This document shows positions 1 to 64,000 of a DNA stretch of 64,000 nt, one piece after another. Each line of letters opens with the position of its first letter. Within the stretch, counting starts at the first letter, position 1. The stretch lies in assembly GCA_900170005.1 (NCBI GenBank), contig LT827128.1:1918168-1982167 (forward strand), given 5' to 3'. This stretch comes from Gordonibacter massiliensis (ex Traore et al. 2017). GTDB lineage: Bacteria > Actinomycetota > Coriobacteriia > Coriobacteriales > Eggerthellaceae. The position numbers and the translations under genes were made by a program. The notes beneath the pieces were generated by a model that was given only the letters and a program-made list of their open reading frames with translations, searched no databases and was not told where the DNA came from.

Positions 1-475
1 CCGCAAACACATCGACAGTGCTGAAATCGTAATCGTTTCTACCGGGCACTAAATTGCCGTAGCTTTTGTTTCCGGTCCCATGCCACGTGTTGACGTAAAC
101 CTGCTCTTTCTTCTTGAAGGAAAGACCGCATTCTATGTTCACATTGGTCACCCAGAATTTGGCGCTTAAGGCGGCCTTCCAATAAGCCCAACCATGCATT
201 TTCACGCTCTCCGCACGAGGCAGTTGGTACTCATCCGGCTCGTTGAAAGCCCATACGAAACGCAAGTCTTCGCAATCGCTGCGTTCGAGCATCCTCTCAA
301 ACAGAACCTTCGGGCTATCGTCGTATTTCTTTCCGCTAAATGAAGAGAACAGGACTTTGTTTTCTTCAACGGGAACAAATAGCCCTGCAACACGAAAAAC
401 AAAAGAGAGAGCATTTTTATAAAATGCTTGCACCGTTGCATTGTGCTTGATGATGTATTCGATTCTTTTTTTCAA
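1..475 (-). CDS. CDP-glycerol glycerophosphotransferase family protein, 3' end beyond window
   Basis: Partial gene: about 158 N-terminal codons are visible and the reading frame is open to the left edge. The frame starts at a TTG at 475, one codon after an in-frame TGA, with an AGG about 8 nt upstream. There is no ATG, which makes the gene easy to miss. The translation contains an FSSFSGKKYDDSPK segment, then RFVWAFNEPDE, and near residues 128-137 YVNTWHGTGNK, which matches the VxxTWHGTPxKxxG motif of the TagB/TagF family. These enzymes transfer glycerol phosphate from CDP-glycerol to a glycan or teichoic acid acceptor at the membrane. As the most downstream visible gene of the polysaccharide locus it suggests glycerol-phosphate decoration of the polymer. 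The start codon is uncertain; the family call is firm. Confidence 0.8.
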   Translation of the reverse strand, partial: MKKRIEYIIKHNATVQAFYKNALSFVFRVAGLFVPVEENKVLFSSFSGKKYDDSPKVLFERMLERSDCEDLRFVWAFNEPDEYQLPRAESVKMHGWAYWKAALSAKFWVTNVNIECGLSFKKKEQVYVNTWHGTGNKSYGNLVPGRNDYDFSTVDVFA

Positions 476-479
476 TCAA

Positions 480-1598
480 TCAGCCTATCTGAGCCTTCTC
501 GACCAAATGCCTCGAGTATATTTTTCGATACTCGTCGCTTACGTTAGTCAGTGAGAAGTCTTTAACAGAAGCTATGTTATGGTTGCCCATCCGATATCGG
601 AGTTCTTTTGATTCGGACAGCCGTTGAATCGCCTTAGCATAGGAACGAGGGTCTAAGGTCTCGCAGATAAAGCCGCCCTCTCCGTGAGTAATTAGGTCTT
701 GATTTCCTCGAGCCCGAGACAAAACACAAGGCAATCCGTGCGACATTGCCTCAATGACAGACCTAGACAATCCCTCCCGAACCGAGGAGAGGACGAATAT
801 ATCCATTTCATTAAGCAGCGAAGAAACATCGAGCCTATATCCTAGGAAATGTACCCTATCAGCTATTCCAAGGCTAGCGGCTTGCTTTTTTAAGTTTTCA
901 AGATCCGGACCATCGCCCGCGACTACGTAATGAATATTGTCGGCTAGCATATTTATTGCTTCCAAAACCGTCTTGATGTTTTTGTTAGAGTCAATCCGAG
1001 TGGCTGAAAAACACAGGATCTTGTCTTCTAGCGAAAACGCTCTTCTCACTCCTGCCACGCTCCGGCAATCAACTTGCACTTCGACTCCGGCACCATGAAC
1101 CTTGTACAGTTGCCCACCATTCCGAAGTTTGAGCTTCTTGGCGGCTTGGTAATCCATCTCGTTAATCGTTACAAGAACATCTGTGCATTTCGATAGAATC
1201 ATTTCCTCGATGTAGTAAACAAACCTATTAATGAAAGGGGCCCCGTCGAAAAACAAAAAACCATGGGCGGTGTATATCACGGGAGATATCGCATATTTGA
1301 TCCCCACCACTCTACCGAGCAAGCTGCCGATCGGCGTGTGGCAGTGTATCGCCTCAATTGAGTTATCCGCAATCGCATGACACATCTGTTTATAAGCTTT
1401 AAGATTGGTTTTATGTAAGGGACTCGATACTAGATCGATTTGTATGGTTTCGCACGGAATAGCCGCTTTGTCTCCGATATACGAATTGAAATTTGCAGCC
1501 CAAAAAACCTTGTGTCCAAGTTCCTCCAGAAGAGAAAACATCATCTCATTGCTTTTGCTAATAGCAAGAACCTGGTTGGTCACATAAAGGATATTCAT
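480..1598 (-). CDS. GT4 family glycosyltransferase (EpsD/CapM-like)
   Basis: 372 aa with two Rossmann-like halves (GT-B). The N-terminal half has HCHTPIGSLLGR, YTAHGFLFFDGAP and a VTINEMDY segment, the layout of the EpsD-type enzymes. The C-terminal half has a nucleotide-sugar donor domain with SATRIDSNKN, VVAGDGPDLENLK and SSVREGLSRSVIEAMSHGLP, where the ExxxxxxxE pair is the usual GT4 signature. It should add one sugar from a nucleotide-sugar donor to a lipid-linked intermediate on the cytoplasmic face. Its ATG overlaps the stop of the preceding gene by 4 nt, so the two are translationally coupled, and the next gene starts 4 nt after its stop. Donor and linkage cannot be read from sequence. 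Confidence 0.9.
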   Translation of the reverse strand: MNILYVTNQVLAISKSNEMMFSLLEELGHKVFWAANFNSYIGDKAAIPCETIQIDLVSSPLHKTNLKAYKQMCHAIADNSIEAIHCHTPIGSLLGRVVGIKYAISPVIYTAHGFLFFDGAPFINRFVYYIEEMILSKCTDVLVTINEMDYQAAKKLKLRNGGQLYKVHGAGVEVQVDCRSVAGVRRAFSLEDKILCFSATRIDSNKNIKTVLEAINMLADNIHYVVAGDGPDLENLKKQAASLGIADRVHFLGYRLDVSSLLNEMDIFVLSSVREGLSRSVIEAMSHGLPCVLSRARGNQDLITHGEGGFICETLDPRSYAKAIQRLSESKELRYRMGNHNIASVKDFSLTNVSDEYRKIYSRHLVEKAQIG

Positions 1599-2497
1599 CG
1601 GGAGCGTCCTCTAAGTCTAAAAAGAGCTGTACGGATTCTCCGTCTAAGCATTTTCGGAGCGTGCAGCAAATCGAAATGCTCTTCAAAAACATCAATCACT
1701 TCGAAACGACCAGCGCTATTAAACGTATGGATTCTCTGGACTGTTATTTTGCTTTCAAGAGAAATCGAATTTATATCTAGCACGTACAAGGGTCCTCGGG
1801 TTGCATATTCAGCAGTATGGTCAAAAGCAAAAAAACCAAGAGAATTGCCGTACTTTTCACGACAATCTTGAACGGGGATCAAAAGCTCACCGTCAATGGT
1901 TAGAGGCAGTCCCCCTGGCCGACAGTAGTTTTCGTCGTAAAAAAAGGATGTGTGACTTATTGTATCCATATCGACGAGCGAGAATTCGATGAGGTGGATT
2001 TTGAAGCGATTACGTTCTTTCTGATATGAAACTAGCTCTATCACCCCGTCTTCATTTTTCGTCAAAGTAGTATCTGCGTAATTACCATCACCAACCAATT
2101 CAACTACGAACTCCCACTCATAGGGAAAATTCTTCGAACGATAGAGACCGATTCGCCCACCTTGACCAGATTCGGGAATCATGTAAAACGAATCATCGTA
2201 CGAGAACACTACGGGATATGATAGGTGAAACGCCTCCTCGATAACTATCCGTATGGGCGAAAAATCTCCGTCCATATACTCCGAAACACCGATGGTCCCC
2301 TTCTCCTTCGAAAAAATGAAGTATTCCGCAAAGAGAAATAACCGGCCCCCCATCTGAACAAGAAACGGATCGGCAATCCAGCCGTCAGATGGATTTGGGA
2401 CAACGACGAATGGCGAATCTGGCTCAAAGATGCAATTTTCATTTTGCCTTTCACGAAAACAAACATGCCAGTCTCCGCCGCGAAACAGTTTATTCAT
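1595..2497 (-). CDS. Beta-propeller sugar transferase-like protein (GINT1 N-terminal domain type)
   Basis: 300 aa, no signal peptide and no membrane segment. The sequence has repeated blade-like strands, including GWIADPFLVQMGGRLFLFAE, SYPVVFSYDDSFYMIPES and CRPGGLPLTIDGELLIPVQD. That pattern is typical of the five-bladed GH43-like propeller found in glucosamine inositolphosphorylceramide transferase-like proteins, and it is common in bacterial polysaccharide loci. No experimentally known function is assigned to the bacterial version as far as I can say; in context it should act on a sugar or sugar-phosphate of the polymer. Start ATG 2497 has a GGGAG seven nt upstream. It overlaps the downstream glycosyltransferase by 4 nt. 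GC content is lower than in the wbp genes upstream. Confidence 0.6.
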   Translation of the reverse strand: MNKLFRGGDWHVCFRERQNENCIFEPDSPFVVVPNPSDGWIADPFLVQMGGRLFLFAEYFIFSKEKGTIGVSEYMDGDFSPIRIVIEEAFHLSYPVVFSYDDSFYMIPESGQGGRIGLYRSKNFPYEWEFVVELVGDGNYADTTLTKNEDGVIELVSYQKERNRFKIHLIEFSLVDMDTISHTSFFYDENYCRPGGLPLTIDGELLIPVQDCREKYGNSLGFFAFDHTAEYATRGPLYVLDINSISLESKITVQRIHTFNSAGRFEVIDVFEEHFDLLHAPKMLRRRIRTALFRLRGRSR

Positions 2498-2538
2498 CTC
2501 TCAACTCCCAGCACACACCACTGTTGTGGAAATTTGAG

Positions 2539-3660
2539 CTAGCACCCGAGAACGCACGATACGGCCTCAACGTCCCCGCTGTCGCAATACGGTCCAATTG
2601 GCAAGCTAAGCACCGTTTCGCATAATCGACCTGTAGTAGGACACCCGTCTAAACAGTAGTATGCATCTTGGAATGCGTCTTGTTTGTGCATGGGCTTAGG
2701 GTAATAAACCATGGTAGGCACGCCCTTCTCTTTTAGACGCGTCTGAAGTTCAGTTCGGTCAACCCCTTCGGAGAGTTGCACCGTATACTGAGCCCAAGAG
2801 CTGTAAAACCCTTCTTGAACCACGGGCAACGTCAATCCGCTATCGGCAAGCTCGTTGCTATAAAGAGCCGCCATCTTGTTGACTGCGTCAAGCTCGTACG
2901 CATCGAAGGCGTCGAGCTTCTCAAGCAAAACCGCAGCTTGCACGGTGTCAAGCCGGCTGTTGATGCCCACGCGCACGTTGTCGTACTTCATGGAGCCTTT
3001 GCCGTGCACGGCATAGCTGCGGACGAGCGCCGCCCATTCGTCGGAGTCCGTGAACACCGCGCCGCCGTCGCCGTAGCACCCAAGGGGCTTGGCCGGGAAA
3101 AAGCTCGTGGTGGAGATGTCGCCGAACGAGCAGGCCATCTTCCCCGAGATGGAGCCGCCGAAACCCTGCGCCCCGTCCTCCAAAAGAAGGAGCCCGTGCT
3201 TCTCGCAGACCTTGCGGATCGCCGGATAGTCGGCGGGAAGCCCGAACAAGTCGACCGCCACGACCGCCTTCGGAACGAGGTCGGTCGAGTCCTCGACGTA
3301 GAGGACGGCCTCTTCGAGCCTCTCGGGATCGAGGTTGAAGGTGCGCTCGCCCACATCGACGAACACCGGCGTCGCCCCCAGAAGGGTCGGCGCTTCCCCG
3401 CTCGCGAAGAACGTGAAGTCGGGCACGAACACGGCGTCGCCCGGCCCCGCACCCCACGCCATGAGGGCGAGCTGGAGGGCGTCGGTGCCGTTGCCGCAGG
3501 TTACGCAGTGCTCGACGCCGACGTACTCGGCGAGGCGTTTCTCCAGCTCGGCAACCTCCGGACCGTTAATGTACCGGCCGTGGGCCAGCACGCGAGCGAC
3601 GGCCCCGTCGATACCCTCTTTCAGGACGGCGTACTGCGCGCCCAAGTCCCTAAACTGCAT
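2539..3660 (-). CDS. wbpE: DegT/DnrJ/EryC1 aminotransferase (WbpE/WlbC-like)
   Basis: 373 aa from ATG 3660; the frame stays open further upstream, but [10 protein letters not shown] is the standard family N-terminus and lies 11 nt inside the end of the acetyltransferase gene. A PLP fold-type I sugar aminotransferase: [11 protein letters not shown] contacts the cofactor phosphate, [11 protein letters not shown] carries the ring-stacking Asp, and Lys of [15 protein letters not shown] forms the Schiff base. Known WbpE enzymes aminate UDP-3-keto-GlcNAcA at C3. wbpA, wbpB and wbpD homologues in the same locus make that the likely substrate. The last third of the gene (about 2539-2930) is clearly lower in GC than the first two thirds, suggesting a recombination junction inside the gene. 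Confidence 0.85.
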
Positions 3661-4231
3661 CTGGATCCTCGTTTTCTTCCAATCCGCCGATCGATTCCCG
3701 ATAGGCCCTCCCGCACATGGGGCACGAAAGGGACTCGGGGAGAACCTGGCCGCATTCGCACGCCCAGCCAATCCGCCGCGCCGGAACGCCGATTACGAGC
3801 GCGTGGGCGGGGACGTCGCGCGTGACGACCGCACCGGCGGCCACCATAGACCAACGTCCGACCTCGACCCCGCAAACGATAGTGGCGTTCGCGCCGATGC
3901 TCGCCCCCTTGCGCACCAGCGTCGGCTTCCAGCCTGCAGGGCCTTTTGGCGTGCCAGCTCGAGGTGTCGGGTCGTTGGTGAACACGCACGACGGCCCGCA
4001 GAACACGAAGTCCTCGAGGGTCACCCCCTCGTAAACCGACACGTTGTTCTGGATCTTCACGCCGTCGCCTATGCGCACGTTGCCGGCCACGTTCACGTTT
4101 TGGCCAAGCGAGCAGTTCCTCCCGACGACGGCTCCCGACTGAATGTGGCAGAAGTGCCACACCTTGGTGCCCTCGCCGACCGTCGCACCCTCGTCGACAT
4201 ATGAGCTCTCGTGGACGTAAGGGGCCGGCAT
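3650..4231 (-). CDS. wbpD: UDP-2-acetamido-3-amino-dideoxy-glucuronate N-acetyltransferase (WbpD/WlbB-like)
   Basis: 193 aa left-handed beta-helix acyltransferase. Hexapeptide repeats run through [28 protein letters not shown] and [13 protein letters not shown]. The [10 protein letters not shown] loop, the ANATIVCG segment and the C-terminal [10 protein letters not shown]...CPMCG zinc-knuckle-like tail are the pattern of WlbB/WbpD. The known reaction is acetyl-CoA-dependent N-acetylation of the 3-amino group made by WbpE. The gene overlaps wbpE by 11 nt downstream and shares a TGATG stop-start with the WbqC-like gene upstream, so it is in one operon. The assignment rests on both motif and pathway context. 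Confidence 0.87.
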
Positions 4232-4950
4232 CAGACCGCCTCCCTTCGCATGTTGCCATAAAATATCTTGCGAGCGCCGTCAATCCCGCACTGGAACAAA
4301 AGATCGAGTGCCGAAAGATTGGGGGCGAACGCGTCTTGCCGGTATTGGGGATAGGTGGGACAGGCGAATTCCTGGTAGACGACCTTCACGTCGGCGGCCC
4401 TGAAAGCCTCGACGTCCATGTAGCTCTTCGCTCCACGGCCCGACAGGTAAACATCGGCATCCGTCAACTTGCACAACTCGAGAACGAGATCACTGTTCTT
4501 GCTCTTCTTGTCGTACTCCAGCTCGCTTTGCATCACGAAGGGCGTTTCTATGCCGAACATCTCTTTGAGGATCGAGACTGTGTCCAAATCCAGATCCACG
4601 AGCCGTTCGTAATCTTTTTCGTAAAGGAGGGCCGCCCTCTCCATAATTTCCCCGAACCAAGGAGCTTTCCCGTAATTGCACTCCAAGAACCCCCTGTGCT
4701 TTTTGCTCGTCCGCCTCCAATTCGAAAGCGCTATCTCGTTGGTCTTCCTTTCAAGGTATCCCCGCCTCACGATGTCGACGCTCAGAAATTTCACCTGTCC
4801 GTCGAGCTGCAGGAAGCGATTGCGCACCATAGGCGATCCGTCGGTAAGCTGCACCTCGTCGAGCACGACGAACTCGTCAGCCTTCGCCATCTTGTCAAGG
4901 TAGCCGAGCCAGGGAAGGTAGTGCGGCTGATGGATGGCGACCACCTTCAT
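4231..4950 (-). CDS. WbqC-like family protein
   Basis: 239 aa from ATG 4950, chosen because AAGGGGG lies just upstream and [17 protein letters not shown] is the canonical start of WbqC-like proteins; an upstream extension of the frame reads as a shadow of the neighbouring gene. WbqC-like proteins occur in O-antigen and capsule clusters and may act with aminotransferases or acyltransferases on amino sugars, but no reaction is firmly established. Conserved-looking features here are [18 protein letters not shown] and [13 protein letters not shown]. It overlaps the upstream deacetylase-GNAT gene by 4 nt (ATGA) and the downstream wbpD by 1 nt. Confidence 0.8.
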
Positions 4951-6236
4951 CGCGGCCCCCTTTCGAGAGCAAAGGTATGCTGGAGTCGGCTCTCGCCCTT
5001 GATCGAGGCGGCGAAGTCGCCGCCTTCGGCCTGCGCCATGCCCAAGCGGCGGGCGACGTGCTCGGAGGCGGCGTTGTCCTCGTCGATGCAGGCCACGACC
5101 CTTTTCATACGGAGCTCCTCCAAGCAGACGCCAACGAGCCTCTGCAGCGCCTCCGTCATGTACCCGCATCCTTGGAAGTCGGGGTTGAGGGCGTACGATA
5201 TCTCGCAGGACCGCTCGAGGGCGTCGAACCTATACGCGCGCACGGTCCCGATGAGCCTTCGATCCCGCGCGAGCTCCATCCCGAGCAGCAGATCGTCCGG
5301 CTCCGGGCGCGAGAGCTTCGAGGCGATCCACGCCCTCGCCTCCCCCGCTTCGCGGTGGGGGTGCCAGTTCAGGAACCTGCTCACCTCGGCCCTCGAAGTG
5401 TACTCGAACATGTCGGCGGCGTCTTCGAGGCGGAGGGGGCGGAGGACGAGCCGGTTCGTCTCGAACCGCTCGCATCGAAGGGAAGCCAGACGGGCTTGGA
5501 CGAGGCTGCCGGGATCGATCGCCTCGTCGAGGTCGGTGAAGTTGCGGTCTAGGCTGGACATGCGATCAGCGGACGCCTTTCCCGCAAACCGAGCGAGGGA
5601 CTCCCCGAGCGAGGCCTCCGTTTCGTTGTACCAGAAAGGATGCGTGAGGATGTGGAGGCGGGAGCACCCCCCCCCCTGGACTATTTCACGCACGGGCTTG
5701 CGCCAGCGCCTCCTGCTGTCCGAGACGTACTCGAAGCCCTCGAAGAGCTCTTTCGAGTAGCTGTTGGCCATGCCGGGAATGCTCCAGTCGGCCTCCAGCG
5801 CCGCCTTGCTCGGACGGTGCATGGACACGCATTCAACGGGCAGGCCGAGGAGGCCCTCCAAGACATCCGCCTCGCGCCGGATCGCGGCGGGCGCGTCGAC
5901 CGCCCCCTCGTACTGGGTCTCGTCGAAATGCAGGCCCACGCCGTGGCCGAGGGCCGCCATCCGCCGTAGGCGCTTGGCGCTGCGGAGCTCGAAGGGATTG
6001 TAAAAGTCAGTGCGCAGAAGCACGAAGTAGGTCGATCGAACCCCCTCGTCCGCCTCGAGCTCGGCCATCGCGAGCGCCTTGCCTATGTCGAAGTCGATGT
6101 CGTGGCGCAGGATGACGGGGCGTCTTGACGCCTCGTGGTCGTCGTAGCCCTTGAACTCGTAACCGTGCTTCTTGAGAAGGGCGAGGAGGTCTCGATATGC
6201 CTCGTAGGTGAAGGGCATCTGCTGGCATGTCGCCAT
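4947..6236 (-). CDS. Fusion of polysaccharide deacetylase-like (NodB-type) and GNAT acetyltransferase domains
   Basis: 429 aa from ATG 6236, which shares a TGATG with the upstream oxidoreductase stop. Residues about 1-240 resemble the deacetylase-like proteins of O-antigen clusters: RHDIDFDIGKAL with the metal-binding HD pair, VGLHFDETQY, CVSMHRPSK and LHILTHPFWY. Residues about 250-429 are a RimJ/RimL-type GNAT domain: ETNRLVLRPLRLEDAADMFEY, ISYALNPDFQGCGYMTEAL (acetyl-CoA loop) and NAASEHVARRLGM. It may first deacetylate and then re-acylate an amino sugar, but this order is inference. A fusion of these two activities is not one I recognise as standard. Coupled at both ends to neighbours. 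Confidence 0.78.
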   Translation of the reverse strand: MATCQQMPFTYEAYRDLLALLKKHGYEFKGYDDHEASRRPVILRHDIDFDIGKALAMAELEADEGVRSTYFVLLRTDFYNPFELRSAKRLRRMAALGHGVGLHFDETQYEGAVDAPAAIRREADVLEGLLGLPVECVSMHRPSKAALEADWSIPGMANSYSKELFEGFEYVSDSRRRWRKPVREIVQGGGCSRLHILTHPFWYNETEASLGESLARFAGKASADRMSSLDRNFTDLDEAIDPGSLVQARLASLRCERFETNRLVLRPLRLEDAADMFEYTSRAEVSRFLNWHPHREAGEARAWIASKLSRPEPDDLLLGMELARDRRLIGTVRAYRFDALERSCEISYALNPDFQGCGYMTEALQRLVGVCLEELRMKRVVACIDEDNAASEHVARRLGMAQAEGGDFAASIKGESRLQHTFALERGPR

Positions 6237-7309
6237 CAGAACTCCCCCGCCATGTCCGTGCTCGCGAAGCCCGAAAGCGGCAGCTCCACGGGGAGGCCCG
6301 TCCTCTGGCTCTTGTAGATGGCGAGCACCACCTCGAGCGCGTCGCGCCCGGCGCGCGCGTCCACGTAGGGCGCCCGGTCGTCCCGGATCGCCTCTGCCAC
6401 GTCGGCGTAGAGCAGCGCATGACCGTTGCCGTAGACGTTGGAGGTGGACTCCTCGAGGCCACGAGCCTCGGCGTCTTCCGGCCGCTCGTCGGCGAAGTCC
6501 CACACGTCGACGTTGTTGGCGGACGTGCCGCCTATCTTCACCGTGCCCGTCTCGCCGAAGAGGTAGAGCGTCTCCTCGAGGTTTTGGGGGAACACGTTGG
6601 AGGTCCCTTCGACCGTGGCCACCGAGCCGTCCGCGAACGACAGCACGGCCACCCCCACGTCCTCCGCCTCAAGGTAGCCGTGGAAACGCTGGCGCGTCTG
6701 AGCGTACACGGACACCACCTCGCCGCCCATCATCCAGCGCAGAAGGTCGATGCCGTGGATGCACTGGTTCATGAGGCACCCGCCGTCCTGGGCCCACGTG
6801 CCCCTCCAAGGGGCCTGGTCGTAGTAGCCCCGGTTCCTGTTCCACCTTACGTGGACCGAGCCGTGGGACATGCGCCCGAAGCGGCCCTCCTCAACGGCCC
6901 GCCGGGCGTGCCGCACAGCCACGTTGAAGCGGTTCTGGTGGCAGGCCGACACCTTCACCCCGCGCTCGTCGGCGCGGCGCACGATCTCGTCGGCGTCGGC
7001 CATGGAGAGCGCGACCGGCTTCTCGATGATGAGGTTCCTCCCCGCGTCGATGCAGTCGAGCGCGATGCGGGCGTGCTCGCCGCTCTCGGTGGCGACGGTC
7101 ACGACGTCGAGGCCGGGCTCGAAGGCCAGCATCTCGCGGTAGTCCGGATAGGCGCGCGGGGCCTCGCCCTCCCATCCGGCCCTCTCCAGAAGGTCCCCGC
7201 ACTTGCCCGGAACGACGTCGCAGAGGGCGGCGAGCTCGAAGCCGTTCGAGCGGACCGCCTTGACGTGGTTGAGCGCTATGCGCCCGCAGCCGATGATCGC
7301 GCATTTCAT
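6236..7309 (-). CDS. wbpB: Gfo/Idh/MocA family oxidoreductase (WbpB/WlbA-like)
   Basis: 357 aa. N-terminal Rossmann fold with MKCAIIGCGRIALNHVKAV (GxGxxxxxH) and the family EKPVALSMADAD segment, where Lys is the catalytic/cofactor residue, followed by VSACHQNRFN and the C-terminal alpha/beta domain with DGGCLMNQCIHGIDLL. WbpB/WlbA oxidise the C3 hydroxyl of UDP-GlcNAc-uronate to the 3-keto sugar used by WbpE; the presence of wbpA directly upstream (1-nt gap) supports that substrate. It is translationally coupled to the downstream deacetylase fusion through TGATG. A different 3-dehydrogenation target is possible, because Gfo/Idh members are diverse. Confidence 0.83.
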   Translation of the reverse strand: MKCAIIGCGRIALNHVKAVRSNGFELAALCDVVPGKCGDLLERAGWEGEAPRAYPDYREMLAFEPGLDVVTVATESGEHARIALDCIDAGRNLIIEKPVALSMADADEIVRRADERGVKVSACHQNRFNVAVRHARRAVEEGRFGRMSHGSVHVRWNRNRGYYDQAPWRGTWAQDGGCLMNQCIHGIDLLRWMMGGEVVSVYAQTRQRFHGYLEAEDVGVAVLSFADGSVATVEGTSNVFPQNLEETLYLFGETGTVKIGGTSANNVDVWDFADERPEDAEARGLEESTSNVYGNGHALLYADVAEAIRDDRAPYVDARAGRDALEVVLAIYKSQRTGLPVELPLSGFASTDMAGEF

Positions 7310-7310
7310 G

Positions 7311-8624
7311 CTACAGCACCTCGATGTTCTCTCGCGGGGACACGGCCTTCATGGCGTTCTTCGTGTCGAGGACGGCCTTCGCGTGCCTCTGCACGAAGGC
7401 GTAGTCGACGTTAGTGTGCGCGCAGGCCACCAGAACGAGGTCGGCCGAGGCGATCGCCTCGGCCGACAGGTCCGGGATGGATTCCTTGGCGTCCTCCTTG
7501 TACCGGCAACGCGGCACCCAGGGATCGTAGTAGGAGACCTCGGCCCCCCGCTCCTCCAGCCGCTCGATCACGCGCAGCGCGGGGCTTTCGCGGCAGTCGT
7601 CGATGTCCTGCTTGTAGGCCACACCCAGCACGAGCACCTTCGAGCCCATCATCGCCTTGCCTGCCCGGTTGAGGACGCGGGCGGCGCGGCTGGCCACCCA
7701 CTCGGGCATGGAGTCGTTCACCGTCATGGAGGCCTCGATCATGGAGGTGTGGAAGCCGTACTCGCGCGCCTTCCAGGACAGGTAGTAGGGGTCGAGCGGT
7801 ATGCAATGGCCGCCGAGCCCGGGGCCGGGATAGAACGCGGTGAAGCCGTAGGGCTTGGTCTTGGCCGCGTCGATGACCTCCCACACGTCGATGCCCATGC
7901 GGTCGCAGAGCATCGCGAGCTCGTTCACGAGCCCTATGTTGACGTTGCGGTAGGTGTTCTCGAGGATCTTCTCCATCTCGGCCACCGCCGGGCTCGACAC
8001 GCGGGTGACCCCGCCCTCGAGCACGGCCTCGTAGACCGCCGTTATGCACTCGAGCGCGTCCCCGCCGACGGCGCCGACGACCTTCGGCGTGTTCTTCGTC
8101 TTGTACAGCAGGTTCCCCGGATCCACGCGCTCGGGCGAGAAGCCGAGGTAGAAGCCCTCGCCGCATTTGAGGCCCGAGCCCTTCTCCAAGATGGGCAGGA
8201 TCAATTCCTCAGTGGTGCCGGGATAGGTGGTCGACTCGAGCACGACCATGGCCCCCTCCTTCAGATGGGGCGCGATCTCGCGCGCGGACGCCTCCATGTA
8301 AGAGGTGTCGGGCATCTGATGGGAGTCGAGCGGGGTCGGCACGCAGATGGCCACGAAGTCGCACTCCGCCACACGCGAGAAGTCTGTTGTGGCCTCGAGC
8401 ATGCCGGCCTTCACGAGTTCGCTAAGATCCTCCTGCACGACGTCGCCGATGTAGTTCTCGCCGCGGTTGACCATGTCGACCTTGTCGGCCTGCACGTCGA
8501 AGCCGACAGTCTTGAAGCCGGCCTTGGCCTTCTCCACCGCGAGGGGAAGACCCACGTAGCCGAGACCCACTGTGCCGCAAACGAGCTTTCGCGAATCTAC
8601 CGCTATTAACAGTCTTTCTTTCAA
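7311..8624 (-). CDS. wbpA: Nucleotide sugar dehydrogenase (UDP-GlcNAc 6-dehydrogenase, WbpA-like)
   Basis: 437 aa. Rossmann motif GTVGLGYVGLPLA near the N-terminus, STTYPGTTEELILPIL, FSPERVDPGN, the catalytic-Cys segment GPGLGGHCIPLDPYYL, and C-terminal VLVLGVAYKQDIDDCRESPAL. This arrangement is that of the WbpA/UDP-N-acetyl-glucosamine or -mannosamine dehydrogenases, which oxidise C6 twice to the uronic acid. With wbpB/D/E present, UDP-GlcNAc is the likely substrate. The start is a TTG that overlaps the preceding TGA (TTGA). The first dozen codons, upstream of the Rossmann glycines, are AT-rich while the rest is GC-rich, so a recombination junction near 8,575-8,600 is likely. Confidence 0.88.
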   Translation of the reverse strand: MKERLLIAVDSRKLVCGTVGLGYVGLPLAVEKAKAGFKTVGFDVQADKVDMVNRGENYIGDVVQEDLSELVKAGMLEATTDFSRVAECDFVAICVPTPLDSHQMPDTSYMEASAREIAPHLKEGAMVVLESTTYPGTTEELILPILEKGSGLKCGEGFYLGFSPERVDPGNLLYKTKNTPKVVGAVGGDALECITAVYEAVLEGGVTRVSSPAVAEMEKILENTYRNVNIGLVNELAMLCDRMGIDVWEVIDAAKTKPYGFTAFYPGPGLGGHCIPLDPYYLSWKAREYGFHTSMIEASMTVNDSMPEWVASRAARVLNRAGKAMMGSKVLVLGVAYKQDIDDCRESPALRVIERLEERGAEVSYYDPWVPRCRYKEDAKESIPDLSAEAIASADLVLVACAHTNVDYAFVQRHAKAVLDTKNAMKAVSPRENIEVL

Positions 8625-9775
8625 GATAACCTTCTTCCACCCTCTAAGACCACACGCTCGAGCGCTTTACTTATTTCATTTGAAACGACCTCTGGAGAAT
8701 ATAGTTTTAAAGTTTGGGAGGAGATATTCTCAAAATCATACTTGTCGCGAGAATGTCTCATCTCTTGCATTGCCTTTGCGAGAGCGTCAATGTCATCAAC
8801 GTCGACCAACAACCCAAAATCATCTTTCCAACCTTGCTCTATACCGCCATTGCGCGTTGAGATAACGGGGCGTCCGCAAGCCATTGCCTCTCTATACACA
8901 ATTCCAAAAGTCTCACAACGGCTGGCGAGCACAAAGCAATCACATATGCCATATTCATATAGAGCGGTGTCCGAATCGAGAGCCCCAAGCATTTCGATCT
9001 GATGCTCTCGCCCTAGCTTCTTTATCATTCCTCGCAAAAATACGCCTTCTTCTCCAGCCCCTCCGATACGAAGTCTCACACGTTCGTTGCCGGAAAAGGC
9101 ACTGCAGAACGCTTTGATCAAAACATCGAATCCTTTTATCTTACGAAGCACCCCTAAAGAAAAAAACACGTACTCTTCTTTTTCCCTAGAAGGGATAAAG
9201 TGATAAAAATCTGAGATCATGTCGGGGATTACGCCTATTTGCTTGCCGGAAGGATTCAGCCGATCAAGGGCTCTTTTCAGGCCATCAGACACGCAATAGA
9301 AGGAATCAGCCGCGTTAATCGTGTCGCGAATAATCCGGTCGCAGCCTTTTCGGGTGGTTCCTTGGGCAATCCCGCTGAAATGTTCCATTACAACAACGGG
9401 AAGGCTTCTTTCTTTTCCGAACTCACAAGCCGCATACCCCGCAGGAAAGGCGAAATGAGCATATAGAACATCTGGCATGCACCCGTCTTTGTAGCATGTA
9501 TCAAACAGCGTGCTGATCTGCCTTAGCACTACCTTTGAAGCAATCGTTGGGAAATAGGTTGTTGCCTTTCTGAAACAGCGTGATATGTAGCAGCAAAATC
9601 CATCTTCTTCGGCATAATCAAATGCGGGGCCTTGGGCGATTCCGCCTCTACCTAAAGCGGCCAGCACGGCAACATGATGTCCCTTTTTTGATAAAGCGCG
9701 GCACTGCTCCCTAACGAAAACGCCGTCTATGCTGTCTTCGTATGGATAGGCGGCGGTGATCACGCATATGTTCAT
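8621..9775 (-). CDS. GT4 family glycosyltransferase
   Basis: 384 aa GT-B enzyme. The N-terminal acceptor domain has MNICVITAAYPYEDSIDGVFVREQ and VVVMEHFSGIA; the C-terminal donor domain has FFSLGVLRKIKGFDVLIKAF, RIGGAGEEGVFL and FVLASRCETFGIVYREAMACGRPVI (GT4 ExxxxxxxE). Acts in assembly of the repeat unit on undecaprenyl phosphate. Overlaps wbpA by 4 nt downstream and starts inside the stop of the acetyltransferase gene upstream. AT-rich codon use compared with wbpA, consistent with separate origin of this part of the locus. Confidence 0.9.
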   Translation of the reverse strand: MNICVITAAYPYEDSIDGVFVREQCRALSKKGHHVAVLAALGRGGIAQGPAFDYAEEDGFCCYISRCFRKATTYFPTIASKVVLRQISTLFDTCYKDGCMPDVLYAHFAFPAGYAACEFGKERSLPVVVMEHFSGIAQGTTRKGCDRIIRDTINAADSFYCVSDGLKRALDRLNPSGKQIGVIPDMISDFYHFIPSREKEEYVFFSLGVLRKIKGFDVLIKAFCSAFSGNERVRLRIGGAGEEGVFLRGMIKKLGREHQIEMLGALDSDTALYEYGICDCFVLASRCETFGIVYREAMACGRPVISTRNGGIEQGWKDDFGLLVDVDDIDALAKAMQEMRHSRDKYDFENISSQTLKLYSPEVVSNEISKALERVVLEGGRRLS

Positions 9776-10233
9776 CTAGCGGCACCATGCTCTCTGTTGG
9801 CCTTGACAATAACCCGAGCCGGAACGCCAACTGCAGTTGCTCCAGACGGTATATCCGAAAGGCATACTGCGTTTGCGCCTATTTTCGCCCCATCTCCAAC
9901 ATGGATCGGGCCAATTGTTACAGCGCCAGCGCCAATCGTCACATTCTTGCCGATAATCGCACCTCCGGGCGGATACCCCTCGCCTCGCCCGCCCGCAATC
10001 GTTACGTTCTGGCAGATAATGGTTCCCTCGCCAATCACGGCTTTTTCATGCACAACCACGCCCAATCCATTGTGCATTAAATACGCCGAAGGGCTGAGTT
10101 GCACGGAAGGGGGTATTTGGCAAGAGCATATCGCTCTGTTTAAAGCCGAAAAAACAAGCGACAATCTCTGGAACCCTCTTTTATGCATGCTGTGAGATAT
10201 TCCAAATAGCCTCATAGATAAATTTCTTTTCAC
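9772..10233 (-). CDS. Serine acetyltransferase-like hexapeptide acyltransferase
   Basis: 153 aa, GTG start overlapping the flippase stop (GTGA). Left-handed beta-helix: GLGVVVHEKAVIGEGTIICQNVTIAGG, then GAIIGKNVTIGAGAVTIGPIHVG and GVPARVIVK at the end, the layout of short CysE-like transferases. The long N-terminal helical domain of true biosynthetic CysE is missing, so an O-acetyltransferase acting on the polysaccharide is more likely than cysteine biosynthesis. Located between flippase and glycosyltransferase genes with overlaps on both sides. Confidence 0.8.
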   Translation of the reverse strand: MKRNLSMRLFGISHSMHKRGFQRLSLVFSALNRAICSCQIPPSVQLSPSAYLMHNGLGVVVHEKAVIGEGTIICQNVTIAGGRGEGYPPGGAIIGKNVTIGAGAVTIGPIHVGDGAKIGANAVCLSDIPSGATAVGVPARVIVKANREHGAAR

Positions 10234-11687
10234 CGTTCATCCTTCCCGAACTGACGAATAGCGCTTTTCGCAACGTCGAACAAATAAGGGAGGTCTTTTC
10301 GGAACACGAAGCTGAGAGCAAAAATCAGAATCAATGGGCAAAAGTAACGCAGAACGGAATCGACGAAAACACAATTCAAAGTAGCTCCGGCGAAAAGCAG
10401 CACTATGCTTATAGAGGTTCGATATCTGCTCTCGATGCTGACGTAATACTTATTCCCCAAAAAACTACGCACCACTAAAACAACGACAGATGAAATCGCA
10501 ACGGACAACGCTGCGCCAACCAATCCTAAAAAAGGTACAAGAATGCACGCCAACAGCAAACTTGACACTATCCCGCAAAAGTAATGAATAATGTTCAGGT
10601 AGCTTTTTTCGGAAATATTTATTCCAATTCCAGTTGCTTCAGCAATGGTCGAACAAATTGGAGCCAGGAGCAAAAAAGGCATGAAAACCTTTCCGGCTTG
10701 ATAAGATTCACCTACAAGAAGATACAGAAGATCTTGGCACATGATAAGCACGAGTCCTGCGGTGACCAGAACATATACCAAGATGTTCTGAACTTTCTTT
10801 ATGATTTCGCTTTTGTCTTCGTAGTTTTTATAGACAAAGGGAACCCAAAATGTATTGAAGCCCGACTGGACAAGGGCCATGGCGCCGGCAATGCTCATCG
10901 CACTTGAGTAAATGCCAACCGAAGAATAGCCAATTATTCCCTGAATGACAAAAATCGGAATGGAAGCGTTTGCCCAAGATAAAAGCGATGTAGGCATCAA
11001 TGGCAAACCGAATCGCAAAACCATTTTCGAATCTCTGGATAATGGCTCGACCAATCTTATCCGATATTTGTATCGCGACATTATCATGCCCAAAAAAACT
11101 GCCGCGATTATGATGTAGGCGATGGCCATGGATGCAATGGCCGCTCCAAAATCTGGCCTCCAAATACCTACCAAACTATATGCAAGTTTATTGGCAAACG
11201 ACATGCATATCAGCAAAACAGAATATGAAAGAACGCGGTAGCTCATTCTCTGTATCAGACTGACATACCTGCATACAATTTGCGAGAAAACATATATGAC
11301 CAGAAAAACAATGACAGCAAACGACTCTACGCCGCCTATATACTCAGAAATTGATCTCCACCCTATAAGGGAGATCGCTGCAATAACGAAAAACGCGTAA
11401 AGTGACAAAGAGAAGCAAACATTGAGCAGTCGATTTGGCCATTCTGGGCCTTTTTTTTCGTTATAGTATCTACAAAAAGACTGGTCGACACCCAAATAGC
11501 CAACATAGGTCAGGACGGTGCCAACGGTGATAAACAAATTAATTTTCCCCAGGTCAGAGGGAACGAATAAGCGAGTATTCACAACAGTCGCAAGCAGCGT
11601 AATTACAAGACCGACGTAGGAACTAGCAGAAAAGCCCAGCAGGTTTTTTATAAATGAAACGGCGCCTTGGTGCTTTTGTTCGCTCAC
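10230..11687 (-). CDS. Wzx-like oligosaccharide flippase
   Basis: 485 aa integral membrane protein of the MATE/polysaccharide transport (MOP) superfamily; about 12-14 hydrophobic segments can be counted. The N-terminus GFSASSYVGLVITLLATVVNTRLF and the GLPLMPTSLLSWANASIPIFVI segment in the middle are typical of Wzx-type proteins. It should move the lipid-linked repeat unit across the cytoplasmic membrane. GTG start shares one base with the stop of the polymerase gene, so both are coupled. No gene symbol is given because Wzx members diverge strongly. Confidence 0.85.
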   Translation of the reverse strand: MSEQKHQGAVSFIKNLLGFSASSYVGLVITLLATVVNTRLFVPSDLGKINLFITVGTVLTYVGYLGVDQSFCRYYNEKKGPEWPNRLLNVCFSLSLYAFFVIAAISLIGWRSISEYIGGVESFAVIVFLVIYVFSQIVCRYVSLIQRMSYRVLSYSVLLICMSFANKLAYSLVGIWRPDFGAAIASMAIAYIIIAAVFLGMIMSRYKYRIRLVEPLSRDSKMVLRFGLPLMPTSLLSWANASIPIFVIQGIIGYSSVGIYSSAMSIAGAMALVQSGFNTFWVPFVYKNYEDKSEIIKKVQNILVYVLVTAGLVLIMCQDLLYLLVGESYQAGKVFMPFLLLAPICSTIAEATGIGINISEKSYLNIIHYFCGIVSSLLLACILVPFLGLVGAALSVAISSVVVLVVRSFLGNKYYVSIESRYRTSISIVLLFAGATLNCVFVDSVLRYFCPLILIFALSFVFRKDLPYLFDVAKSAIRQFGKDER

Positions 11688-12913
11688 TAGCAGCTCTTTT
11701 TTTCTCTCGCTAAAGCAAATTCGTCCTTCTTGTCGCGTAAATTAGCTTGCCGATATAAATAGCAGAACAAGATCGCAAGAATGACCCAGACGCAATGTAT
11801 GCGCAGCATACTACTGGAGCAAAAACTAACCATTACGAAAAAAACGGGGAAGACCGTGCACAATACACGGTTCATTAAGCTGCCCTTTCCTTTAAAAGCT
11901 GAAAAGAACGCGGACAGAAGGGGGATCAGGGTAGCAAAAACAACAATGCCGTAATCGGACAACAGCTCGAATATGGAGCAGTGCGGACTGTACCCCATAA
12001 TCCTTTGAGTCGCACCGGGTCCATTTCCTATTAAAAACCCAGGATCCACCGACAAGGAGAGCGTCTCGAGTATCCTATCAACTCGAAACGAGTCGTCGAT
12101 AACTGTCGTCGATAGACTTTCGCCGCTCATGGACACAAGCATTGAGTAAATCGGGTCAAAAAGCAATCCGACAGCTATGGCCAATAATCCCATAGTGCAG
12201 AATAATATTACCTTATATGTTCTTTTTGAATTGCGATCCCCAACTTTTGAATACAAACCCAATGCTAAAAATAGCAACATTGAGACCACGAGGGATATAT
12301 CACAAAGACGAGAGCCAATCTGGAACACAAGCGCCACTAACGCAAAAGCTACCAGATATTTAATCCTTGATTGTACGATTAAAAGCGACGCGGGGATCAT
12401 AAGGCAAAGCAATGTCGCGTTATCGTTCACGTTAACTTGAAAACCAGCCGTCAAATTACCAAACATCCTTTGATATCGTTCATCGAAGTTCGCATAATGG
12501 GTACCGCTATAGATTTCGAAAACGCATGCTACGATCGTAATGAGGATGCAGATAAGCAAAGCCTTCGAGTATAAAGATAAGGTGTCTTTCTTTTTCATTG
12601 CAGTACAAACAATAAGATAGATAAACAGCGCGTTCGCGCAAGAAGATATGAATACCGTCGTATTGCTATTCTCGAAATGTAAAACAAAGCCAAATATTGC
12701 AAAGAAAAGCCAGGCTAACGCAAAATAATGCGCTGGTGAATCCGGCTTACGTCCAAATATACTTTTTGCTTCAAAAACGACAGAAGCTACAAGAAACGCC
12801 AAATAAATAGGAACAACTCCGGCGATTTTATAAATATCCCCAAAAGCAACGCTGACAATTGCGAAAGCAATCATCAGTTCGCCAACTGTATATTTTTCCA
12901 AGAAGGAACGCAT
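11687..12913 (-). CDS. O-antigen/capsule polymerase-like membrane protein (Wzy-like)
   Basis: 408 aa with about ten to twelve hydrophobic segments and one larger outside loop (roughly residues 235-310) containing SLSTTVIDDSFRVDRILETL and GFLIGNGPGATQRIMGYSPHC. Multi-TM topology with a large periplasmic/extracytoplasmic loop next to a flippase gene is the standard sign of a Wzy polymerase or O-antigen ligase family protein. It would join repeat units outside the membrane. Sequence is AT-rich compared with flanking housekeeping genes. Ligase versus polymerase cannot be decided from sequence alone. Confidence 0.75.
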   Translation of the reverse strand: MRSFLEKYTVGELMIAFAIVSVAFGDIYKIAGVVPIYLAFLVASVVFEAKSIFGRKPDSPAHYFALAWLFFAIFGFVLHFENSNTTVFISSCANALFIYLIVCTAMKKKDTLSLYSKALLICILITIVACVFEIYSGTHYANFDERYQRMFGNLTAGFQVNVNDNATLLCLMIPASLLIVQSRIKYLVAFALVALVFQIGSRLCDISLVVSMLLFLALGLYSKVGDRNSKRTYKVILFCTMGLLAIAVGLLFDPIYSMLVSMSGESLSTTVIDDSFRVDRILETLSLSVDPGFLIGNGPGATQRIMGYSPHCSIFELLSDYGIVVFATLIPLLSAFFSAFKGKGSLMNRVLCTVFPVFFVMVSFCSSSMLRIHCVWVILAILFCYLYRQANLRDKKDEFALAREKKSC

Positions 12914-12915
12914 GC

Positions 12916-14058
12916 CTAATTCATAACAAGTTTGTCGATAATGGCTTGATAATGCGAGGATGCTTTCTCTATTGAAAAATTATCAAGAGCGAACTGCTTG
13001 GCACTAGCCTCGATATAATCCCATCGTGAAGCATCGAAACTAATGCAGTCAAAAAGGGCCTCCGACAATTGCTTAACATCCAAATCAACCAAACATCCGA
13101 ATTGCGGCTTTACGATTGCGCTAGTATTACCAACATTTGTCGCAATGCAATAACAACCAGAAGCTATTGCCTCCAGCAGGGCTTGAGAGGGGTAGTTCTC
13201 TTCCGACTGCAAAGAACAAAACACTCGTGCAAATGGAGCAATTTCATCCATTTTCCTAAGACCACTGAGCTGGACAATATCTGAACAATGCGCTTCGGCG
13301 ATCATTTGTCCAAGCACTTTATTTTGCTCACCAAGCCCACAGATCAAAGCGCGATAACCATGTTCTCTTAATGATGCTTGAATTTCTATTACAGCTTTTA
13401 CAAAAGTGATTGGGTTTTTTTCAGGTACTAGCCTTCCGGCAAAATATATTATTCTTTCTTTTTTTCTCTTTATTAAGTAATCAGACATCATAGGCAAAGT
13501 ACAAGGCGTAACCGAAACTTGCTTTTTTGGGAATCGACGACCTAAGATATCTTTCGTATCCGGATACAGGGTATCTAAGTGATTTGAAAGGAGCACGTTT
13601 ATCAGCATAGGGATCTCATGCCATTTTTTCTTGAAAGTCCAACTCGCGTATGGGACAGTAACAAACATCATGAGTCTTTTACTTCGTGCAATACACGAAG
13701 CGATTATTCCGTCTTTGGTAAGCATCATGCAGTCATCAAAGCAAACTACATCAAAGCGTTCTCTAATCAAATAATTCATCAAAGCGAAATGACTGCCAAC
13801 ATATTTCACCATATCCCAACTTGTGAGATATTTCTCTAAAAAGCCTTTCATTTCCTGTTCTGGGTTATATCCTCTTATGACAACTTTTATGTCATATCGC
13901 TCTCGATCCATTCTTGAAAAGATACTGCATAGCCTGTGTTCCGCTCCCCCTACCCCCTGCCATGGATGTCTTTTCTTTCCTAAGGGAAGATATAATGCAA
14001 CACGAATTTTTCTCGATTTTTTCTCAGCTATTTGGCTATCTTTCATAGGCTCTTTCAT
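12916..14058 (-). CDS. GT4 family glycosyltransferase
   Basis: 380 aa if begun at ATG 14058; a TTG at 14070 (with AAAGG ten nt upstream) and an ATG at 14046 are alternatives. GT-B fold: RVALYLPLGKKRHPWQGVGGAEHRL contains the GGAE acceptor loop, and the donor domain has IYFAGRLVPEKNPITFVKAV, ALICGLGEQNKVLGQ and SEENYPSQALLEAIASGCYCIA. Adds a sugar to the growing repeat unit. It lies 2 nt upstream of the polymerase gene and 159 nt downstream of the initiating transferase; this is the largest gap in the locus. The start choice is uncertain. Confidence 0.85.
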   Translation of the reverse strand: MKEPMKDSQIAEKKSRKIRVALYLPLGKKRHPWQGVGGAEHRLCSIFSRMDRERYDIKVVIRGYNPEQEMKGFLEKYLTSWDMVKYVGSHFALMNYLIRERFDVVCFDDCMMLTKDGIIASCIARSKRLMMFVTVPYASWTFKKKWHEIPMLINVLLSNHLDTLYPDTKDILGRRFPKKQVSVTPCTLPMMSDYLIKRKKERIIYFAGRLVPEKNPITFVKAVIEIQASLREHGYRALICGLGEQNKVLGQMIAEAHCSDIVQLSGLRKMDEIAPFARVFCSLQSEENYPSQALLEAIASGCYCIATNVGNTSAIVKPQFGCLVDLDVKQLSEALFDCISFDASRWDYIEASAKQFALDNFSIEKASSHYQAIIDKLVMN

Positions 14059-14229
14059 CGTTACGACCAAATTATGGTGGCCTTTGATATCTTAAGCTAT
14101 GCTTCTAAAAGTACCGGATAGTAGATAACGATAGGTGCTCAACTTCATGCGCAACAGTAAATCGACTTTAGATGTGGTTTTGCGTCAGGTCATAAACGCA
14201 CCGCAGTAGCCTAACGCCAGAACGGATTA

Positions 14230-14874
14230 TCATCGTGCGCCCCGCCCCGTGAACACAATGACCGCCGTTTTTGCCATGATCCTCGCGTCCAGCAGCAGGC
14301 CCCGGTTCTCGATGTACTCCAAGTCGTACATGACCTTGTTCCTCGGCAGCAGCTCGTAGCCGCCGGTCACCTGGGCGAGGCCGGAGATGCCCGGCCGCAC
14401 GAGGGTCCTCTGGTCGAAGCCGACTATGCGCTTCTCGAACTCCCCGGCGAAGGCGGGGCGCTCGGGGCGGGGGCCGATCAGTGACATGTCGCCCTTGACG
14501 ACGTTCCAGAACTGGGGCAGCTCGTCGAGGCGGGTGCGGCGCATGAGACGGCCGAAGGGCGTGACGCGCGGGTCGTCGCCGGCGGCCCAGCGGGCGCCGT
14601 TGGCCTCGGCGTCCAAGTACATGCTGCGGAACTTGTACATCTCGAACACGCGGCCGCCCCTCCCCACCCGGCGCTGGGCGTAGACGGCGGGGCCGGGCGA
14701 GTCAAGCCGCACCTTGCAGGCGACGACGGCCATGGGGATCGCGAGCAGGACCAGCGCGGCCGAGCTGGCGACGAGGTCGAAGGCGCGTTTCGCGAAGTCG
14801 TAGAGGGGCTTGCGCGCGAGCTCCACCCTCGGCAGGACGACCACCTCGTCGCCGGGCATGAGCTCCTCGAGCAC
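14230..14874 (-). CDS. Initiating undecaprenyl-phosphate sugar phosphotransferase (bacterial sugar transferase)
   Basis: At least 214 aa (GTG 14874). One TM helix (ASSAALVLLAIPMAVVACKV) is followed by the catalytic domain: PGPAVYAQRRVGRGG, MYKFRSM, RRTRLDELPQFWNVVKGDMSLIGPRPE and RPGISGLAQVTGGYE, the core of the WcaJ/PglC/EpsL group. It transfers a sugar-1-phosphate to undecaprenyl phosphate, the first step of repeat-unit assembly. The coding frame continues upstream without a stop, with high third-position GC, to about 15,003 (an acidic Ala/Glu-rich stretch), but no good start exists there and GTG 14874 has no well-spaced ribosome site. The true 5' end is therefore unresolved; it may be truncated. 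Confidence 0.8.
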   Translation of the reverse strand: MLEELMPGDEVVVLPRVELARKPLYDFAKRAFDLVASSAALVLLAIPMAVVACKVRLDSPGPAVYAQRRVGRGGRVFEMYKFRSMYLDAEANGARWAAGDDPRVTPFGRLMRRTRLDELPQFWNVVKGDMSLIGPRPERPAFAGEFEKRIVGFDQRTLVRPGISGLAQVTGGYELLPRNKVMYDLEYIENRGLLLDARIMAKTAVIVFTGRGAR

Positions 14875-15012
14875 CTCCCGGGGGATGTCGGCGGGCTTTA
14901 TGCCGGGGGTGTACTGCGCCTCCTCGAGGATTTCGGCGGCCTCCTCGGCCGCGTCCTCTGAGTCGATCGCCCCGGCGACCGCCGACTTCCCGACCCCGTC
15001 GGTCAGATTTCC

Positions 15013-15026
15013 ATAACCCGGGTTAT
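15013..15026. promoter_or_regulatory. 14-bp perfect palindrome at the 5' boundary of the polysaccharide locus
   Basis: ATAACCCGGGTTAT is its own reverse complement. It sits exactly where GC-rich coding sequence of the sugar transferase frame gives way to AT-rich non-coding DNA. It could be an operator for the polysaccharide operon, a recombination site or a chance palindrome. Nothing in sequence identifies the binding protein. Confidence 0.35.
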
Positions 15027-15143
15027 CAATAAAAGATGGGGTCCGGCATGAGAAAAGGAGCGAAATCCCAGTTCAGTGGGATGGCTGCAAAACGTAAAGA
15101 CTATAGCGTCATTCGTTAAACCAGGGTTCCTAATTTGAATAAA

Positions 15144-15209
15144 GCTGTATCAATGATCCGGTGCAATACAGCTCTGCAGGAATCACGGGGTCATAGTGAC
15201 CCCGTGATT
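15144..15209. promoter_or_regulatory. Two consecutive hairpins in the AT-rich leader between the phosphatase gene and the polysaccharide locus
   Basis: The first is GCTGTAT (15144-15150) pairing with ATACAGC (15166-15172). The second, at 15181-15209, is a perfect 13-bp stem (AATCACGGGGTCA and its complement) around a TAG loop. The second could end minus-strand transcription coming from ispG-proS-phosphatase, although no T run follows on that strand; on the plus strand CCGTTTGTTT follows. It could also be leader RNA structure for the polysaccharide operon. The remaining 15,027-15,295 is AT-rich and contains no gene that I can see. Confidence 0.4.
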
Positions 15210-15295
15210 CCGTTTGTTTAAAACTTATTATTACATCAATTAATATTATATATTTTTATATATAACTAATCTGAGCATATAATCCGCTGCAGCCC

Positions 15296-16015
15296 CTAAG
15301 CCTCTCCAAGCAACTTCGGCAGCTCGTCTATGGTTCGGCAAGCGTAATCAGGGCTTTCGGCCTCCAGCGCTGCCTCTGGGAACATGCCCCATAGCGCCGC
15401 CACGGTCGTGCAGCCGGCACCGTTTCCGGCTTTGATGTCGAAGGGGCTGTCGCCGACGTAGACGCATTCCTTGGGTCGCAGGCCGAGCAGATCGCAACCG
15501 TGAACCACCGGGCCGGGATCGGGCTTGTAGGCGGGCCAGTCATCGGAGCCTATGAGGAAGTCGAAACCAGCGTCCAACCCAAACACGGACAGGCCGCGCA
15601 GGGCCGCCTCGTGACGCTTCGAAGTCACCACGCCGAGGGCCAGTCCCCTGCCCCGCAACTCGGCAAGCGCATCGGCAACACCGGGGAAGATGCCGACAAG
15701 GTCGTCGTGAACCCGCTCGTTGTACGCGCGATAGGTGCCGAGCAGCTCATCATGCACAACCTGGTCATCCGTGAAATCCCACATCTGGACGGTAAGGGGC
15801 TGGCCCACCTTCGCCATGAGCCGCTCGTCGGGGATGCTCTTTCCCAACACCGTTTCCACCGCGTGCCGAAACGACACCAAGATCAGGCGCTCGGTGTCGA
15901 GCAGGGTGCCGTCCAAGTCGAAAAGCACTCCGCGCACGCCGGCAAGCGCCGCCCCGGGACATGCCGAAAGCGGCGCGGCCCCGGAAGCCGCGCCGCCGGA
16001 AAACCCGTCGCTCAT
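15296..16015 (-). CDS. HAD family hydrolase (phosphoglycolate phosphatase/PpaX-like)
   Basis: 239 aa from ATG 16015, which overlaps the proS stop by 4 nt (ATGA). HAD subfamily IA: motif I GVLFDLDGTLLDTE near residue 35, motif II VVTSK, motif III Lys in WPAYKPDPGP, and motif IV YVGDSPFDIKAG. The cap domain is alpha-helical. Hydrolyses a small phosphate ester; phosphoglycolate or pyrophosphate are family options, and the substrate cannot be chosen from sequence. The N-terminal 25 residues are Gly/Ala/Ser-rich and poorly conserved. Last gene of an ispG-proS-phosphatase unit. Confidence 0.85.
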   Translation of the reverse strand: MSDGFSGGAASGAAPLSACPGAALAGVRGVLFDLDGTLLDTERLILVSFRHAVETVLGKSIPDERLMAKVGQPLTVQMWDFTDDQVVHDELLGTYRAYNERVHDDLVGIFPGVADALAELRGRGLALGVVTSKRHEAALRGLSVFGLDAGFDFLIGSDDWPAYKPDPGPVVHGCDLLGLRPKECVYVGDSPFDIKAGNGAGCTTVAALWGMFPEAALEAESPDYACRTIDELPKLLGEA

Positions 16016-17772
16016 CGGGCGAACAGCTCGCCGAACAGGTCGGCCTCGGAGCCCCACACCTTCGTGTTGCGCTGCGTGAACGCGATGGCCTCGGTGAGCG
16101 CCGTAAGCGAGATGTCGCGTCGCGCCCCCGTCTTGCGATGCTTGATCTCAACCTTGCCTTCGGCCAGCCCGCGCTTGCCCACCACGACCTGCAAGGGCCA
16201 ACCCACCAGGTCGGCGTCGGCGAACTTCACGCCGGCGCGCTCGCTGCGGTCGTCGATGACAATCTCCAAGCCGAGCTTGGCCAAGTCGACGGCCAGCTTC
16301 TCGGCCGCCGGCTGCACCTCGTCGTCGCCCACGGTGAGCGGCAGCACGCATACGTGCGCCGGTGCCACCGAGAAGGGCCACGCGATGCCGTTCTCGTCGT
16401 TGTGCTGCTCCACGATGGCAGCCATGGAGCGCGAGATGCCCACGCCGTAGCAGCCCATGAGGAACGGCTGCTCGCTGCCGTCCTCCGCCATGAACGTCGC
16501 GCCCATGGACTTCGAGTACTTGTCGCCCAACTGGAAAACCTGCGACACCTCGATGCCGCGCGCGCCCTCGAGCGGCAGCCCGCACTTCGGGCAGCTGTCG
16601 CCGGGCTTTACGATGCAGAGGTCGGCCCACTCGTCCACCTTGAAGTCGACGCCCAGCTGCGCACCCACGTAGTGGTAGCCGTCCTCGTTCGCGCCCACGA
16701 CCCACTTCGGCACGGCCTGCAGGCTGCGCGCCGCGATGACGTGCGCGCTCTCGGGCAGGCCGACCGGGCCCATGGAACCCTTGTGCAGGCCGAACGCCTC
16801 CATGTCCTCGTCGGTAAGCAGCGTGAAGCCGCCGGCAGCGCGTTCCGCCTTCAACTCGTTGAGCTCGTGGTCACCGGGAATGAACATGACCACGAGGTCG
16901 CCCGCGTCGTTCTTGCCCGACAGCGCCTTCACCGTGGACGATTCGGGAATGTCCAAAAACGCCGCCAGCTCGGCGATGGTGTGCACGTCCGGCGTGGCCA
17001 CCTTCTCCATGGCCGGCACGTCGTAGACGGTCGGACGCGCCAGGCAGTCGCCCGCCTCGGCGTTGGCCGCCCAGCCGCACGTGCAGTGCACGAGCTCGGC
17101 CTCGCCCGCGTCGGCGAGCGCCATGAACTCGCAGGTGACGCTGCCGCCGATCTGACCGGAATCGGCTTCGACGGGACGGTAGTCCATATCCATGCGATCG
17201 CAGATGCGCCCGTACGCCTCGCTCATCTCGTCGTAGGTCTTCTGCAGCGACTCCTGACTCGCGTGGAAGCTGTAGGCGTCCTTCATGATGAACTCGCGGC
17301 TGCGCAAAAGGCCGAAGCGCGGACGGATCTCGTCGCGGAACTTCACCTGGATCTGGTAGAGCGAAAGCGGCAGCTCCTTGTACGAGCGCAGCTCGTTGCG
17401 CACGAGCGCGGTGATGAGCTCCTCGTGGGTGGGCCCGAGGCAGAACTCGCGATCATGGCGGTCGACCAGGCGCATGAGCTCCGGACCGTAGTCGTCCCAG
17501 CGGCCGCTCTCGTGCCACAGCTCGCCCGGCTGCAGCGCCGGCATCATGATCTCCTGCGCGCCGATGGCGTCCATTTCCTCGCGCACGATGCGCTCCACCT
17601 TGGCCAGCACGCGCTTGCCCAGCGGCAGGAACGTGTACACGCCCGAAGCCGTCTTGCGGATCATGCCGGCGCGCAGCAGCAGCTTGTGGCTGGCGATCTC
17701 CGCGTCGGTGGGGTCCTCCTTGAGCGTGGGCACGTACAGCTCGCTCATGCGCATGATATTCGCGTTCGTCAT
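16012..17772 (-). CDS. proS: Prolyl-tRNA synthetase
   Basis: 586 aa, the length of the bacterial (ProS type 1) enzyme. Class II motifs: motif 1 around MMPALQPGELWHESGRW, motif 2 FRDEIRPRFGLLRSREFIMKDAYSF, and motif 3 GCYGVGISRSMAA. Between motifs 2 and 3 lies the YbaK-like editing insertion (FLDIPESSTVKALSGK, VMFIPGDHELNELK). The C-terminal anticodon domain begins at APAHVCVLPL. Charges tRNA-Pro. The start at 17772 overlaps the ispG stop by 4 nt. A separate YbaK protein is encoded at 51,256-51,723. Confidence 0.97.
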   Translation of the reverse strand: MTNANIMRMSELYVPTLKEDPTDAEIASHKLLLRAGMIRKTASGVYTFLPLGKRVLAKVERIVREEMDAIGAQEIMMPALQPGELWHESGRWDDYGPELMRLVDRHDREFCLGPTHEELITALVRNELRSYKELPLSLYQIQVKFRDEIRPRFGLLRSREFIMKDAYSFHASQESLQKTYDEMSEAYGRICDRMDMDYRPVEADSGQIGGSVTCEFMALADAGEAELVHCTCGWAANAEAGDCLARPTVYDVPAMEKVATPDVHTIAELAAFLDIPESSTVKALSGKNDAGDLVVMFIPGDHELNELKAERAAGGFTLLTDEDMEAFGLHKGSMGPVGLPESAHVIAARSLQAVPKWVVGANEDGYHYVGAQLGVDFKVDEWADLCIVKPGDSCPKCGLPLEGARGIEVSQVFQLGDKYSKSMGATFMAEDGSEQPFLMGCYGVGISRSMAAIVEQHNDENGIAWPFSVAPAHVCVLPLTVGDDEVQPAAEKLAVDLAKLGLEIVIDDRSERAGVKFADADLVGWPLQVVVGKRGLAEGKVEIKHRKTGARRDISLTALTEAIAFTQRNTKVWGSEADLFGELFAR

Positions 17773-18836
17773 AATCTTCCTATCTCCTCCATCAAAGCGT
17801 CCACGATGGCCTTCTCCTCCACCTTGCGGACGACGTTACCATGGGAAAACACCACGCCCGATCCCGCTCCGCACGCCACGCCGATGTCGGCGTCGGCGGC
17901 CTCGCCCGGGCCGTTCACCACGCAGCCCATGACGGCCACCTTGAGCGGCTTGTCCAAGTTCGCGATGCGCTCCTCCACCTCGCGCGCCAGCCCGATGAGG
18001 TCCACCTGGCAGCGCCCGCACGTGGGGCAGCTGATGAGCTCCGGCGAGCGTCGACGCAGGTCGAGCGCCGCAAGCAGCGTCCAACAGGCGCGCACTTCCT
18101 GCACGGGATCGTCGGTAAGCGAGATGCGCAGCGTGTCGCCGATACCCTCTTCCAGCAGAATGCCCAAACCGCAGGCCGACTTGATGACGCCTTGGAACGT
18201 GGTGCCGGCCTCCGTGACGCCGATGTGCAGCGGCACCTGGGGAAGCTCGCGCGCGAGCTGGCGGTACGTGGCGACCGTGGCCATGACGTCGTGCGCCTTC
18301 GCGCTGACCACCAGGTCGCGGAAACCGCGCCCCTCGCAGTAGCGCACGTAGTCGGCGGCCGAACGCGCCAGCTTCTGGGCCAGCGTCAAATCGTCGCGCG
18401 CGGCCAGCTCGGTGTCGAGCGAGCCGGCGTTCACGCCGATGCGGATGGGGATGCCCGCCACTCCCGCCGCATCGAGCACGGCGTCGGTCTTGGCCAATCC
18501 CCCGATGTTGCCGGGGTTGATGCGCAGCTTCGCCGCGCCGCGCCGCGCCGCCTCCACCGCGATGTCCGCCGAGAAGTGGATGTCGGCCACCACCGGCAGC
18601 GGCGATTGGGCGCACACGGCCTCGAAAGCGTCCAGGCACGCGCGACGCGGAATGGCCATGCGCACGACCTCGCAGCCGGCGGCGGCCAGCGCCTCGATCT
18701 GCCCGAGGTTCGCCGCCACGTCGTCGGCTGGGGCGTTCAGCATAGACTGCACGACGACGGGCGCGCCGCCGCCGAGCGGCACGTCGCCCACCATGACCCG
18801 CCGGGTCGCCTCGTTCGGCCTTGCTGTGCAGGACAT
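17769..18836 (-). CDS. ispG: 4-hydroxy-3-methylbut-2-enyl diphosphate synthase
   Basis: 355 aa from ATG 18836, preferred over an ATG 18 nt upstream because GGGAGAGG stands at the right distance. An IspG/GcpE: TIM-barrel N-terminal part with VVVQSMLNAPADDV and LRINPGNIGG, and a C-terminal 4Fe-4S domain with SCPTCGRCQVDL and VMGCVVNGPGEA that supplies the cluster cysteines. Converts MEcPP to HMBPP in the MEP isoprenoid pathway; dxr of the same pathway is 3 kb upstream. First gene of ispG-proS-phosphatase. Confidence 0.96.
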   Translation of the reverse strand: MSCTARPNEATRRVMVGDVPLGGGAPVVVQSMLNAPADDVAANLGQIEALAAAGCEVVRMAIPRRACLDAFEAVCAQSPLPVVADIHFSADIAVEAARRGAAKLRINPGNIGGLAKTDAVLDAAGVAGIPIRIGVNAGSLDTELAARDDLTLAQKLARSAADYVRYCEGRGFRDLVVSAKAHDVMATVATYRQLARELPQVPLHIGVTEAGTTFQGVIKSACGLGILLEEGIGDTLRISLTDDPVQEVRACWTLLAALDLRRRSPELISCPTCGRCQVDLIGLAREVEERIANLDKPLKVAVMGCVVNGPGEAADADIGVACGAGSGVVFSHGNVVRKVEEKAIVDALMEEIGRL

Positions 18837-18876
18837 ACGCCTCTCCCATCCCACGCGCTTGATCGCATGTCGGAAT

Positions 18877-18882
18877 ATTGTA
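18877..18882 (-). promoter_or_regulatory. Candidate -10 box for ispG-proS-phosphatase
   Basis: TACAAT on the minus strand about 40 nt before the ispG start, leaving a short leader. No clear -35 is visible. Together with about 560 bp of repeat-filled DNA separating ispG from rseP, it suggests that ispG-proS has its own promoter. Confidence 0.4.
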
Positions 18883-18999
18883 CCGCCGAACGGCCTTCGA
18901 TCGGCCCCGTTTCACGAAAGCTGCCGCAAAAACCGCGCAGGGGCGGAGGATGGGGGCGATGGGGGCTGTTTGAGAAAGAAGGCTAGCCCGGGTTGTCCC

Positions 19000-19103
19000 G
19001 TAGGGGCGCTCTCCAGAGCGCCCGTTCCGGCGCAGCCGGAAAAGCAACCGAGGGCCTCGTTCTCGCGCTGCGCGCGAGCGGGCGCTCTGGAGAGCGCCCC
19101 TAC
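19000..19103. repeat. Long inverted repeat, family B copy 1
   Basis: Arms 19000-19027 and 19076-19103 match 27 of 28 positions; each arm is itself palindromic (GGGCGCTCTCCAGAGCGCCC). A related copy with arms GGGCGATCTCC...GATCGCCC lies at 24914-25010. Intergenic, downstream of rseP and upstream of ispG. Probably a mobile or amplified palindromic element. Confidence 0.75.
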
Positions 19104-19157
19104 GGAGTCTATGAGGCATGCGGCTTTCTCTGCGGACACTGTCGTTCGCGCGAAGCG

Positions 19158-19284
19158 CGAAATCCGCCGTCCAGGTTGCCTCGGCAGGCGAGCGCAGCGA
19201 TGCCTGCCATGCGGCCGAAAGCCGCATAACGGCCGCCCAGGTCGACCCGCGCTTCGCGCGCAAGCGCGAAAACTACCGCCCAGG
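19158..19284. repeat. Short degenerate repeats containing CCGCCCAGGTYG
   Basis: Three related units occur at about 19158, 19228 and 19268 (CCGCCGTCCAGGTTG, ACGGCCGCCCAGGTCG, CTACCGCCCAGGTTGG), two of them preceded by GCGAAGCGCGAAA-like sequence. No coding frame of interest. Together with the flanking palindromic elements this makes 18,883-19,445 a repeat cluster without a gene. Confidence 0.5.
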
Positions 19285-19296
19285 TTGGCGTAGTAA

Positions 19297-19416
19297 GTCA
19301 GCGAGGGCCGTCCTCGTGCCCGAGATCGTGGGGATCGCGCGGGCGAAGCGTACTTCGGTACGCGAGTCCGCGGGATCGCCGCGAGATCGGGTGCGAGGAC
19401 GGGCCGCAGCGTCGAG
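19297..19416. repeat. Palindromic element, family D copy 1
   Basis: About 120 bp with a central GTACTTCGGTAC hairpin and flanking complementary segments (GTGCCCGAGATCGTGGGGAT against ATCGCCGCGAGATCGGGTGC). A clearly related copy lies inside dnaX at 62611-62730. This copy is intergenic, directly downstream of rseP. Confidence 0.75.
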
Positions 19417-19445
19417 GGGTTCCGGCGGCTGTAAGCCGCCGGAAC

Positions 19446-20555
19446 TCACCAGTTCCCGAACACGAAGCGCTGTATGTCCTGGTTCGCCATGACCAGGAAG
19501 AAACCCAGGAACAGCAGCATGCCCGCCGCCGAGACGTAGTTGAGGGCCTTCGTGGACACGACGCGCCGCGAGATCTTCTGGAACACCTCCACCACGAAAC
19601 GGCCGCCGTCGAGCGGCGGGATGGGCAGCAGGTTCATGATGCCAAGCGACACCGAGATCATGGCGGTGAACTGCAGAACCCCCATGAGCCCCATGTCCAC
19701 CGCGCTCTTCGACATCACCGCGATACCGATGATGGACGTGGAGTTCGACACGGTGTCGGCGGCCGTCGCCGGGTTGAACAGGCTGGCCACCATCACCACC
19801 ACCTGGCCGATGTAGGAGAAGCCGGCCTGCACCGATTGCAGCGGCGACATGACCGCATGGTAGAAGATGCCCGTGTTCGGGCTCTGCGCCTCGTAACCGA
19901 TGACGGAGAACATCAGCACGAACAGCAGCACCGCGAACAGCAGGTTCACGAACACGCCGGCCACGAGGATGACCGAGCGCTTCCAGAACGGCAGCGCCCG
20001 GTACTGCTGCCGGTACTCGCTTTCGAACAGCGCATGGGTGTCGGCCACGGGGCGCGCCTCGCCGAGCGCATAGGACGGCGGGACGGGCTGCATGGCCGCC
20101 TCGGCGGCTTTGACCTGCTTCTTCGTGGGACGCACTTCGACGGCGCGGTACGTGTTGTACTGGTCCTTCTTCGTGGGGCCCTTGATGCTGCCCCATTCCA
20201 CCAGCTCTTCGAGCGCCTCGTAGGCGTCGTCGTCGGATATGCCGCAGTCGCGCGCGATGTCCTCCATGTTGGCGGTGCCGCGGCGGTACAGCGCGGCGAG
20301 CGCCTGCTCCAAATGCGGGCTCATCTCGCCCGCTTCCATGCCGCACACCTTCGCGTACCCGCCGAGCGGCACGGCCGTCACGCCGAAGCGCGTGCCGCCC
20401 CGCGTGAAACCGACGCTGGGGCCGGGAAGGCCCAGCATGAACTCCGTCACCCGCACGCCGAACGCGCGCGCCGCCAGATAGTGCCCGCCCTCGTGGATGA
20501 ACACGAGGAAGCCGAGCAGGATCGTGGCGTATACGATCATCAAGACTATATCCAT
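19446..20555 (-). CDS. rseP: Site-2 metalloprotease RseP-like, PDZ replaced by a winged-helix-like insert
   Basis: 369 aa from ATG 20555 (AAAGGA upstream). M50 family: HEGGH in the first TM helix supplies zinc ligands and the catalytic Glu; the third ligand is Asp in NLLPIPPLDGGRF. Between GGYAKVCGMEAGEM and the next TM helix lies about 120 residues with RGTANMEDIARDCGISDDDAYEALEELVEWGSIKG, which reads as a winged-helix domain. No PDZ-type GxGD/AG pattern is seen where RseP normally has one. Intramembrane cleavage of an anti-sigma factor or signal-peptide remnants is the family role. Sits in the usual dxr-rseP-ispG neighbourhood, but with a lipoprotein gene inserted. Confidence 0.88.
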   Translation of the reverse strand: MDIVLMIVYATILLGFLVFIHEGGHYLAARAFGVRVTEFMLGLPGPSVGFTRGGTRFGVTAVPLGGYAKVCGMEAGEMSPHLEQALAALYRRGTANMEDIARDCGISDDDAYEALEELVEWGSIKGPTKKDQYNTYRAVEVRPTKKQVKAAEAAMQPVPPSYALGEARPVADTHALFESEYRQQYRALPFWKRSVILVAGVFVNLLFAVLLFVLMFSVIGYEAQSPNTGIFYHAVMSPLQSVQAGFSYIGQVVVMVASLFNPATAADTVSNSTSIIGIAVMSKSAVDMGLMGVLQFTAMISVSLGIMNLLPIPPLDGGRFVVEVFQKISRRVVSTKALNYVSAAGMLLFLGFFLVMANQDIQRFVFGNW

Positions 20556-20801
20556 GAACTCGAATCCTTTCGGGAACGAGACGAAAGCCTGCAACGCGCG
20601 GCCACCGCGCGTGCGCCCATTATAGGAAACGGGAAGCCCCGCAGGCCAGAGCACGGGAAAAACCTACAAGCGCTGTGGAAAACGTACACGAGCACGGAAC
20701 GAAGGACGCGTGCGGGCACCGGTGATCGGAGGCGCGAGCAAGAAGCGGACCGGAAACGGAAGGGACGCAACGAAAGCAAAACACCCGCCGCCGCAGTCAA
20801 C

Positions 20802-21509
20802 CTAGCGCACTTCGAGGCTGGCGAAGATGTCGTCCCAAAACGCCGGATCGGCGTCGTACTCGTAATCATGGTAGCCGCAAAGCGCGAACCCGGCGGTGTC
20901 CCGATCCACCTCGACAACGTACATCTTGGACATCCCCGTAGCGCCCTCATGCGCGCTGGACGTGCCGAAGACGAAGGCGCGATGCCCGTTCAGCACGATG
21001 GGATCGGGCCCGGAGTAAACGACGTTTCGGTAGTGCTCCGCCAGACCCCCGAACATCTGGGCCGACTGCTCCGATTCCTTGGCCTTTTCTTCCAGCACCG
21101 CAGCGCGCGCGGGAGCCTGCTCTTGCGCCTGGTCGGCGTATCCCAGCAGATCGTCGAAGGCTATGCCCGAGATCTCCCCCACCGTGAACCCATGCGAGAA
21201 ATCGTCATCGCCCACCAGGGCCTGCGAAACCGCGACCTCCTTGCCGAACAGATCCGTCGTCCTCGGCTCCGACTCGTCGATCACCCACAGGGTGTCGGGG
21301 TAGCCCAGGGAAACGCGGCCCACCGTGACCCTGTGGGGGAAGTCGACTGCGCCGTCGACCACCTGGACAAGCGGCGGGTTCTCCGTCGAAGACGGCGCGG
21401 AGGAACATCCCGTTGCTAACAGGCACCCGGCGAGCGTCGAAAGCGCGAGAGCGCAGCATGCCGCCCGAACGAAGCCGGGCCGCACCGCCCGTCCATACCT
21501 CGCGTCCAT
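20802..21509 (-). CDS. Putative lipoprotein of unknown function
   Basis: 235 aa, ATG 21509 with GGGAGG upstream. A short basic N-terminus (MDARYGRAVRPGFVR) and a hydrophobic stretch end in LSTLAGC and a second ATGCSS, either of which can serve as lipobox. The mature part has no family that I recognise; it contains an Ala/Glu/Gln-rich helical segment (ADQAQEQAPARAAVLEEKAKE) and a strand-rich C-terminus with several aromatic residues (GYHDYEYDADPAFWDDIF). Located between dxr and rseP on the same strand, 45 nt after dxr. A surface or envelope role is inference from the signal only. Confidence 0.75.
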   Translation of the reverse strand: MDARYGRAVRPGFVRAACCALALSTLAGCLLATGCSSAPSSTENPPLVQVVDGAVDFPHRVTVGRVSLGYPDTLWVIDESEPRTTDLFGKEVAVSQALVGDDDFSHGFTVGEISGIAFDDLLGYADQAQEQAPARAAVLEEKAKESEQSAQMFGGLAEHYRNVVYSGPDPIVLNGHRAFVFGTSSAHEGATGMSKMYVVEVDRDTAGFALCGYHDYEYDADPAFWDDIFASLEVR

Positions 21510-21554
21510 CTCGAACCTCCCTGCTGTCGAGTTCCGATCCGCCGCCCCTCGCTC

Positions 21555-22919
21555 TTAGCGCCCCGCGATCCACGCGCGCGCCTCGGCGCGGGCCCACGCG
21601 TCCACGGCTTCCAGCTGCTCCAAGCTCTCCACGCGCTGCACGTCGTGCGCGTCCATGACGGCCTCCACGCACTCCGCGATGCCCAAATACGTGCCCTCTT
21701 CAGCCAGAAACGCGGCCACGGCCACCTCGTTCGCGGCGTTCATGGCGCAGGGCAGCGTGCCGCCCCGCTCGCCGGCAGCGCGCGCGAGCGCGAGGCAGCG
21801 GAATGTGTCGGTGTCGGGCGCGGCGAACGCGAGCGAGCCCAGCTTCGTGAAATCGAGCGGCTCCACCGGCGCGTCCCAGCGCGCGGGATACGACAGCGCG
21901 AACTGGATGGGGATGCGCATGTCGGTGGTGCCGAGGTGCGCCTTCACGCTGCCGTCGGCGAACTCTACCATGGAGTGGATGGCGCTCTGCGGCTGCACCA
22001 CCACGCTGATGCGGTCGTAGGGCATGGCGAACAGATGGTGCGCCTCGATGACCTCCAAACCCTTGTTCATGAGCGTGGACGAGTCGATGGATATCTTCGC
22101 GCCCATGTTCCACGTGGGGTGCGCGAGCGCCTGGGCGGGCGTGATGCCGCCCAGCTCGGCGCGCGTGCGCCCGCGGAACGGGCCGCCCGACGCGGTCACC
22201 CACAAGCGCGCCACCTCGCGCGCGTCCTCGCCCAGCAGGCACTGGTAGATGGCGCCGTGCTCCGAGTCGATGGGCATGAGCGCGCCGGCCGGCCCCGTGG
22301 CGGGTGCCGCGCCGTCCGCGCGTCGCTGCGCGTCGACGGCAGCCGCCAGCGGCATGATGAGGTCGCCGCCCACCACGAGCGACTCCTTGTTCGCCAGCGC
22401 CAGCACCTTGCCCGCGCGCAGCGTCTCGTAGCTCGCGCGCAGCCCGGCCGCGCCCACGAGCGCGTTCACCACGATGTCGGCCTCGGGCAGGCGCACGAGA
22501 TCGACCACCGCTTGCGCGCCGAACCCGAGCGAGCCCTTGCTCCCTACGCTGCGCCGCGCCACGGCCTCGGCCAGCGACGATGACGCTGACGCCGTGCGGG
22601 ATCCTTCGACTCCGGCCGCTTCGCGGCCTCCGCTCAGGATGACAGGGGACTTGCCGCTCCGCGCCCTGCTTGGGATGGTAGAGGGCGCCCCGCCACGCGC
22701 CTGCGCGCGCAGCTCGTCGGCCACCGGCTCGCCCGCCAGCCGCTCGTCGCCCACCGTCAAATGGCGCACGCCGAACTCCCGCGCTTGCGCCAGCAGCTCG
22801 CCCGCCCGCGTGCCCACGGCCATGCCCACGACCTCCAGCTCGTCGGCATGCCGTCGCACCACGTCCAGCGTCTGCGTGCCGATGGACCCGGAGGATCCCA
22901 GAACCACGATGCGTTTCAT
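21555..22919 (-). CDS. dxr: 1-deoxy-D-xylulose 5-phosphate reductoisomerase with an extra internal segment
   Basis: 454 aa; the usual length is about 380-400. ATG 22919 has AGGAGG upstream. NADPH-binding GSSGSIGTQTLDVVRRH at the start, ALANKESLVVGG, the metal-binding SEHGAIYQCL, ASGGPFRG, PTWNMGAKISIDSSTLMNKGLEVIEAHHLF and a C-terminal helical domain are all intact. Converts DXP to MEP, the committed isoprenoid step. Residues about 78-118 are extra relative to the family and are encoded by a palindromic repeat (22592-22646 plus a degenerate extension), in frame. They fall in a surface loop between the N-terminal cofactor domain strands. Function is probably kept. Confidence 0.93.
   Translation of the reverse strand: MKRIVVLGSSGSIGTQTLDVVRRHADELEVVGMAVGTRAGELLAQAREFGVRHLTVGDERLAGEPVADELRAQARGGAPSTIPSRARSGKSPVILSGGREAAGVEGSRTASASSSLAEAVARRSVGSKGSLGFGAQAVVDLVRLPEADIVVNALVGAAGLRASYETLRAGKVLALANKESLVVGGDLIMPLAAAVDAQRRADGAAPATGPAGALMPIDSEHGAIYQCLLGEDAREVARLWVTASGGPFRGRTRAELGGITPAQALAHPTWNMGAKISIDSSTLMNKGLEVIEAHHLFAMPYDRISVVVQPQSAIHSMVEFADGSVKAHLGTTDMRIPIQFALSYPARWDAPVEPLDFTKLGSLAFAAPDTDTFRCLALARAAGERGGTLPCAMNAANEVAVAAFLAEEGTYLGIAECVEAVMDAHDVQRVESLEQLEAVDAWARAEARAWIAGR
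22592..22646. repeat. GATCC-type palindromic repeat (family C) inside dxr
   Basis: GGGATCCTTCGACTCCGG, a short GC hairpin (CCGCTTCGCGG), then TCCGCTCAGGATGACAGG. The same sequence forms the array at 36808-37080. Here it is read through in frame and encodes a Gly/Arg/Ser/Ala-rich peptide. A degenerate second unit appears to follow to about 22688. Confidence 0.8.
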
Positions 22920-23035
22920 GCGCGCCTCCTACAGCGATGGTGCATGCGTCCAACCATTCGCATTATCGCAGGTTGAAACCTTTACGTCACGGGTTGTTCC
23001 AACGTCGGCGAGGGCGGCTGCACCGCGCAACCGCC

Positions 23036-23119
23036 CTGTAGGGCAAGGGTTCTGCCCTTGCCGTTCAACAAGATGCGCCTTCACAGGTCGACGGCAAGGG
23101 CAGAACCCTTGCCCTACAG
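23036..23119. repeat. Long inverted repeat, family A copy 1
   Basis: Arms 23036-23063 and 23092-23119 are perfect 28-bp complements (CTGTAGGGCAAGGGTTCTGC...). The 28-nt centre contains TTCAACAAG and CAGGTCGA. Copies 2 and 3 are at 50203-50280 and 60431-60505. Lies between cdsA and dxr. Confidence 0.85.
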
Positions 23120-23159
23120 AAACATCTCTTTTCTGGCGCGTTCGGTGCAACTCCTCAAC

Positions 23160-24086
23160 CTAGTAGGGGATGCACCCTCCCCCAACCAGCAAGATAGCCG
23201 AGGTCACGGCCACCAGGAACAACGAGTCGCATCGATCGAGCAGGCCGCCGTGCCCCGGCATGATGGTGCCGGAGTCCTTGAACCCCGAATTGCGCTTGAT
23301 GCGGCTCTCAGCCAGATCGCCCAACACGCCCATCAATCCGCTGATCAGGCCGAACGCCAGCGCCTGAAACACGCTCATCGTCACACCGGGAATGAACGAC
23401 ATACCCCACCAGAACAGCATCGAGGCCACGAGCCCGGCCAGGAAGCCCTCCCAGCTCTTCTTCGGCGACGTGCGCGGCGCCAGCTTGTGCTTCCCGAACT
23501 TGCTTCCCACCAGGTACGCGAACGAGTCGTTCGCCCACACGCTCAGGAATATGCCCAACACGAGCACCCCGCCCCACGGGTCGGGCAGCGCGCCGCGCAC
23601 CACCACGATGCCGGACAGCAGCAGCCCGGTGTAGGCGGCGCCGAAGAAGCTCACGCCCACGTCGGGCACGCGCGCCCGCATCCAGAACACGTACCACACG
23701 ATCAGCGCCAGCAGCAGCGCCAGGCTCACGTACAGCGCCCCGTTCAAGCCGAGGAAGAACACGCTCACGGGATACAGCATGGCCGCGATGATGCCCAGCA
23801 TCTCGTTGGGCAGCTTCGCATCGGATCGCAGCATGTAGTAGAACTCGCCGGCCGAGATGCCGGCCGTGGCCACGAGCAGCGCGAGCGTGGTCCACTCGCT
23901 TGCCAGCACGCAGATCACGGAGACGGCGATGTAGATGAACCCCGTGCGGAACCGCACCTGGAAGTTCGTCGGGTTCTTCAGCTTCTTGGGCGTCTTGTCC
24001 TGCGCGAAATCCTTGAGCTTCTCCGTGCGCGTGCGCTCGTCGGCCGCACGCTCGGCTTCGAGCTCCGCATCGGGCCGCGCAGCCAC
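23160..24086 (-). CDS. cdsA: Phosphatidate cytidylyltransferase
   Basis: 308 aa. About eight TM helices after a hydrophilic, charged N-terminal region of some 45 residues (Glu/Arg/Lys-rich). The C-terminal CDP-alcohol synthase signature is complete: LGDLAESRIKRNSGFKDSG followed by PGHGGLLDRCDSL. Makes CDP-diacylglycerol from CTP and phosphatidic acid for phospholipid synthesis. Starts immediately after uppS (stop and start adjacent), in the uppS-cdsA-dxr order usual for bacteria. Confidence 0.95.
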   Translation of the reverse strand: MAARPDAELEAERAADERTRTEKLKDFAQDKTPKKLKNPTNFQVRFRTGFIYIAVSVICVLASEWTTLALLVATAGISAGEFYYMLRSDAKLPNEMLGIIAAMLYPVSVFFLGLNGALYVSLALLLALIVWYVFWMRARVPDVGVSFFGAAYTGLLLSGIVVVRGALPDPWGGVLVLGIFLSVWANDSFAYLVGSKFGKHKLAPRTSPKKSWEGFLAGLVASMLFWWGMSFIPGVTMSVFQALAFGLISGLMGVLGDLAESRIKRNSGFKDSGTIMPGHGGLLDRCDSLFLVAVTSAILLVGGGCIPY

Positions 24087-24875
24087 CTACTTCACCGCCC
24101 CGAACCGCCGGTCGCGCCCTTGGAACTCCAACAGCGCGCGCAAGAACTCGTAGCGGTCGAAGTCGGGCCACAGCACGTCGGTGCACACGAACTCGGCATA
24201 CGCGATCTGCCACAGCAGGAAGTTCGACACGCGCATTTCGCCGCTCGTGCGGATGAGCAGGTCGGGATCGGGGATGTCGGCCGTGTACAGATGCCGCGCG
24301 AACGACTCCTCGGTGAGCTCCTCGGGGGCGCGTCCCGCGCGCACCGCCGCATGGGCCTCGTCCATGAACGAGCGCATGGCGTCCATCAGCTCCACGCGGC
24401 CGCCGTAGTTCACGGCCACCACGAGCGTCATGCCGTCGTTGTCCTTCGTCTTCTCCCACGCCTTGGCGAACGCGTCGCGCGTCTTCTTCGGCAGCGCGTC
24501 GGTGCGCCCGATGGTCATGACGCGCACGTGCTCCTCGTGCAGCCCGTCGACCTCGGCCAGCATGGTGGTGGCGAACAGGTTCATGAGGCCGATGACCTCG
24601 TCCTGGGGCCGCTTCCAGTTCTCCGACGAGAACGAGTAGATGGTGAGGTAGCGCACGCCCACGTCGGACGCGCAGCGGATGGTCTCGCGCACCGCCTCGA
24701 TGCCGGCCTTGTGGCCGAACAGGCGGTTCTTTCCCCGCTCCTTCGCCCAGCGCCCGTTGCCGTCCATGATGACGGCCACATGCTCCGGCACCGCGGCAGC
24801 ATCGAGCCGCGTCGGATCGAGGTCCGCCGGCGGATTCGGGAATATGTAGTCGAGCGGTTTGTTCATGTAAGACAC
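24087..24875 (-). CDS. uppS: Isoprenyl transferase (undecaprenyl diphosphate synthase)
   Basis: 262 aa cis-prenyltransferase: VAVIMDGNGRWAKERG with the catalytic Asp, LFGHKAGIEAVRE, YLTIYSFSSENWKRP, and DLLIRTSGEMRVSNFLLWQIAYAEF near the C-terminus. Condenses IPP onto farnesyl diphosphate to give the C55 carrier lipid for peptidoglycan and for the polysaccharide locus in this window. Directly adjacent to cdsA. A family B repeat separates it from frr. Confidence 0.95.
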   Translation of the reverse strand: MSYMNKPLDYIFPNPPADLDPTRLDAAAVPEHVAVIMDGNGRWAKERGKNRLFGHKAGIEAVRETIRCASDVGVRYLTIYSFSSENWKRPQDEVIGLMNLFATTMLAEVDGLHEEHVRVMTIGRTDALPKKTRDAFAKAWEKTKDNDGMTLVVAVNYGGRVELMDAMRSFMDEAHAAVRAGRAPEELTEESFARHLYTADIPDPDLLIRTSGEMRVSNFLLWQIAYAEFVCTDVLWPDFDRYEFLRALLEFQGRDRRFGAVK

Positions 24876-24913
24876 GTTTCGAACGAGGGAAGAGGGACAA
24901 ACGCGGTTCGGGA

Positions 24914-25010
24914 GGGCGATCTCCCGATCGCCCGTTCGCGCGCTAGCGCGAAAACGCGAACCGCAGCTGCTTTTCCGGCTTCGCCGGAACGGGCGATCTG
25001 GAGATCGCCC
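24914..25010. repeat. Long inverted repeat, family B copy 2
   Basis: Arms 24914-24937 and 24987-25010 match 23 of 24 positions (GGGCGATCTCC.GATCGCCCGTTC). The centre holds two smaller hairpins, CGCGCTAGCGCG and TTCCGGCTTCGCCGGAA. Between frr and uppS, so it is likely transcribed as part of the operon. Confidence 0.75.
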
Positions 25011-25071
25011 CTACGGAGTCGACCTGCGGGGAACCCTACGCGAGGGTCGACCTACGAGGTCTCCTTCGCAG

Positions 25072-25629
25072 CTAGATCTCCATGACCTCCGCTTCCTTCT
25101 TCTTGAAAGCCTCGTCCACCTGGGCCACGTACTTGTCGGTGAGCTTCTGCACCTCGGCCTGCGCGCGGCGCTCGTCGTCCTCGGGAAGGTTGTCGTCCTT
25201 CACGGAGCGCTCGATGGCGGCGTTGGCGTCCTGGCGGGCCTTGCGCACGGCGACGCGGGCCTCTTCGGCGTAGTTCTTGCACTGCTTCACCAGCTCGCGG
25301 CGGCGCTCCTCGGTAAGCGAGGGGAACGGCAGGCGGATGCACGAGCCGTCGTTCGACGGCGTCACGCCCAAATCGCTCTCCATGATGGCGTGCTCGATGG
25401 CGCCCAGCACGCCCTTGTCCCACGGCTCGATGACCAGCATGTGCGCATCGGGCGTCTTGATGCCGGCCATTTGGTTCACCGGCGTGGGCACGCCGTAGTA
25501 ATCGACCTTGATGCGGTCGAGCAGCATGGCGTTCGCCCGCCCCGTGCGCACCGAGCCGAACGCGTCGCCCAGCGACGTGAGCGCCTTCTCCATGCGCTCC
25601 TCGGCCTGCAGCATAATATCGTCAACCAT
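25072..25629 (-). CDS. frr: Ribosome recycling factor
   Basis: 185 aa, the standard length. LGDAFGSVRTGRANAMLLDRIKVDYYG at the N-terminus, TPVNQMAGIKTPDAHMLVIEPWD, and SLTEERRRELVKQCKNYAEEARVAVR are diagnostic. Releases post-termination ribosomes together with EF-G. Follows pyrH by about 75 nt, the common pyrH-frr order. Confidence 0.97.
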   Translation of the reverse strand: MVDDIMLQAEERMEKALTSLGDAFGSVRTGRANAMLLDRIKVDYYGVPTPVNQMAGIKTPDAHMLVIEPWDKGVLGAIEHAIMESDLGVTPSNDGSCIRLPFPSLTEERRRELVKQCKNYAEEARVAVRKARQDANAAIERSVKDDNLPEDDERRAQAEVQKLTDKYVAQVDEAFKKKEAEVMEI

Positions 25630-25704
25630 AGCGGCTCCTTTCGCCCAACTCCCTGCGGTGCGGCGGCGCGCACCGATCGTCCGCGCCGGAGCGCGAATGC
25701 ATGT

Positions 25705-26484
25705 CTATTCTACCGTGGTTCCCACGTTTTCGCCCTTCAAAGCGCGCGAAATGTTGCCTTCGACCGTCAGGTCGAACACGATCATGGGCATGTCGTTGTC
25801 CATGCACAGCGACGTGGCCGTGGAATCCATGACGTTCAGCCCGCGCGAGAGCACGTCCATGTAGCTGATGCGGTCGAAGCGCTTCGCATCCGGGTTCTTG
25901 GACGGGTCGCTGTCGTAGACGCCGTCCACCTTCGTGGCCTTCATGAGACAGTCCACGTCGAGCTCGCAGGCGCGCAGCGCGGCCGTGGTGTCGGTGGTGA
26001 AGTAGGGGTTGCCCGTGCCGGCGGCCAGGATGACCACGCGGCCCTTCTCCAGGTGGCGCACGGCGCGGCGGCGGATGTAGGGCTCGGACACCTCCTGCAT
26101 GGTGATGGCGCTCTGCACGCGCGAGAAGATGCCATGGCGCTCGAAGGCGTCTTGCAAAGCCAAGGCGTTCATAACCGTGGCCAGCATGCCGATGTAGTCG
26201 GCCTGCGCGCGATCCATGCCCTCGGCCGATCCGGCCAAGCCGCGGAAGATGTTGCCGCCGCCCACGACCACGGCCACCTCGACCTCGTCCTCAACGATGT
26301 CGGCGATCTCGTCGGCCAGCGCGTCGACCACCTTCGGGTCGATGCCGTAGCCGACGTCGCCCGCCAGCGCCTCGCCCGAAAGCTTCAGCAGCACGCGCGG
26401 GTACGCGTAGCCGCGCTCGCGGACGCGCGCCCACTTCTCAAGCTCCTCGACGTTCTCTTCCGCCTTGGCCCTTTCATCCGCCAT
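25705..26484 (-). CDS. pyrH: Uridylate kinase
   Basis: 259 aa from ATG 26484 ([10 protein letters not shown]), with GAAGGGG upstream; a longer frame to 26589 lacks a ribosome site. Amino acid kinase fold: [43 protein letters not shown], and [17 protein letters not shown]. The N-terminus carries about 25 extra acidic residues before the fold. Phosphorylates UMP to UDP. First gene of pyrH-frr-uppS-cdsA-dxr. Confidence 0.96.
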
Positions 26485-26623
26485 GAATCCAACCCCTTCG
26501 ACGACCGTTCTGTGTGCATACGTTGAGCCAATCTTACCCGAAAACGCACGGGGTCGCGCTCTTTGCAGGGCCTTTTTCAGGCATTTCACGCAATGAGCAA
26601 ACGCCAGGAGGGCCCTGACGCAA

Positions 26624-26655
26624 GCAGCCCCCTCGGCTAAAACCGAGGGGGCTGC
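26624..26655 (-). terminator. Strong hairpin after htrA
   Basis: A 13-bp perfect stem (GCAGCCCCCTCGG and complement) with a six-base loop, 36 nt past the htrA stop. The following T run on the minus strand is short (TT), so termination strength is uncertain, but no other role is evident between htrA and pyrH. Confidence 0.6.
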
Positions 26656-26690
26656 GATGGCGCGTTGTTGCGAACGAGCGAGTGGCGAGG

Positions 26691-28118
26691 TTACGCCGCG
26701 TTCTGGTTGGAGCCGCCGTTTCCGCCGAGCAAGCGCTCGAGCATCGAGGACGACGAGCTGTTCTGCTGCGTGGCGCTCTGGGAGCTGTCATCGGAGCCCA
26801 GCGTGACCTCGATCTGCTTCGTCTCGCCGTTGCGGTTCACTTCCAGCGTGACCTTGTCGCCGGGGTTCTTCGCGCGGATGTCCAGCATGAGGTCGCTCGC
26901 GGACTCCACGTTGTTCCCGTCGAACTTGGTGATGATGTCGCCCTTCTCGATGCCCGCCTCGGCCGCGCCGGAGCCGCTGTACACGTTGGCGACGTAGGCG
27001 CCGGAATCGACGGACAGGCCGTAGCGCTGGGCGTTCTGCGCGTTGACGTTCGACAGCGAGACGCCGAGCTGAGCGTGGGTGGGCGTCTTGCCGTCGATGA
27101 TCTGCTGCGCGATGTTCACCGCGTAGTTCACCGGGATGGCGAAGCCGACGCCGGAGTAGTTGCCCGAATACGACGTGATGAGCGTGTTGATGCCGATGAG
27201 CTTGCCGTCGGAATCGACGAGCGCACCGCCCGAGTTGCCGGGGTTGATGGCGGCGTCGGTCTGGATCATGTTGGCGTAGATGGTGGTCGTGCCCGAGCCG
27301 CCTTGCTGGGCCGAGCTGGAGCCGTCCATGATCTGGGAGCGGCTCGTGGCCGACACGATGCCGGTGGCCACGGACTGCTCGAGGCCGAACGGGCTGCCGA
27401 TGGTCATGACCCACTCGCCGATGATGAGGTTGTCGGAATCGCCGATCTCAATGGGCTTGAGGTCGCTCGCGTTCTTGGCCTTCACCACGGCCAAATCGGA
27501 GCTGGGATCGGTGCCCACGACCTCGGCGTCGTACTGCTCGCCCTCGATGGTCACCTTGAGCGCGTCGGCGCCTTCCACCACGTGGTTGTTCGTGATGATG
27601 TAGCCGTCCTTCGTCAGCACGACGCCGCTGCCGAGCGACGACTGCGTGAGCGTGCCCGACCCGCTGTTGGAGCTGTAGCCGTATCCGTACATGCCGGCCG
27701 ACTGGTTCGTGTACACGTCGATGGCCACGACGGAGGGCAGCGACTTCTTCGCCACGGCCTCGGGCAGCGTGAGGTCTTCGTCGTTCGCGTTGACGGAGCC
27801 GCCGTCCGTGGAGCCGATGACGGTTTGGGAGCCGCCGTTCGAGGACGAGCCGTTCGCGGCCTGCCAGATGCCGAACCCGCCAAGGCCGATGACGCAGGCG
27901 AGCGCCGCGCCCGCGAAGGCGAGCAGGAACGTGCGCAAACCGTGCGACTTCTTCTCGACGGCGACCTTGCCGGGCGTGTGCTGCGGCTGGTAGGGCTGTT
28001 GGTAAGGCTGCTGGTAAGAGGGCTGCTGGCCCGTTTGGGCGGCATGCTGGGCATGCTCGTCGCCCGGGTTCGGCGGAACGGGTCCGCCGACGGGGGTGTT
28101 TCCGTGCATATCGGTCAT
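26691..28118 (-). CDS. htrA: HtrA/DegP-type serine protease, membrane-anchored, one PDZ domain
   Basis: 475 aa from ATG 28118 (AAGGAG ten nt upstream). A cytoplasmic Pro/Gln-rich tail with [12 protein letters not shown] repeats, one TM helix ([21 protein letters not shown]), then a trypsin-like domain with His in ITNNHVVEG, Asp in PSSDLAVVK and Ser in [11 protein letters not shown] single PDZ follows ([35 protein letters not shown]). The C-terminus is a Ser/Gln/Asn-rich tail. Degrades misfolded proteins on the outer face of the membrane. Divergent from the gene at 28375, with 256 bp between. Confidence 0.93.
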
Positions 28119-28374
28119 GTGGTTCACACTCCTTGGGTATCGTGGTGGTCGATGATCGCCATACTCAGTAGATGATGGCGCTACCATAGCACGTGAGGTA
28201 TTTGATCAGGTCTCCTTTGACGCAAATGTCATCTTCGCGTCATGGAATTACACCGTTTGGTGTACAAGGCGTACACCGGCTGGCGCACACCGCGCGGTCG
28301 TGCGCGCCTCGTGCGGGAAGACCGTGCGTGGTATGATGGGCATCATCGTCATCGAGGATGTGCAAGGAGCGCTC

Positions 28375-28899
28375 ATGTCCGACCAAACGCCTCCGCGACG
28401 CACCGCCGCGCAGCGCTTCCAAGCGCTGTACGTGCGCACGCTGCTGCGCCTGCTGCCGCACCTGCTATCGCTGTTCCGGCATACGTCGCCGAGAATCCGC
28501 GCCGAAGTCGATTATCTGGCACCGGGGTACACGTTCATGCTGTCCGTGCGCGGGACGGGTCTGACCTGCGTGTGCGCGCGAACCGCCCAGGGCTCGTTCA
28601 AACGCGTGCCCCCGCGCGCCGTGGCTTGCGACGTCGAGCCAGGAAGCGGCCTCGACTCCGCCGACAAGGGCGCGGCCACCGTCGACTACGTCATCGACTT
28701 CCGCTCGCTCGCCTACGCGTTCCTCTGCTTCTCGGGCGGCATGACGCTCCAGGACGCGCTCGCGCAGCGCGCGTTCTCCACGCGCGGCCCCAACGACACG
28801 GGCGTCGCCCTCACCTATATGTTCACGGCGCTGCTGAAGATGTTCTTCGGCTGGCGCAAGGCGTACCGCCCCAGCCCGTCGACGACGGCGACGTCGTAA
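28375..28899 (+). CDS. Conserved-looking protein, family not recognised
   Basis: 174 aa from ATG 28375, with AAGGAG five nt before the start. Basic N-terminus (PPRRTAAQRFQALYVRTLLRLLPHLLSLF) that could form an amphipathic helix, then a strand-rich part and YVIDFRSLAYAFLCFSGGMTLQDALAQRAFSTRG, ending in a basic helix LLKMFFGWRKAY. The DFxxxxxxxxCFxGxMTxxxAxxxxxFSxxG pattern resembles SCP2-type lipid-binding domains, but I am not certain. Upstream of the alcohol dehydrogenase gene by about 150 nt on the same strand. Confidence 0.65.
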   Translation: MSDQTPPRRTAAQRFQALYVRTLLRLLPHLLSLFRHTSPRIRAEVDYLAPGYTFMLSVRGTGLTCVCARTAQGSFKRVPPRAVACDVEPGSGLDSADKGAATVDYVIDFRSLAYAFLCFSGGMTLQDALAQRAFSTRGPNDTGVALTYMFTALLKMFFGWRKAYRPSPSTTATS

Positions 28900-29050
28900 G
28901 AGAGGAAGAGCCTGATTTGCCATAGCCTTCGTTTTTGTCCGCGCACCGACAAACGCTTGATCTGCTTTTATACGGAATAGCACCAGTTCATCGCGCTGGA
29001 CAAAAAAGCGAGCTATGGTAGGTTTCGCACCGAAAGGCAAAGGAGTCAAC

Positions 29051-30238
29051 GTGAAAGCATTCGAGTTCGCCTGCCCCACCAAGATCATCGCGGGAGCGCA
29101 CGCGCTTGACAAGCTGCCCGACGAGCTGGCGGACCGCGGGGTAGAGCATCCGCTGGTCATGACGGACGCTGGCCTGGTGAAGCTGGGAGTGGCGGCGAAG
29201 CTTACCGACGTGCTGGACGCGGCCGGCGTCGCCTACGACCTGTTCGACCAGGTGCCGCCCGACTCGTCGATGGACGTGGTGAACGAGGTGGCGCGCCTCT
29301 ACGCCGAGCGCGGCTGCGACGGGTTCGTGGCCATCGGCGGCGGCTCGGTCATCGACACCACGAAGGGCGCGGCGGCATCGCTCGCCTGCGAGGGCGTGGA
29401 CTTCGCCACGCTGCAGGGCTCGGAGATCCTCCACGCGGACCTGCCGCCGTTCGTCGCCGTGCCCACCACGGCCGGCACCGGCAGCGAGGTCACGCTCGTG
29501 GCCGTGGTGGCCGACACGCACAAGCACGCGAAGCTGTCGTTCACCTCGTACAAGCTGGTGCCGCACGCGGCCATCCTCGACCCGGCGCTCACCTCGTCGC
29601 TGCCGCCGAAGCTCACGGCCACCACCGGCATGGACGCGCTCACGCACGCCATCGAGGCGTACACGTCCATCCAGAAGAACCCCGTGTCCGACGCGTTCGC
29701 CGTCAAGGCCATCGAGCTCATCGCGCAAAACCTGCCGCGCGCCTGCGCGCAAGGCGACGACGCCGACGCGCGTGCGAACCTGGCGCTGGCCTCGCTTTTG
29801 GCGGGCGCGGCGTTCTCGAACGCCATGGTGGGCGTCGTGCACGCGCTCGGCCATTCGCTGGGCGGCCTTTGCCACATACCGCACGGCCAGGCCATGATGA
29901 TGCTGCTCCCCCACTGCGTGCGCTTCAACCTCTACCACGGCGTCCACGCGGGCGTGTACGGCGAGCTGCTGGCGCACCTGGCGCCCAACCGCGCAGCCGA
30001 ACTGGGTCCAGCGGCGATGCCCGCCGAGCGCGACCTGGCCTTCTGCGACGAGCTGTTCGCGCTGAACGAGCGCTACCACCGCGACTACGGCGTGCCCCTC
30101 AAGCTGTCCGAGCTAGGCGTGGAGCACGACCAGCTGGCCGCCGTGGCCAAGCAGGCCCGCTACGACGGCGCGGCCCTGTACAACGAAGTGGAGATAACGC
30201 TGGAAGACGCCCTGGAGATTCTGGAAGCGACGTACTAG
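29051..30238 (+). CDS. Iron-containing alcohol dehydrogenase
   Basis: 395 aa from GTG 29051 with AAAGGAG six nt before it; an upstream ATG frame lacks this site. Group III ADH: GGGSVIDTTKGAA in the NAD-binding domain, TTAGTGSEVT, and metal-binding His residues in NAMVGVVHALGHSLGG and PHGQAMMMLLPH plus an upstream Asp. Interconverts alcohols and aldehydes with NAD(P)H. Seventy-six nt upstream of an aldehyde dehydrogenase gene, suggesting a two-step alcohol-to-acid (or reverse) route. Substrate unknown. Confidence 0.93.
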   Translation: MKAFEFACPTKIIAGAHALDKLPDELADRGVEHPLVMTDAGLVKLGVAAKLTDVLDAAGVAYDLFDQVPPDSSMDVVNEVARLYAERGCDGFVAIGGGSVIDTTKGAAASLACEGVDFATLQGSEILHADLPPFVAVPTTAGTGSEVTLVAVVADTHKHAKLSFTSYKLVPHAAILDPALTSSLPPKLTATTGMDALTHAIEAYTSIQKNPVSDAFAVKAIELIAQNLPRACAQGDDADARANLALASLLAGAAFSNAMVGVVHALGHSLGGLCHIPHGQAMMMLLPHCVRFNLYHGVHAGVYGELLAHLAPNRAAELGPAAMPAERDLAFCDELFALNERYHRDYGVPLKLSELGVEHDQLAAVAKQARYDGAALYNEVEITLEDALEILEATY

Positions 30239-30252
30239 CCACAAAGACGACC

Positions 30253-30281
30253 CCCGTAGGGGCGGCCTGCGCGCCTACGGG
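30253..30281. other. Intercistronic hairpin between alcohol and aldehyde dehydrogenase genes
   Basis: CCCGTAGG (30253-30260) pairs with CCTACGGG (30274-30281) around a GC-rich loop. It contains the GTAGGGGCG and CCTACGG edges also seen in the family A/B repeats, so it may be a remnant of such an element. Confidence 0.4.
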
Positions 30282-30314
30282 AAACCGACGAGCGCCGAGA
30301 GCAAAGGAACTGCC

Positions 30315-31727
30315 ATGACCACCGCACCAACCTTCGAAAGCGTCGCCGACGTCGAGGCGCAGGCGCAGCGGATGCGCGATTTCTACCTGACGGGCGCCAC
30401 CCTCGACATCGAGTTCCGTCGCCAGGCGCTCGTGAAGCTGAAGGCCTACCTCAAGGCCAACGAGGAGCGCATCCTGGCCGCGCTCACCGCCGACCTGGGG
30501 AAAGCCCCCTTCGAAGGTTACGCCACGGAACTCGGCTTGGTGTACGACGAGATCAACACCTGCCTGAAGCACCTGAACTCGTGGACGCGCCCTCGCCGCG
30601 TGCGCACGCCCCTCGTGCACTTCCACTCCACGTCGAAGGTGTACCCGAGCCCGCTCGGCGTGGTGCTGGTGCTGAGCCCGTGGAACTACCCCGTGCAGCT
30701 GGCGCTCGTGCCGATGGTGGACGCCATCGCGGCCGGCAACTGCGTGGCGCTCAAGCCGTCGCGCACGTCGAAGCACACGAGCGAGCTTTTGATCGACATC
30801 CTGGCCAACGTGTTCCCACCCGAGTTCGTGTGCGGGTTTCCCGGATCGGGCGCCATGAACGACTGGCTGCTGGACGTGCGCTGGGACAAACTGTTCTTCA
30901 CCGGCAGCCCGAACGTGGGGCACACCATCATGGAGGCGGCGGCGAAGTTCCTCACACCCGTCACGCTGGAGCTGGGCGGCAAGAGCCCGTGCATCGTGGA
31001 CGAAACGGCCAACGTGAAGCGCGCGGCGCAGCGCATCGCCTGGGGCAAGGGCATCAACTGCGGGCAGACCTGCGTGGCGCCCGACTACTTCCTCGTGCAC
31101 GAGAGCGTGGCGGACGACCTGGTGAAACAGCTGGACGCATGCTTTCACCAGTATTACGGTGCGGACATCCTCGCGTGCGAACAGTGGCCGCACATGATAT
31201 CGCAGCGCCATTTCGAGCGCGTGATGGGGCTCATCGAGCACCGCAACCCGAACGCGTCGGTGGCGTTCGGCGGCCACGGCGACCCGGACACGCTGCGCAT
31301 CGAGCCCACGTGCTTGCGCGGCGTGACGCTGGACGACCCCGTCATGGGCGAGGAGATATTCGGCCCCGTGCTGCCGGTACTGACGTACCGCACGCTGGAC
31401 GAGGCGTTCGCCGTCGTGCGCACGTTCGAGAAACCGCTCGCCACCTACGTGTTCAGCGACGACAAGAACGTGCAGCAGCGCGTGATCCGCGAGCTGCCGT
31501 TCGGCGGCGCCACCGTCAACGACGTGGTCATCCACTTGGCGAACAACCACATGGGATTCGGCGGCGTGGGCAACTCCGGCATGGGCGCCTACCACGGCAA
31601 GGTGGGCTTCGACTGCTTCACGCACTACAAGTCCACGCTGAAGAAGGGCACCTGGTTGGAGATGCCCATCCGCAACCCTCCCTTCGACGATACGAAGATG
31701 AGGCTTTTGAAGATGCTGATGAAGTAG
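30315..31727 (+). CDS. NAD(P)-dependent aldehyde dehydrogenase (ALDH3-like)
   Basis: 470 aa, AAAGGA upstream of ATG 30315. Cofactor-binding LVLSPWNYPVQLAL, FTGSPNVGHTI, catalytic Glu in TLELGGKSP and nucleophile Cys in GINCGQTCVAPDY, then EEIFGPVLPVL. Length and the LVLSPWNYP motif fit the class 3/YwdH-like group that oxidises medium or long chain and aromatic aldehydes. Partner of the upstream alcohol dehydrogenase; ends just before a strong terminator. Confidence 0.93.
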   Translation: MTTAPTFESVADVEAQAQRMRDFYLTGATLDIEFRRQALVKLKAYLKANEERILAALTADLGKAPFEGYATELGLVYDEINTCLKHLNSWTRPRRVRTPLVHFHSTSKVYPSPLGVVLVLSPWNYPVQLALVPMVDAIAAGNCVALKPSRTSKHTSELLIDILANVFPPEFVCGFPGSGAMNDWLLDVRWDKLFFTGSPNVGHTIMEAAAKFLTPVTLELGGKSPCIVDETANVKRAAQRIAWGKGINCGQTCVAPDYFLVHESVADDLVKQLDACFHQYYGADILACEQWPHMISQRHFERVMGLIEHRNPNASVAFGGHGDPDTLRIEPTCLRGVTLDDPVMGEEIFGPVLPVLTYRTLDEAFAVVRTFEKPLATYVFSDDKNVQQRVIRELPFGGATVNDVVIHLANNHMGFGGVGNSGMGAYHGKVGFDCFTHYKSTLKKGTWLEMPIRNPPFDDTKMRLLKMLMK

Positions 31728-31740
31728 CGGCTTGGGCGCC

Positions 31741-31837
31741 CTTGCCCGGGGCTATGCCGTACGGCGCTCCTCACACACTTCGCGAAAGTTCGTCGCACCG
31801 CACGGCATAGCCCCGGGCAAGGGCGGCGGGCTTTTTT
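31741..31837 (+). terminator. Terminator with 20-bp perfect stem
   Basis: CTTGCCCGGGGCTATGCCGT at 31741-31760 is exactly complementary to 31802-31821; the loop is 41 nt. A CTTTTTT run follows at 31830. It starts 14 nt after the aldehyde dehydrogenase stop. The long stem may also have arisen from a palindromic element. Confidence 0.75.
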
Positions 31838-31951
31838 GTGGCGGCTTGCAACCTGCGCGGCTGTTGCGAGGAGGGCGGGTTGCGGACTGTTCATGGATGG
31901 AGGGGTCAAACCTGCGAGGTAAGCCTACGTTGTAAAAAAACCTGTCAGAAA

Positions 31952-32125
31952 TGCACAAAAACCTGCTTCGTTTGATGATTTGAGAGGGGGCGGAGCGTAC
32001 GAAGACGATGGCTGTTGCAAGCAAGATTCTTCGTCTTGGCCTTCACCTGCGGTTTTCTTTGAGAGTGTCCGACGGGCTGCCCGCAGATCGCCACACGACC
32101 ATCAAACGAGGCGGGTTTTTGTGCA
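31952..32125. repeat. Element with 26-bp inverted arms and 122-bp centre
   Basis: Arms 31952-31977 and 32100-32125 match 24 of 26 positions (TGCACAAAAACC...CGTTTGATG). Between two convergent gene ends. The rest of 31,838-32,231 holds no gene that I can support. Similar architecture, with different arm sequence, at 52150-52314 and 57346-57542. Confidence 0.6.
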
Positions 32126-32231
32126 AAATCGAAGCCGGAAAATACATCGACCCCCTGGGAGCCGTCGCACGACAGACCCGCGCTAGATTGCAGCTTGCTT
32201 CTTGTTGCATACTCGCTTTATAAACCGGAAA

Positions 32232-32669
32232 TTAGCGTTCTCTCATATAGCGCCCTATTTCATCAGGAGTTAATTTTCGCACCTCGGTATAGGGGTATTC
32301 TACATATTCTCCGACAGCAAAAACGGGTGCCGTTTGTTTGCATTTCTTGTCTCTATTCCTTTTTAAGAATAGGTGCAGATCGGCGTTATCTGCGAATATC
32401 TTATATGACACTCTGCCTTTATTGTTTTCCATCTCATAAATGCCGCAGGACTTTTTTGTCGAGTAGTCGGCTGTTCGCAAATAAAGTTTTGCAATTTCCA
32501 ATGACTTAAAAGGGAAGTTCCACCTTTGCAACCCTCTGCTTGGGTCGTGTTCTATGCAAATGCAACGTCCACAAGTCCCGCAAATATATTGAGTGTGGGT
32601 TTCTAAACATTCGGAAGGATTGAGCAAGGGAGTTATTCTATTTTCATCAGAGTAGCATTCTTCGCACAT
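32232..32669 (-). CDS. Small cysteine-rich protein, function unknown
   Basis: 145 aa from ATG 32669 (MCEECYSDENR); an AAGGAG lies about 12 nt upstream. Eight cysteines, most in the first 45 residues: MCEECYSDE and the CGTCGRCICIEHD knot look like a zinc-binding site. The C-terminal half has SYKIFADNADLHLFLKRNRDKKC and ends VRKLTPDEIGRYMRER. Base composition is notably AT-richer than its neighbours, suggesting recent transfer. No partner gene is apparent; flanked by a repeat-like element and the MerR gene, both non-overlapping. Confidence 0.65.
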   Translation of the reverse strand: MCEECYSDENRITPLLNPSECLETHTQYICGTCGRCICIEHDPSRGLQRWNFPFKSLEIAKLYLRTADYSTKKSCGIYEMENNKGRVSYKIFADNADLHLFLKRNRDKKCKQTAPVFAVGEYVEYPYTEVRKLTPDEIGRYMRER

Positions 32670-32813
32670 TCTGCTTTTTCGCTCCTTATTGACTTCTGGT
32701 TTGCCGAACACGACCTCCCACACTAAGCCGCGGTCGAAGAGACGCGTCACCAAGCGCGATAAAACGCATGACTGAGCGGATCGCCACGCGACCCGCTCAC
32801 GCCCTCCGCTCGC

Positions 32814-33623
32814 CTATGCCTTCTCGATGGGCACTTGGATCTCGGTGAGCCAGTCGGCTTCGGGCGTGTTGCTCCATACGCCGTCGATGTAGCTTTCGCG
32901 CGGGGTGTCGGCCACGCGGTAGCCGTTCTTCTCCACCCAATCCAGCGCGAAGGCGTAGGCCTGCGGCAGGTCGGCGTACGAGCCGCGGTGCATGACCGAC
33001 GCCACCGTCACGGCGGGGATCTCGCGGAACACGATACCGTCGGTTTCCACGCCGAACGAGGTCACGGCCTCGTTGTATTCGAAGCTGATGTCGTGCTCCT
33101 TGTATTCGGCATCCAAGTAGCTGATGAAGCAGTACTCGGGCACGGCGCACTGCAGATCGGGGTTCGCGGCGGCCACCGCGCGGCCGATGGCGGGGATGAC
33201 GTCGAAATACGAGCGATAATCGGGCACGGTGAGCTGCTTCGTGAACACGATGCAGCTGGGGATGTCCTTGACGGTTGCCTGGTAGTCCATGATGTTCTCC
33301 TTGTCCTCACGGTGCAGAATGAATGCGATGCGCGCGAGCCGCTCTTCGCGCTCGCGGAGTTCCCGGACCACTTCGGCCTGACGACGCTCCAGCACGGGCC
33401 GGGGATCGGCGCCATCCACGATGGCCGCGACCTCGTCCACTGACAGCCCCGCCTGCCGCAGCGACTGGATGCGGTGCAGGTCGAACAGCTGCCCCGTGGT
33501 GTACAGCCGGTAGCCGGTCGCACCGTCCACCGCCGCCGGACGCAAGAGCCCGATGCGGTCGTAGTAGTGCAGCGTCTTGACGGTGGTCTTTCCCATTTTC
33601 GAGAACTCTCCGATGTAGTACAT
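32814..33623 (-). CDS. MerR family regulator with GyrI-like effector domain
   Basis: 269 aa from ATG 33623, AGGAGG seven nt upstream. N-terminal MerR DNA-binding domain: MYYIGEFSKMGKTTVKTLHYYDRIGLL, then ATGYRLYTTGQLFDLHRIQSLRQAGLSVDEV and a coiled-coil. The C-terminal half (from about residue 120) is a GyrI/BmrR-like ligand domain: IVFTKQLTVPDYRSYFDVIPAIG, FREIPAVTVASVMHRGSYADLPQAYAFALDWVEKNGYRVADTPRESYIDGVW, the usual pattern for small-molecule or drug binding. Likely controls its own promoter (next entry) and perhaps the divergent peptidase gene. Confidence 0.92.
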   Translation of the reverse strand: MYYIGEFSKMGKTTVKTLHYYDRIGLLRPAAVDGATGYRLYTTGQLFDLHRIQSLRQAGLSVDEVAAIVDGADPRPVLERRQAEVVRELREREERLARIAFILHREDKENIMDYQATVKDIPSCIVFTKQLTVPDYRSYFDVIPAIGRAVAAANPDLQCAVPEYCFISYLDAEYKEHDISFEYNEAVTSFGVETDGIVFREIPAVTVASVMHRGSYADLPQAYAFALDWVEKNGYRVADTPRESYIDGVWSNTPEADWLTEIQVPIEKA

Positions 33624-33644
33624 GCGCACCTCCTTTCGCATCGC

Positions 33645-33675
33645 ATTCAACAGCCTCCCGCACGGGGAGGGTCAA
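33645..33675 (-). promoter_or_regulatory. MerR-type promoter with 19-bp spacer and internal dyad
   Basis: On the minus strand TTGACC (33675-33670) and TTGAAT (33650-33645) are separated by exactly 19 nt, and the spacer contains CTCCCCGTGCGGGAG, a dyad with 6-bp arms. An overlong spacer with a central dyad is the hallmark of MerR-controlled promoters. It lies 22 nt upstream of the MerR gene start, so autoregulation is likely. Confidence 0.65.
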
Positions 33676-33947
33676 GGGCTTTTCCAAAAAAATTCGCGCC
33701 CCGTGCAAACCGCTCTTGCGCGCACGGCCCGCGAGCGGCACGGCGCCCTCGCGCGCCGTGCGCCCACTGCGGAAATGAGGAGATTCCGCAGCGGGCGAAA
33801 CGTTCCGACGGCATCGCGCGTGTTCTTGATAGGAGCCGAACATCGTGGAATCGCGATGGGCGGCGCAAGCGAGGGCGCGGGCTTTCAGGTTGTTTTCAAG
33901 TTCGAACGATACCCTCGTGGTCTGAGAAACCGCACGAAAGGGCACGC

Positions 33948-34829
33948 ATGGCGGACAGGCAGACGAAACGCCAAAGCACCATCCATGGTATCACGACGTA
34001 CCGGCGCCGACCCTGTGCAAGGGGCGGTCGCCGCGGCAACCGCCCGCTCTTCCGCCGCGGTTTCGCCGACCGCGCAAGCAGCATGCTGGTCCGATGGAAA
34101 GCGGCGCTCGCCTGCTTCGGAGCCGGCATCCTCGTGCTTGCGGGCGCGCTCGCGCTTCCGCTGCTCGCCTCTTCCTCGGCAGCGGCCGACGTCGACATCG
34201 AGGCGCGGGCAGCAGCGGAGGTGACCAGGCTGCAAAGCGATACCGACAGCAGAGCCCGCAGCGCGGCGCTCGACGTGCCGGCGCTTCCCCAGTACCCCGA
34301 GCTCCCCACGGGGTGCGAATCGGTGGCGCTGACGAACGCGCTCATCGCCTGCGGGTTCGACCTGCGAAAAACCGAGATTGCCGAAGCCTGGCTCCCCACG
34401 AGCGACCAGGACTTCGTGCGCTCCTTCCTGGGCGATCCCGCCTCCCCCGACGGGAACTCCTGCATGGCGCCCGCCGTCGCCAGCACGGCCGCCGCCTACC
34501 TCGAGGCCCACAGAGCCGACCTCGAAGCCGTCGACCTCACGGGCGCCTCGTTCCAGGACCTGCTGGACGAAGTTGCTGCCGGGAACCCCGTCATCGCCTG
34601 GTGCACCATCGGCATGGACGAGCCGGGCGACTGTTACCGCACGGCTCAGGTGGACGGCCGCATGTACCGTTTGCTCACGAACAGCCATTGCGTGGTCGTG
34701 CGCGGCTACGACCTCGACGCCGGCATCGTGCTGGTCAGCGATTCCTTGGCCGGGCAGGTGGCCTACCCCCTGGACACGTTCGCCGCCCGTTACTACGCCC
34801 TGGGCGCGCAGGCCGTGGTGCTGCGCTGA
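33948..34829 (+). CDS. Membrane-anchored C39-like cysteine peptidase domain protein
   Basis: 293 aa from ATG 33948 with AAAGGG seven nt upstream. A basic N-terminus of about 45 residues, one TM helix (WKAALACFGAGILVLAGALALPLLA), a helical linker, then a peptidase_C39_2 domain: ALPQYPELPTGCESVALTNALIACGF with catalytic Cys at about 123, and the LTNSHCVVVRGYD His and VSDSLAG Asp. Papain-like proteins of this type act on the cell surface. Divergent from the MerR gene. The 324-bp divergent region holds the MerR promoter; no other gene is seen there. Confidence 0.85.
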   Translation: MADRQTKRQSTIHGITTYRRRPCARGGRRGNRPLFRRGFADRASSMLVRWKAALACFGAGILVLAGALALPLLASSSAAADVDIEARAAAEVTRLQSDTDSRARSAALDVPALPQYPELPTGCESVALTNALIACGFDLRKTEIAEAWLPTSDQDFVRSFLGDPASPDGNSCMAPAVASTAAAYLEAHRADLEAVDLTGASFQDLLDEVAAGNPVIAWCTIGMDEPGDCYRTAQVDGRMYRLLTNSHCVVVRGYDLDAGIVLVSDSLAGQVAYPLDTFAARYYALGAQAVVLR

Positions 34830-34833
34830 AACG

Positions 34834-35550
34834 CTATCGGTCGATGCGAAGAACGAGCGAGAGGAAATCCCGCTCGAAGCGATCTTGAAACGAACGGCAC
34901 GTGTCGAGCAGCCACCCGCGCTCCTCGTGGTAGTTCGCCAATCCTCGCAGGTAGAAGAGCTTGCGATCGTCTGCCACGATGAACGGCATGACGCCTGCGA
35001 CGAGGCACGAGCGAAACATGAGTATGCGCCCCACACGGCCGTTGCCGTCTTGGAACGGGTGGATGCACTCGAAGCGCCAATGGAAGTCGACGACATCCTC
35101 GAGCGATGCCGCATGTTCGTCGAACGAGGCGAGCAACGCGCCGAGTTCGGACTCGACCGCCTCTGGCGCAACGGCAAGAATGCCGCCCACTTCGTTGGGA
35201 AGCGACTTGAACGCGCCCGGCTCGAACACGGCATCGGATGCCGCTTGGGCCGTGTTTTGTTTCAGCGTCCGGTGGAACGCGCGAACGAGTTCAGGGGCAA
35301 GGGGCTCGTCCGCCGTGTCCAGCATGAGGTCGAACAGCTTGAAGTGGTTCTCGGTTTCCGCGATATCGTCCAGACGGGCATCGCCCGACACGGTGCGCGT
35401 TTCGAATATCTGGCGCGTCTGATCGGCCGAGAGGCGGCTTCCCTCGATGCGGTTCGAGTTGTAGGCCAGCTCGACCTGCGTTTTGTGATAAAGGTTGCCC
35501 TCGAGCCTGATGGCCTTCTGGCGTCGGTATTCTTCGAGCAGTTGCGTCAC
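34834..35550 (-). CDS. Fic family protein with N-terminal inhibitory motif (class II)
   Basis: 238 aa from GTG 35550, with AAGGGGG nine nt upstream. The complete Fic active site HPFQDGNGRVGR starts at about His164. An SxxxEG inhibitory motif (SNRIEG, residues 32-37) sits on the N-terminal side, making it a class II, self-inhibited enzyme. Fic proteins transfer AMP from ATP (sometimes other nucleotide moieties) to a Ser/Thr/Tyr of a target. No antitoxin gene is nearby, as expected for class II. Ends 5 nt from the convergent peptidase stop. Target unknown. Confidence 0.9.
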   Translation of the reverse strand: MTQLLEEYRRQKAIRLEGNLYHKTQVELAYNSNRIEGSRLSADQTRQIFETRTVSGDARLDDIAETENHFKLFDLMLDTADEPLAPELVRAFHRTLKQNTAQAASDAVFEPGAFKSLPNEVGGILAVAPEAVESELGALLASFDEHAASLEDVVDFHWRFECIHPFQDGNGRVGRILMFRSCLVAGVMPFIVADDRKLFYLRGLANYHEERGWLLDTCRSFQDRFERDFLSLVLRIDR

Positions 35551-35668
35551 GCGGAAACCCCCCTTCTCAAACAAATGCAATATTACCACTTTTAATATGA
35601 CATTAGTTTGCTTGCCATCCACGCACCAGCGGCGGAGCCGAGATTCCCGGCCCCGCCGCCGACGTTCG

Positions 35669-36784
35669 CTACCCGCGAGCAGGCTCCTGCTGGGTGATGC
35701 AGTGGATGTTGCCGCCGCCGTAGGCAATCTCGCGGGTGGGCACGCCCACGATCTCGCGGTCGGGGAACATCTCCTGCGCCTGCTCACACGCCAGCTCGTC
35801 GTACTCGTCGCCGTACTGCGGGAAGATCACGGCGTCGTTCACGATGAGAAAGTTCATGTACGAGGCGATGGCGTAGTCCTCGGTGGTGCGGGGCAGCGTG
35901 CCCTCCACGACGTCGATGGCGTCCACTTCCTCCTGCGACAGGTAGGTGGGCACCTTCGGCATGGTGAGCTTGTGCACCTTCAGCTGGCGACCCTTCGCGT
36001 CGGTGGCGTTCGACAGCGTGTCGTAGGCGGCGTGGGCGGCCTCGTAGAACGGGTTATCCTCGTCATCGGTCCAGATGCAGGCCACCTCGCCGGGAGCCAC
36101 GAAGCAGGCCACGTCGTCGATGTGCCCGTTCGTCTCCTCGGGGTCGATACCGTCCTTGATCCAAATGACCTTTTCCGCACCCAGGTACTGGCGCAGGTAG
36201 CCCTCGATGTCCTCCTTGGAGAGCTCCGGGTTGCGGCCTTCGGACAACAGGCACATCTCGGTGGTCAAGACCGTGCCCTCGCCGTCCACATGGATGGAGC
36301 CGCCTTCCAGCACGAAGTCATCCGGGCGGTAGCGCACGGCGCCGGCCAGATCGGCCACCTTCACGCCCACGAGCGCGTCCTGATCCCACGGGAAGTACAG
36401 GCCGTCGACGAGGCCGCCCCAGGCGTTGAAATGCCAGTGCACGGCACGCACGTCGCCCTCGTCGTTCTTGACGAACGTGGGGCCGCAGTCGCGGATCCAC
36501 GCGTCGTCGGACTCCATCTCGATGACGAGGATGTTGTCGTTGTCGGACAGCGCGTAGCGCGCGGCCTCGTAATCCTCGGGCTTCACGCCCACGCACACGG
36601 GCTCGAAGCGCGCGATGGCGCGCGCCACCTCGGCATAGGCCTTCTGCGCGGGCTTCGCGCCGTCGCGCCAGTTGTCGGGCCGGTGCGGCCACAGCATCCA
36701 AACGCGCTCCTGCGGCTCGAACTCGGCCGGCATGCGGTAGCCGTCCTGCTTGGGGGTGGATTCGTTCTCGTATATCGTATTCAT
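35669..36784 (-). CDS. aguA: Agmatine deiminase
   Basis: 371 aa, full length. Pentein-fold family: MPAEFEPQERVWMLWPHRPDNWR, DDAWIRDCGPTFV, HFNAWGGLVDGLYFPWD, FVLEGGSIHVDGEGT, ETNGHIDDVACFV and the catalytic Cys in YGGGNIHCITQQ near residue 362. Converts agmatine to N-carbamoylputrescine and ammonia. Last gene of ptcA-antiporter-aguA; about 300 bp of palindromic repeats separate it from the antiporter gene. Confidence 0.96.
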   Translation of the reverse strand: MNTIYENESTPKQDGYRMPAEFEPQERVWMLWPHRPDNWRDGAKPAQKAYAEVARAIARFEPVCVGVKPEDYEAARYALSDNDNILVIEMESDDAWIRDCGPTFVKNDEGDVRAVHWHFNAWGGLVDGLYFPWDQDALVGVKVADLAGAVRYRPDDFVLEGGSIHVDGEGTVLTTEMCLLSEGRNPELSKEDIEGYLRQYLGAEKVIWIKDGIDPEETNGHIDDVACFVAPGEVACIWTDDEDNPFYEAAHAAYDTLSNATDAKGRQLKVHKLTMPKVPTYLSQEEVDAIDVVEGTLPRTTEDYAIASYMNFLIVNDAVIFPQYGDEYDELACEQAQEMFPDREIVGVPTREIAYGGGNIHCITQQEPARG

Positions 36785-36807
36785 AAGTACGTCCTTTCAG
36801 GTTTGGT

Positions 36808-37080
36808 GTCATCCTGAGCGAAGCGCTACAGGATAAGTCTTCCGTCATCCTGAGCTCAGGCGGCGAAACCGCCGGAGTCGAAGGATCCCGTGCGGTGCCA
36901 ACCGCAAGCGCCACTGCTGTCGCCATACGGGATCCTTCGACTCCGCGCCTGCGGCGCTCCGCTCAGGATGACAGAGGGTCGGGCACCCGCGCTCCGCTCT
37001 GGATGACAGAGGACGGGCGCTCGCCCTCCGCTCAGGATGGCAGAGGGGCGGTCGCTTGCGATCGCTCAGGATGACAGGGG
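36808..37080. repeat. Array of GATCC-type palindromic repeats (family C)
   Basis: A large palindrome (about 36844-36890 against 36926-36972) is built from GTCATCCTGAGC, GGAGTCGAAGGATCCCG and their complements. It is followed by three or four degenerate copies of CGCTCAGGATGACAGAGG at roughly 30-40 nt spacing. It fills the whole gap between aguA and the antiporter gene within one operon, so it will be transcribed and could affect mRNA stability or readthrough. Confidence 0.8.
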
Positions 37081-37081
37081 A

Positions 37082-38584
37082 TTATACCAAGTCGCGCGGC
37101 TCGCGACCGATGAGCTCGTCTTCCTCGATGGCGATCTTCTCCGACTCGGGCATTTCCTCGTATCCGTGGGCCACGTCGAACGCCAGCGGGTCGCCGTGCG
37201 ATCCCATACCGCCGTAATCGTCCTTGCGTCCGCGTGCCGACAGCACGCGCACGATCTCGCCTATCACCACGAAGCACAGCACGCCGATGAGCATGGGTAT
37301 CTTCGACAGCTCTTCCTCGGAGCCGTTCAGCGGCACGATGGTGGCGATGATGGCCAGCACCAGCAGCACGACCGGCAGCCACGTGACCACCATGAGCACA
37401 CCGCGGCCGCCCGGCACCTTGAACACGCGGTTCGCGGCGGGGTCCACGCGGCGCAGCTTCAGGAACGCGGGGAACATGGGGATGTAGCTGATGAGCAGGA
37501 ACACAATGTTCATGGAGAAGAATATCCAGAAGAAGCCATCGAACCCGGCCATCTCCATAAGCGGCGAGAGCAGCACGAGCACGCTCGCCACGATGCCGTT
37601 GATGATGGCGGCGCCGGTGGGCATCTGGTTCTTCTTGCTCTCATGCGCGAAGGGCTTGGGCATGTTCTTCTTGCGGGCCGCGTGCTCGGCGACGAAGTTC
37701 ACGCCGAACGACCAGCTGACCATGTTGCCGAACAGCGTGACAAGGAACACGACGCCCACGGCGATGAACAGCACGCTGCCCACGCCGGACATGATGCCCA
37801 CCGCGTCCATGATGCCCGAGTCGAGCGACACGTCGAACGTGGGGATGGCCGCGCTGATGCCGAACGAGCTGAACAGGTACAGCGCCGCGATGGCGATGCC
37901 GCCGGCGATGATGGCCTTGGGGATTTGCTTGCTGGGATTCTCCATCGACCCCACGTATGTGGTGATGACCTCGAAGCCCATGAAGTTGAACAGGATGATG
38001 GACAGATACGTCAGGCTGTTCGAGTCGAGGGTGGGCAGGAACGTCTCGGGCGCCATGTCGTTGGCGAAGCCGTAGTTCACGGCGTACCAGATGCCGAGAC
38101 CGCCCACCACCACAGCGATGGCCACCTTGAGCACGGCCGCCAGATTGAGGATCCACGCCGAGTCCGACACCTTCGAGAAGCTCAGGAACACGACGATCCA
38201 GATGAACGCCAGCTCGATGACGAGCGACGGCACCACGCCCATCTCCATCCCCGTGATCATGGCGATGGTCTCGGGGAACAGGAAGGCGAGCGACGCCATC
38301 CACAACGGGAAGTTGATCCAGTAGTACCAGCTCACGCGGCTGCCCCACTTGTCGCCGAACGCGCGGCGCACCCAGTCGTACAGGCCGCCCTCGTCGTCGT
38401 AGGTGGTGCCCAGCTCGCTCACCACCAGACCGTACGGCAGCAAAAACGCGATGATGAGGAATATCCACCAGAAGAACTGCGAGTTGCCGATGGCGGCGGC
38501 CGGAGCCGCCGCCTCCGCCACGAACACGACCGTGATGACCGAGAGGATCGCGTCGACGAGGCGGAATTTCTTGTTTTTTGCCAT
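37082..38584 (-). CDS. aguD: APC family amino acid/polyamine antiporter (probable agmatine-putrescine exchanger)
   Basis: 500 aa with about 12 TM helices. APC N-terminus FRLVDAILSVITVVFVAEAAAPAAAIGNSQFFWW, GGLYDWVRRAFGDKWGSRVSWYYW, and FNFMGFEVITTYVGSMENPSKQIPKAIIAGG are typical of the glutamate:GABA/agmatine antiporter group. A hydrophilic acidic C-terminal tail of about 50 residues ends in EEDELIGREPRDLV. Its place between ptcA and aguA suggests agmatine uptake with putrescine export; the substrate is inferred from context only. Confidence 0.82.
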   Translation of the reverse strand: MAKNKKFRLVDAILSVITVVFVAEAAAPAAAIGNSQFFWWIFLIIAFLLPYGLVVSELGTTYDDEGGLYDWVRRAFGDKWGSRVSWYYWINFPLWMASLAFLFPETIAMITGMEMGVVPSLVIELAFIWIVVFLSFSKVSDSAWILNLAAVLKVAIAVVVGGLGIWYAVNYGFANDMAPETFLPTLDSNSLTYLSIILFNFMGFEVITTYVGSMENPSKQIPKAIIAGGIAIAALYLFSSFGISAAIPTFDVSLDSGIMDAVGIMSGVGSVLFIAVGVVFLVTLFGNMVSWSFGVNFVAEHAARKKNMPKPFAHESKKNQMPTGAAIINGIVASVLVLLSPLMEMAGFDGFFWIFFSMNIVFLLISYIPMFPAFLKLRRVDPAANRVFKVPGGRGVLMVVTWLPVVLLVLAIIATIVPLNGSEEELSKIPMLIGVLCFVVIGEIVRVLSARGRKDDYGGMGSHGDPLAFDVAHGYEEMPESEKIAIEEDELIGREPRDLV

Positions 38585-38603
38585 GAGACAGGCTCCTTCC
38601 GCC

Positions 38604-39638
38604 CTACGCCACCGGCACTTTCCCGATCTTCTCCAGCATCTCGTTCACGCGGTCGCGGGCGTCGGCCGTGGCGTCCTCGTCCTTCACGGTTTCGGGGCAG
38701 AAGTACGCCAGCAGGCCGCGGATGGAATGCTTGCGGTTCTCGGCCTCGTCCCAGCAGATGGACTGGGGGCCGTCGATCACGGCGTCGGTCACTTCCTCGC
38801 CGCGGGAGGCGGGCAGGCAGTGCATGAACTTCGCGTCAGGCGCCGCCATGTCCATGAGCTCGGGCGTCACCTGGTACGTGGGGTAGAAGATGGCCATGCG
38901 CTCGTCCTTCGACAGCTCCTTGTCGTACAGGCCGTACCACACGTCGGTGTACACGAAGTCGGCGTCCTTCATGGCCGCCTCGCGGTCGTCGGTCACAGAC
39001 ACGCTGCCGCCCGACACCTCGCAGTTCTTCTTGCCGATGGCCAGCAGCTCGTCGCCGATCTGATGGCCCTGGGGGCCGTACTGCACGAAGTCCATGCCCA
39101 TCTTCGAGCAGATGAACATCTCGGACACGCACACCTGCGTGGCGTCGCCCACGAACACCATCTTGCAGTCCTCGATGCGCTTACCCTCGGGCAAGTGCTC
39201 GATCATGGTCATGAGGTCGCCCATCTCCTGCGTGGGGTGGTTGTAGTCCGACATGCCGTTGATGACCGGCGCCGGCGAGTACTTCGCCAGGTTCACCAGG
39301 TCCTCGTGGCGGTCGACGCGGGCCATGAGGATGTCCAGCAGGCGGCCCATGACGCGGGCGGAGTCCTCGATGGTCTCGTGCCCGCCCAGCTGGATGGTGC
39401 CCGGCGCGAAGAACTCGCCGGCACCGCCCAGGTCGGTCATGGCCGTCTCGAACGAGATGCGCGTGCGCGTGGACACCTGTTGGAAGATCATGCCGAGCGA
39501 GCGGTGCTTGAGGATGAGCGGGTAGGCGCCCGCCTCGATCATCTCCTTCATGGCGAGCGAGAGGTCGATGATGTCGAGCAGCTCCTCTTTCGTGAAATCG
39601 TTGGTGTCGATGAAGTCTTTCTTGGTCGAACGTGCCAT
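38604..39638 (-). CDS. ptcA: Putrescine carbamoyltransferase
   Basis: 344 aa from ATG 39638, GGGAGG upstream. Carbamoyl-phosphate-binding [44 protein letters not shown] and HCLPA. The [26 protein letters not shown] stretch, [17 protein letters not shown] and a long C-terminal helix ([19 protein letters not shown]...) fit putrescine carbamoyltransferase better than ornithine carbamoyltransferase. In fermentative agmatine use it converts N-carbamoylputrescine and phosphate to putrescine and carbamoyl phosphate. First gene of the operon. Confidence 0.93.
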
Positions 39639-39785
39639 TGCTTCCTCCCATCGGACGGGGTTTTCCGGTTCGCATCGCACCGATTCTGACCACTCGCCGG
39701 CACACGCCCGCTGCCACCTCGTGGGTTGACGATGAGCCGTTGTCCGTCCATCATGGTGGCGTTACCGACCGAAAGGACCCCCGCC

Positions 39786-40448
39786 ATGCAGCTACCCGGA
39801 CTCGTCACCGTTCCGCACGACCAGGCCGCGCTCCTCGATGAGCTCGCCGCCATGGTGGGCACGTGCTTCCTCGAGGAGATGTGGTACGCGACCTGGCTCG
39901 AAGCCCTCGACGACCTCGGAGCGGATCGGAGCCGCAAGCTGGCCATCACGCAGGCCGTCATCCACGCGGACTACGAGGTCACCTCCCCCTACGGATGCGT
40001 CTACACGCTGGACGACCGTGCGGGGGCGGCGAACGTGTACCTGCGCAGCGAGCTGGGCGGCGCAAGCTGGCCCGCGTTGGAGGAGCAGTCGGCGCGCCGC
40101 TTGGAAAGCGTGCTCACCGCAGACGAGCAGGAGGTGCTCGTCCCGCGCGCCGAGGCCATGGAGCCCCTTTCGGACACGAACTGGCCGCTCGCGCTGGCCG
40201 GCGATGACGACTACCTGTACTTCATCTCCGCCGGCGTCGACCCCGCACGCCGCGGAAGCGGCGCGTTCGGACGGCTGTTCAAACCCTTCCTGGCCTACGC
40301 CGACGAGCACGGCTTGCGCTGCTACCTCGATTGCTACACCGACCGCCTCGAAGGCATCTACGGGCATTACGGCTTCGAGACGGTGGAGCGCAAGACGGCC
40401 CCCGGCTTCGACCTGGTCGAGCGCTGCATGGTGCGCAGCCCCCGGTAG
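39786..40448 (+). CDS. GNAT family N-acetyltransferase
   Basis: 220 aa from ATG 39786, GAAAGGA nine nt upstream. Acetyl-CoA binding region YFISAGVDPARRGSGAFGRLFKPFLAYADEHGLRCYLDCYTDRLEGIYGHYGFETVER has the RRGxG loop and the C-terminal YGHYGF typical of GNAT proteins. The N-terminal 100 residues are variable. It is followed after 22 nt by the MerR gene, so they may be co-transcribed. Substrate unknown; antibiotic or amine acetylation is possible. Confidence 0.85.
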   Translation: MQLPGLVTVPHDQAALLDELAAMVGTCFLEEMWYATWLEALDDLGADRSRKLAITQAVIHADYEVTSPYGCVYTLDDRAGAANVYLRSELGGASWPALEEQSARRLESVLTADEQEVLVPRAEAMEPLSDTNWPLALAGDDDYLYFISAGVDPARRGSGAFGRLFKPFLAYADEHGLRCYLDCYTDRLEGIYGHYGFETVERKTAPGFDLVERCMVRSPR

Positions 40449-40470
40449 CGGCAGCGAGAAGGGAGGCGCC

Positions 40471-41313
40471 GTGCGCTCGAAGGAACTAGCCAACCTGGCC
40501 GGCGTCTCGGTGCGGACGCTGCGCCACTACCATGCCATCGGCCTGCTGCCCGAACCCGCCCGCCATGCCAACGGCTACCGCGACTACGGCGCGGAAGATC
40601 TTGCGCGGGTGCTGCGTATCAAGCGGTTGGCATCGCTGGGTTTCCCCCTCGACCAGATCGGGAGCATGCTCGACGAACTGGACGTTGCCGCGGACGGCCC
40701 TTGCGCCGCCACGGCCCGCCTCGACGTGCTGGACGCCGAACTCGCCGCCGAAATCGAGAGGCTGGAAGCGCAACGCGCCCTCATAGCCCAGATCAAACAC
40801 GACCACGTGGCACCCGACCTCCCCACGCGCGGCGGGTATCTCATGAACCTCATGCACGACCTCAAACGCGAGGCGGGCTACGATGTGTCCGCCTTCGAGG
40901 AAACGTACGACCGCACGGCCCTCTTGCTGGCATCGCACCTGTACGACGATGACGAATTCGCGGAGATGAAAGAAGCGCTCGTGGCAATCGGCGAACGCGG
41001 ATTATCCGACGCGATGTACGCCGTCGGCCAGCGCATCGACGACCTGGCACCCGATGCGTCGGAGTCGGAGCGCGCAGCCCTCGCAGAAGAGACCGTCGAT
41101 GTTCTTCTGCAAATGCTCGACTGCTTCAAGCCCGAAAATTGGCTTCGCGATTACAATGCCGGCGAGAAGATCGTCCTCTCCTACACGCGCAGCGCGTTCA
41201 ATCCAGCGCAGAACGACGTGGTCGAGCGCGTCGAGGCGGCTATCGGGCGGCATATGTACGATCTTTTGGATGATTCTTCCAAGAAGGCGCTTGACCCCGA
41301 CGCAACGTCGTAG
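40471..41313 (+). CDS. MerR family transcriptional regulator
   Basis: 280 aa from GTG 40471, preceded by AGGGAGG. N-terminal winged helix: VRSKELANLAGVSVRTLRHYHAIGLLPEPARHANGYRDYG, then LARVLRIKRLASLGFPLDQI and a dimerisation coiled-coil. The C-terminal 150 residues are helical and of no type that I recognise, unlike the GyrI domain of the other MerR protein. An MFS exporter gene starts 44 nt downstream, a frequent pairing for drug-responsive MerR regulators. Confidence 0.88.
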   Translation: MRSKELANLAGVSVRTLRHYHAIGLLPEPARHANGYRDYGAEDLARVLRIKRLASLGFPLDQIGSMLDELDVAADGPCAATARLDVLDAELAAEIERLEAQRALIAQIKHDHVAPDLPTRGGYLMNLMHDLKREAGYDVSAFEETYDRTALLLASHLYDDDEFAEMKEALVAIGERGLSDAMYAVGQRIDDLAPDASESERAALAEETVDVLLQMLDCFKPENWLRDYNAGEKIVLSYTRSAFNPAQNDVVERVEAAIGRHMYDLLDDSSKKALDPDATS

Positions 41314-41357
41314 TTTTAGATCGTTCCCGAACCGAACGCACCCGGAAAGGAACGATC

Positions 41358-42698
41358 ATGGCACACCGACCGACCACCGTACGATTCCTCGCCTCGAGCG
41401 CGCTGTCGCTGCTGGGCAATTCCGTTGCCAGCGTCGTGCTGCCCCTCGTGCTGCTCGCCCGCACCGGCGATGCGTTGGCGGCGGGAACCCTCGCCCTCGT
41501 CTGCGCGGTGCCGCAGATGCTGGCCGGCCTGTTGGGCGGGGCGCTGCTCGACCGGCTGAACCGCCGCAACGTGTCCATCGTGTCCGACTTCGTGTCGGCC
41601 GCGAGCATCGCGCTCATGCCCGTGGTGGATGCGGTTTGGGGCTTGAGCTTCGGCTGGTTCGTGGTGCTGGGCCTGCTGGGAGCCGTGGGCGACATCCCCG
41701 GCATGACGGCGCGCGACACGCTGCTTCCGGCCGTGACCAAGCGCGACGGCGTGGACCTGCAGCAGTTTCTCGGCGTGAGCCAGTCCCTCGAATCGCTCGT
41801 CACCATCGTCGGCCCCGCGCTCGCGGCCTTCCTTATCGGGTTCGGCGGCGACATCAACGCGCTGTGGGTCACGGCGATCCTGTCCTGTTCGGCGGCGCTC
41901 GTCACCGCCACGCTGCCCCGCGAGGTGGGAGCCGTGGCCGACAGGGCGAGCGCCCCGGCGAGCTTCGGAGCCGCAGCGGACGACGAGACGGGAACGGGCG
42001 ACGCTTCCGCCGCCTCCCCCCTGCGAAGCATCGCGGACGCAGCGCGCTCGTCGCTTGTCGACGGCGTGCGCGTCCTCTTCAAGAACGACACCGTGCTGCG
42101 GGCATCCACCCTGCTCACGTTCGGCGTTGTCATGGTCATGGGAAGCTTCCAAGGGCTCGTGCTGCCCGTGCACTTCACCGAGACGGGGCATCCGGAGCAA
42201 CTGGGGTACGTGCTCTCGGCGCTCTCGGCCGGCATGCTGGCAGGATCGCTCGGCTACGCCGCCCTGGCGCCGCGCGCCCGCAAGCGCGCGTGGTACGTCG
42301 CATCGCTCGCAGGTATGGCGGCGGGCGTGGCCGTCATGGGCGCGCTGCCCTCCCTCCCCGTCCTGATCGCCGGCGCGATCGTGATGGGCGTCACCGCCGG
42401 GCCCGCCTCGGCCCTGCTCGGCTACTTCGCCTTCGACCGCATTCCCGCCGAGCGCCGCGGCAGCGCCCTCGGCACGCAGAACGCGCTTCTGCTGGCGGCC
42501 GCCCCGATTGCCATGTTCGCCACCTCGGTGGTGGTGTCTGCGGCGGGAACAGCCGTCGCCGGGCTCGTGCTGGTGGGAGCCTGGCTGTTGGTCACGGCGG
42601 GCGCCCTGGTCGCTAAGAGCATGCGGAAACTGGACCTCCTCGATGGAGGCGAGTCGGCGAACGCCGTCGACCTCGCCCGAGAGCCGGACGCTTCCTAG
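41358..42698 (+). CDS. MFS transporter (drug/H+ antiporter-like)
   Basis: 446 aa with about 12 TM helices and a hydrophilic central loop of about 40 residues. LLGNSVASVVLPLVLLARTGDALAAGTLALVCAVPQMLAGLLGGALLDRLNRRNVSI includes the loop 2-3 motif (GGxLLDRLxRRxV). AAAGGA nine nt before ATG. Likely exports a hydrophobic compound under control of the preceding MerR regulator; the substrate is unknown. Confidence 0.85.
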   Translation: MAHRPTTVRFLASSALSLLGNSVASVVLPLVLLARTGDALAAGTLALVCAVPQMLAGLLGGALLDRLNRRNVSIVSDFVSAASIALMPVVDAVWGLSFGWFVVLGLLGAVGDIPGMTARDTLLPAVTKRDGVDLQQFLGVSQSLESLVTIVGPALAAFLIGFGGDINALWVTAILSCSAALVTATLPREVGAVADRASAPASFGAAADDETGTGDASAASPLRSIADAARSSLVDGVRVLFKNDTVLRASTLLTFGVVMVMGSFQGLVLPVHFTETGHPEQLGYVLSALSAGMLAGSLGYAALAPRARKRAWYVASLAGMAAGVAVMGALPSLPVLIAGAIVMGVTAGPASALLGYFAFDRIPAERRGSALGTQNALLLAAAPIAMFATSVVVSAAGTAVAGLVLVGAWLLVTAGALVAKSMRKLDLLDGGESANAVDLAREPDAS

Positions 42699-42878
42699 CA
42701 AGCGATGCCCCGTTCCAACACGTGCGGCGGCCGCCCTTTCAGGTTGATGGCGCGTGCGTTGCGCCTTCGCAACGCACGCAGGGCATCCGGAACGGACCCC
42801 TTCCCAGCGGCGTACCATGCAGGCTCCACGGCCCGGGCGCCGCGCAGAAGCCGGCGCCCCCAACGAAAGGAGCGCCCC

Positions 42879-44165
42879 ATGGCTGAAACCGCCTTGATAA
42901 CCGGCGCGACGAGCGGCATCGGCGAATCACTCTGCCTGCTGTTCGCCAGCGACGGCTACAACCTGGTCACTGTCGCCCGCGACGAGAAAGCCCTGAACAA
43001 GCAAGCCGAAGAACTGCGCATTCTCGGCATCGACGTGCTGCCCGTCGCCTGCGACCTGTCCGACCCCGACTCCGCGCGCACCATATTCAAGCGCGTATGC
43101 GAAGCGGGCAAGCACATCGACGTCCTCGTCAACGACGCTGGCTACAGCCCTGCCGGCCAGTTCTCCGACCTTCCCGTCGCGGACATACGCGCCATGATCC
43201 AGGTGAGCGTCACGAGCCTGGCCGAGCTCACGCGCGTGTTCCTGCACCCCATGCTCGAACGCGGGCACGGCCGCATCCTCAACATGAGCTCCATGATGGC
43301 GAAAACCCCCTGCCCCTACAACGCGCTCTACGGCGCGGCGAAGGTGTTCGTGCTGTCGTTCTCCACCGCGCTCGCCCGCGAGCTCAAGGGCACGGGCGTG
43401 ACCGTGACCACCGCCTGCCCCGGTGCCACGCGCACGAACTTCCCGAAGAACGCCGGCCTCCAGAACGCACCGGCTTGGAAGTACTTCTCCATGAACGCCG
43501 ACGAGACCGCCATCCGCGTGTACCGCTCGCTCATGCGCGGCGAGCTGTGCGCCGTGACCGGCTGGTACAACAAAGTGGGCGCCGTTTCGGTGCGCCTTAT
43601 GCCCATGGACATGCAGCTGAGCGTGGGCGAATGGCTCATAGGCACGCGCAAGCACCCGCTCGACCACGAAGGCGAGGACCCGAGCAAGGGCGAAGACAAC
43701 CGCACCGGCAAGGACGGCAACGAAGCGAAGACGAAGCAACAGGAAGGCGGCGGAAAGGAGGGCAAACGCTACGCACGCAAGCATCCGCTCGGACGCGACG
43801 GCAAACGCGGTTATTACCACGGCGGCGACGCCGGCACCGACCACCAACCCGAACCGTGGCCCGCAACGGCGCGGCCGCAGGATCCCTGCGGAAGAAGCCA
43901 TGGCTGGCGCGCGGCCACGATCGGCTGCGCGACGTTGCGCCAGCAAGGCCAAAAGAACCAAGCCGGAACGCAGGAAACGTCCAACAAGCAGAACGAACAA
44001 GGTGGACAGGGAGCGCAAGCGCACCAAGGCCGGCAGCAAGCGCAAAGCCAGCAAGGTGGCGGCAAGGGCTTCCACCTCGCCTCCGGACGCCACCACGGCC
44101 CCACCAGCGACGGGCTTCCTGCCAGCCTTGGCCGCTTCGCCTGGCACGGCCCCTTTGCCAAATAA
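42879..44165 (+). CDS. Short-chain dehydrogenase/reductase with long basic C-terminal extension
   Basis: 428 aa from ATG 42879, AAAGGAG six nt upstream. Residues 1-255 are a classical SDR: TGATSGIGESLCLLFASDGYNLVTVAR, NDAGYSPAGQF, the catalytic Ser in LNMSSMMAKTPC and YNALYGAAK (YxxxK). Residues about 258-428 form a Lys/Gly/Gln/His-rich, low-complexity tail (KTKQQEGGGKEGKRYARKHPLG, QQGQKNQAGTQETSNKQNEQGGQ) with no match to SDRs. A frameshift near 43,880 would give an alternative Arg/Lys/Ala-rich reading, so the exact tail is uncertain. Substrate unknown. Confidence 0.82.
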   Translation: MAETALITGATSGIGESLCLLFASDGYNLVTVARDEKALNKQAEELRILGIDVLPVACDLSDPDSARTIFKRVCEAGKHIDVLVNDAGYSPAGQFSDLPVADIRAMIQVSVTSLAELTRVFLHPMLERGHGRILNMSSMMAKTPCPYNALYGAAKVFVLSFSTALARELKGTGVTVTTACPGATRTNFPKNAGLQNAPAWKYFSMNADETAIRVYRSLMRGELCAVTGWYNKVGAVSVRLMPMDMQLSVGEWLIGTRKHPLDHEGEDPSKGEDNRTGKDGNEAKTKQQEGGGKEGKRYARKHPLGRDGKRGYYHGGDAGTDHQPEPWPATARPQDPCGRSHGWRAATIGCATLRQQGQKNQAGTQETSNKQNEQGGQGAQAHQGRQQAQSQQGGGKGFHLASGRHHGPTSDGLPASLGRFAWHGPFAK

Positions 44166-44195
44166 ACTAGCTCTGACCTGCGAATTCATGACCTT

Positions 44196-44230
44196 ACGCC
44201 CTCCTCATACCGATGGTATGAGGAGGGCGT
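44196..44230. terminator. Perfect 16-bp hairpin after the SDR gene
   Basis: ACGCCCTCCTCATACC (44196-44211) and its exact complement (44215-44230) enclose a GAT loop, 30 nt past the SDR stop and 170 nt upstream of the molybdoenzyme. No T run follows, so it may be a factor-assisted terminator or an insulating hairpin. Between it and 44,400 lies only the promoter region of the molybdoenzyme gene. Confidence 0.55.
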
Positions 44231-44399
44231 ACATACATAAATCACCTCTCGAAACTTTCATATACGTTCAGCGAGCGATATCCCTACGCGCACCGCTGTG
44301 AAACGATGCCAACAGGCTTTGGCTCGACACGGCCCCGCCCTGCGCGACGGCCGCGTCAAAACCAGAGGTTTTGGGGAACATGAAAGGAGAGGGAGCGTG

Positions 44400-46652
44400 A
44401 TGGTAGAGAAAAGAGACTACACCACCGTCGAACACGAAAAGCCGTATCGCTACGACGAAGACGGATTGCACGTGACCAGAGGGTGCGGATGGTCCGCACC
44501 GGGATGCCATCTGGGTTGCGGCGTCCTGCTGTACACCGATACGCACGGCAAGCTCGTCAAAGTGGAGGGAGACCCGGAGAACCCCTTCAACCAAGGGCGC
44601 CTGTGCGTCCGCTGCCTCGATTTGCCCGAGGTCGTCTATTCGCCGGACCGCATCCTGCATCCGATGAAGCGCGACCCCGAGAACCGCGGCAAGAACCGGT
44701 GGGAACAGGTGGGCTGGGACGAAGCGCTCGACGAAATCGCCCAGATAATGCTGGACGCCAAGGAAGAATACGGCCCGGAATCCGTTGCTTTCTACTCCGG
44801 AACCGGCCGCGACATCGGGCAGTACATCACGCGCTTGTGCTGGGGATTCAACAGCCCTAACTTCGTGTTCATGATGTCGGGCCAGTCGTGCTATTCCCCC
44901 CGCGTCGCAGGCTGCTTCTCCACCTCGGGCTCGTTCTGGGTCGGCGACTACGCGCAGCAGTTCCCCGACCGCTACGACAACCCGCAGTGGCAGCAGCCCG
45001 AACTCATCGTTATCTGGGGCAACAACCCCGTCGTCTCGAACTCCGACGGCCTGTACGGGCACTGGGTGGTCGACTGCATGAAGCGGGGCACGGCGGCCAT
45101 CGTCGTCGATCCCCGTCTCACCTGGCTCGCCTCGCGAGCCGAGCTCTTCCTGCAGATTCGACCCGGCACCGACGGCGCCCTTGCCCTCGGCATGGTGAAC
45201 TACCTCGTGGAAAACGACCTCTACGACCACGAGTTCGTCGATCTGTGGTGCTACGGCTTCGACGAGCTGGCGAAACGCGCTCAGGACTATCCGCTTGACG
45301 AGGTTGCCGAGATCACGGAGATCCCAGTGGAAGAGATCGCCGCCGCCGCTCGCCGCATCGGAGAGGCCGAGCGGGCCATCCTCCAATGGGGCGTCGCCAT
45401 CGACCAGATCAAGGAGACCATCCCAACCGCGCAGGCCGTGCTCGCCCTGTTCGAGATAACCGGCAACATCGGCAAGCCCGGCACGATGCAGCAACCCGCG
45501 AGCATCCTCAACTACGCAGCCGGCTGGGGCTCCGAATTCCTCACGCCGGAGCAGGAGGCGAAGCGCATCGGCCAAGAGGAGCATCCGCTCATCAAGATGG
45601 GTTTTCAGGAGTGCGTGACCGACGACTACATCAGGTGCCTCGAGACGGGCAAGCCCTACCCCATCAAGGTCGCGTGGATGCAGACCACCAACCCCTTGAC
45701 CTGCACGGGCGTCGACGCGAAGCGCACCCTTGCCGCGCACCTGAACATCGACACCATCGTGTGCGTGGACCTGTTCATGACGCCGACGGCGATGGCGCTG
45801 GCAGACTACTTCCTGCCCGCGTGCACGTACGCGGAGCGCAACGGGCTGCGCATCGGCGACGGCGCGCAGCGCGCCGAGACCATCAACAAGGCGATAGAGC
45901 CCTTGGGCGAGTCGAAGTCCGACATGCAGATAGCCCTCGAAATCGGCAAACGCATCTCGCCGGAGGCTTGGCCGTGGGAAACCGTAGAGGACATGTACTC
46001 CGACATCCTCGAAGAGACGGGGCATTCCTTCGAGGAAATGCAAGAGCTGGCGCCCGGCTATCCGCCATTCGATTACCGCATGCACGAGAAGGGGCTGCTG
46101 CGAACCGATGGCAACCCCGGTTTCCAAACCGCAACCGGGCGCATCGAGCTGTGGTGCACCATGTACAACTCCTTGGGCCTCGACCCGCTTCCCTCGTACG
46201 AGGAGCCCGTTCCCAGTCCTCGGTCGACGCCGGAGCTGTTCGAGGAGTATCCGCTCGTGCTCACGACGGGCGCCCGCGTTTGGAGCATGTTCCATTCGGA
46301 GCATCGCCAGATACCGCGCCTGCGCGCCCTTCACCCCGAGCCGCTCGTGTACGTCAACCCGGTTACCGCCGCGAGGCACGGCGTGAAAGACGGAGACTGG
46401 GTGTGGCTGGAGAACCAGCACGGGCGATGCAAGCGCCAGGTGCGCGAAACCCCCATCGTGAACGAGCACACCATCAACACCGACCACGCCTGGTGGCGTC
46501 CGGAGGCGCCCTGCGAGCTCGACGACGGCCTCTACGACCTGTGGGACCTCACCGTCGAGAACCTCCTGCCCTACGACTGCGGCGCATCCGGCTTCGGCGC
46601 GAACTACAAGAACACGATCTGCAAACTGTATCCGGCAGGGGAAGGAGCGTAG
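44400..46652 (+). CDS. Molybdopterin (bis-MGD) oxidoreductase, catechol dehydroxylase-like
   Basis: 750 aa from ATG 44400 with GGGAG close upstream; no Tat signal, so cytoplasmic. The N-terminal Fe-S region is VTRGCGWSAPGCHLGCGV...GRLCVRC with Cys 29, 36, 40, 69 and 72, an unusual spacing compared with the CxxCxxxC of formate dehydrogenases. Then FYSGTGRDIGQYITR, MMSGQSCYSPR (Cys164, candidate molybdenum ligand), IVIWGNNPVVSNSD, MQTTNPLTCTGVD, and the C-terminal MopB_CT with VLTTGARVWSMFHSEHRQIPRLRAL. Overall it resembles the acetylene hydratase/transhydroxylase-like branch that includes catechol dehydroxylases of gut Eggerthellaceae. Followed by its ferredoxin after 2 nt. Substrate is inference. 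Confidence 0.88.
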   Translation: MVEKRDYTTVEHEKPYRYDEDGLHVTRGCGWSAPGCHLGCGVLLYTDTHGKLVKVEGDPENPFNQGRLCVRCLDLPEVVYSPDRILHPMKRDPENRGKNRWEQVGWDEALDEIAQIMLDAKEEYGPESVAFYSGTGRDIGQYITRLCWGFNSPNFVFMMSGQSCYSPRVAGCFSTSGSFWVGDYAQQFPDRYDNPQWQQPELIVIWGNNPVVSNSDGLYGHWVVDCMKRGTAAIVVDPRLTWLASRAELFLQIRPGTDGALALGMVNYLVENDLYDHEFVDLWCYGFDELAKRAQDYPLDEVAEITEIPVEEIAAAARRIGEAERAILQWGVAIDQIKETIPTAQAVLALFEITGNIGKPGTMQQPASILNYAAGWGSEFLTPEQEAKRIGQEEHPLIKMGFQECVTDDYIRCLETGKPYPIKVAWMQTTNPLTCTGVDAKRTLAAHLNIDTIVCVDLFMTPTAMALADYFLPACTYAERNGLRIGDGAQRAETINKAIEPLGESKSDMQIALEIGKRISPEAWPWETVEDMYSDILEETGHSFEEMQELAPGYPPFDYRMHEKGLLRTDGNPGFQTATGRIELWCTMYNSLGLDPLPSYEEPVPSPRSTPELFEEYPLVLTTGARVWSMFHSEHRQIPRLRALHPEPLVYVNPVTAARHGVKDGDWVWLENQHGRCKRQVRETPIVNEHTINTDHAWWRPEAPCELDDGLYDLWDLTVENLLPYDCGASGFGANYKNTICKLYPAGEGA

Positions 46653-46654
46653 CG

Positions 46655-46999
46655 ATGGGTGCGAAAGGATTGTTGGTCGATTACGAGTGGTGCTCTGGCT
46701 GCCACACCTGCGAGGTGGCCTGCCAGCTTGAGCACGGCTACCCGAGCGATCAGTGGGGCATCAAGGTGCACGAGGTGGGCCCATGGGAATACGCCCCGAA
46801 GACGTGGCAGTACAGCTACCTGCCCGCGCCCACCGACCAGTGCGATTTGTGCGCCGACCGCATCGCGAAGGGCCATGAGCCCACCTGCGTGAAGCATTGC
46901 CAAGCGCAGGTTTTGAAGTACGGGGATCTTGAAAGCCTGGCGAAGGAGCTTGCCTGCAAACCGAAGCAGACCCTGTTCTGCTGCGACGCATCGGCATAA
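46655..46999 (+). CDS. 4Fe-4S dicluster ferredoxin-like electron transfer subunit
   Basis: 114 aa, ATG 46655 two nt after the molybdoenzyme stop, with GGAAGGAG seven nt upstream. Two cysteine groups: CSGCHTCEVAC (Cys 13, 16, 19, 23) and CDLCADRIAKGHEPTCVKHC (Cys 63, 66, 78, 82). These are half the number in DmsB/NrfC, so it carries at most two clusters. It should hand electrons to the molybdoenzyme in the cytoplasm. There is no membrane anchor gene, so the electron donor is likely soluble or another complex. Confidence 0.92.
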   Translation: MGAKGLLVDYEWCSGCHTCEVACQLEHGYPSDQWGIKVHEVGPWEYAPKTWQYSYLPAPTDQCDLCADRIAKGHEPTCVKHCQAQVLKYGDLESLAKELACKPKQTLFCCDASA

Positions 47000-47080
47000 A
47001 AACCAAAACTGTTCGTGCCGGCGCCCGACAAGAGGGGAAACAGATCGGCGCCGGCACCACCAAGAAAGGGGATACCAACA

Positions 47081-48310
47081 ATGAGCAAGAAAAGTCGGGC
47101 ATGGATACCCGTGTGGGCCATCATCATAGCCAGCGTGTTCATCGCGTTCGAGTACGGCAAGGTGCCGCCCGCCGCACCGAACATGATGGAGGTGCTCGGC
47201 ATCTCCTACACCACCCAGGGCCTCATGATGACGATGTTCTCCATCGCGGCCGTGGTCATGGCGCTGTTCGGCGGCGCGCTCATGGACCGTTTCGGCGCGC
47301 GCAAAGTGGTCAGCATCGCCCTGATCGTTTCCATCGTGGGCAACATCGCGGGTTTGTTCTGGACGAGCGACGCGGGAATCCTGGTAACCCGCGCGCTCGA
47401 GGGCTGCGGGTACGGCGCGGCCATGACCGCCGGACCGGGCATTATCGCCATGTGGTACGAGCCGAAGAAGCGCGGGCTCGCCAACGGCGTGTGGGGCGCG
47501 AACGTCGGCTTCGCCATGATGATCGTGACGTTGTCCGCCACCCCCATCATGGAGAACGGCAACTGGACCGGCATGTGGGTGTTCGGCCTCGTAGGAGCCG
47601 TGCTGGCCTTCCTGCTGGTGATCGTGTGCGTCAAGGCTCCCGCCGAATCCGAGCGCAAGGACTTGGAGGAATCCGTCGACGGCAAAGAGGATTCCGAGAA
47701 GCACGGGGTTCTGTGGGGCTACCTTGCGCCGCTGTCCCTCCTGAGCGCCGTCATGTTCTTCCTCGTCGGCGGCTCGACCGACGCGTTCAACGCTTTCACC
47801 ATTCCGTTCCTGAACGTCGAGAACGGCTGGAGCGAGGGCGCGGCGAACCTGTGCGCGACCATCGCGGCGGCGGGCATGTTGGTCGGCGGCACCGCCATGG
47901 GCCTCGTTCTCGCGCGGACGAAGGACAAGGGCATGCTTCTTTTCGTCGATATGCTGGTGTGCGCCATTGGCCTCTTCCTGTGGTTTAATCTGGACATCGG
48001 CGTTGTCGGAACGTATGTCGTCGCCTTTGTTCTCGGATGCTTCCTCGGTGCCGCCCCGACCGTGTTCTTCGCGATGGCTCCCGAAGTCGCGCGCTCGCCG
48101 AAAACGGTTGGCGCCGCAACCGCCGTCGTGGTGCTCGGGCAAAACGGCGGCACGTTGGCGGTGCCCGCGATCGTCGGCATGATTCTCGACAGCGCCGGCT
48201 ACGGCGCGGCGGCAATAACCATGGGCGCGTTGTCTTTGGCAGCATGCGCGATCTGCCTGTTCGCGTTCCGCCGCATCTACAACAAGAGCAGCCGCAGCAC
48301 GCTCGAATAG
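47081..48310 (+). CDS. MFS transporter of the molybdoenzyme cluster
   Basis: 409 aa from ATG 47081, AAAGGGG nine nt upstream. About 12 TM helices; GGALMDRFGARKVV is the loop 2-3 motif and GPGIIAMWYEPKKRGLANGVWGANVGFAM the loop 4-5 region, like the oxalate/formate and aromatic acid type (OFA/NNP-like) MFS group. Eighty nt after the ferredoxin gene on the same strand, followed by a terminator. Probably imports the substrate of the molybdoenzyme or exports its product. Confidence 0.87.
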   Translation: MSKKSRAWIPVWAIIIASVFIAFEYGKVPPAAPNMMEVLGISYTTQGLMMTMFSIAAVVMALFGGALMDRFGARKVVSIALIVSIVGNIAGLFWTSDAGILVTRALEGCGYGAAMTAGPGIIAMWYEPKKRGLANGVWGANVGFAMMIVTLSATPIMENGNWTGMWVFGLVGAVLAFLLVIVCVKAPAESERKDLEESVDGKEDSEKHGVLWGYLAPLSLLSAVMFFLVGGSTDAFNAFTIPFLNVENGWSEGAANLCATIAAAGMLVGGTAMGLVLARTKDKGMLLFVDMLVCAIGLFLWFNLDIGVVGTYVVAFVLGCFLGAAPTVFFAMAPEVARSPKTVGAATAVVVLGQNGGTLAVPAIVGMILDSAGYGAAAITMGALSLAACAICLFAFRRIYNKSSRSTLE

Positions 48311-48337
48311 CGACAGGTCGAATACGCGGTTTAAAAC

Positions 48338-48367
48338 GGTGGGCGTCGGTTTCGACCGACGCCCACC
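48338..48367 (+). terminator. 13-bp stem with TTCG tetraloop
   Basis: GGTGGGCGTCGGT and its complement flank a TTCG loop 27 nt after the transporter stop. The stem is very stable; the downstream T run is minimal (TTG). It separates the enzyme-ferredoxin-transporter unit from the regulator genes. Confidence 0.65.
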
Positions 48368-48393
48368 TTGAAGGTTCGAGATGAGGTAGCGTT

Positions 48394-48621
48394 ATGAGGG
48401 AGCATTGCTTTCCGTGCCGAAACTGCGGGAAATGCCATCCCCCCTTCCGCCAAGGTTTGTGCCCCGCCTGCATGAGCATGAACGAAAGCGGTGCGAAGAC
48501 GTGCAAAACCTGCGGTTTCGTCTTCCCCGGCTCGCCCGGAACGAAAGGTGGTTTGGATGGCTTTCACCGCACGGCGCAGAAAAGACGAGGCTTAGCCGAG
48601 ACCACAGGAGAAGACCGTTGA
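48394..48621 (+). CDS. Zinc-ribbon microprotein coupled to the LuxR gene
   Basis: 75 aa. ATG 48394 has GAGGT six nt upstream, and its TGA overlaps the TTG start of the regulator (TTGA), which supports real translation. Cysteine pairs at CFPCRNCGKC, CPAC and CKTCG (eight Cys in the first 40 residues) form one or two zinc-ribbon folds; the C-terminal 35 residues are basic and disordered-looking. Function unknown; it may bind metal, nucleic acid or the membrane regulator encoded next. Confidence 0.7.
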   Translation: MREHCFPCRNCGKCHPPFRQGLCPACMSMNESGAKTCKTCGFVFPGSPGTKGGLDGFHRTAQKRRGLAETTGEDR

Positions 48622-50117
48622 CCGCTCAAGAGAGGCAGCTATTTCCCGGAAACGAAGACGCGAAGCCAACCGAAGACGTCGCCCGCGACCTGCTCATCGG
48701 CAATAGCTCGAGACGCGTCATCTTGGGCATCGTCGCGCTGGCCGCCTACTGGGCCTGGATCTTCTCGATTTTCCACGCGAACGTGCTGAACCCGTTTTCC
48801 ACGCCGGATTTCAGCACCTATCTTCTGCTTTGCGTTGTCGTTGCAGGCAGCTCCGCGCTCAGCATGATCGTGTTCGCCCTGCTCGGTTGGTATCTGCAGC
48901 GCCTCGTCGACCGCAGGTGGTTTACGGTCGGCGTCGCTTTACTGTCGATTTTGGCGGAGGTTCCCGCGTTTCTCGGGCAGGTGGGAGGCGAACTCGACTT
49001 CATGCAAGCGGGCGCGCTGTTCGCTCTCGGAGGATTCGCGTCCTCGTTCGTCTATTTGAAGACCGGTCCCTTCTTCGTGTGGCTTCGGCGTGCCAAGCTC
49101 ATGCGCAGCATTGCGCTTGCGTTCCTCTTGGCGTCGCTTTTATACGTTCTGCCGCTGTTCATGAATCCCGTGGTGGGCATCGTCATGATAGCCTCCTTCC
49201 CCGTCGTTTCCGTTGCGTGCTCGCACCTGGCGAACAAAGGCATGGGACCGAAGCGGCTCGAGGCCGCCACGTCGTACCGCGCCTACCTCAAAGCGGTTCT
49301 CGAACGGTTCCGCGAGTTCGTCCCCACGTTGCCCCGTACCCTTTTGTACGCGCTTGTGTTCGGCGTGACGTCTTACGCCGTGCTCAACCTCGCCGTGGAG
49401 AACGGGTTGGTTGCGGTGATCGCCGCCTCGATTGCGGTATCGTCTTTGGCGTTTGCGGTGTACGTGCTGTCGAAGAAAGTGGAGGCCGACTCCGATTTGT
49501 ACCGCATGCTCCTTCTTCCGCTTATCGCCCTTGCGGTGCTGCCGTTTCCCTATGTTCCAGAACTGCTTAAGATCTTTTTCCTAGCGTTGGTCATTTTTGG
49601 GTTCACCTGCTTCGACGCTATAACCTGGGGCGATTTGGCCGACGAGATAAGCGACCGCCAGCTGCCGATATACGTGTCGTACGCGCCGCCCACCATCGGC
49701 AACTTCGTGGGCATCTTCATCGGATGGTCGGTTGGGGCGCTGCTGTATGCCGAGCTGGAAAGCGCGGGGTTCGATACGGGATTCTCCATCTTCTCGATAA
49801 TCATCGTGATCGCGCTGGTGGTGCTGCTGGTGTGGGATCTCGTGAAAAGTCGGAAGGAAGAATCCGGCGAGCCGCAGGCGGACGCGTTTCTGGACAAGTG
49901 GAAAGCGGCGTGCGAAGAGATCGCCGAAGCGCACGAGCTGACCAACCAGGAGACGAGAATCCACACGATGCTGGCGCGCGGGCGAAACCAGCACTACATT
50001 GCGGAAGAGCTGGTCATCTCGCCGCACACCATCAAGACCCACACCTACCATATATACAAGAAGCTGGGCGTGCACTCGCAGCAGGAACTGATCGACATGG
50101 TCGAGGCCAAGCTGTAG
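48618..50117 (+). CDS. LuxR family regulator with about 12 membrane helices
   Basis: 499 aa from TTG 48618 (AGGAG seven nt upstream), coupled to the microprotein gene. Residues about 30-410 form paired hydrophobic helices resembling an MFS-like fold (VILGIVALAAYWAWIFSIF through IFSIIIVIALVVLLVWDLV). The C-terminal 65 residues are a GerE-type helix-turn-helix: LTNQETRIHTMLARGRNQHYIAEELVISPHTIKTHTYHIYKKLGVHSQQELID. Membrane-spanning LuxR proteins of this sort are abundant in Eggerthella relatives and often sit next to molybdoenzyme genes whose substrates they sense. Likely induces the 44,400 operon. Confidence 0.9.
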   Translation: MTAQERQLFPGNEDAKPTEDVARDLLIGNSSRRVILGIVALAAYWAWIFSIFHANVLNPFSTPDFSTYLLLCVVVAGSSALSMIVFALLGWYLQRLVDRRWFTVGVALLSILAEVPAFLGQVGGELDFMQAGALFALGGFASSFVYLKTGPFFVWLRRAKLMRSIALAFLLASLLYVLPLFMNPVVGIVMIASFPVVSVACSHLANKGMGPKRLEAATSYRAYLKAVLERFREFVPTLPRTLLYALVFGVTSYAVLNLAVENGLVAVIAASIAVSSLAFAVYVLSKKVEADSDLYRMLLLPLIALAVLPFPYVPELLKIFFLALVIFGFTCFDAITWGDLADEISDRQLPIYVSYAPPTIGNFVGIFIGWSVGALLYAELESAGFDTGFSIFSIIIVIALVVLLVWDLVKSRKEESGEPQADAFLDKWKAACEEIAEAHELTNQETRIHTMLARGRNQHYIAEELVISPHTIKTHTYHIYKKLGVHSQQELIDMVEAKL

Positions 50118-50163
50118 AGCTGCGCGGGTAGCCGTCCAGTCGCGCAGCTTTCGCAATCGCCCT

Positions 50164-50333
50164 GTAGGGGCTGTATCAAAAGTGTCGTTTTCGCTAATCG
50201 TATAGGGCAAGGGCTCTGCCCTTGCCGCTCAACAAGGCACGTTACCGCAGGTAGACGGCAAGGGCAGAGCCCTTGCCCTACAGGGACGACTACGAGAAAC
50301 GCGTATTCTGACGACTTTTGATACAGGCCCTAC
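50164..50333. repeat. Nested palindromic element (family A copy 2 inside an outer inverted repeat)
   Basis: Inner arms 50203-50227 and 50256-50280 are exact complements of family A (TAGGGCAAGGGCTCTGCCC...). Outer arms, about 50164-50187 and 50312-50333, carry CTGTATCAAAAGT and its complement. Lies between the LuxR gene and the convergent phosphatase gene; no gene is present in 50,118-50,374. Confidence 0.8.
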
Positions 50334-50374
50334 GAAAAGCCGAGCTTGTCGGCGCGTTCGGCGCCTCTCTTTGC

Positions 50375-51259
50375 TCAGGCCTTTTGCCAGCTCGTGGAGC
50401 CTATCTCGCCCAGCGAGAACGCGCGGCCGTCGTAGCCGATGCGGGTGACGCTGGCGTTCGGGATCTTCACCGGGTCGTTCACGCGCGGCGGGTCCAGCAG
50501 GTACACCAGCGTGCGCACCACGAACGAGTGCGTGACCACCAGGGCGTTTCCGCCACCGGCCAACCTCACGGCCTCCCCCGCTTCCGCGAAGAAGCCGGAC
50601 AGCCTTCGCTCGATGGCGTCGAAGCGCTCGGCACGGCCCGACGTGTCGGCGCGCGCGATGACGTCGGCCACTTCGGGCAGCCGGCGGTTGTGCTCCTCGA
50701 AGGGCAGCTCCTCGCCGAACCCGGCGGTGAGCGCCGCATGCAGCAATTCGCCCGGCTCGCCTTCCAAGTCTCCGTAGCACCACTCGCGCAGGCGCGGGTC
50801 GTGAGCGAGGGGGAACGGCGCGTCGGCGCAGCGCACGGGACGCAGCCCGCCGTATTCGATGGCCGACGAGGGACCGTTCGGCACGCAGGTGGGCGGGAAC
50901 GTCTCGGGCGGAGCGTACGCCTCGCCGCGCTGCGCCGCCCGAGCTCCCAGCAGCGCGTCGAGCGTTTGCACGGCCCGCCCGCTGTCGCTGGAGAACGCCG
51001 CGGCGAACTCCACGTCGGCTAAACCGCGCCCCAGAGTCTGCGCTCCGCGCACGCCCTCGTCCGTGAGCGGCGTGTCGCACCAGCCCTGCACCTTGCCCAT
51101 GACGTTGAACAGCGTCTGCCCGTGGCGCACCACGTAGAACGTCACCGGCGCGTTGTCGGCGGGAAAGTCGGCGGCAGGCAGCGCGAGCGTCCGGCGAGAC
51201 GCGGCAAGCCCGTCGGCGCAAGACGCGAGTGCGCCTTTTCCGCACCGCTCCCCCGTCAT
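50375..51259 (-). CDS. Histidine phosphatase (phosphoglycerate mutase-like)
   Basis: 294 aa from ATG 51259, overlapping the YbaK stop by 4 nt. Catalytic RHG: VTFYVVRHGQTLFNVMGKVQGWCDTPLTDEG at about residue 40, AAAFSSDSGRAVQTLDAL, a REWCYGDLEGEPGELLHAA segment with the acid residue, and NALVVTHSFVVRTLVYLL near the C-terminus. The first 35 residues are variable and may not be ordered. Dephosphorylates small molecules; substrate not determined. Confidence 0.86.
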   Translation of the reverse strand: MTGERCGKGALASCADGLAASRRTLALPAADFPADNAPVTFYVVRHGQTLFNVMGKVQGWCDTPLTDEGVRGAQTLGRGLADVEFAAAFSSDSGRAVQTLDALLGARAAQRGEAYAPPETFPPTCVPNGPSSAIEYGGLRPVRCADAPFPLAHDPRLREWCYGDLEGEPGELLHAALTAGFGEELPFEEHNRRLPEVADVIARADTSGRAERFDAIERRLSGFFAEAGEAVRLAGGGNALVVTHSFVVRTLVYLLDPPRVNDPVKIPNASVTRIGYDGRAFSLGEIGSTSWQKA

Positions 51260-51723
51260 GGCAGCTTGCACACGTCGACCCACGTGCAGGGCTCGGCGCA
51301 GCGTTCCAGCTCGTCGGGAGCCAGGCGCACGGCGCTCGCCGCGCTGCCCGCCGCCGGGTACACGGTGTCGAACCGGCGCAGGGATTCGTCCAGGTACACG
51401 TCCACGCCGTCGTTCACGGCGAACGGGCATACGCCGCCCACGCCGTGGCCGATGAGCGGCTCGGCTTCCTCGGCTTTGAGCATCTTCGCCTTGCAACCGA
51501 ACCGCGCTTTGAACTTCGCGTTGTCGATGCGCGCGTCGCCGGCCGCCACCACGAGCGCCACCCGCTCGCCCACGTGGAACGACAGCGTCTTGGCGATGCG
51601 CGCCGGCTCGCAGCCAACGGCCGCGGCCGCCAACTCCACCGTCGCGCTCGATGTCTCGAACTCCAGCACGCGATCGTCCATGCCGCGCTCCCGCAAGTAC
51701 GCCTTCACTTTGTCGATAGCCAT
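51256..51723 (-). CDS. YbaK/EbsC family aminoacyl-tRNA deacylase
   Basis: 155 aa from ATG 51723 with GGAAGG upstream; upstream frame extension lacks a site. YbaK fold: LEFETSSATVELAAAAVGCEPARIAKTLSFHVGERVALVVAAGDARIDNAKFKARFGCKAKML, the Lys of AKTL, and HGVGGVCPFAVNDGVDVYLDESL are family hallmarks. Hydrolyses mischarged Cys- or Ala-tRNA-Pro. Coupled to the phosphatase gene downstream. Confidence 0.9.
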   Translation of the reverse strand: MAIDKVKAYLRERGMDDRVLEFETSSATVELAAAAVGCEPARIAKTLSFHVGERVALVVAAGDARIDNAKFKARFGCKAKMLKAEEAEPLIGHGVGGVCPFAVNDGVDVYLDESLRRFDTVYPAAGSAASAVRLAPDELERCAEPCTWVDVCKLP

Positions 51724-51737
51724 GCCGAGCCTTCCAT

Positions 51738-52679
51738 CCCGCAGCCGTTTTTCACCACAGTATACCAGCGGATGCACGCTGATCTCCGCGTTTCGCGTCT
51801 GCGCGCCCGCGCGCCGCGCGGGCGGCGCCTCTCCCATCGGGCCAAAGGAATCCGTGGGCTTTTATCGCGAACCGAGCTGGCAGCTCGACGCAAAGCGCCG
51901 GAAGACGGCGGCAGGGGGCCGCCTTGACCAAGCCTTGCCAGTGACGGTTTTGGGGCAGAGGCGCTCCCGCTTGCTAGGCATCGGCATGCGTTGACAACGA
52001 TGCCCTCCCGGAAAGAGACAAGCCTTCGATCGCCAGCCATCGACGCACGCTGATGACCGCATGTTTGCCTTCAGGAGGGGCGACCCACTCCGATGCGGGA
52101 ACGCAGACGAGCTCGCCGACAGCGGTCCGGCGCAAGAGTGCGGGGCGTTTGGTGCAAAAATCACCGATGTCCCCCTGCGACTCGAACCAAAAGGCCCGCA
52201 TTGCCGCACCCTCCGCACACATTGCCAGTATTTCCCCAGTTCGCAGCATTTCCGCACAGAATAAATGCTTGCACCAAGAGTGGCAAAACGGGGGTGTCGG
52301 TGATTTTTGCACCACGGAAGGCATGAAACGACGCATTGGAGGCTGAAAGGCGCTTTACGCATCCGCCGTACCCAGAACGGCAACCGCCTTATTTCCGGCG
52401 CGCCATGCACGACCGGCCAAATCGGGCACGTTGCACGCAGCGATGCCGATCCCAACGCCTATGCGCGGCTGCGCTAATACCGCATACCCACGTGCTGCGG
52501 CACCGATCCTGTATGCCAACGTGCGGCGGCGCCAATCCCGCGCGCTATCGCGCGGATGCGCCAGCTTGGCGCGCCGCGCGACCAACCAAGGACGGCGCCT
52601 GCACAAGGCCGCCGTCGAGCCGTCTGAAGAACCCGAACAGCAGCAAGGAGCCCGAGCGGCGCCTCGAGCGCGAGGGGTC
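51738..52679. other. Gene-free region of about 940 bp
   Basis: All open frames here look like chance frames: none has a ribosome site, conserved motif or even codon pattern. The region includes an inverted-arm element (52150-52314) and, at about 52430-52560, four degenerate units of about 30 nt resembling GTGCKGCGGCRCCRATCC. The DNA may be the decayed remains of genes or a repeat-rich spacer. Confidence 0.5.
52150..52314. repeat. Element with 18-bp perfect inverted arms and 129-bp centre
   Basis: TGGTGCAAAAATCACCGA (52150-52167) and its exact complement (52297-52314), with partial pairing continuing inward. The centre holds no gene. Resembles the elements at 31952-32125 and 57346-57542 in size and in having A/T-run arms. 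Confidence 0.6.
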
Positions 52680-53471
52680 CTACCCTTCGTACTTCGCGAG
52701 GAACGCCTTCGTGCGCTCGTGCTGCGGGTTGTTGATAACCTGGCCGGGCGCGCCTTCCTCCACCACGTAGCCGTCCGCCATGAACACGATGCGATCGGCC
52801 ACGTCGCGCGCGAAGCTCATCTCGTGCGTGACGATAACCATGGTCATGCGCTCCGCCGCCAGATCGCGGATGACCCTGAGAACCTCCTGCGTGAGCTCCG
52901 GGTCGAGCGCGCTCGTAGGCTCGTCGAAGTAAAGGATGTCGGGGTTGAGCGCGAGGGCCCGGGCGATGGCGACCCGCTGCTGCTGTCCGCCCGACAGCTC
53001 GCAAGGCACCATGTCCTCTTTCCCGGCCAAGCCCATCTTCGCCAGCACGGCACGCGCCTGGCGTTCGGCCTCGGCCTTGTCGCGCTTCTGCACGCGAATG
53101 GGCGCGTCGGCTACGTTGCGCAACACGCTGTAGTGAGGAAACAGGTTGAAGTTTTGGAACACCAGGCCGAAACGCGACTTCGCCTCACGCTGCACGGTCT
53201 TTCCCGCATACACGGCGCGTCCGTCCACACCGCTTTGCACGACTTCCAGATCGCCGTAAGACAGCGATCCGCGCTCGAACGTTTCCAGCAGCGTCGCGCA
53301 GCGCAGAAACGTCGACTTGCCCGATCCGCTGGGGCCGATGATGGCCACCACCTCGCCCCGCCGCACCGAAAGGCTGATATCATGCAGCACCTCGGTATCG
53401 CCGAAGCTCTTCTCTATGCTCTCGAGGCTGACGACGACGTCCGCCTTCGACCCGCTTGCGGTTTGAGCCAT
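52680..53471 (-). CDS. Polar amino acid ABC transporter ATP-binding protein
   Basis: 263 aa from ATG 53471, AAGGAGG eleven nt upstream; an ATG at 53495 is the alternative. Walker [11 protein letters not shown]-loop [16 protein letters not shown], signature [16 protein letters not shown], Walker [15 protein letters not shown] and H-loop [18 protein letters not shown], all of the GlnQ/HisP group. The FNLFPHYS segment marks amino acid importers. Powers the importer formed with the permease and lipoprotein encoded upstream. Confidence 0.95.
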
Positions 53472-53487
53472 ATCAGCGCTCGCCTCC

Positions 53488-54141
53488 TTATTCATGGTAG
53501 TAGTCCAGCTTCTTCTCAATGCGGTTCAAAATGACTTCGATGATGAAGTTGAACACCCAGTAGAACAACCCGGCCACGGCGAACGCCCACAGGTTCTTCA
53601 TGGATGCCACCAGGGCCTTCGCCTCGCTGAACATCTCGGCCACGCCGATGACGAACGCGAGCGACGTGTCCTTCACCAATGTGATGATCTCGTTGCCCAT
53701 GGCGGGCAGAATGCGCTTGATAACCTGTGGCAGAACGATAAGCATGAACGTCTGGAAGCGCGAGTAGCCCAGCACATGCGCGGCCTCGTACTGCCCTTGC
53801 GGAATGGACTGGATGCCGCTGCGGTAGATTTCGGCGAAGTACGCCGCGTAGTTGATGATGAACGCGATGATGCAGGCGGTGAACTTGTAATCGGTTCCCA
53901 ACGAGATGCCGAACAGGTAGTACGGTCCGAAGAAGATGGCGAACATCTGCAGCATGAGCGGGGTTCCGCGCATGACCGAGATGTAGAAGCGCGTGATCAG
54001 GGCAAGGGGCTTGAACCTGCTCATGCGGGCGAGCGCCACCACCACGCCCAGGGGCAGCGCCCCCAGAAGCGTGAGGAAGAATATCTGCAGCGAGACGCCG
54101 AACCCTTGGGCCAACATGCCCACCATCGTAGAAAACTCCAC
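53488..54141 (-). CDS. Amino acid ABC transporter permease
   Basis: 217 aa, GTG 54141 with AGAGG upstream. Five or so TM helices of the HisM type: MLAQGFGVSLQIFFLTLLGALPLGVVVALARMS, FYISVMRGTPLMLQMFAIFFG, and the EAA loop EAAHVLGYSRFQTFMLIVLPQVIKRILPAMGNEII that docks the ATPase. One permease gene is present, so it likely forms a homodimer. It lies between the ATPase gene and the binding-protein gene. Confidence 0.94.
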   Translation of the reverse strand: MEFSTMVGMLAQGFGVSLQIFFLTLLGALPLGVVVALARMSRFKPLALITRFYISVMRGTPLMLQMFAIFFGPYYLFGISLGTDYKFTACIIAFIINYAAYFAEIYRSGIQSIPQGQYEAAHVLGYSRFQTFMLIVLPQVIKRILPAMGNEIITLVKDTSLAFVIGVAEMFSEAKALVASMKNLWAFAVAGLFYWVFNFIIEVILNRIEKKLDYYHE

Positions 54142-54167
54142 CGATCAACCTCTCTCACGACGCGACA

Positions 54168-54194
54168 ACGGGCGGGAACCTCGTCCCCGCCCGT
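54168..54194 (-). other. Hairpin between binding protein and permease genes
   Basis: ACGGGCGGG pairs with CCCGCCCGT around a nine-base loop. Placed after the binding-protein gene on the transcribed strand, such a hairpin often reduces downstream expression or protects the 5' mRNA, giving excess binding protein. No T run worth the name follows. Confidence 0.45.
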
Positions 54195-54272
54195 CTCGAA
54201 CCTTCTTGCCCGCACGCCCTTCGCGGCGCACGCGCGGCGCTTGCGCGGCGGCTGCCGCGAAACCGCATCGGC

Positions 54273-55109
54273 CTACTTCAGCACCCAGTTGTCGAACGAC
54301 ACGCCGTATTCGGCGTACTTCTCGCACAGCTGCTTGATGGTACCGTCGGCGTACATCTCCTTGAGCGTGGCCGTCACCTTGTCGGCCATCTCGGTATTGC
54401 CCTTCTTGAAGCCCACGCCGTAGTGCTCGGACGACAGCGGCTCGGCCAATTTCACGTACTTGTCGTTGCCCGCCATGTTGTAGTCGGCGATGGACAGGTC
54501 GCAGGCCACGGCATCGACGGCACCGGACTCCAGCTGCATGAACGCCGTGTTGTAGTCGGCGATGGTGTCGAGCGCGGCGAACTTGGCCACGGCGTCGGCG
54601 TAGTCCTCGCCCTCCAGTACGTCGAGCGCGGCGGAATCAACCTGCGTCATGACCGTCTTGCCGGCCAGATCGTCGATCGACTTGACGTCGCTGCCCTTCT
54701 TCACCACGATGACCTGCTCGTTGAGCATGTACGGCTCGGTGAAGGCGTAGTCGGCCTCGCGTCCTTCGATGGTGAAGCCGTTCCAGATGCACGTGATGGC
54801 GCCGCTGTCGATGAGCGCGTCTTTGGCATCCCAGTCGATGGCCTCGAGCTTCAGGTCCCAACCGTTGCGCTCGCACACTTCCTTAGCCATGTCGAGGTCG
54901 ATGCCGGCGAACTCGCCGTCGTCGCCCACGAATCCGTAGGGCGGGTATGCCTTGTCGAAGCCGACGGTGAACGTGGTGGCGTCTGCAGCGCCGTCTCCCG
55001 CTCCTTCGGACTTCTGCGCGTCGCCGCCGCTGGAGCAGCCGGCCAGCATGACCGCCGTGAGCGCGAGCGTCGCCGCCGCGACGACGAGCGCCTTGAGATT
55101 CTTCTTCAT
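54273..55109 (-). CDS. Amino acid ABC transporter substrate-binding lipoprotein
   Basis: 278 aa. Lipoprotein signal: KKNLKALVVAAATLALTAVMLAGC with lipobox LAGC, then a Gly/Ala/Asp linker. The SBP_bac_3 domain: TFTVGFDKAYPPYGFVGDDGEFAGIDLDMAKEVCERNG, WDAKDALIDSGAITCIWNGFTIEGREADYAFTEPYM, and GVGFKKGNTEMADKV. Captures a polar amino acid outside the membrane. GGGAGG upstream of ATG. Start of the three-gene importer operon. Confidence 0.95.
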   Translation of the reverse strand: MKKNLKALVVAAATLALTAVMLAGCSSGGDAQKSEGAGDGAADATTFTVGFDKAYPPYGFVGDDGEFAGIDLDMAKEVCERNGWDLKLEAIDWDAKDALIDSGAITCIWNGFTIEGREADYAFTEPYMLNEQVIVVKKGSDVKSIDDLAGKTVMTQVDSAALDVLEGEDYADAVAKFAALDTIADYNTAFMQLESGAVDAVACDLSIADYNMAGNDKYVKLAEPLSSEHYGVGFKKGNTEMADKVTATLKEMYADGTIKQLCEKYAEYGVSFDNWVLK

Positions 55110-55180
55110 AGGTTCATCCTCCCGTGTCCCTGCAGCCGACGTCCGCTTCCCCCGGTCGCGGGCCCCTCGGCTGCTTTTCT

Positions 55181-55216
55181 ACTTTACTGCGCTAAAGTGC
55201 TTGCGCCAGTATAGCA
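55181..55216 (-). promoter_or_regulatory. Extended -10 promoter and overlapping dyad for the amino acid importer
   Basis: On the minus strand TGCTATACT (55216-55208) is a good extended -10 box. Ten nt downstream, around the expected start site, lies ACTTTACTGCGCTAAAGT (55181-55198), a 6-bp dyad that could be an operator. The leader before the coding region also contains GCAGCCGA and TCGGCTGC, which can pair. Confidence 0.5.
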
Positions 55217-55283
55217 TACGAATTCGCAACGTACACGTCCCTCCGATATCTGCGCTGGACACGGGCGCCAGCGGCACAGCGTC

Positions 55284-56621
55284 TTACTTCCGCACGCCGG
55301 TCATGGTTTGCTCCACGATGCTGTTCATGACGTCGGCCGTGAGCGTGCCCGCCACGTAACCGAACACGTTGCCGTCCTTGTCGATCATGAACGTGGTGGG
55401 GAACGACCCCACGCCGTACGCGGAGAACATCTTGCCGGACGTGTCCATGAGCACGGGGTACGTCATACCCTCCTTGTCGATGAAGGCCTTGACCTCGTCC
55501 ACGGACACGTCGCTGTTCTGCGGGCGGTCCGCCGTCTTGGGGTTCGCCACGCCCAGCACCACCAGGTCGCCCTCGTTCTCGCCGCGGTCGCGGTACAGCG
55601 CCTCGATGTCGGGTATCTCGCGTTGGCACGGCCCGCACCAGCTGGCCCAGAAGTTCAGGAACACCGTCTTGCCGCGGTAGTCGGACAACTTGTGCTCCGC
55701 CCCGTTCTGATCGACCAGCACCATGTCGGACAGCGGGGCCGCTTGGGCGTTCGCGTTGGACGGCGCCGCGCTTCCCGCATCGCCCGATGCGTCCGTCGAG
55801 CCGCCGCCCGATGCGCCCGCAGACGCATCGCTGCCCGCGTTATCCGAACCGCCCGCGTCGGCCGGCTGCTCCTGCGCGGCCGGTGCGGCGCCGAACGACG
55901 AGAGGTAGCTCGTCACGCCGTTCATCCACCCGGTCGCGGTCATGAGGCCCATGACGATGAGCAGCGCGCCGCCCACCTTCACCGTGTACTTCACCACGTT
56001 GCCGTGGGTGCGGAAGAACCGCAGCACCTCGCCGGTGAACAGACCGACCGCCAAAAACGGCAGCACGAAGCCCAGCGTGTACACGCCCACGAGCGCGTAG
56101 CCCATCGCCGCCGAGGCGCTCGACGACGCCAAAAGCAGCACGCTGGCCAGCACCGGCCCCACGCACGGCGTCCACGCGAAGCTGAACGTGAAGCCCAACA
56201 CCAGCGCCACCAGCGGGTTCATGGCGAACCGACCCAGGTTGAACGGCAGCCTGCGTTCGGTTTCGATGACGCGCGTCTTGCCGAACGCGCCCAGCATGTA
56301 CAGGCCGAACGCCGCCATCACGATGCCGGCCACCACCGAGAACACGCGCTGGTTGCCTGTGAAGAACTGCCCGAGCGCCGTGAACCCGAAGCCCAGCAGA
56401 AAGAACGCGAAGCTCACGCCGATCACGAAGAACAGCGTGTTTACCAGCACCTTCACGCACGGGTACTCGATGGTGCCGTCGTCGTTTTTCTTCGCCGCGC
56501 CGCCGGCCAGATAGCCCACGTACAGCGGGATGAGCGGCAGCACGCACGGAGAGAAGAAGCTCAACAGCCCTTGCACGAACACGGTCAGCGCCGGAACGCT
56601 CGTTTCAAGCGAGAAACCCAT
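55284..56621 (-). CDS. CcdA-TlpA fusion: membrane thiol-disulfide transporter with thioredoxin domain
   Basis: 445 aa from ATG 56621, TAGGAG upstream. Residues 1-250: CcdA/DsbD-beta type with six TM helices, FFSPCVLPLIPLYVGYLAG and FTFSFAWTPCVGPVLASVLLLAS, where the two Cys carry electrons. Then a Gly/Ser/Ala/Asp-rich linker of about 60 residues and a TlpA/ResA-like thioredoxin with FLNFWASWCGPCQREIPDIEALY. Brings reducing equivalents across the membrane to outside thiols, as in cytochrome c maturation. Downstream of the Rrf2 gene on the same strand. Confidence 0.92.
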   Translation of the reverse strand: MGFSLETSVPALTVFVQGLLSFFSPCVLPLIPLYVGYLAGGAAKKNDDGTIEYPCVKVLVNTLFFVIGVSFAFFLLGFGFTALGQFFTGNQRVFSVVAGIVMAAFGLYMLGAFGKTRVIETERRLPFNLGRFAMNPLVALVLGFTFSFAWTPCVGPVLASVLLLASSSASAAMGYALVGVYTLGFVLPFLAVGLFTGEVLRFFRTHGNVVKYTVKVGGALLIVMGLMTATGWMNGVTSYLSSFGAAPAAQEQPADAGGSDNAGSDASAGASGGGSTDASGDAGSAAPSNANAQAAPLSDMVLVDQNGAEHKLSDYRGKTVFLNFWASWCGPCQREIPDIEALYRDRGENEGDLVVLGVANPKTADRPQNSDVSVDEVKAFIDKEGMTYPVLMDTSGKMFSAYGVGSFPTTFMIDKDGNVFGYVAGTLTADVMNSIVEQTMTGVRK

Positions 56622-56762
56622 GGTTGCTCCTAGCGGTCGTCGTCGGCGGAGGGATCCGTCGATCGCGAAAAAACAAGAAGAGGCGTCAGCGCGCCGAAGG
56701 CGCAACGGCAGACGGGGAGATAGAACGTCCCTCGGCCCACGGCACGGTCTGCGGTCAGGTGG

Positions 56763-57206
56763 CTACGCCGACTTCGGAACAGCCGAGCCGTCGCCGAAAA
56801 TGCGCTTGTCGATGGAGCCGACCGTGATCCGCTCCAAACGCTCTAGGCATCCGGCGTCCAAATCTGCGAAAATATCGTCCATGATACCGGCCATGCCCGA
56901 AGCCACCAGGCACTTCTTATCGGCGCTGCCGCTGTGCCACCGCGCTTCCACGAAACGCACGCCAAGCGCTTCGGCGACGGAGGCCAAATTGGTCTGGGCC
57001 GCGTCCCCGGAGAACCGGTAGCCGCCCTCGTTGCCCTCGCGCGTTTCCACGAGCCCGGCGCGTTTCAGAGGCGCCATGATCTTGCGCACGCGCGCCGCAT
57101 TCGTGCACACGTTCTCCGCCAACGCCTCGCTCGACACGACGCTCTGCTTGTGGTTCAAGAACACCAAGGCATGCACCGCAACAATGAAATCGCTGTTCAC
57201 TTCCAT
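56763..57206 (-). CDS. Rrf2 family transcriptional regulator
   Basis: 147 aa from ATG 57206, AAGGCGGG upstream. Winged helix: SDFIVAVHALVFLNHKQSVVSSEALAENVCTNAARVRKIMAPLKRAGLVETREGNEGGYRF is the Rrf2 signature. The cluster-binding Cys triad of IscR/NsrR is not present; only three scattered cysteines occur (about residues 34, 99 and 119), so it is more like CymR/YwnA-type members. Likely regulates the CcdA-TlpA gene 141 nt downstream in response to redox or thiol state. Confidence 0.88.
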   Translation of the reverse strand: MEVNSDFIVAVHALVFLNHKQSVVSSEALAENVCTNAARVRKIMAPLKRAGLVETREGNEGGYRFSGDAAQTNLASVAEALGVRFVEARWHSGSADKKCLVASGMAGIMDDIFADLDAGCLERLERITVGSIDKRIFGDGSAVPKSA

Positions 57207-57345
57207 CGCCCGCCTTCGCACCGGCTCCGACATTGCCGGCCTTCGCTTCAACTGTTTCTATTACTTATACAGTATATTCTGTACAAAAGAAAGGTACAGT
57301 TTAGGAAACCCACAAACCTTTGAACCCGATCGGCAGAGGGAACGT

Positions 57346-57542
57346 TCCGAAACGCACGTTTTTCGTCCGAATGTTGCATCGCCGGAAAGGGGGCGGAGGC
57401 CCCGACTTCCGCACCCTTTCATAACGCCTGATCGCGACGTCGCGCCGATGCGCCCTGAAGGGCGGTCGCAGCACCCTGGGTCGCCGGCCGACCCAGCGGA
57501 AGCCGAAAACGCAACATAGGGGCGAAAAACGTGCGTTTCGGA
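57346..57542. repeat. Element with 20-bp perfect inverted arms and 157-bp centre
   Basis: TCCGAAACGCACGTTTTTCG (57346-57365) and its exact complement (57523-57542); ATGTTGC just inside also pairs. It fills most of the 400-bp gap between the Rrf2 gene and the Fe-S protein gene; no gene is seen in 57,207-57,609. Same general design as the elements at 31,952 and 52,150. Confidence 0.6.
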
Positions 57543-57609
57543 GCCGCGCCCTTGCCCTACGGGGTGGGCGTCGGTCGCGATCGGGCCGCCAAGCCGCGCC
57601 CGGGGCGCA

Positions 57610-58758
57610 TCACCGCTTCAGGCTCGACAGGATGCCGGGGCGCGCGGGCGGGTTCGGCAGGTGGATGAGACGCGGCTCGAAGTCGAACAGCTCGTCGGTG
57701 GACACGACGCTGCTCACCTCAAGGCAGCTCTTCAGGCAGGCGTCGGCGCACAGGTTGCACTGCACGCAATCGGACGCGGAGAACTCCAGGAAGCTGCCCT
57801 CCCCCTCCTCGGGCACCAGGTCGCTCTTCTTGAGCGCGCCCGTGGGGCAGAACACCGCGCACATGCCGCACGACGAGCAGGCCTCCGCGTCGATCTGCAC
57901 GCTGCCGAACAGGCGCGTGTCTATCTCGGGAACCACCGACGGCCCCAGGCTGTCCATGGCGTCGAGCACGTGCATGCGCCGCACGGGGTTGAACTGCGGC
58001 AGCGTGCCCGCGTCGGACATGCGCAGCCGCTCGCGGAGCGTTTGAGCCGCCGCGCCGCCCTTCTTGATGAAGGCCACTTCCACCGTTTTCTCGGCGGCGG
58101 TCAGAGCCGTTCCCTTCGCCTGCGAGAAGAAGCCGCGACGCGAGGCGCCGAGCAGGCTGCGCTTGTCCTCCAGCAGCACGTCGTCGGGGAACGCCGATGC
58201 GCGCTCGACGCGGATGTCCGAGCCCTGGGCGGCCAGCAGCTGGTTCGCCGAGGCCACGGTGGCGTCGATACCGGGCACGTTCGCGCGAAACTTGCAGGTG
58301 GAGCACGTGCCGTCCACCAGCAGGATGTCGCGCACGTCGCGGGCGGCCAACTCCAGCAGCACGCTCTCCTCCATGCGCGCGAGGCAGGGCACCTCCGCGA
58401 ACTTGGACGGATCGCCCAGATGCTTCGATGCGATGCGCGCGCACGCGAACACGGCGCGCCCGCCCACGGCCACCACGGCGTTGGCGACGGCCACCGCCAA
58501 ATCCTCGTCAAGCGGCTGGAGCGGGATCAGCGCCTCGGTGGGGCACACGACCGTGCACGCCCCGCACGCCACGCACAGCTCGCTGTCCAGCGACAGCACG
58601 TTGTCCACCGCGCCCACGGCGTCGGTCGGGCACGCGTCGGAGCACTTCCGACACGACGAGTGGCGGTTGCGCACCACCGTGCAACGGTCGGGGGCGAGAA
58701 ACACGGCCTTGCTCTCCAGAGCCTCGGCCACTTCCACGATATCGATGAGGTTGGGCAT
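57610..58758 (-). CDS. Multi-cluster 4Fe-4S protein linked to the molybdenum cofactor gene
   Basis: 382 aa with four ferredoxin-like motifs: CRKCSDACPTDAV and CVACGACTVVCPTEAL near the N-terminus, CSSCGMCAVFCPTGAL and CVQCNLCADACLKSC near the C-terminus, the last with an odd extra Cys. The middle has FACARIASKHLGDP, LLVDGTCSTCKF and ASRRGFFSQAKG, similar to proteins with an Fe-S half attached to a CCG-like middle. Probably an electron carrier for Fe-S or molybdo-enzymes; the exact partner is unknown. Two nt after the mobBA gene. Confidence 0.8.
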   Translation of the reverse strand: MPNLIDIVEVAEALESKAVFLAPDRCTVVRNRHSSCRKCSDACPTDAVGAVDNVLSLDSELCVACGACTVVCPTEALIPLQPLDEDLAVAVANAVVAVGGRAVFACARIASKHLGDPSKFAEVPCLARMEESVLLELAARDVRDILLVDGTCSTCKFRANVPGIDATVASANQLLAAQGSDIRVERASAFPDDVLLEDKRSLLGASRRGFFSQAKGTALTAAEKTVEVAFIKKGGAAAQTLRERLRMSDAGTLPQFNPVRRMHVLDAMDSLGPSVVPEIDTRLFGSVQIDAEACSSCGMCAVFCPTGALKKSDLVPEEGEGSFLEFSASDCVQCNLCADACLKSCLEVSSVVSTDELFDFEPRLIHLPNPPARPGILSSLKR

Positions 58759-58760
58759 GC

Positions 58761-60107
58761 CTATCCTTCCAGGAACGACTCCTCGAGCGCGTGCAGCTCG
58801 TCAGGAGTGTTCGCGTTGATGAAACATCCGCCCATGGGCTCCGCTTCCAACACCTTGCTCTGGGGAAACTCCAGCACCTTCACGTCGTCGAAGAATGCCT
58901 GGGCACGCTTCTCGCCGCGATCGAGGGCACGTCGAACGGCCGGCAGGCAGGCCATACGACGGTACATGGCGTGGAACGGCTCGAAGCCGTGCTTGTTCAC
59001 GGGCACCACCACGTCGGCGCCCGACTCGTTCATGGCCAGCGCCTCGGCCACCACGAGCGAGCCCGAGGCGAACACCATGTCGCACGCCACCACGGCCACA
59101 TAGGGGTTGCGGGCGGCCTGCATGGCCGTATAGAGACCCGGCAACGCCCCGCGGTAGTCGAACGCGTCGCAGACGAGCTGAATACGGTACTGCGGGAACT
59201 CGGCGTGCAGGAACGTGAGGTTGTCGGGCTCGTTCGTCGTTATGACCAGGTCGTCGGACACCGGTGCCAAGCGCTCCACCAATCGCGAGATGAGCGGGCG
59301 TCCCGCGAAGGGGACGGTGGCCTTGCTGCGGCCCATGCGCCGGCTCTCGCCGCCCGCCTGTATGACCACGGTGACGCGCGGCCGCACGTAGTACTGCTCC
59401 ACGAAATCGGCGAGGCCCGCGATGTCGCTCAGGTCGAACGCCGGCACGTTGTACAGCTCGGCGGCGTGGATGGCCTCTTCGATGTCGGTGGCCACCGCCA
59501 CCGTGTCGGACGTGGGAAGCTTGTTGGAAATGTCCACGTGGTCGGGATGCTGCACCTTGAAGTGCGAGCCCTCGGCCGTAGGCTCGCCGCCGTCTTCCGT
59601 CTGGTTCAGAACCGCGCGCGCCTCCTCGTCGTCGGCCGGCGGCACGGTGCCGCGCGTGAACTGCGTGAAATCGGTGCCCAGGGGCCAGCCGCGGCGCGCG
59701 CCCTCGGCGAACACGTCCGCCACGCGGGAGTCCGCCTCGTTGCCCGAGCGCATGATCTCGATGGTGGGCAGGCCGCTTTTGCGGTACCCCTCCACGATGA
59801 CGATGTCGTGGCCGTACATGCTGCGCACGATGTCGGCGCACTCCACCTCGCCCTCGATCGACTTGATACGCGCGATCTGGCCCGGCGCGGCGATGACCGT
59901 CTCGCTCGCACCGGCGGCGCGGTGACGGTAGGAGTCCTTACCGGGGTAGTCGATGTCGAAGCCCACGTGGCTGTGGTGCTTCACGCTGCCCACGTCGTGG
60001 CCGCGCGACACTAGCTCGGCTATGAGCTGTTCGATGAGCGTTGTCTTGCCTGAATTGTGGCGGCCCACGATGGCCAGGGCCGGGCTTGGAATATTCACCA
60101 TGTTCAT
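58761..60107 (-). CDS. mobBA: Molybdenum cofactor guanylyltransferase fused to MobB GTPase (MobB-MobA)
   Basis: 448 aa from ATG 60107 (AAAGGA upstream). Residues 1-180 form MobB: VGRHNSGKTTLIEQLIAELVSRGHDVGSVKHH is the P-loop region. Residues about 245-448 form MobA: VTVVIQAGGESRRMGRSKATVPFAGRPLI binds GTP, then VACDMVFASGSLVVAEAL with the Asp metal ligand. Joins GMP to molybdopterin to give the MGD needed by DMSO-reductase family enzymes such as the one at 44,400. A helical middle with GSHFKVQHPDHVDISNKLPTSD links the halves. Operon partner of the Fe-S gene. Confidence 0.93.
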   Translation of the reverse strand: MNMVNIPSPALAIVGRHNSGKTTLIEQLIAELVSRGHDVGSVKHHSHVGFDIDYPGKDSYRHRAAGASETVIAAPGQIARIKSIEGEVECADIVRSMYGHDIVIVEGYRKSGLPTIEIMRSGNEADSRVADVFAEGARRGWPLGTDFTQFTRGTVPPADDEEARAVLNQTEDGGEPTAEGSHFKVQHPDHVDISNKLPTSDTVAVATDIEEAIHAAELYNVPAFDLSDIAGLADFVEQYYVRPRVTVVIQAGGESRRMGRSKATVPFAGRPLISRLVERLAPVSDDLVITTNEPDNLTFLHAEFPQYRIQLVCDAFDYRGALPGLYTAMQAARNPYVAVVACDMVFASGSLVVAEALAMNESGADVVVPVNKHGFEPFHAMYRRMACLPAVRRALDRGEKRAQAFFDDVKVLEFPQSKVLEAEPMGGCFINANTPDELHALEESFLEG

Positions 60108-60208
60108 GCACTCGTCCTTTCGGCGCATAAGTATAGCATGGCATGTCGGCTGTGCCCGCCCCGACCCAGCACCCGCAACCCTCAACGTTCTTTCACCGAA
60201 AAAAAGTG

Positions 60209-60238
60209 TTGTGATTTTGTGGAGGGGGGTGGTATACT
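60209..60238 (+). promoter_or_regulatory. Plus-strand promoter for a small RNA candidate
   Basis: TTGTGA (60209-60214), an 18-nt spacer and TATACT (60233-60238), with an A-rich stretch just upstream. No protein gene lies on this strand nearby: mobBA and recR are both on the minus strand. Confidence 0.5.
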
Positions 60239-60244
60239 AGGCAC

Positions 60245-60325
60245 TGCATTTACAGAGGCTTAGTTGCTTCGGTAAAGATAAGGGTTCTGTTTTTTGGAGG
60301 GGGCAGAACCCTTTGTCTTTTCTTG
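60245..60325 (+). ncRNA. Small RNA candidate with terminator hairpin
   Basis: Starts about 7 nt after a good -10 box. The 3' part has AAAGATAAGGGTTCTG pairing with CAGAACCCTTTGTCTTT (one bulge), loop of 14 nt containing TTTTTTGGAGGGGG, followed by TTTTC, as in an intrinsic terminator. The purine-rich GGAGGGGG loop could pair with pyrimidine-rich mRNA sites. Not an SRP RNA by motif: the GGAAGCAGC sequence is absent. A second hairpin follows at 60334. Confidence 0.35.
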
Positions 60326-60333
60326 GGTGCGCA

Positions 60334-60363
60334 GAGGCCGCCACGCGAAAGCGTGGCGGCCTC
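60334..60363. other. 13-bp hairpin with GAAA tetraloop
   Basis: GAGGCCGCCACGC and its exact complement around GAAA. Could be a second terminator for the small RNA or the end of minus-strand recR transcription. The rest of 60,364-60,555 contains family A copy 3 and no gene. Confidence 0.5.
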
Positions 60364-60430
60364 TTGCCTTCCCGAAGGGGCTGCAGGACTTGAAGGGGAT
60401 CGTGCCAAAGGCCCCGTTTCGCCGGTCGTG

Positions 60431-60505
60431 TAAGGTAAGGGCTCCCTTGCCGCTCAACAAGTATCGTTTTCGCAGGTAGACGGCAAGGGCAGGGCCCTTG
60501 CCCTA
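60431..60505. repeat. Long inverted repeat, family A copy 3 (one arm degenerate)
   Basis: The right arm 60481-60505 (CGGCAAGGGCAGGGCCCTTGCCCTA) is well conserved; the left arm (60431-60452) has lost several bases. The centre keeps CTCAACAAGTATCG and CGCAGGTAGA, as in copy 2 at 50203-50280. Downstream of recR. Confidence 0.75.
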
Positions 60506-60555
60506 CGGTGAGATCGCCAAAGGTACCTGCTTGGCGACTTCTTAAGCGCGCCGCT

Positions 60556-61152
60556 CTACAGCGGTCGGCGCGCCTCGATGGCGCGGCCGAGCGTCACTTC
60601 GTCGGCGAACTCCAGGTCGCCCCCCACCGGAAGGCCGCTGGCGGGACGCGTGACGCTCACGCCGAGCGGTTTGATGAGGCGCGCCAGGTAGGCCGCCGTC
60701 GTCTCGCCTTCGACGTTGGGGTTCGTGGCCAGCACCACTTCCTGTACCTCGCCCGACGCCAGGCGCTTCATGAGTTCGGCGATGCGCAGATCGTCAGGGC
60801 CGATGCCCTCCATGGGCGACAGCGCCCCGCCCAGCACGTGGTACACGCCTGAGAACACGGCGGTGCGCTCGATGGGCGGGATGTCGCGCGGCTCGCTCAC
60901 CACGCAGATGATGCCCGCATCGCGCTTGGCCGAGCGGCAGATGTCGCACAGGTCCTCCTCGGCGTAGTTGAAGCACCGCTTGCAGAAGTGCACCTGGTCC
61001 TTCACCTCGGCGATAGCCTCGGACAGGCGCAGCGCCGTAGCCCTGTCGGTGTTGAGGATCCAGTAGGCTATGCGCTGCGCCGACTTCGGGCCGATGCCGG
61101 GCAGGCGCTCCAGCTCGTCGAGGAGCTTTTGGATGGACGGCGCCGCGTACAC
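60556..61152 (-). CDS. recR: Recombination mediator RecR
   Basis: 198 aa, standard length. SIQKLLDELERLPGIGPKSAQRIAYWIL (helix-hairpin-helix), zinc site CKRCFNYAEEDLCDICRSAKRDAGIICVV, then the Toprim part VYHVLGGALSPMEGIGPDDLRI and VLATNPNVEGETTAAYLARLIKPLGVSVTRPASGLPVGGDLEF. Loads RecA at gaps with RecO/RecF. Third gene of the dnaX-ebfC-recR cluster. Confidence 0.97.
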   Translation of the reverse strand: MYAAPSIQKLLDELERLPGIGPKSAQRIAYWILNTDRATALRLSEAIAEVKDQVHFCKRCFNYAEEDLCDICRSAKRDAGIICVVSEPRDIPPIERTAVFSGVYHVLGGALSPMEGIGPDDLRIAELMKRLASGEVQEVVLATNPNVEGETTAAYLARLIKPLGVSVTRPASGLPVGGDLEFADEVTLGRAIEARRPL

Positions 61153-61167
61153 GGTTGCTGCCCGCGC

Positions 61168-61515
61168 CTACATCAAGCCCGGGATGTTCATGCCGCCGGT
61201 CACGGAGTTCAGGCGCTGGGCGCTCACGTCGGACATGCCGCGTAGGGCCTCGTTCACCGCCGCGAGCACCATGTCCTGAAGCATGTCCACGTCCTCGGGA
61301 TCCACCGCCTCGGGGTCGATGACGATGCTCTTGATGGCCATATCGCCCGTGGCCACCACCTTCACCATGCCGCCGCCGGCCGTGGCCTCGTACTCCATGT
61401 CCTTGATCTCGTCCTGGGCCTTGGCCAGTTCGGCCTGCATCTTCTGGGCTTGCTTCATCATGGCGCCCATGTTGCCCATGCCGCCGCCTCCGGGGAACCC
61501 GCCTCGCTTCGACAT
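61168..61515 (-). CDS. ebfC: Nucleoid-associated protein YbaB/EbfC
   Basis: 115 aa. The N-terminal helix MGNMGAMMKQAQKMQAELAKAQDEIKDMEYEATAGGGMVKVVATGD is the family core; SIVIDPEAVDPEDVDMLQDMVLAAVNEAL forms the second helix-strand part. A small dimeric DNA-binding protein. Gly/Met-rich N-terminus (SKRGGFPGGGGMGNMG). In the usual dnaX-ebfC-recR order. Confidence 0.95.
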   Translation of the reverse strand: MSKRGGFPGGGGMGNMGAMMKQAQKMQAELAKAQDEIKDMEYEATAGGGMVKVVATGDMAIKSIVIDPEAVDPEDVDMLQDMVLAAVNEALRGMSDVSAQRLNSVTGGMNIPGLM

Positions 61516-61588
61516 TGTCGTCTCCTATCTGATCCTGTTTTCTCTTTAGTTGGATGCCGCTTGTTTGTCGCGGCCGTTTCTTCGCGCG

Positions 61589-63919
61589 CTATTCTCTCAC
61601 TTCTTCGACGATCACGCCATCGCCGAAGCCCGCCGCCAAAATCGCCTCCAGCTCGTCGGGCGACTGCACGGGCGCCATGGCGTCCACGGAGGGCGACGTG
61701 CGGGCGTCGGGCTCCGGCGGCAAACCGAGTTGCGCGGAAGCCGCGGACGCCGGTGTCGGCGACGGCTGCCCCGAAGGAGCCGCGGACCCGCCAGCGCCGG
61801 ACGGGGCGCCGGACGAAGCCGGGGCCGCACCCGCCCCGCCGCTCTGGGGAGCGGGGGAATCGTAGTCGTCGTACGGCACGATCTCGTCGTCGTACGGCGG
61901 TAAGTCGTACGTGTCGAGGGGCGCCGGATCGGGCTCGGGCGGCACCGCCGCGGGCGAGGAAGGCTGGGGCGCCGGCTGCTGCGCGGCGGCCGGCGAAGCT
62001 TGGACCGGTGCGGCGGCTGACGCGACCGGGGCGGAAGACGCCGCCGCGGGGGCAGCGGCCTCGGCAACCGGGGCGACTGCGGAAGCCGCAGGCTCCGCGC
62101 CCGGCCCCTGAACGTACGTGAACGGCAGCGCCGCGCCGCATGCCTGCGTGAGCGCCGTCAGGACGGCTTCCTGCACGTCGGGCTTCTGCACGGCCTTGAA
62201 CGCGAACGAATTCTCGGCGGGAAACTCTATGACGAGCAGGCCCTTGTCCGCGCGGTAGAGGGCCTTCGTGTTCAGGAACAGCACCCCGTACGCCGCCTTG
62301 TTCTTCTTGAGCGTTGAGAGCGCGGCCTGCCAGATGCGCTGCAGGGCCGCAGGGTTCTGCAGGCTCGCGGCGAGCTCTGCGGACGGCGCCGCTCCCGCAC
62401 CGGCCGCAGGAGCGGCCTGCGCGACGGCAGGCTGGGACGCGGCAGGAGCACCCGCCTGCTGCACCGAAGCCGCGGCAGGCTGCGCAGCCGCAGGGGCAGG
62501 CTGCGCGACAGCGGGACTAGGTTGTGCAACAGCGGAAGCAGGTTGCGCATCCACCTGTGACGCGCGCGCATCCGCCACAGGTTGACCTTGACCACCCGCA
62601 GGTCCACCAACGTCAGCGAGGGTTCCCGCAGTGCCCGATATCGTGGGGATGGCGGAGGCGCCGCGTACTTCGGTACGCAAGTCTCCGGCATCGCCGCGAG
62701 GTCGGGTGCTGCGGGAAGCCGCAGCGTCGGCTACGCCGCCGTTCGGCAGAACGGCGGCCGTCACGTGCGCCACGGCCGAATGGCCGCTTTCCAGGGCCTC
62801 GACGCGCTCGGCGAGCGCTTCGAGCGTCAAATCAGAATCGGGGCGCACCATGCGCGTGAGCGCGATCTCGAACGACAGGCGCGGGTTCGTGGACGTTTTG
62901 AGCTCGGCGGAAAGGTCGCCCAGCACGCCCAGGAGGCGCGCGAGCCTATCGGCGCCGAACCACTGCATCTCCAGCGTCAACTCGCGCCGCGCGGCGTCGC
63001 TCACCTCGAGGGCCACGTCGGCGCCCGCCAACGTCAGCACGTACATGTTGCGCACGTGCTCGGCCAGATCGCGCGTGAACTGCGCGAGGTCGGCGCCCGT
63101 CTCGATGTAGTCCGCCGTCCAGCGGAAGCACGCGGCCACGTCGCGCGTGCCAATGGCGCGCATGATCTCGGCCAGGTCGTTCGTGTCCAAACCGCCCAGC
63201 AGGCGCTCGGCCACCTCCAGCGTGACCTTGCCCTCGCCGAACGCGATGAGCTGCTCGAGCGAGGTGAGCGCGTTGCGCATGCCGCCTTCGGCGCGATGCG
63301 CGATAAGGTCGAGCGCCTCTCCCTCGAACTCCACGTCCTCGGCCACGCAGATGGCGCCCAGCCGCGACACGATGGATTCCGCCGAGATGCGGCGGAAGTC
63401 GAAGCGCTGGCAGCGCGAGTGGATGGTCTCGGGAACCTTCTGCGGATCGGTGGTGGCCAGGATGAACACGACGTGGCTCGGCGGCTCCTCCAGCGTCTTC
63501 AGCAGCGCGTTGAACGCCGCCGTGGACAGCATGTGAACCTCGTCGATGATGTATATCTTGTAGCGCCCGCGCGTGGGAGCGAACTGCACGCGCCCGATGA
63601 TCTCCTCGCGCACGTTCTCCACGCCGGTGCGCGACGCGGCGTCCAGTTCGTACACGTCGGGGTGCTCGCCGTTGGCTATCATCACGCAGTCGTCGCAGGT
63701 GCCGTCGGGCTCGGGCGTGGGACCGTGCTCGCACAGAAGCGCCTTCGCCAACAGGCGCGCCGTGGTGGTCTTGCCGGTGCCGCGCGGGCCGGTGAACAGG
63801 TAGGCGTGGCTCACCTTGTCCTGCTCGATGGCGTTCTTGATGGTGCGCTCGATGTGCTCCTGGCCGACGACGTCCTCGAAGATCTGCGGCCGATATTTAC
63901 GGTAAAGTGCCTCTGCCAT
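61589..63919 (-). CDS. dnaX: DNA polymerase III subunit gamma/tau with palindromic-repeat insertion
   Basis: 776 aa. Clamp-loader ATPase at the N-terminus: RKYRPQIFEDVVGQEHIERTIKNAI, Walker A FTGPRGTGKTTTARLLAKALL, zinc-binding CEHGPTPEPDGTCDDC, DEVHMLSTAAFNALLKTLEEPP (DExH) and sensor 1 VFILATTDPQKVPETIHSRCQRFDFRRI. Then the oligomerisation domain to about residue 380 and a long Ala/Pro/Gln linker. Residues about 397-437 are encoded by a family D palindromic element, in frame. The C-terminal half has SLQNPAALQRIWQAALSTLKKNKAAYGVLFLNTKAL. Loads the sliding clamp and holds the polymerase. Confidence 0.95.
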   Translation of the reverse strand: MAEALYRKYRPQIFEDVVGQEHIERTIKNAIEQDKVSHAYLFTGPRGTGKTTTARLLAKALLCEHGPTPEPDGTCDDCVMIANGEHPDVYELDAASRTGVENVREEIIGRVQFAPTRGRYKIYIIDEVHMLSTAAFNALLKTLEEPPSHVVFILATTDPQKVPETIHSRCQRFDFRRISAESIVSRLGAICVAEDVEFEGEALDLIAHRAEGGMRNALTSLEQLIAFGEGKVTLEVAERLLGGLDTNDLAEIMRAIGTRDVAACFRWTADYIETGADLAQFTRDLAEHVRNMYVLTLAGADVALEVSDAARRELTLEMQWFGADRLARLLGVLGDLSAELKTSTNPRLSFEIALTRMVRPDSDLTLEALAERVEALESGHSAVAHVTAAVLPNGGVADAAASRSTRPRGDAGDLRTEVRGASAIPTISGTAGTLADVGGPAGGQGQPVADARASQVDAQPASAVAQPSPAVAQPAPAAAQPAAASVQQAGAPAASQPAVAQAAPAAGAGAAPSAELAASLQNPAALQRIWQAALSTLKKNKAAYGVLFLNTKALYRADKGLLVIEFPAENSFAFKAVQKPDVQEAVLTALTQACGAALPFTYVQGPGAEPAASAVAPVAEAAAPAAASSAPVASAAAPVQASPAAAQQPAPQPSSPAAVPPEPDPAPLDTYDLPPYDDEIVPYDDYDSPAPQSGGAGAAPASSGAPSGAGGSAAPSGQPSPTPASAASAQLGLPPEPDARTSPSVDAMAPVQSPDELEAILAAGFGDGVIVEEVRE
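62611..62730. repeat. Palindromic element, family D copy 2, inside dnaX
   Basis: GTCAGCGAGGG...GTGCCCGATATCGTGGGGAT, a GTACTTCGGTAC core, and ATCGCCGCGAGGTCGGGTGC. Same order of blocks as the intergenic copy at 19297-19416. Read in frame on the minus strand as RTEVRGASAIPTISGTAGTLAD; the intergenic copy gives RTEVRFARAIPTISGTRTALAD in its matching frame. Confidence 0.8.
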
Positions 63920-63939
63920 CGCGTATGCTCTCTTCCCTG

Positions 63940-64000
63940 CTACTCCGTTTCAGACTCCGCCTTCGCATGGGCCCCGCGCGACGCGTCCTGGGCCGCCTTC
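63940..64000 (-). CDS. C-terminal end of an unidentified gene upstream of dnaX
   Basis: The last 19 codons before a TAG at 63942-63940 read KAAQDASRGAHAKAESETE, with strong GC bias at third positions, as expected for coding DNA here. The gene body lies beyond the right edge. The tail is Ala-rich and charged. Position upstream of dnaX would fit a tRNA adenosine deaminase gene, as in some bacteria, but nothing visible proves this. Confidence 0.45.
   Translation of the reverse strand, partial: KAAQDASRGAHAKAESETE

Follow-up and report, generated by a model that had tools for sequence, protein, structure and literature searches.

A putative catechol dehydroxylase locus of Gordonibacter massiliensis with a cysteine-rich microprotein

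Layout and conservation of the locus

The window analyzed here is a stretch of 64 000 nucleotides from Gordonibacter massiliensis, in which ORF and Pfam analysis predicts five genes on the plus strand between positions 44400 and 50117 (Table 1). All ORFs proposed in an earlier sequence-only reading are present, and the gene content it described has Pfam support for the enzyme (Molybdopterin, 1.7e-40, plus Molydop_binding and Fe4S4), the Fe-S protein (Fer4_11, 4.7e-6; a DmsB-like match at 1.7e-14 lies below that model's cut-off), the MFS transporter (MFS_1, 1e-45) and the C-terminal helix-turn-helix of the LuxR regulator (GerE, 3.7e-15). Only 2 nt separate the enzyme stop codon from the Fe-S gene. 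The transporter is presumed to be an importer or an exchanger of substrate and product.

Table 1. Predicted genes and RNA feature of the locus, in window coordinates
Feature	Position	Strand	Family or basis
Catalytic subunit, 750 aa, ATG start	44400..46652	+	Gordonibacter-type bis-MGD catechol dehydroxylase family
Small two-cluster [4Fe-4S] electron-transfer subunit, 114 aa	46655..46999	+	Pfam Fer4_11
MFS transporter, 409 aa	47081..48310	+	Pfam MFS_1
RNA hairpin, 13 bp, TTCG loop	48338..48367	+	Transporter–microprotein intergenic region
Class A 8-Cys microprotein, 75 aa, conserved core of ~54 aa	48394..48621	+	Cysteine pattern
Membrane LuxR-type regulator, 499 aa, TTG start	48618..50117	+	Pfam GerE

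The gene order enzyme, Fe-S protein, MFS, microprotein and LuxR is kept in five Gordonibacter genomes including that of the window, one of them with broken copies, and the flanking DNA is alignable in all four loci tested. The enzyme shares 97% identity with the ortholog from Gordonibacter sp. 28C, and the Fe-S protein is 72–96% identical in all seven other orthologous loci compared. In the type strain G. pamelaeae 7-10-1-b, the enzyme gene is interrupted by an amber stop, the microprotein gene is frameshifted and the LuxR gene contains an in-frame stop; these three lesions represent either decay or sequencing error.

A terminator had been placed behind the transporter gene in the sequence-only reading. 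The hairpin at this site has a perfect stem but no T-run, and it is absent from the list of our terminator scan. It persists across an alignment of seven orthologous loci that includes the window's own, where RNAalifold finds at least one compensatory change in 7 of 11 predicted pairs, with 6 of 77 alignment cells broken or gapped.

Family placement and substrate of the catalytic subunit

The top solved relative of the enzyme is acetylene hydratase (PDB 2e7z; 305.9 bits, 33% identity over the aligned part), with the next structure 85 bits behind at 220.6, as has been published for catechol dehydroxylases. In two trees, all Gordonibacter-type rows including Dodh, Eldh1/2 and Gp Hcdh form one clade, separate from the Eggerthella lenta enzymes, acetylene hydratase, PsrA and FdhH; its support of 100 and 99 comes from short searches with SH-aLRT as the only measure. 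The second tree used 50 of the 81 rows and excluded one row that was off-frame in the first (L058), which was also removed from the residue comparison. Whether both dehydroxylase types share a clade excluding acetylene hydratase is not settled by these trees.

The enzyme retains all 73 columns that are more than 97% conserved among 73 Gordonibacter-type rows, itself being one of them. H632, E634 and R636, an H-x-E-x-R set, are common to the enzyme and to E. lenta Dadh and Hcdh, and are absent in acetylene hydratase, PsrA and FdhH. Cluster-type cysteines are found at C36, C40, C69 and C72, and C164 is aligned with a cysteine of acetylene hydratase, the metal ligand of that enzyme. H37, which occurs in all 71 Gordonibacter-type rows with a residue at that position, stands where acetylene hydratase has an aspartate, Asp13. 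Unlike acetylene hydratase, the window enzyme is paired with an electron-transfer subunit.

The two trees, the conserved columns and the gene order bear out the proposal of a catechol dehydroxylase branch enzyme with a transporter and a membrane LuxR. Dadh, Hcdh and Cadh, which the sequence-only reading named as relatives, are of the Tat-exported Eggerthella type, whereas the window enzyme is of the cytoplasmic Gordonibacter type. By eye and by hydropathy, its N-terminus has no twin arginine or hydrophobic stretch, and no Tat signal or membrane helix was seen. Eggerthella-type enzymes carry Tat signals and membrane anchors, neither of which is found in the five-gene unit, and form a separate clade at 27–30% identity to the window enzyme; Dadh and El Hcdh exceed 1000 aa in comparison with its 750. 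Dadh, El Hcdh and Cadh are LuxR-controlled and substrate-induced, and the LuxR gene at the window locus may by analogy serve a similar function. The window enzyme shares the short cytoplasmic bis-MGD subunit with the Gordonibacter-type dehydroxylases (Dodh, (-)-Eddh/Cldh, (+)-Eldh1/2, Gp Hcdh, Gs Vadh and Eadh1-3), along with a layout that includes a small 4Fe-4S partner, an MFS transporter and often a LuxR. This short, Tat-free layout with a small Fe-S partner, MFS and membrane LuxR is already described in the literature.

Four characterized members could be located for comparison: Dodh, (+)-Eldh1, (+)-Eldh2 and Gp Hcdh. The two published dodh primers have a single matching locus; Eldh1 and Eldh2 are 73.9% identical versus a published 74%; and for Gp Hcdh the length of 770 aa matches the published value, with the regulator at 45% versus a published 44%, the top value among 42 LuxR ORFs compared. 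The window enzyme is none of these four. Its identity to them is 41–46%, far under the 72% that marks a same-function cluster in Bae et al., and therefore assigning it any catechol as substrate is itself extrapolated. Missing that level concerns the substrate, not family membership. One additional ORF (G001, 3508093-3510717) is possibly (-)-Eddh, being 52–54% identical to Eldh1/2 and 47% to Dodh (published 45%); it is not a direct neighbor of Eldh1/2 in the tree, nor is it the ortholog of the window enzyme. Gs Vadh, (-)-Eddh and Eadh1-3 were not located with certainty among the genomes compared, and a crude motif search across the regions retrieved from two genomes gave no convincing candidate for the Eah decarboxylase, a marker of Eadh1/2. 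According to a PNAS 2025 study, Gordonibacter and Ellagibacter strains typically encode more than 30 uncharacterized catechol dehydroxylases.

The window enzyme falls into a separate subclade that has seven members in the window's genome and no located characterized member. This position, the low identity to the located members and the fact that acetylene hydratase is a non-redox enzyme would fit a bis-MGD reductase or hydratase/lyase of the acetylene hydratase branch that acts on a non-catechol. We regard such an activity as unlikely, since all family-conserved columns are kept, the histidine replaces the aspartate of acetylene hydratase, the enzyme has a cognate Fe-S electron-transfer subunit, and the Gordonibacter-type enzymes characterized in the literature consulted dehydroxylate catechols. 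A grouping with formate dehydrogenase H or with thiosulfate/polysulfide reductase is rejected by scores and by both trees, and membership among the nitrate and DMSO reductases by score alone, at 127 and 99 bits versus 306 for acetylene hydratase. The transhydroxylase option of the sequence-only reading is very unlikely by score, with the solved pyrogallol-phloroglucinol enzyme (pyrogallol hydroxytransferase) at 40.8 bits, 59th in the best 60 of 64 matches.

Two cysteine-rich microprotein families

The enzyme type and the LuxR family are already known, and the less expected part of the locus is the microprotein. It belongs to one of two cysteine-rich families found beside bis-MGD enzymes, for which we found no description in the literature searched: class A, with eight cysteines (CxxCxxCxxC...CxxC...CxxC) that are invariant in all 20 members, and class B, with an MCFRP start, five invariant cysteines and a Pro/Gly/Ala tail. 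The dN/dS of the window microprotein is 0.10–0.23 (six pairs from four orthologs). The sequence-only reading called it a zinc-ribbon protein; its Pfam matches are to zinc-ribbon and DZR models only and all sub-threshold, and eight cysteines exceed one simple zinc ribbon. Zinc ribbons are also the commonest Pfam matches for both classes. The microproteins have CxxC knuckles in common with DZR, Zn_Ribbon_1 and Zn_ribbon_3, at scores under the curated cut-offs where scores are given; none of the zinc-ribbon model matches listed features the complete CxxCxxCxxC start, the MCFRP start or the Pro/Gly/Ala tail. An AlphaFold2 model built from three sequences was not usable (pLDDT 57, pTM 0.37).

Among 138 genomes of the family, strong class B matches occur in 53 of the 56 with a Gordonibacter-type enzyme versus 4 of the 82 without, and strong class A matches in 45 of 56 versus 2 of 82, leaving 3 and 11 enzyme genomes, respectively, without a strong match. 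These counts, made by hand and ignoring kinship, use a cut-off (best E <= 1e-10) picked after the tables were seen, and the enzyme search, scoring at most seven candidates per genome, gives presence only. In the two closely examined genomes a bis-MGD enzyme is usually found near a microprotein match, although co-location is partly circular in the two genomes whose enzyme neighborhoods supplied the seeds. In the seed-free genome G086, a bis-MGD ORF is found in 19 of 20 class B windows versus 5 of 20 random windows; the former are 10 kb each and cover all 25 class B matches, with two pairs overlapping, and two of the ORF-bearing random windows (L202 and L217) overlap a class B window. The families are useful markers of nearby bis-MGD enzymes.

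The sequence-only reading had coupled the microprotein to the LuxR regulator, and as a partner of it the microprotein could be an anti-activator or a coupled metal or redox sensor. The window and strain 28C are the only cases in which the two genes overlap by 4 nt (TTGA, the LuxR TTG over the microprotein TGA); an earlier end of the microprotein leaves gaps of 23 nt in Ca. G. avicola and 22 nt in G069. In addition, 5 of 29 class A genes have LuxR as their closest labeled neighbor on the same strand, and a class A gene lies 10 nt after a LuxR gene at G000 340230-341660 and another 68 nt before one at G001 3485967. A LuxR partner nevertheless appears improbable: in 21 of 29 cases for class A and 18 of 20 for class B, the closest labeled gene on the same strand encodes the enzyme, the Fe-S protein or MFS (some of these 49 ORFs are fragments or doubtful), and E. 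lenta has the same LuxR family and, in the genome searched, no match to either microprotein class. In G086 and G087, whose enzymes are 72–73% identical, the microprotein stays behind enzyme, Fe-S protein and MFS while a LuxR gene, truncated at the edge of the sequence compared and 47–51% identical over its visible part, lies upstream of the enzyme. Because its position after the transporter is kept in these two genomes with LuxR elsewhere, the microprotein seems to go with the enzyme unit and not with the regulator, as supported by gene order and co-occurrence.

We give similarly little weight to the microprotein being an iron- or zinc-binding, rubredoxin-like electron carrier that feeds the dehydroxylase. 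The invariant class A cysteines would suit this function, CxxCxxCxxC could hold an Fe-S cluster, and isolated weak Fer4_2 and rubredoxin-like matches occur in one member each, but a dedicated two-cluster Fe-S subunit is already there, class B has only five invariant cysteines, and zinc ribbons are the most frequent matches in both classes. The most likely role, proposed tentatively, is that of a dedicated assembly or stability factor for the enzyme. Gordonibacter dehydroxylases are reported to be active when expressed in E. lenta, in whose genome no microprotein match was found, and this argues against an obligatory role in maturation, unless the constructs carried the microprotein gene. More speculatively, class A and B microproteins may act as enzyme-specific maturation or gating factors for cytoplasmic bis-MGD dehydroxylases across gut Coriobacteriia, in which case the published two-subunit picture of these enzymes misses a component. 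Since enzymes of this kind are difficult to produce in other hosts, the microproteins offer a concrete candidate component to test.

Proposed working of the locus and its regulator

We interpret the locus, with a probability of about 0.78, as a self-contained, vertically inherited Gordonibacter-type dehydroxylase module for a putative catechol substrate. The MFS protein would import the catechol into the cytoplasm, and the LuxR protein, with about 12 predicted helices, may sense it and activate the operon, in the manner of DadR, HcdR and CadR, which are reported to activate the neighboring enzyme gene on substrate. Electrons would pass from the small Fe-S protein to the [4Fe-4S] cluster held by the four cluster-type cysteines and on to the bis-MGD metal, with C164 as its ligand. 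There, as in other family members, one ring hydroxyl would be removed reductively, the substrate serving as an acceptor for anaerobic respiration. The Gordonibacter genomes compared retain the enzyme together with a transporter and a regulator of its own, in one genome as broken copies, and the substrate is therefore probably a recurring diet- or host-derived compound.

A low-confidence AlphaFold2 model (mean pLDDT 47) of the regulator has 12 long helices before the helix-turn-helix, and crude hydropathy gives 14 partly overlapping windows. The 12-TM LuxR proteins are a known family (PMC9734109). A weak MFS_1 match (2.7e-7, below cut-off) in the window LuxR did not recur in four other proteins of the membrane LuxR type, and for this reason we do not claim an MFS origin of the sensor. 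The window LuxR has the same C-terminal GerE domain, beside a molybdoenzyme, as the 10–12-TM regulators DadR, HcdR and CadR, in its case behind about 12 predicted helices, and is ~24–30% identical to the non-orthologous LuxR proteins compared. Unlike the genes of those three, its gene shares the strand of the enzyme gene and follows that of a microprotein.

Gene content and family placement

All five genes proposed in the sequence-only reading are present at the positions it gave, as judged by ORF coordinates (table below). They lie in a single-contig genome of 3.95 Mb (G000; other G numbers are genomes of the same family and L numbers are fetched loci). The molybdoenzyme repertoire of this genome is very large, with 85 PF00384 matches, and 36 loci were counted as Gordonibacter type or near.

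Genes of the module (window positions) and class B microprotein genes beside more distantly related bis-MGD enzymes (G000 positions)
Feature	Position	Strand	Remark
bis-MGD enzyme, 750 aa	44400-46652	+	ORF reading and Pfam
two-cluster Fe-S protein, 114 aa	46655-46999	+	starts 2 nt after enzyme gene
MFS transporter, 409 aa	47081-48310	+	
cysteine-rich microprotein, 75 aa	48394-48621	+	
membrane LuxR protein, 499 aa	48618-50117	+	
L222, class B	449035		
L223, class B	1104172		
L224, class B	1047640		
L225, class B	2543837		

The relevant passages of PMC7028382 (eLife 2020) distinguish two kinds of catechol dehydroxylases. The G. pamelaeae kind, named Gordonibacter type in the part of PMC11887054 (JACS 2025) that concerns it, is described as smaller, without a Tat signal, and with a small 4Fe-4S protein and an adjoining MFS gene, which is the layout of the module in the window. 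For comparison we located four characterised enzymes in G. pamelaeae. Both published qPCR primers for Dodh match one locus exactly, while (+)-Eldh1 and (+)-Eldh2 are tandem genes in a position consistent with GPA_25810/25800, and their products share 73.9% identity (74% in the published passage). The Gp Hcdh enzyme has the published length of 770 aa and a LuxR gene ~4.5 kb away; its product is 45% identical (44% in the published passage), the best match among 42 LuxR ORFs compared, to an E. lenta LuxR encoded ~7 kb from the sole E. lenta dehydroxylase outside the dadh and cadh regions. The E. lenta protein is 1193 aa from its MANLSL start by hand count, also equal to the published length.

In a structure-sequence search, the solved structure nearest to the window enzyme is acetylene hydratase (305.9 bits), followed by thiosulfate reductase (220.6 bits) and then formate dehydrogenases, with pyrogallol hydroxytransferase at 40.8 bits. 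Two trees (81 rows, and 50 rows under a mixture model) both place the enzyme in a subclade (support 99) that is separate from the Dodh/Eldh and Hcdh clades. This subclade has seven members in G000 alone, three of them clustered at 328-342 kb. All 73 columns that are >97% conserved across 73 Gordonibacter-type rows, the window enzyme among them, are kept, including C164, H37 and H632/E634/R636. H37 is found in 71/71 rows having a residue there, whereas acetylene hydratase has aspartate; H632/E634/R636 are shared with E. lenta Dadh and Hcdh but missing from acetylene hydratase, PsrA and FdhH. The window enzyme is 41.9% identical to Dodh, 46.3% to Eldh1, 45.4% to Eldh2 and 41.0% to Gp Hcdh. Given its placement and the conserved columns it is, on sequence grounds, a sound member of the Gordonibacter-type family. 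Of the possible new dehydroxylase suggested earlier, membership of the catechol-dehydroxylase family thus stands on the trees and the 73 columns, but the kind is one already published.

In the alignment, the Fe-S motif of Gordonibacter-type enzymes looks rearranged: the usual first cysteine lacks conservation, and the last two ligands may come from a CxRC pair. Positions 36, 40, 69 and 72 (window enzyme numbering) are cysteine in 65-68 of the 73 rows. All four cluster cysteines are missing from Gp Hcdh (L144:8090-10402), from its G000 ortholog (L073:2849-5161, equal to G000 174848-177160) and from the catalytic subunit at G000 295106-297454, the replacing residues at 36/40/69/72 being S/Y/N/N and E/W/S/F. 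The highly transcribed hydrocaffeate dehydroxylase may therefore function with a catalytic subunit that has no [4Fe-4S] cluster.

Microproteins at dehydroxylase loci

Among the open full texts listed on zinc ribbons, small proteins or microproteins with dehydroxylases, molybdoenzymes, Gordonibacter, Coriobacteria or Eggerthellaceae, none describes the microprotein families. Those listed on dehydroxylases and Gordonibacter do not contain the term zinc ribbon, and zinc is unmentioned in the main texts of the dehydroxylase papers searched. The microprotein is apparently an accessory component not described before, and we therefore judge the module a variant: a further instance of the published Gordonibacter-type kind, set apart by its microprotein.

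Profile searches of dehydroxylase neighbourhoods in two genomes identified 49 similar ORFs of <200 aa in two classes. Class A, which includes the window's protein, has eight invariant cysteines in 20/20 aligned members (CxxCxxCxxC, CxxC, CxxCG), while class B (16 aligned members) has an MCFRP start, two knuckles of the form CPxCG and a PGAPGAPKAPGAPKPP-type tail. On the same strand, the nearest labelled gene encodes the enzyme, Fe-S protein or MFS transporter for 21/29 class A and 18/20 class B ORFs, and a LuxR protein for 5/29 and 0/20. Characterised enzymes or their orthologs also have class B genes at their loci: upstream of Gp Hcdh and Dodh, and behind the G000 ortholog of Eldh2. Enzymes 72-73% identical occur in G086 and G087, where the microprotein gene again follows the MFS gene while a LuxR gene lies upstream of the enzyme. 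This order supports reading the microprotein as part of the enzyme unit, and speaks against its earlier proposed coupling to LuxR. Convergent class A genes of two adjacent enzyme operons occur at L079 (G000 332828-333125), with overlapping tails and separate cysteine cores.

Among 138 family genomes, 56 have a Gordonibacter-type enzyme (E <= 1e-150). Strong matches (E <= 1e-10) to class B occur in 53/56 of these vs 4/82 others (G020, G043, G097, G120) and to class A in 45/56 vs 2/82 (G020, G123), counts for which Fisher tests ignore the relatedness of genomes; the enzyme genomes without strong class B matches are G092, G105 and G118. Within G000, 18/19 class A and 19/20 class B genes lie <=5 kb from a PF00384 match (random points, 20.8%), and 16/19 and 14/20 lie <=5 kb from one of the 36 Gordonibacter-type loci (random, 8.9%). 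Four class B genes >30 kb from all 36 loci (L222-L225) adjoin bis-MGD enzymes only remotely related to the Gordonibacter type, so the microprotein family may serve a wider molybdoenzyme set. In G086, the source of no seeds, a bis-MGD ORF was found in 19/20 class B windows vs 5/20 random windows.

The genes present, the family they fall in, the conserved residues and the co-inheritance are observed. Beyond these, characterised relatives suggest a mechanism in which the MFS protein would import the substrate, LuxR would control induction by it, electrons would pass from the Fe-S protein through the enzyme cluster to bis-MGD, and the enzyme would reductively remove one catechol hydroxyl. Ranking by context, our first guess for the microprotein is a dedicated assembly or stability factor, followed by a regulator partner or electron carrier. 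Gordonibacter enzymes are active in E. lenta according to the pertinent text of PMC11887054, which does not state whether constructs included the microprotein gene; E. lenta (G054) has no class A or class B match at E <= 1e-5, and this activity counts against an obligatory role.

Conservation of the locus

The order enzyme, Fe-S protein, MFS, microprotein, LuxR is retained in five Gordonibacter genomes, the window's included, and flanking DNA is alignable in 4/4 orthologous loci tested; the module thus looks like an inherited locus rather than a recent insertion. Named records carry the enzyme at identities of 97% (Gordonibacter sp. 28C), 94% (Candidatus Gordonibacter avicola), 93% (G. pamelaeae 7-10-1-b) and 85% (an uncultured Gordonibacter). 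Purifying selection acts on the microprotein core (dN/dS 0.10-0.23; six pairs, four orthologs, 54 codons). In the 7-10-1-b type strain (L056:10001-12244, L172), an amber codon interrupts the enzyme gene, the microprotein gene is frameshifted and the LuxR gene contains an in-frame stop, reflecting either decay or sequencing error.

The hairpin between the MFS and microprotein genes lacks a T-run; it is conserved across seven loci, with compensatory changes at 7/11 pairs and 6/77 cells broken or gapped. The membrane part of the LuxR protein matches MFS_1 weakly and below threshold (2.7e-7), and four other membrane LuxR proteins compared have no MFS_1 match at E <= 0.01. Upstream of the enzyme gene, a perfect 17-bp inverted repeat with a 3-nt spacer (44195-44231) would be either an operator or the terminator of the preceding gene.
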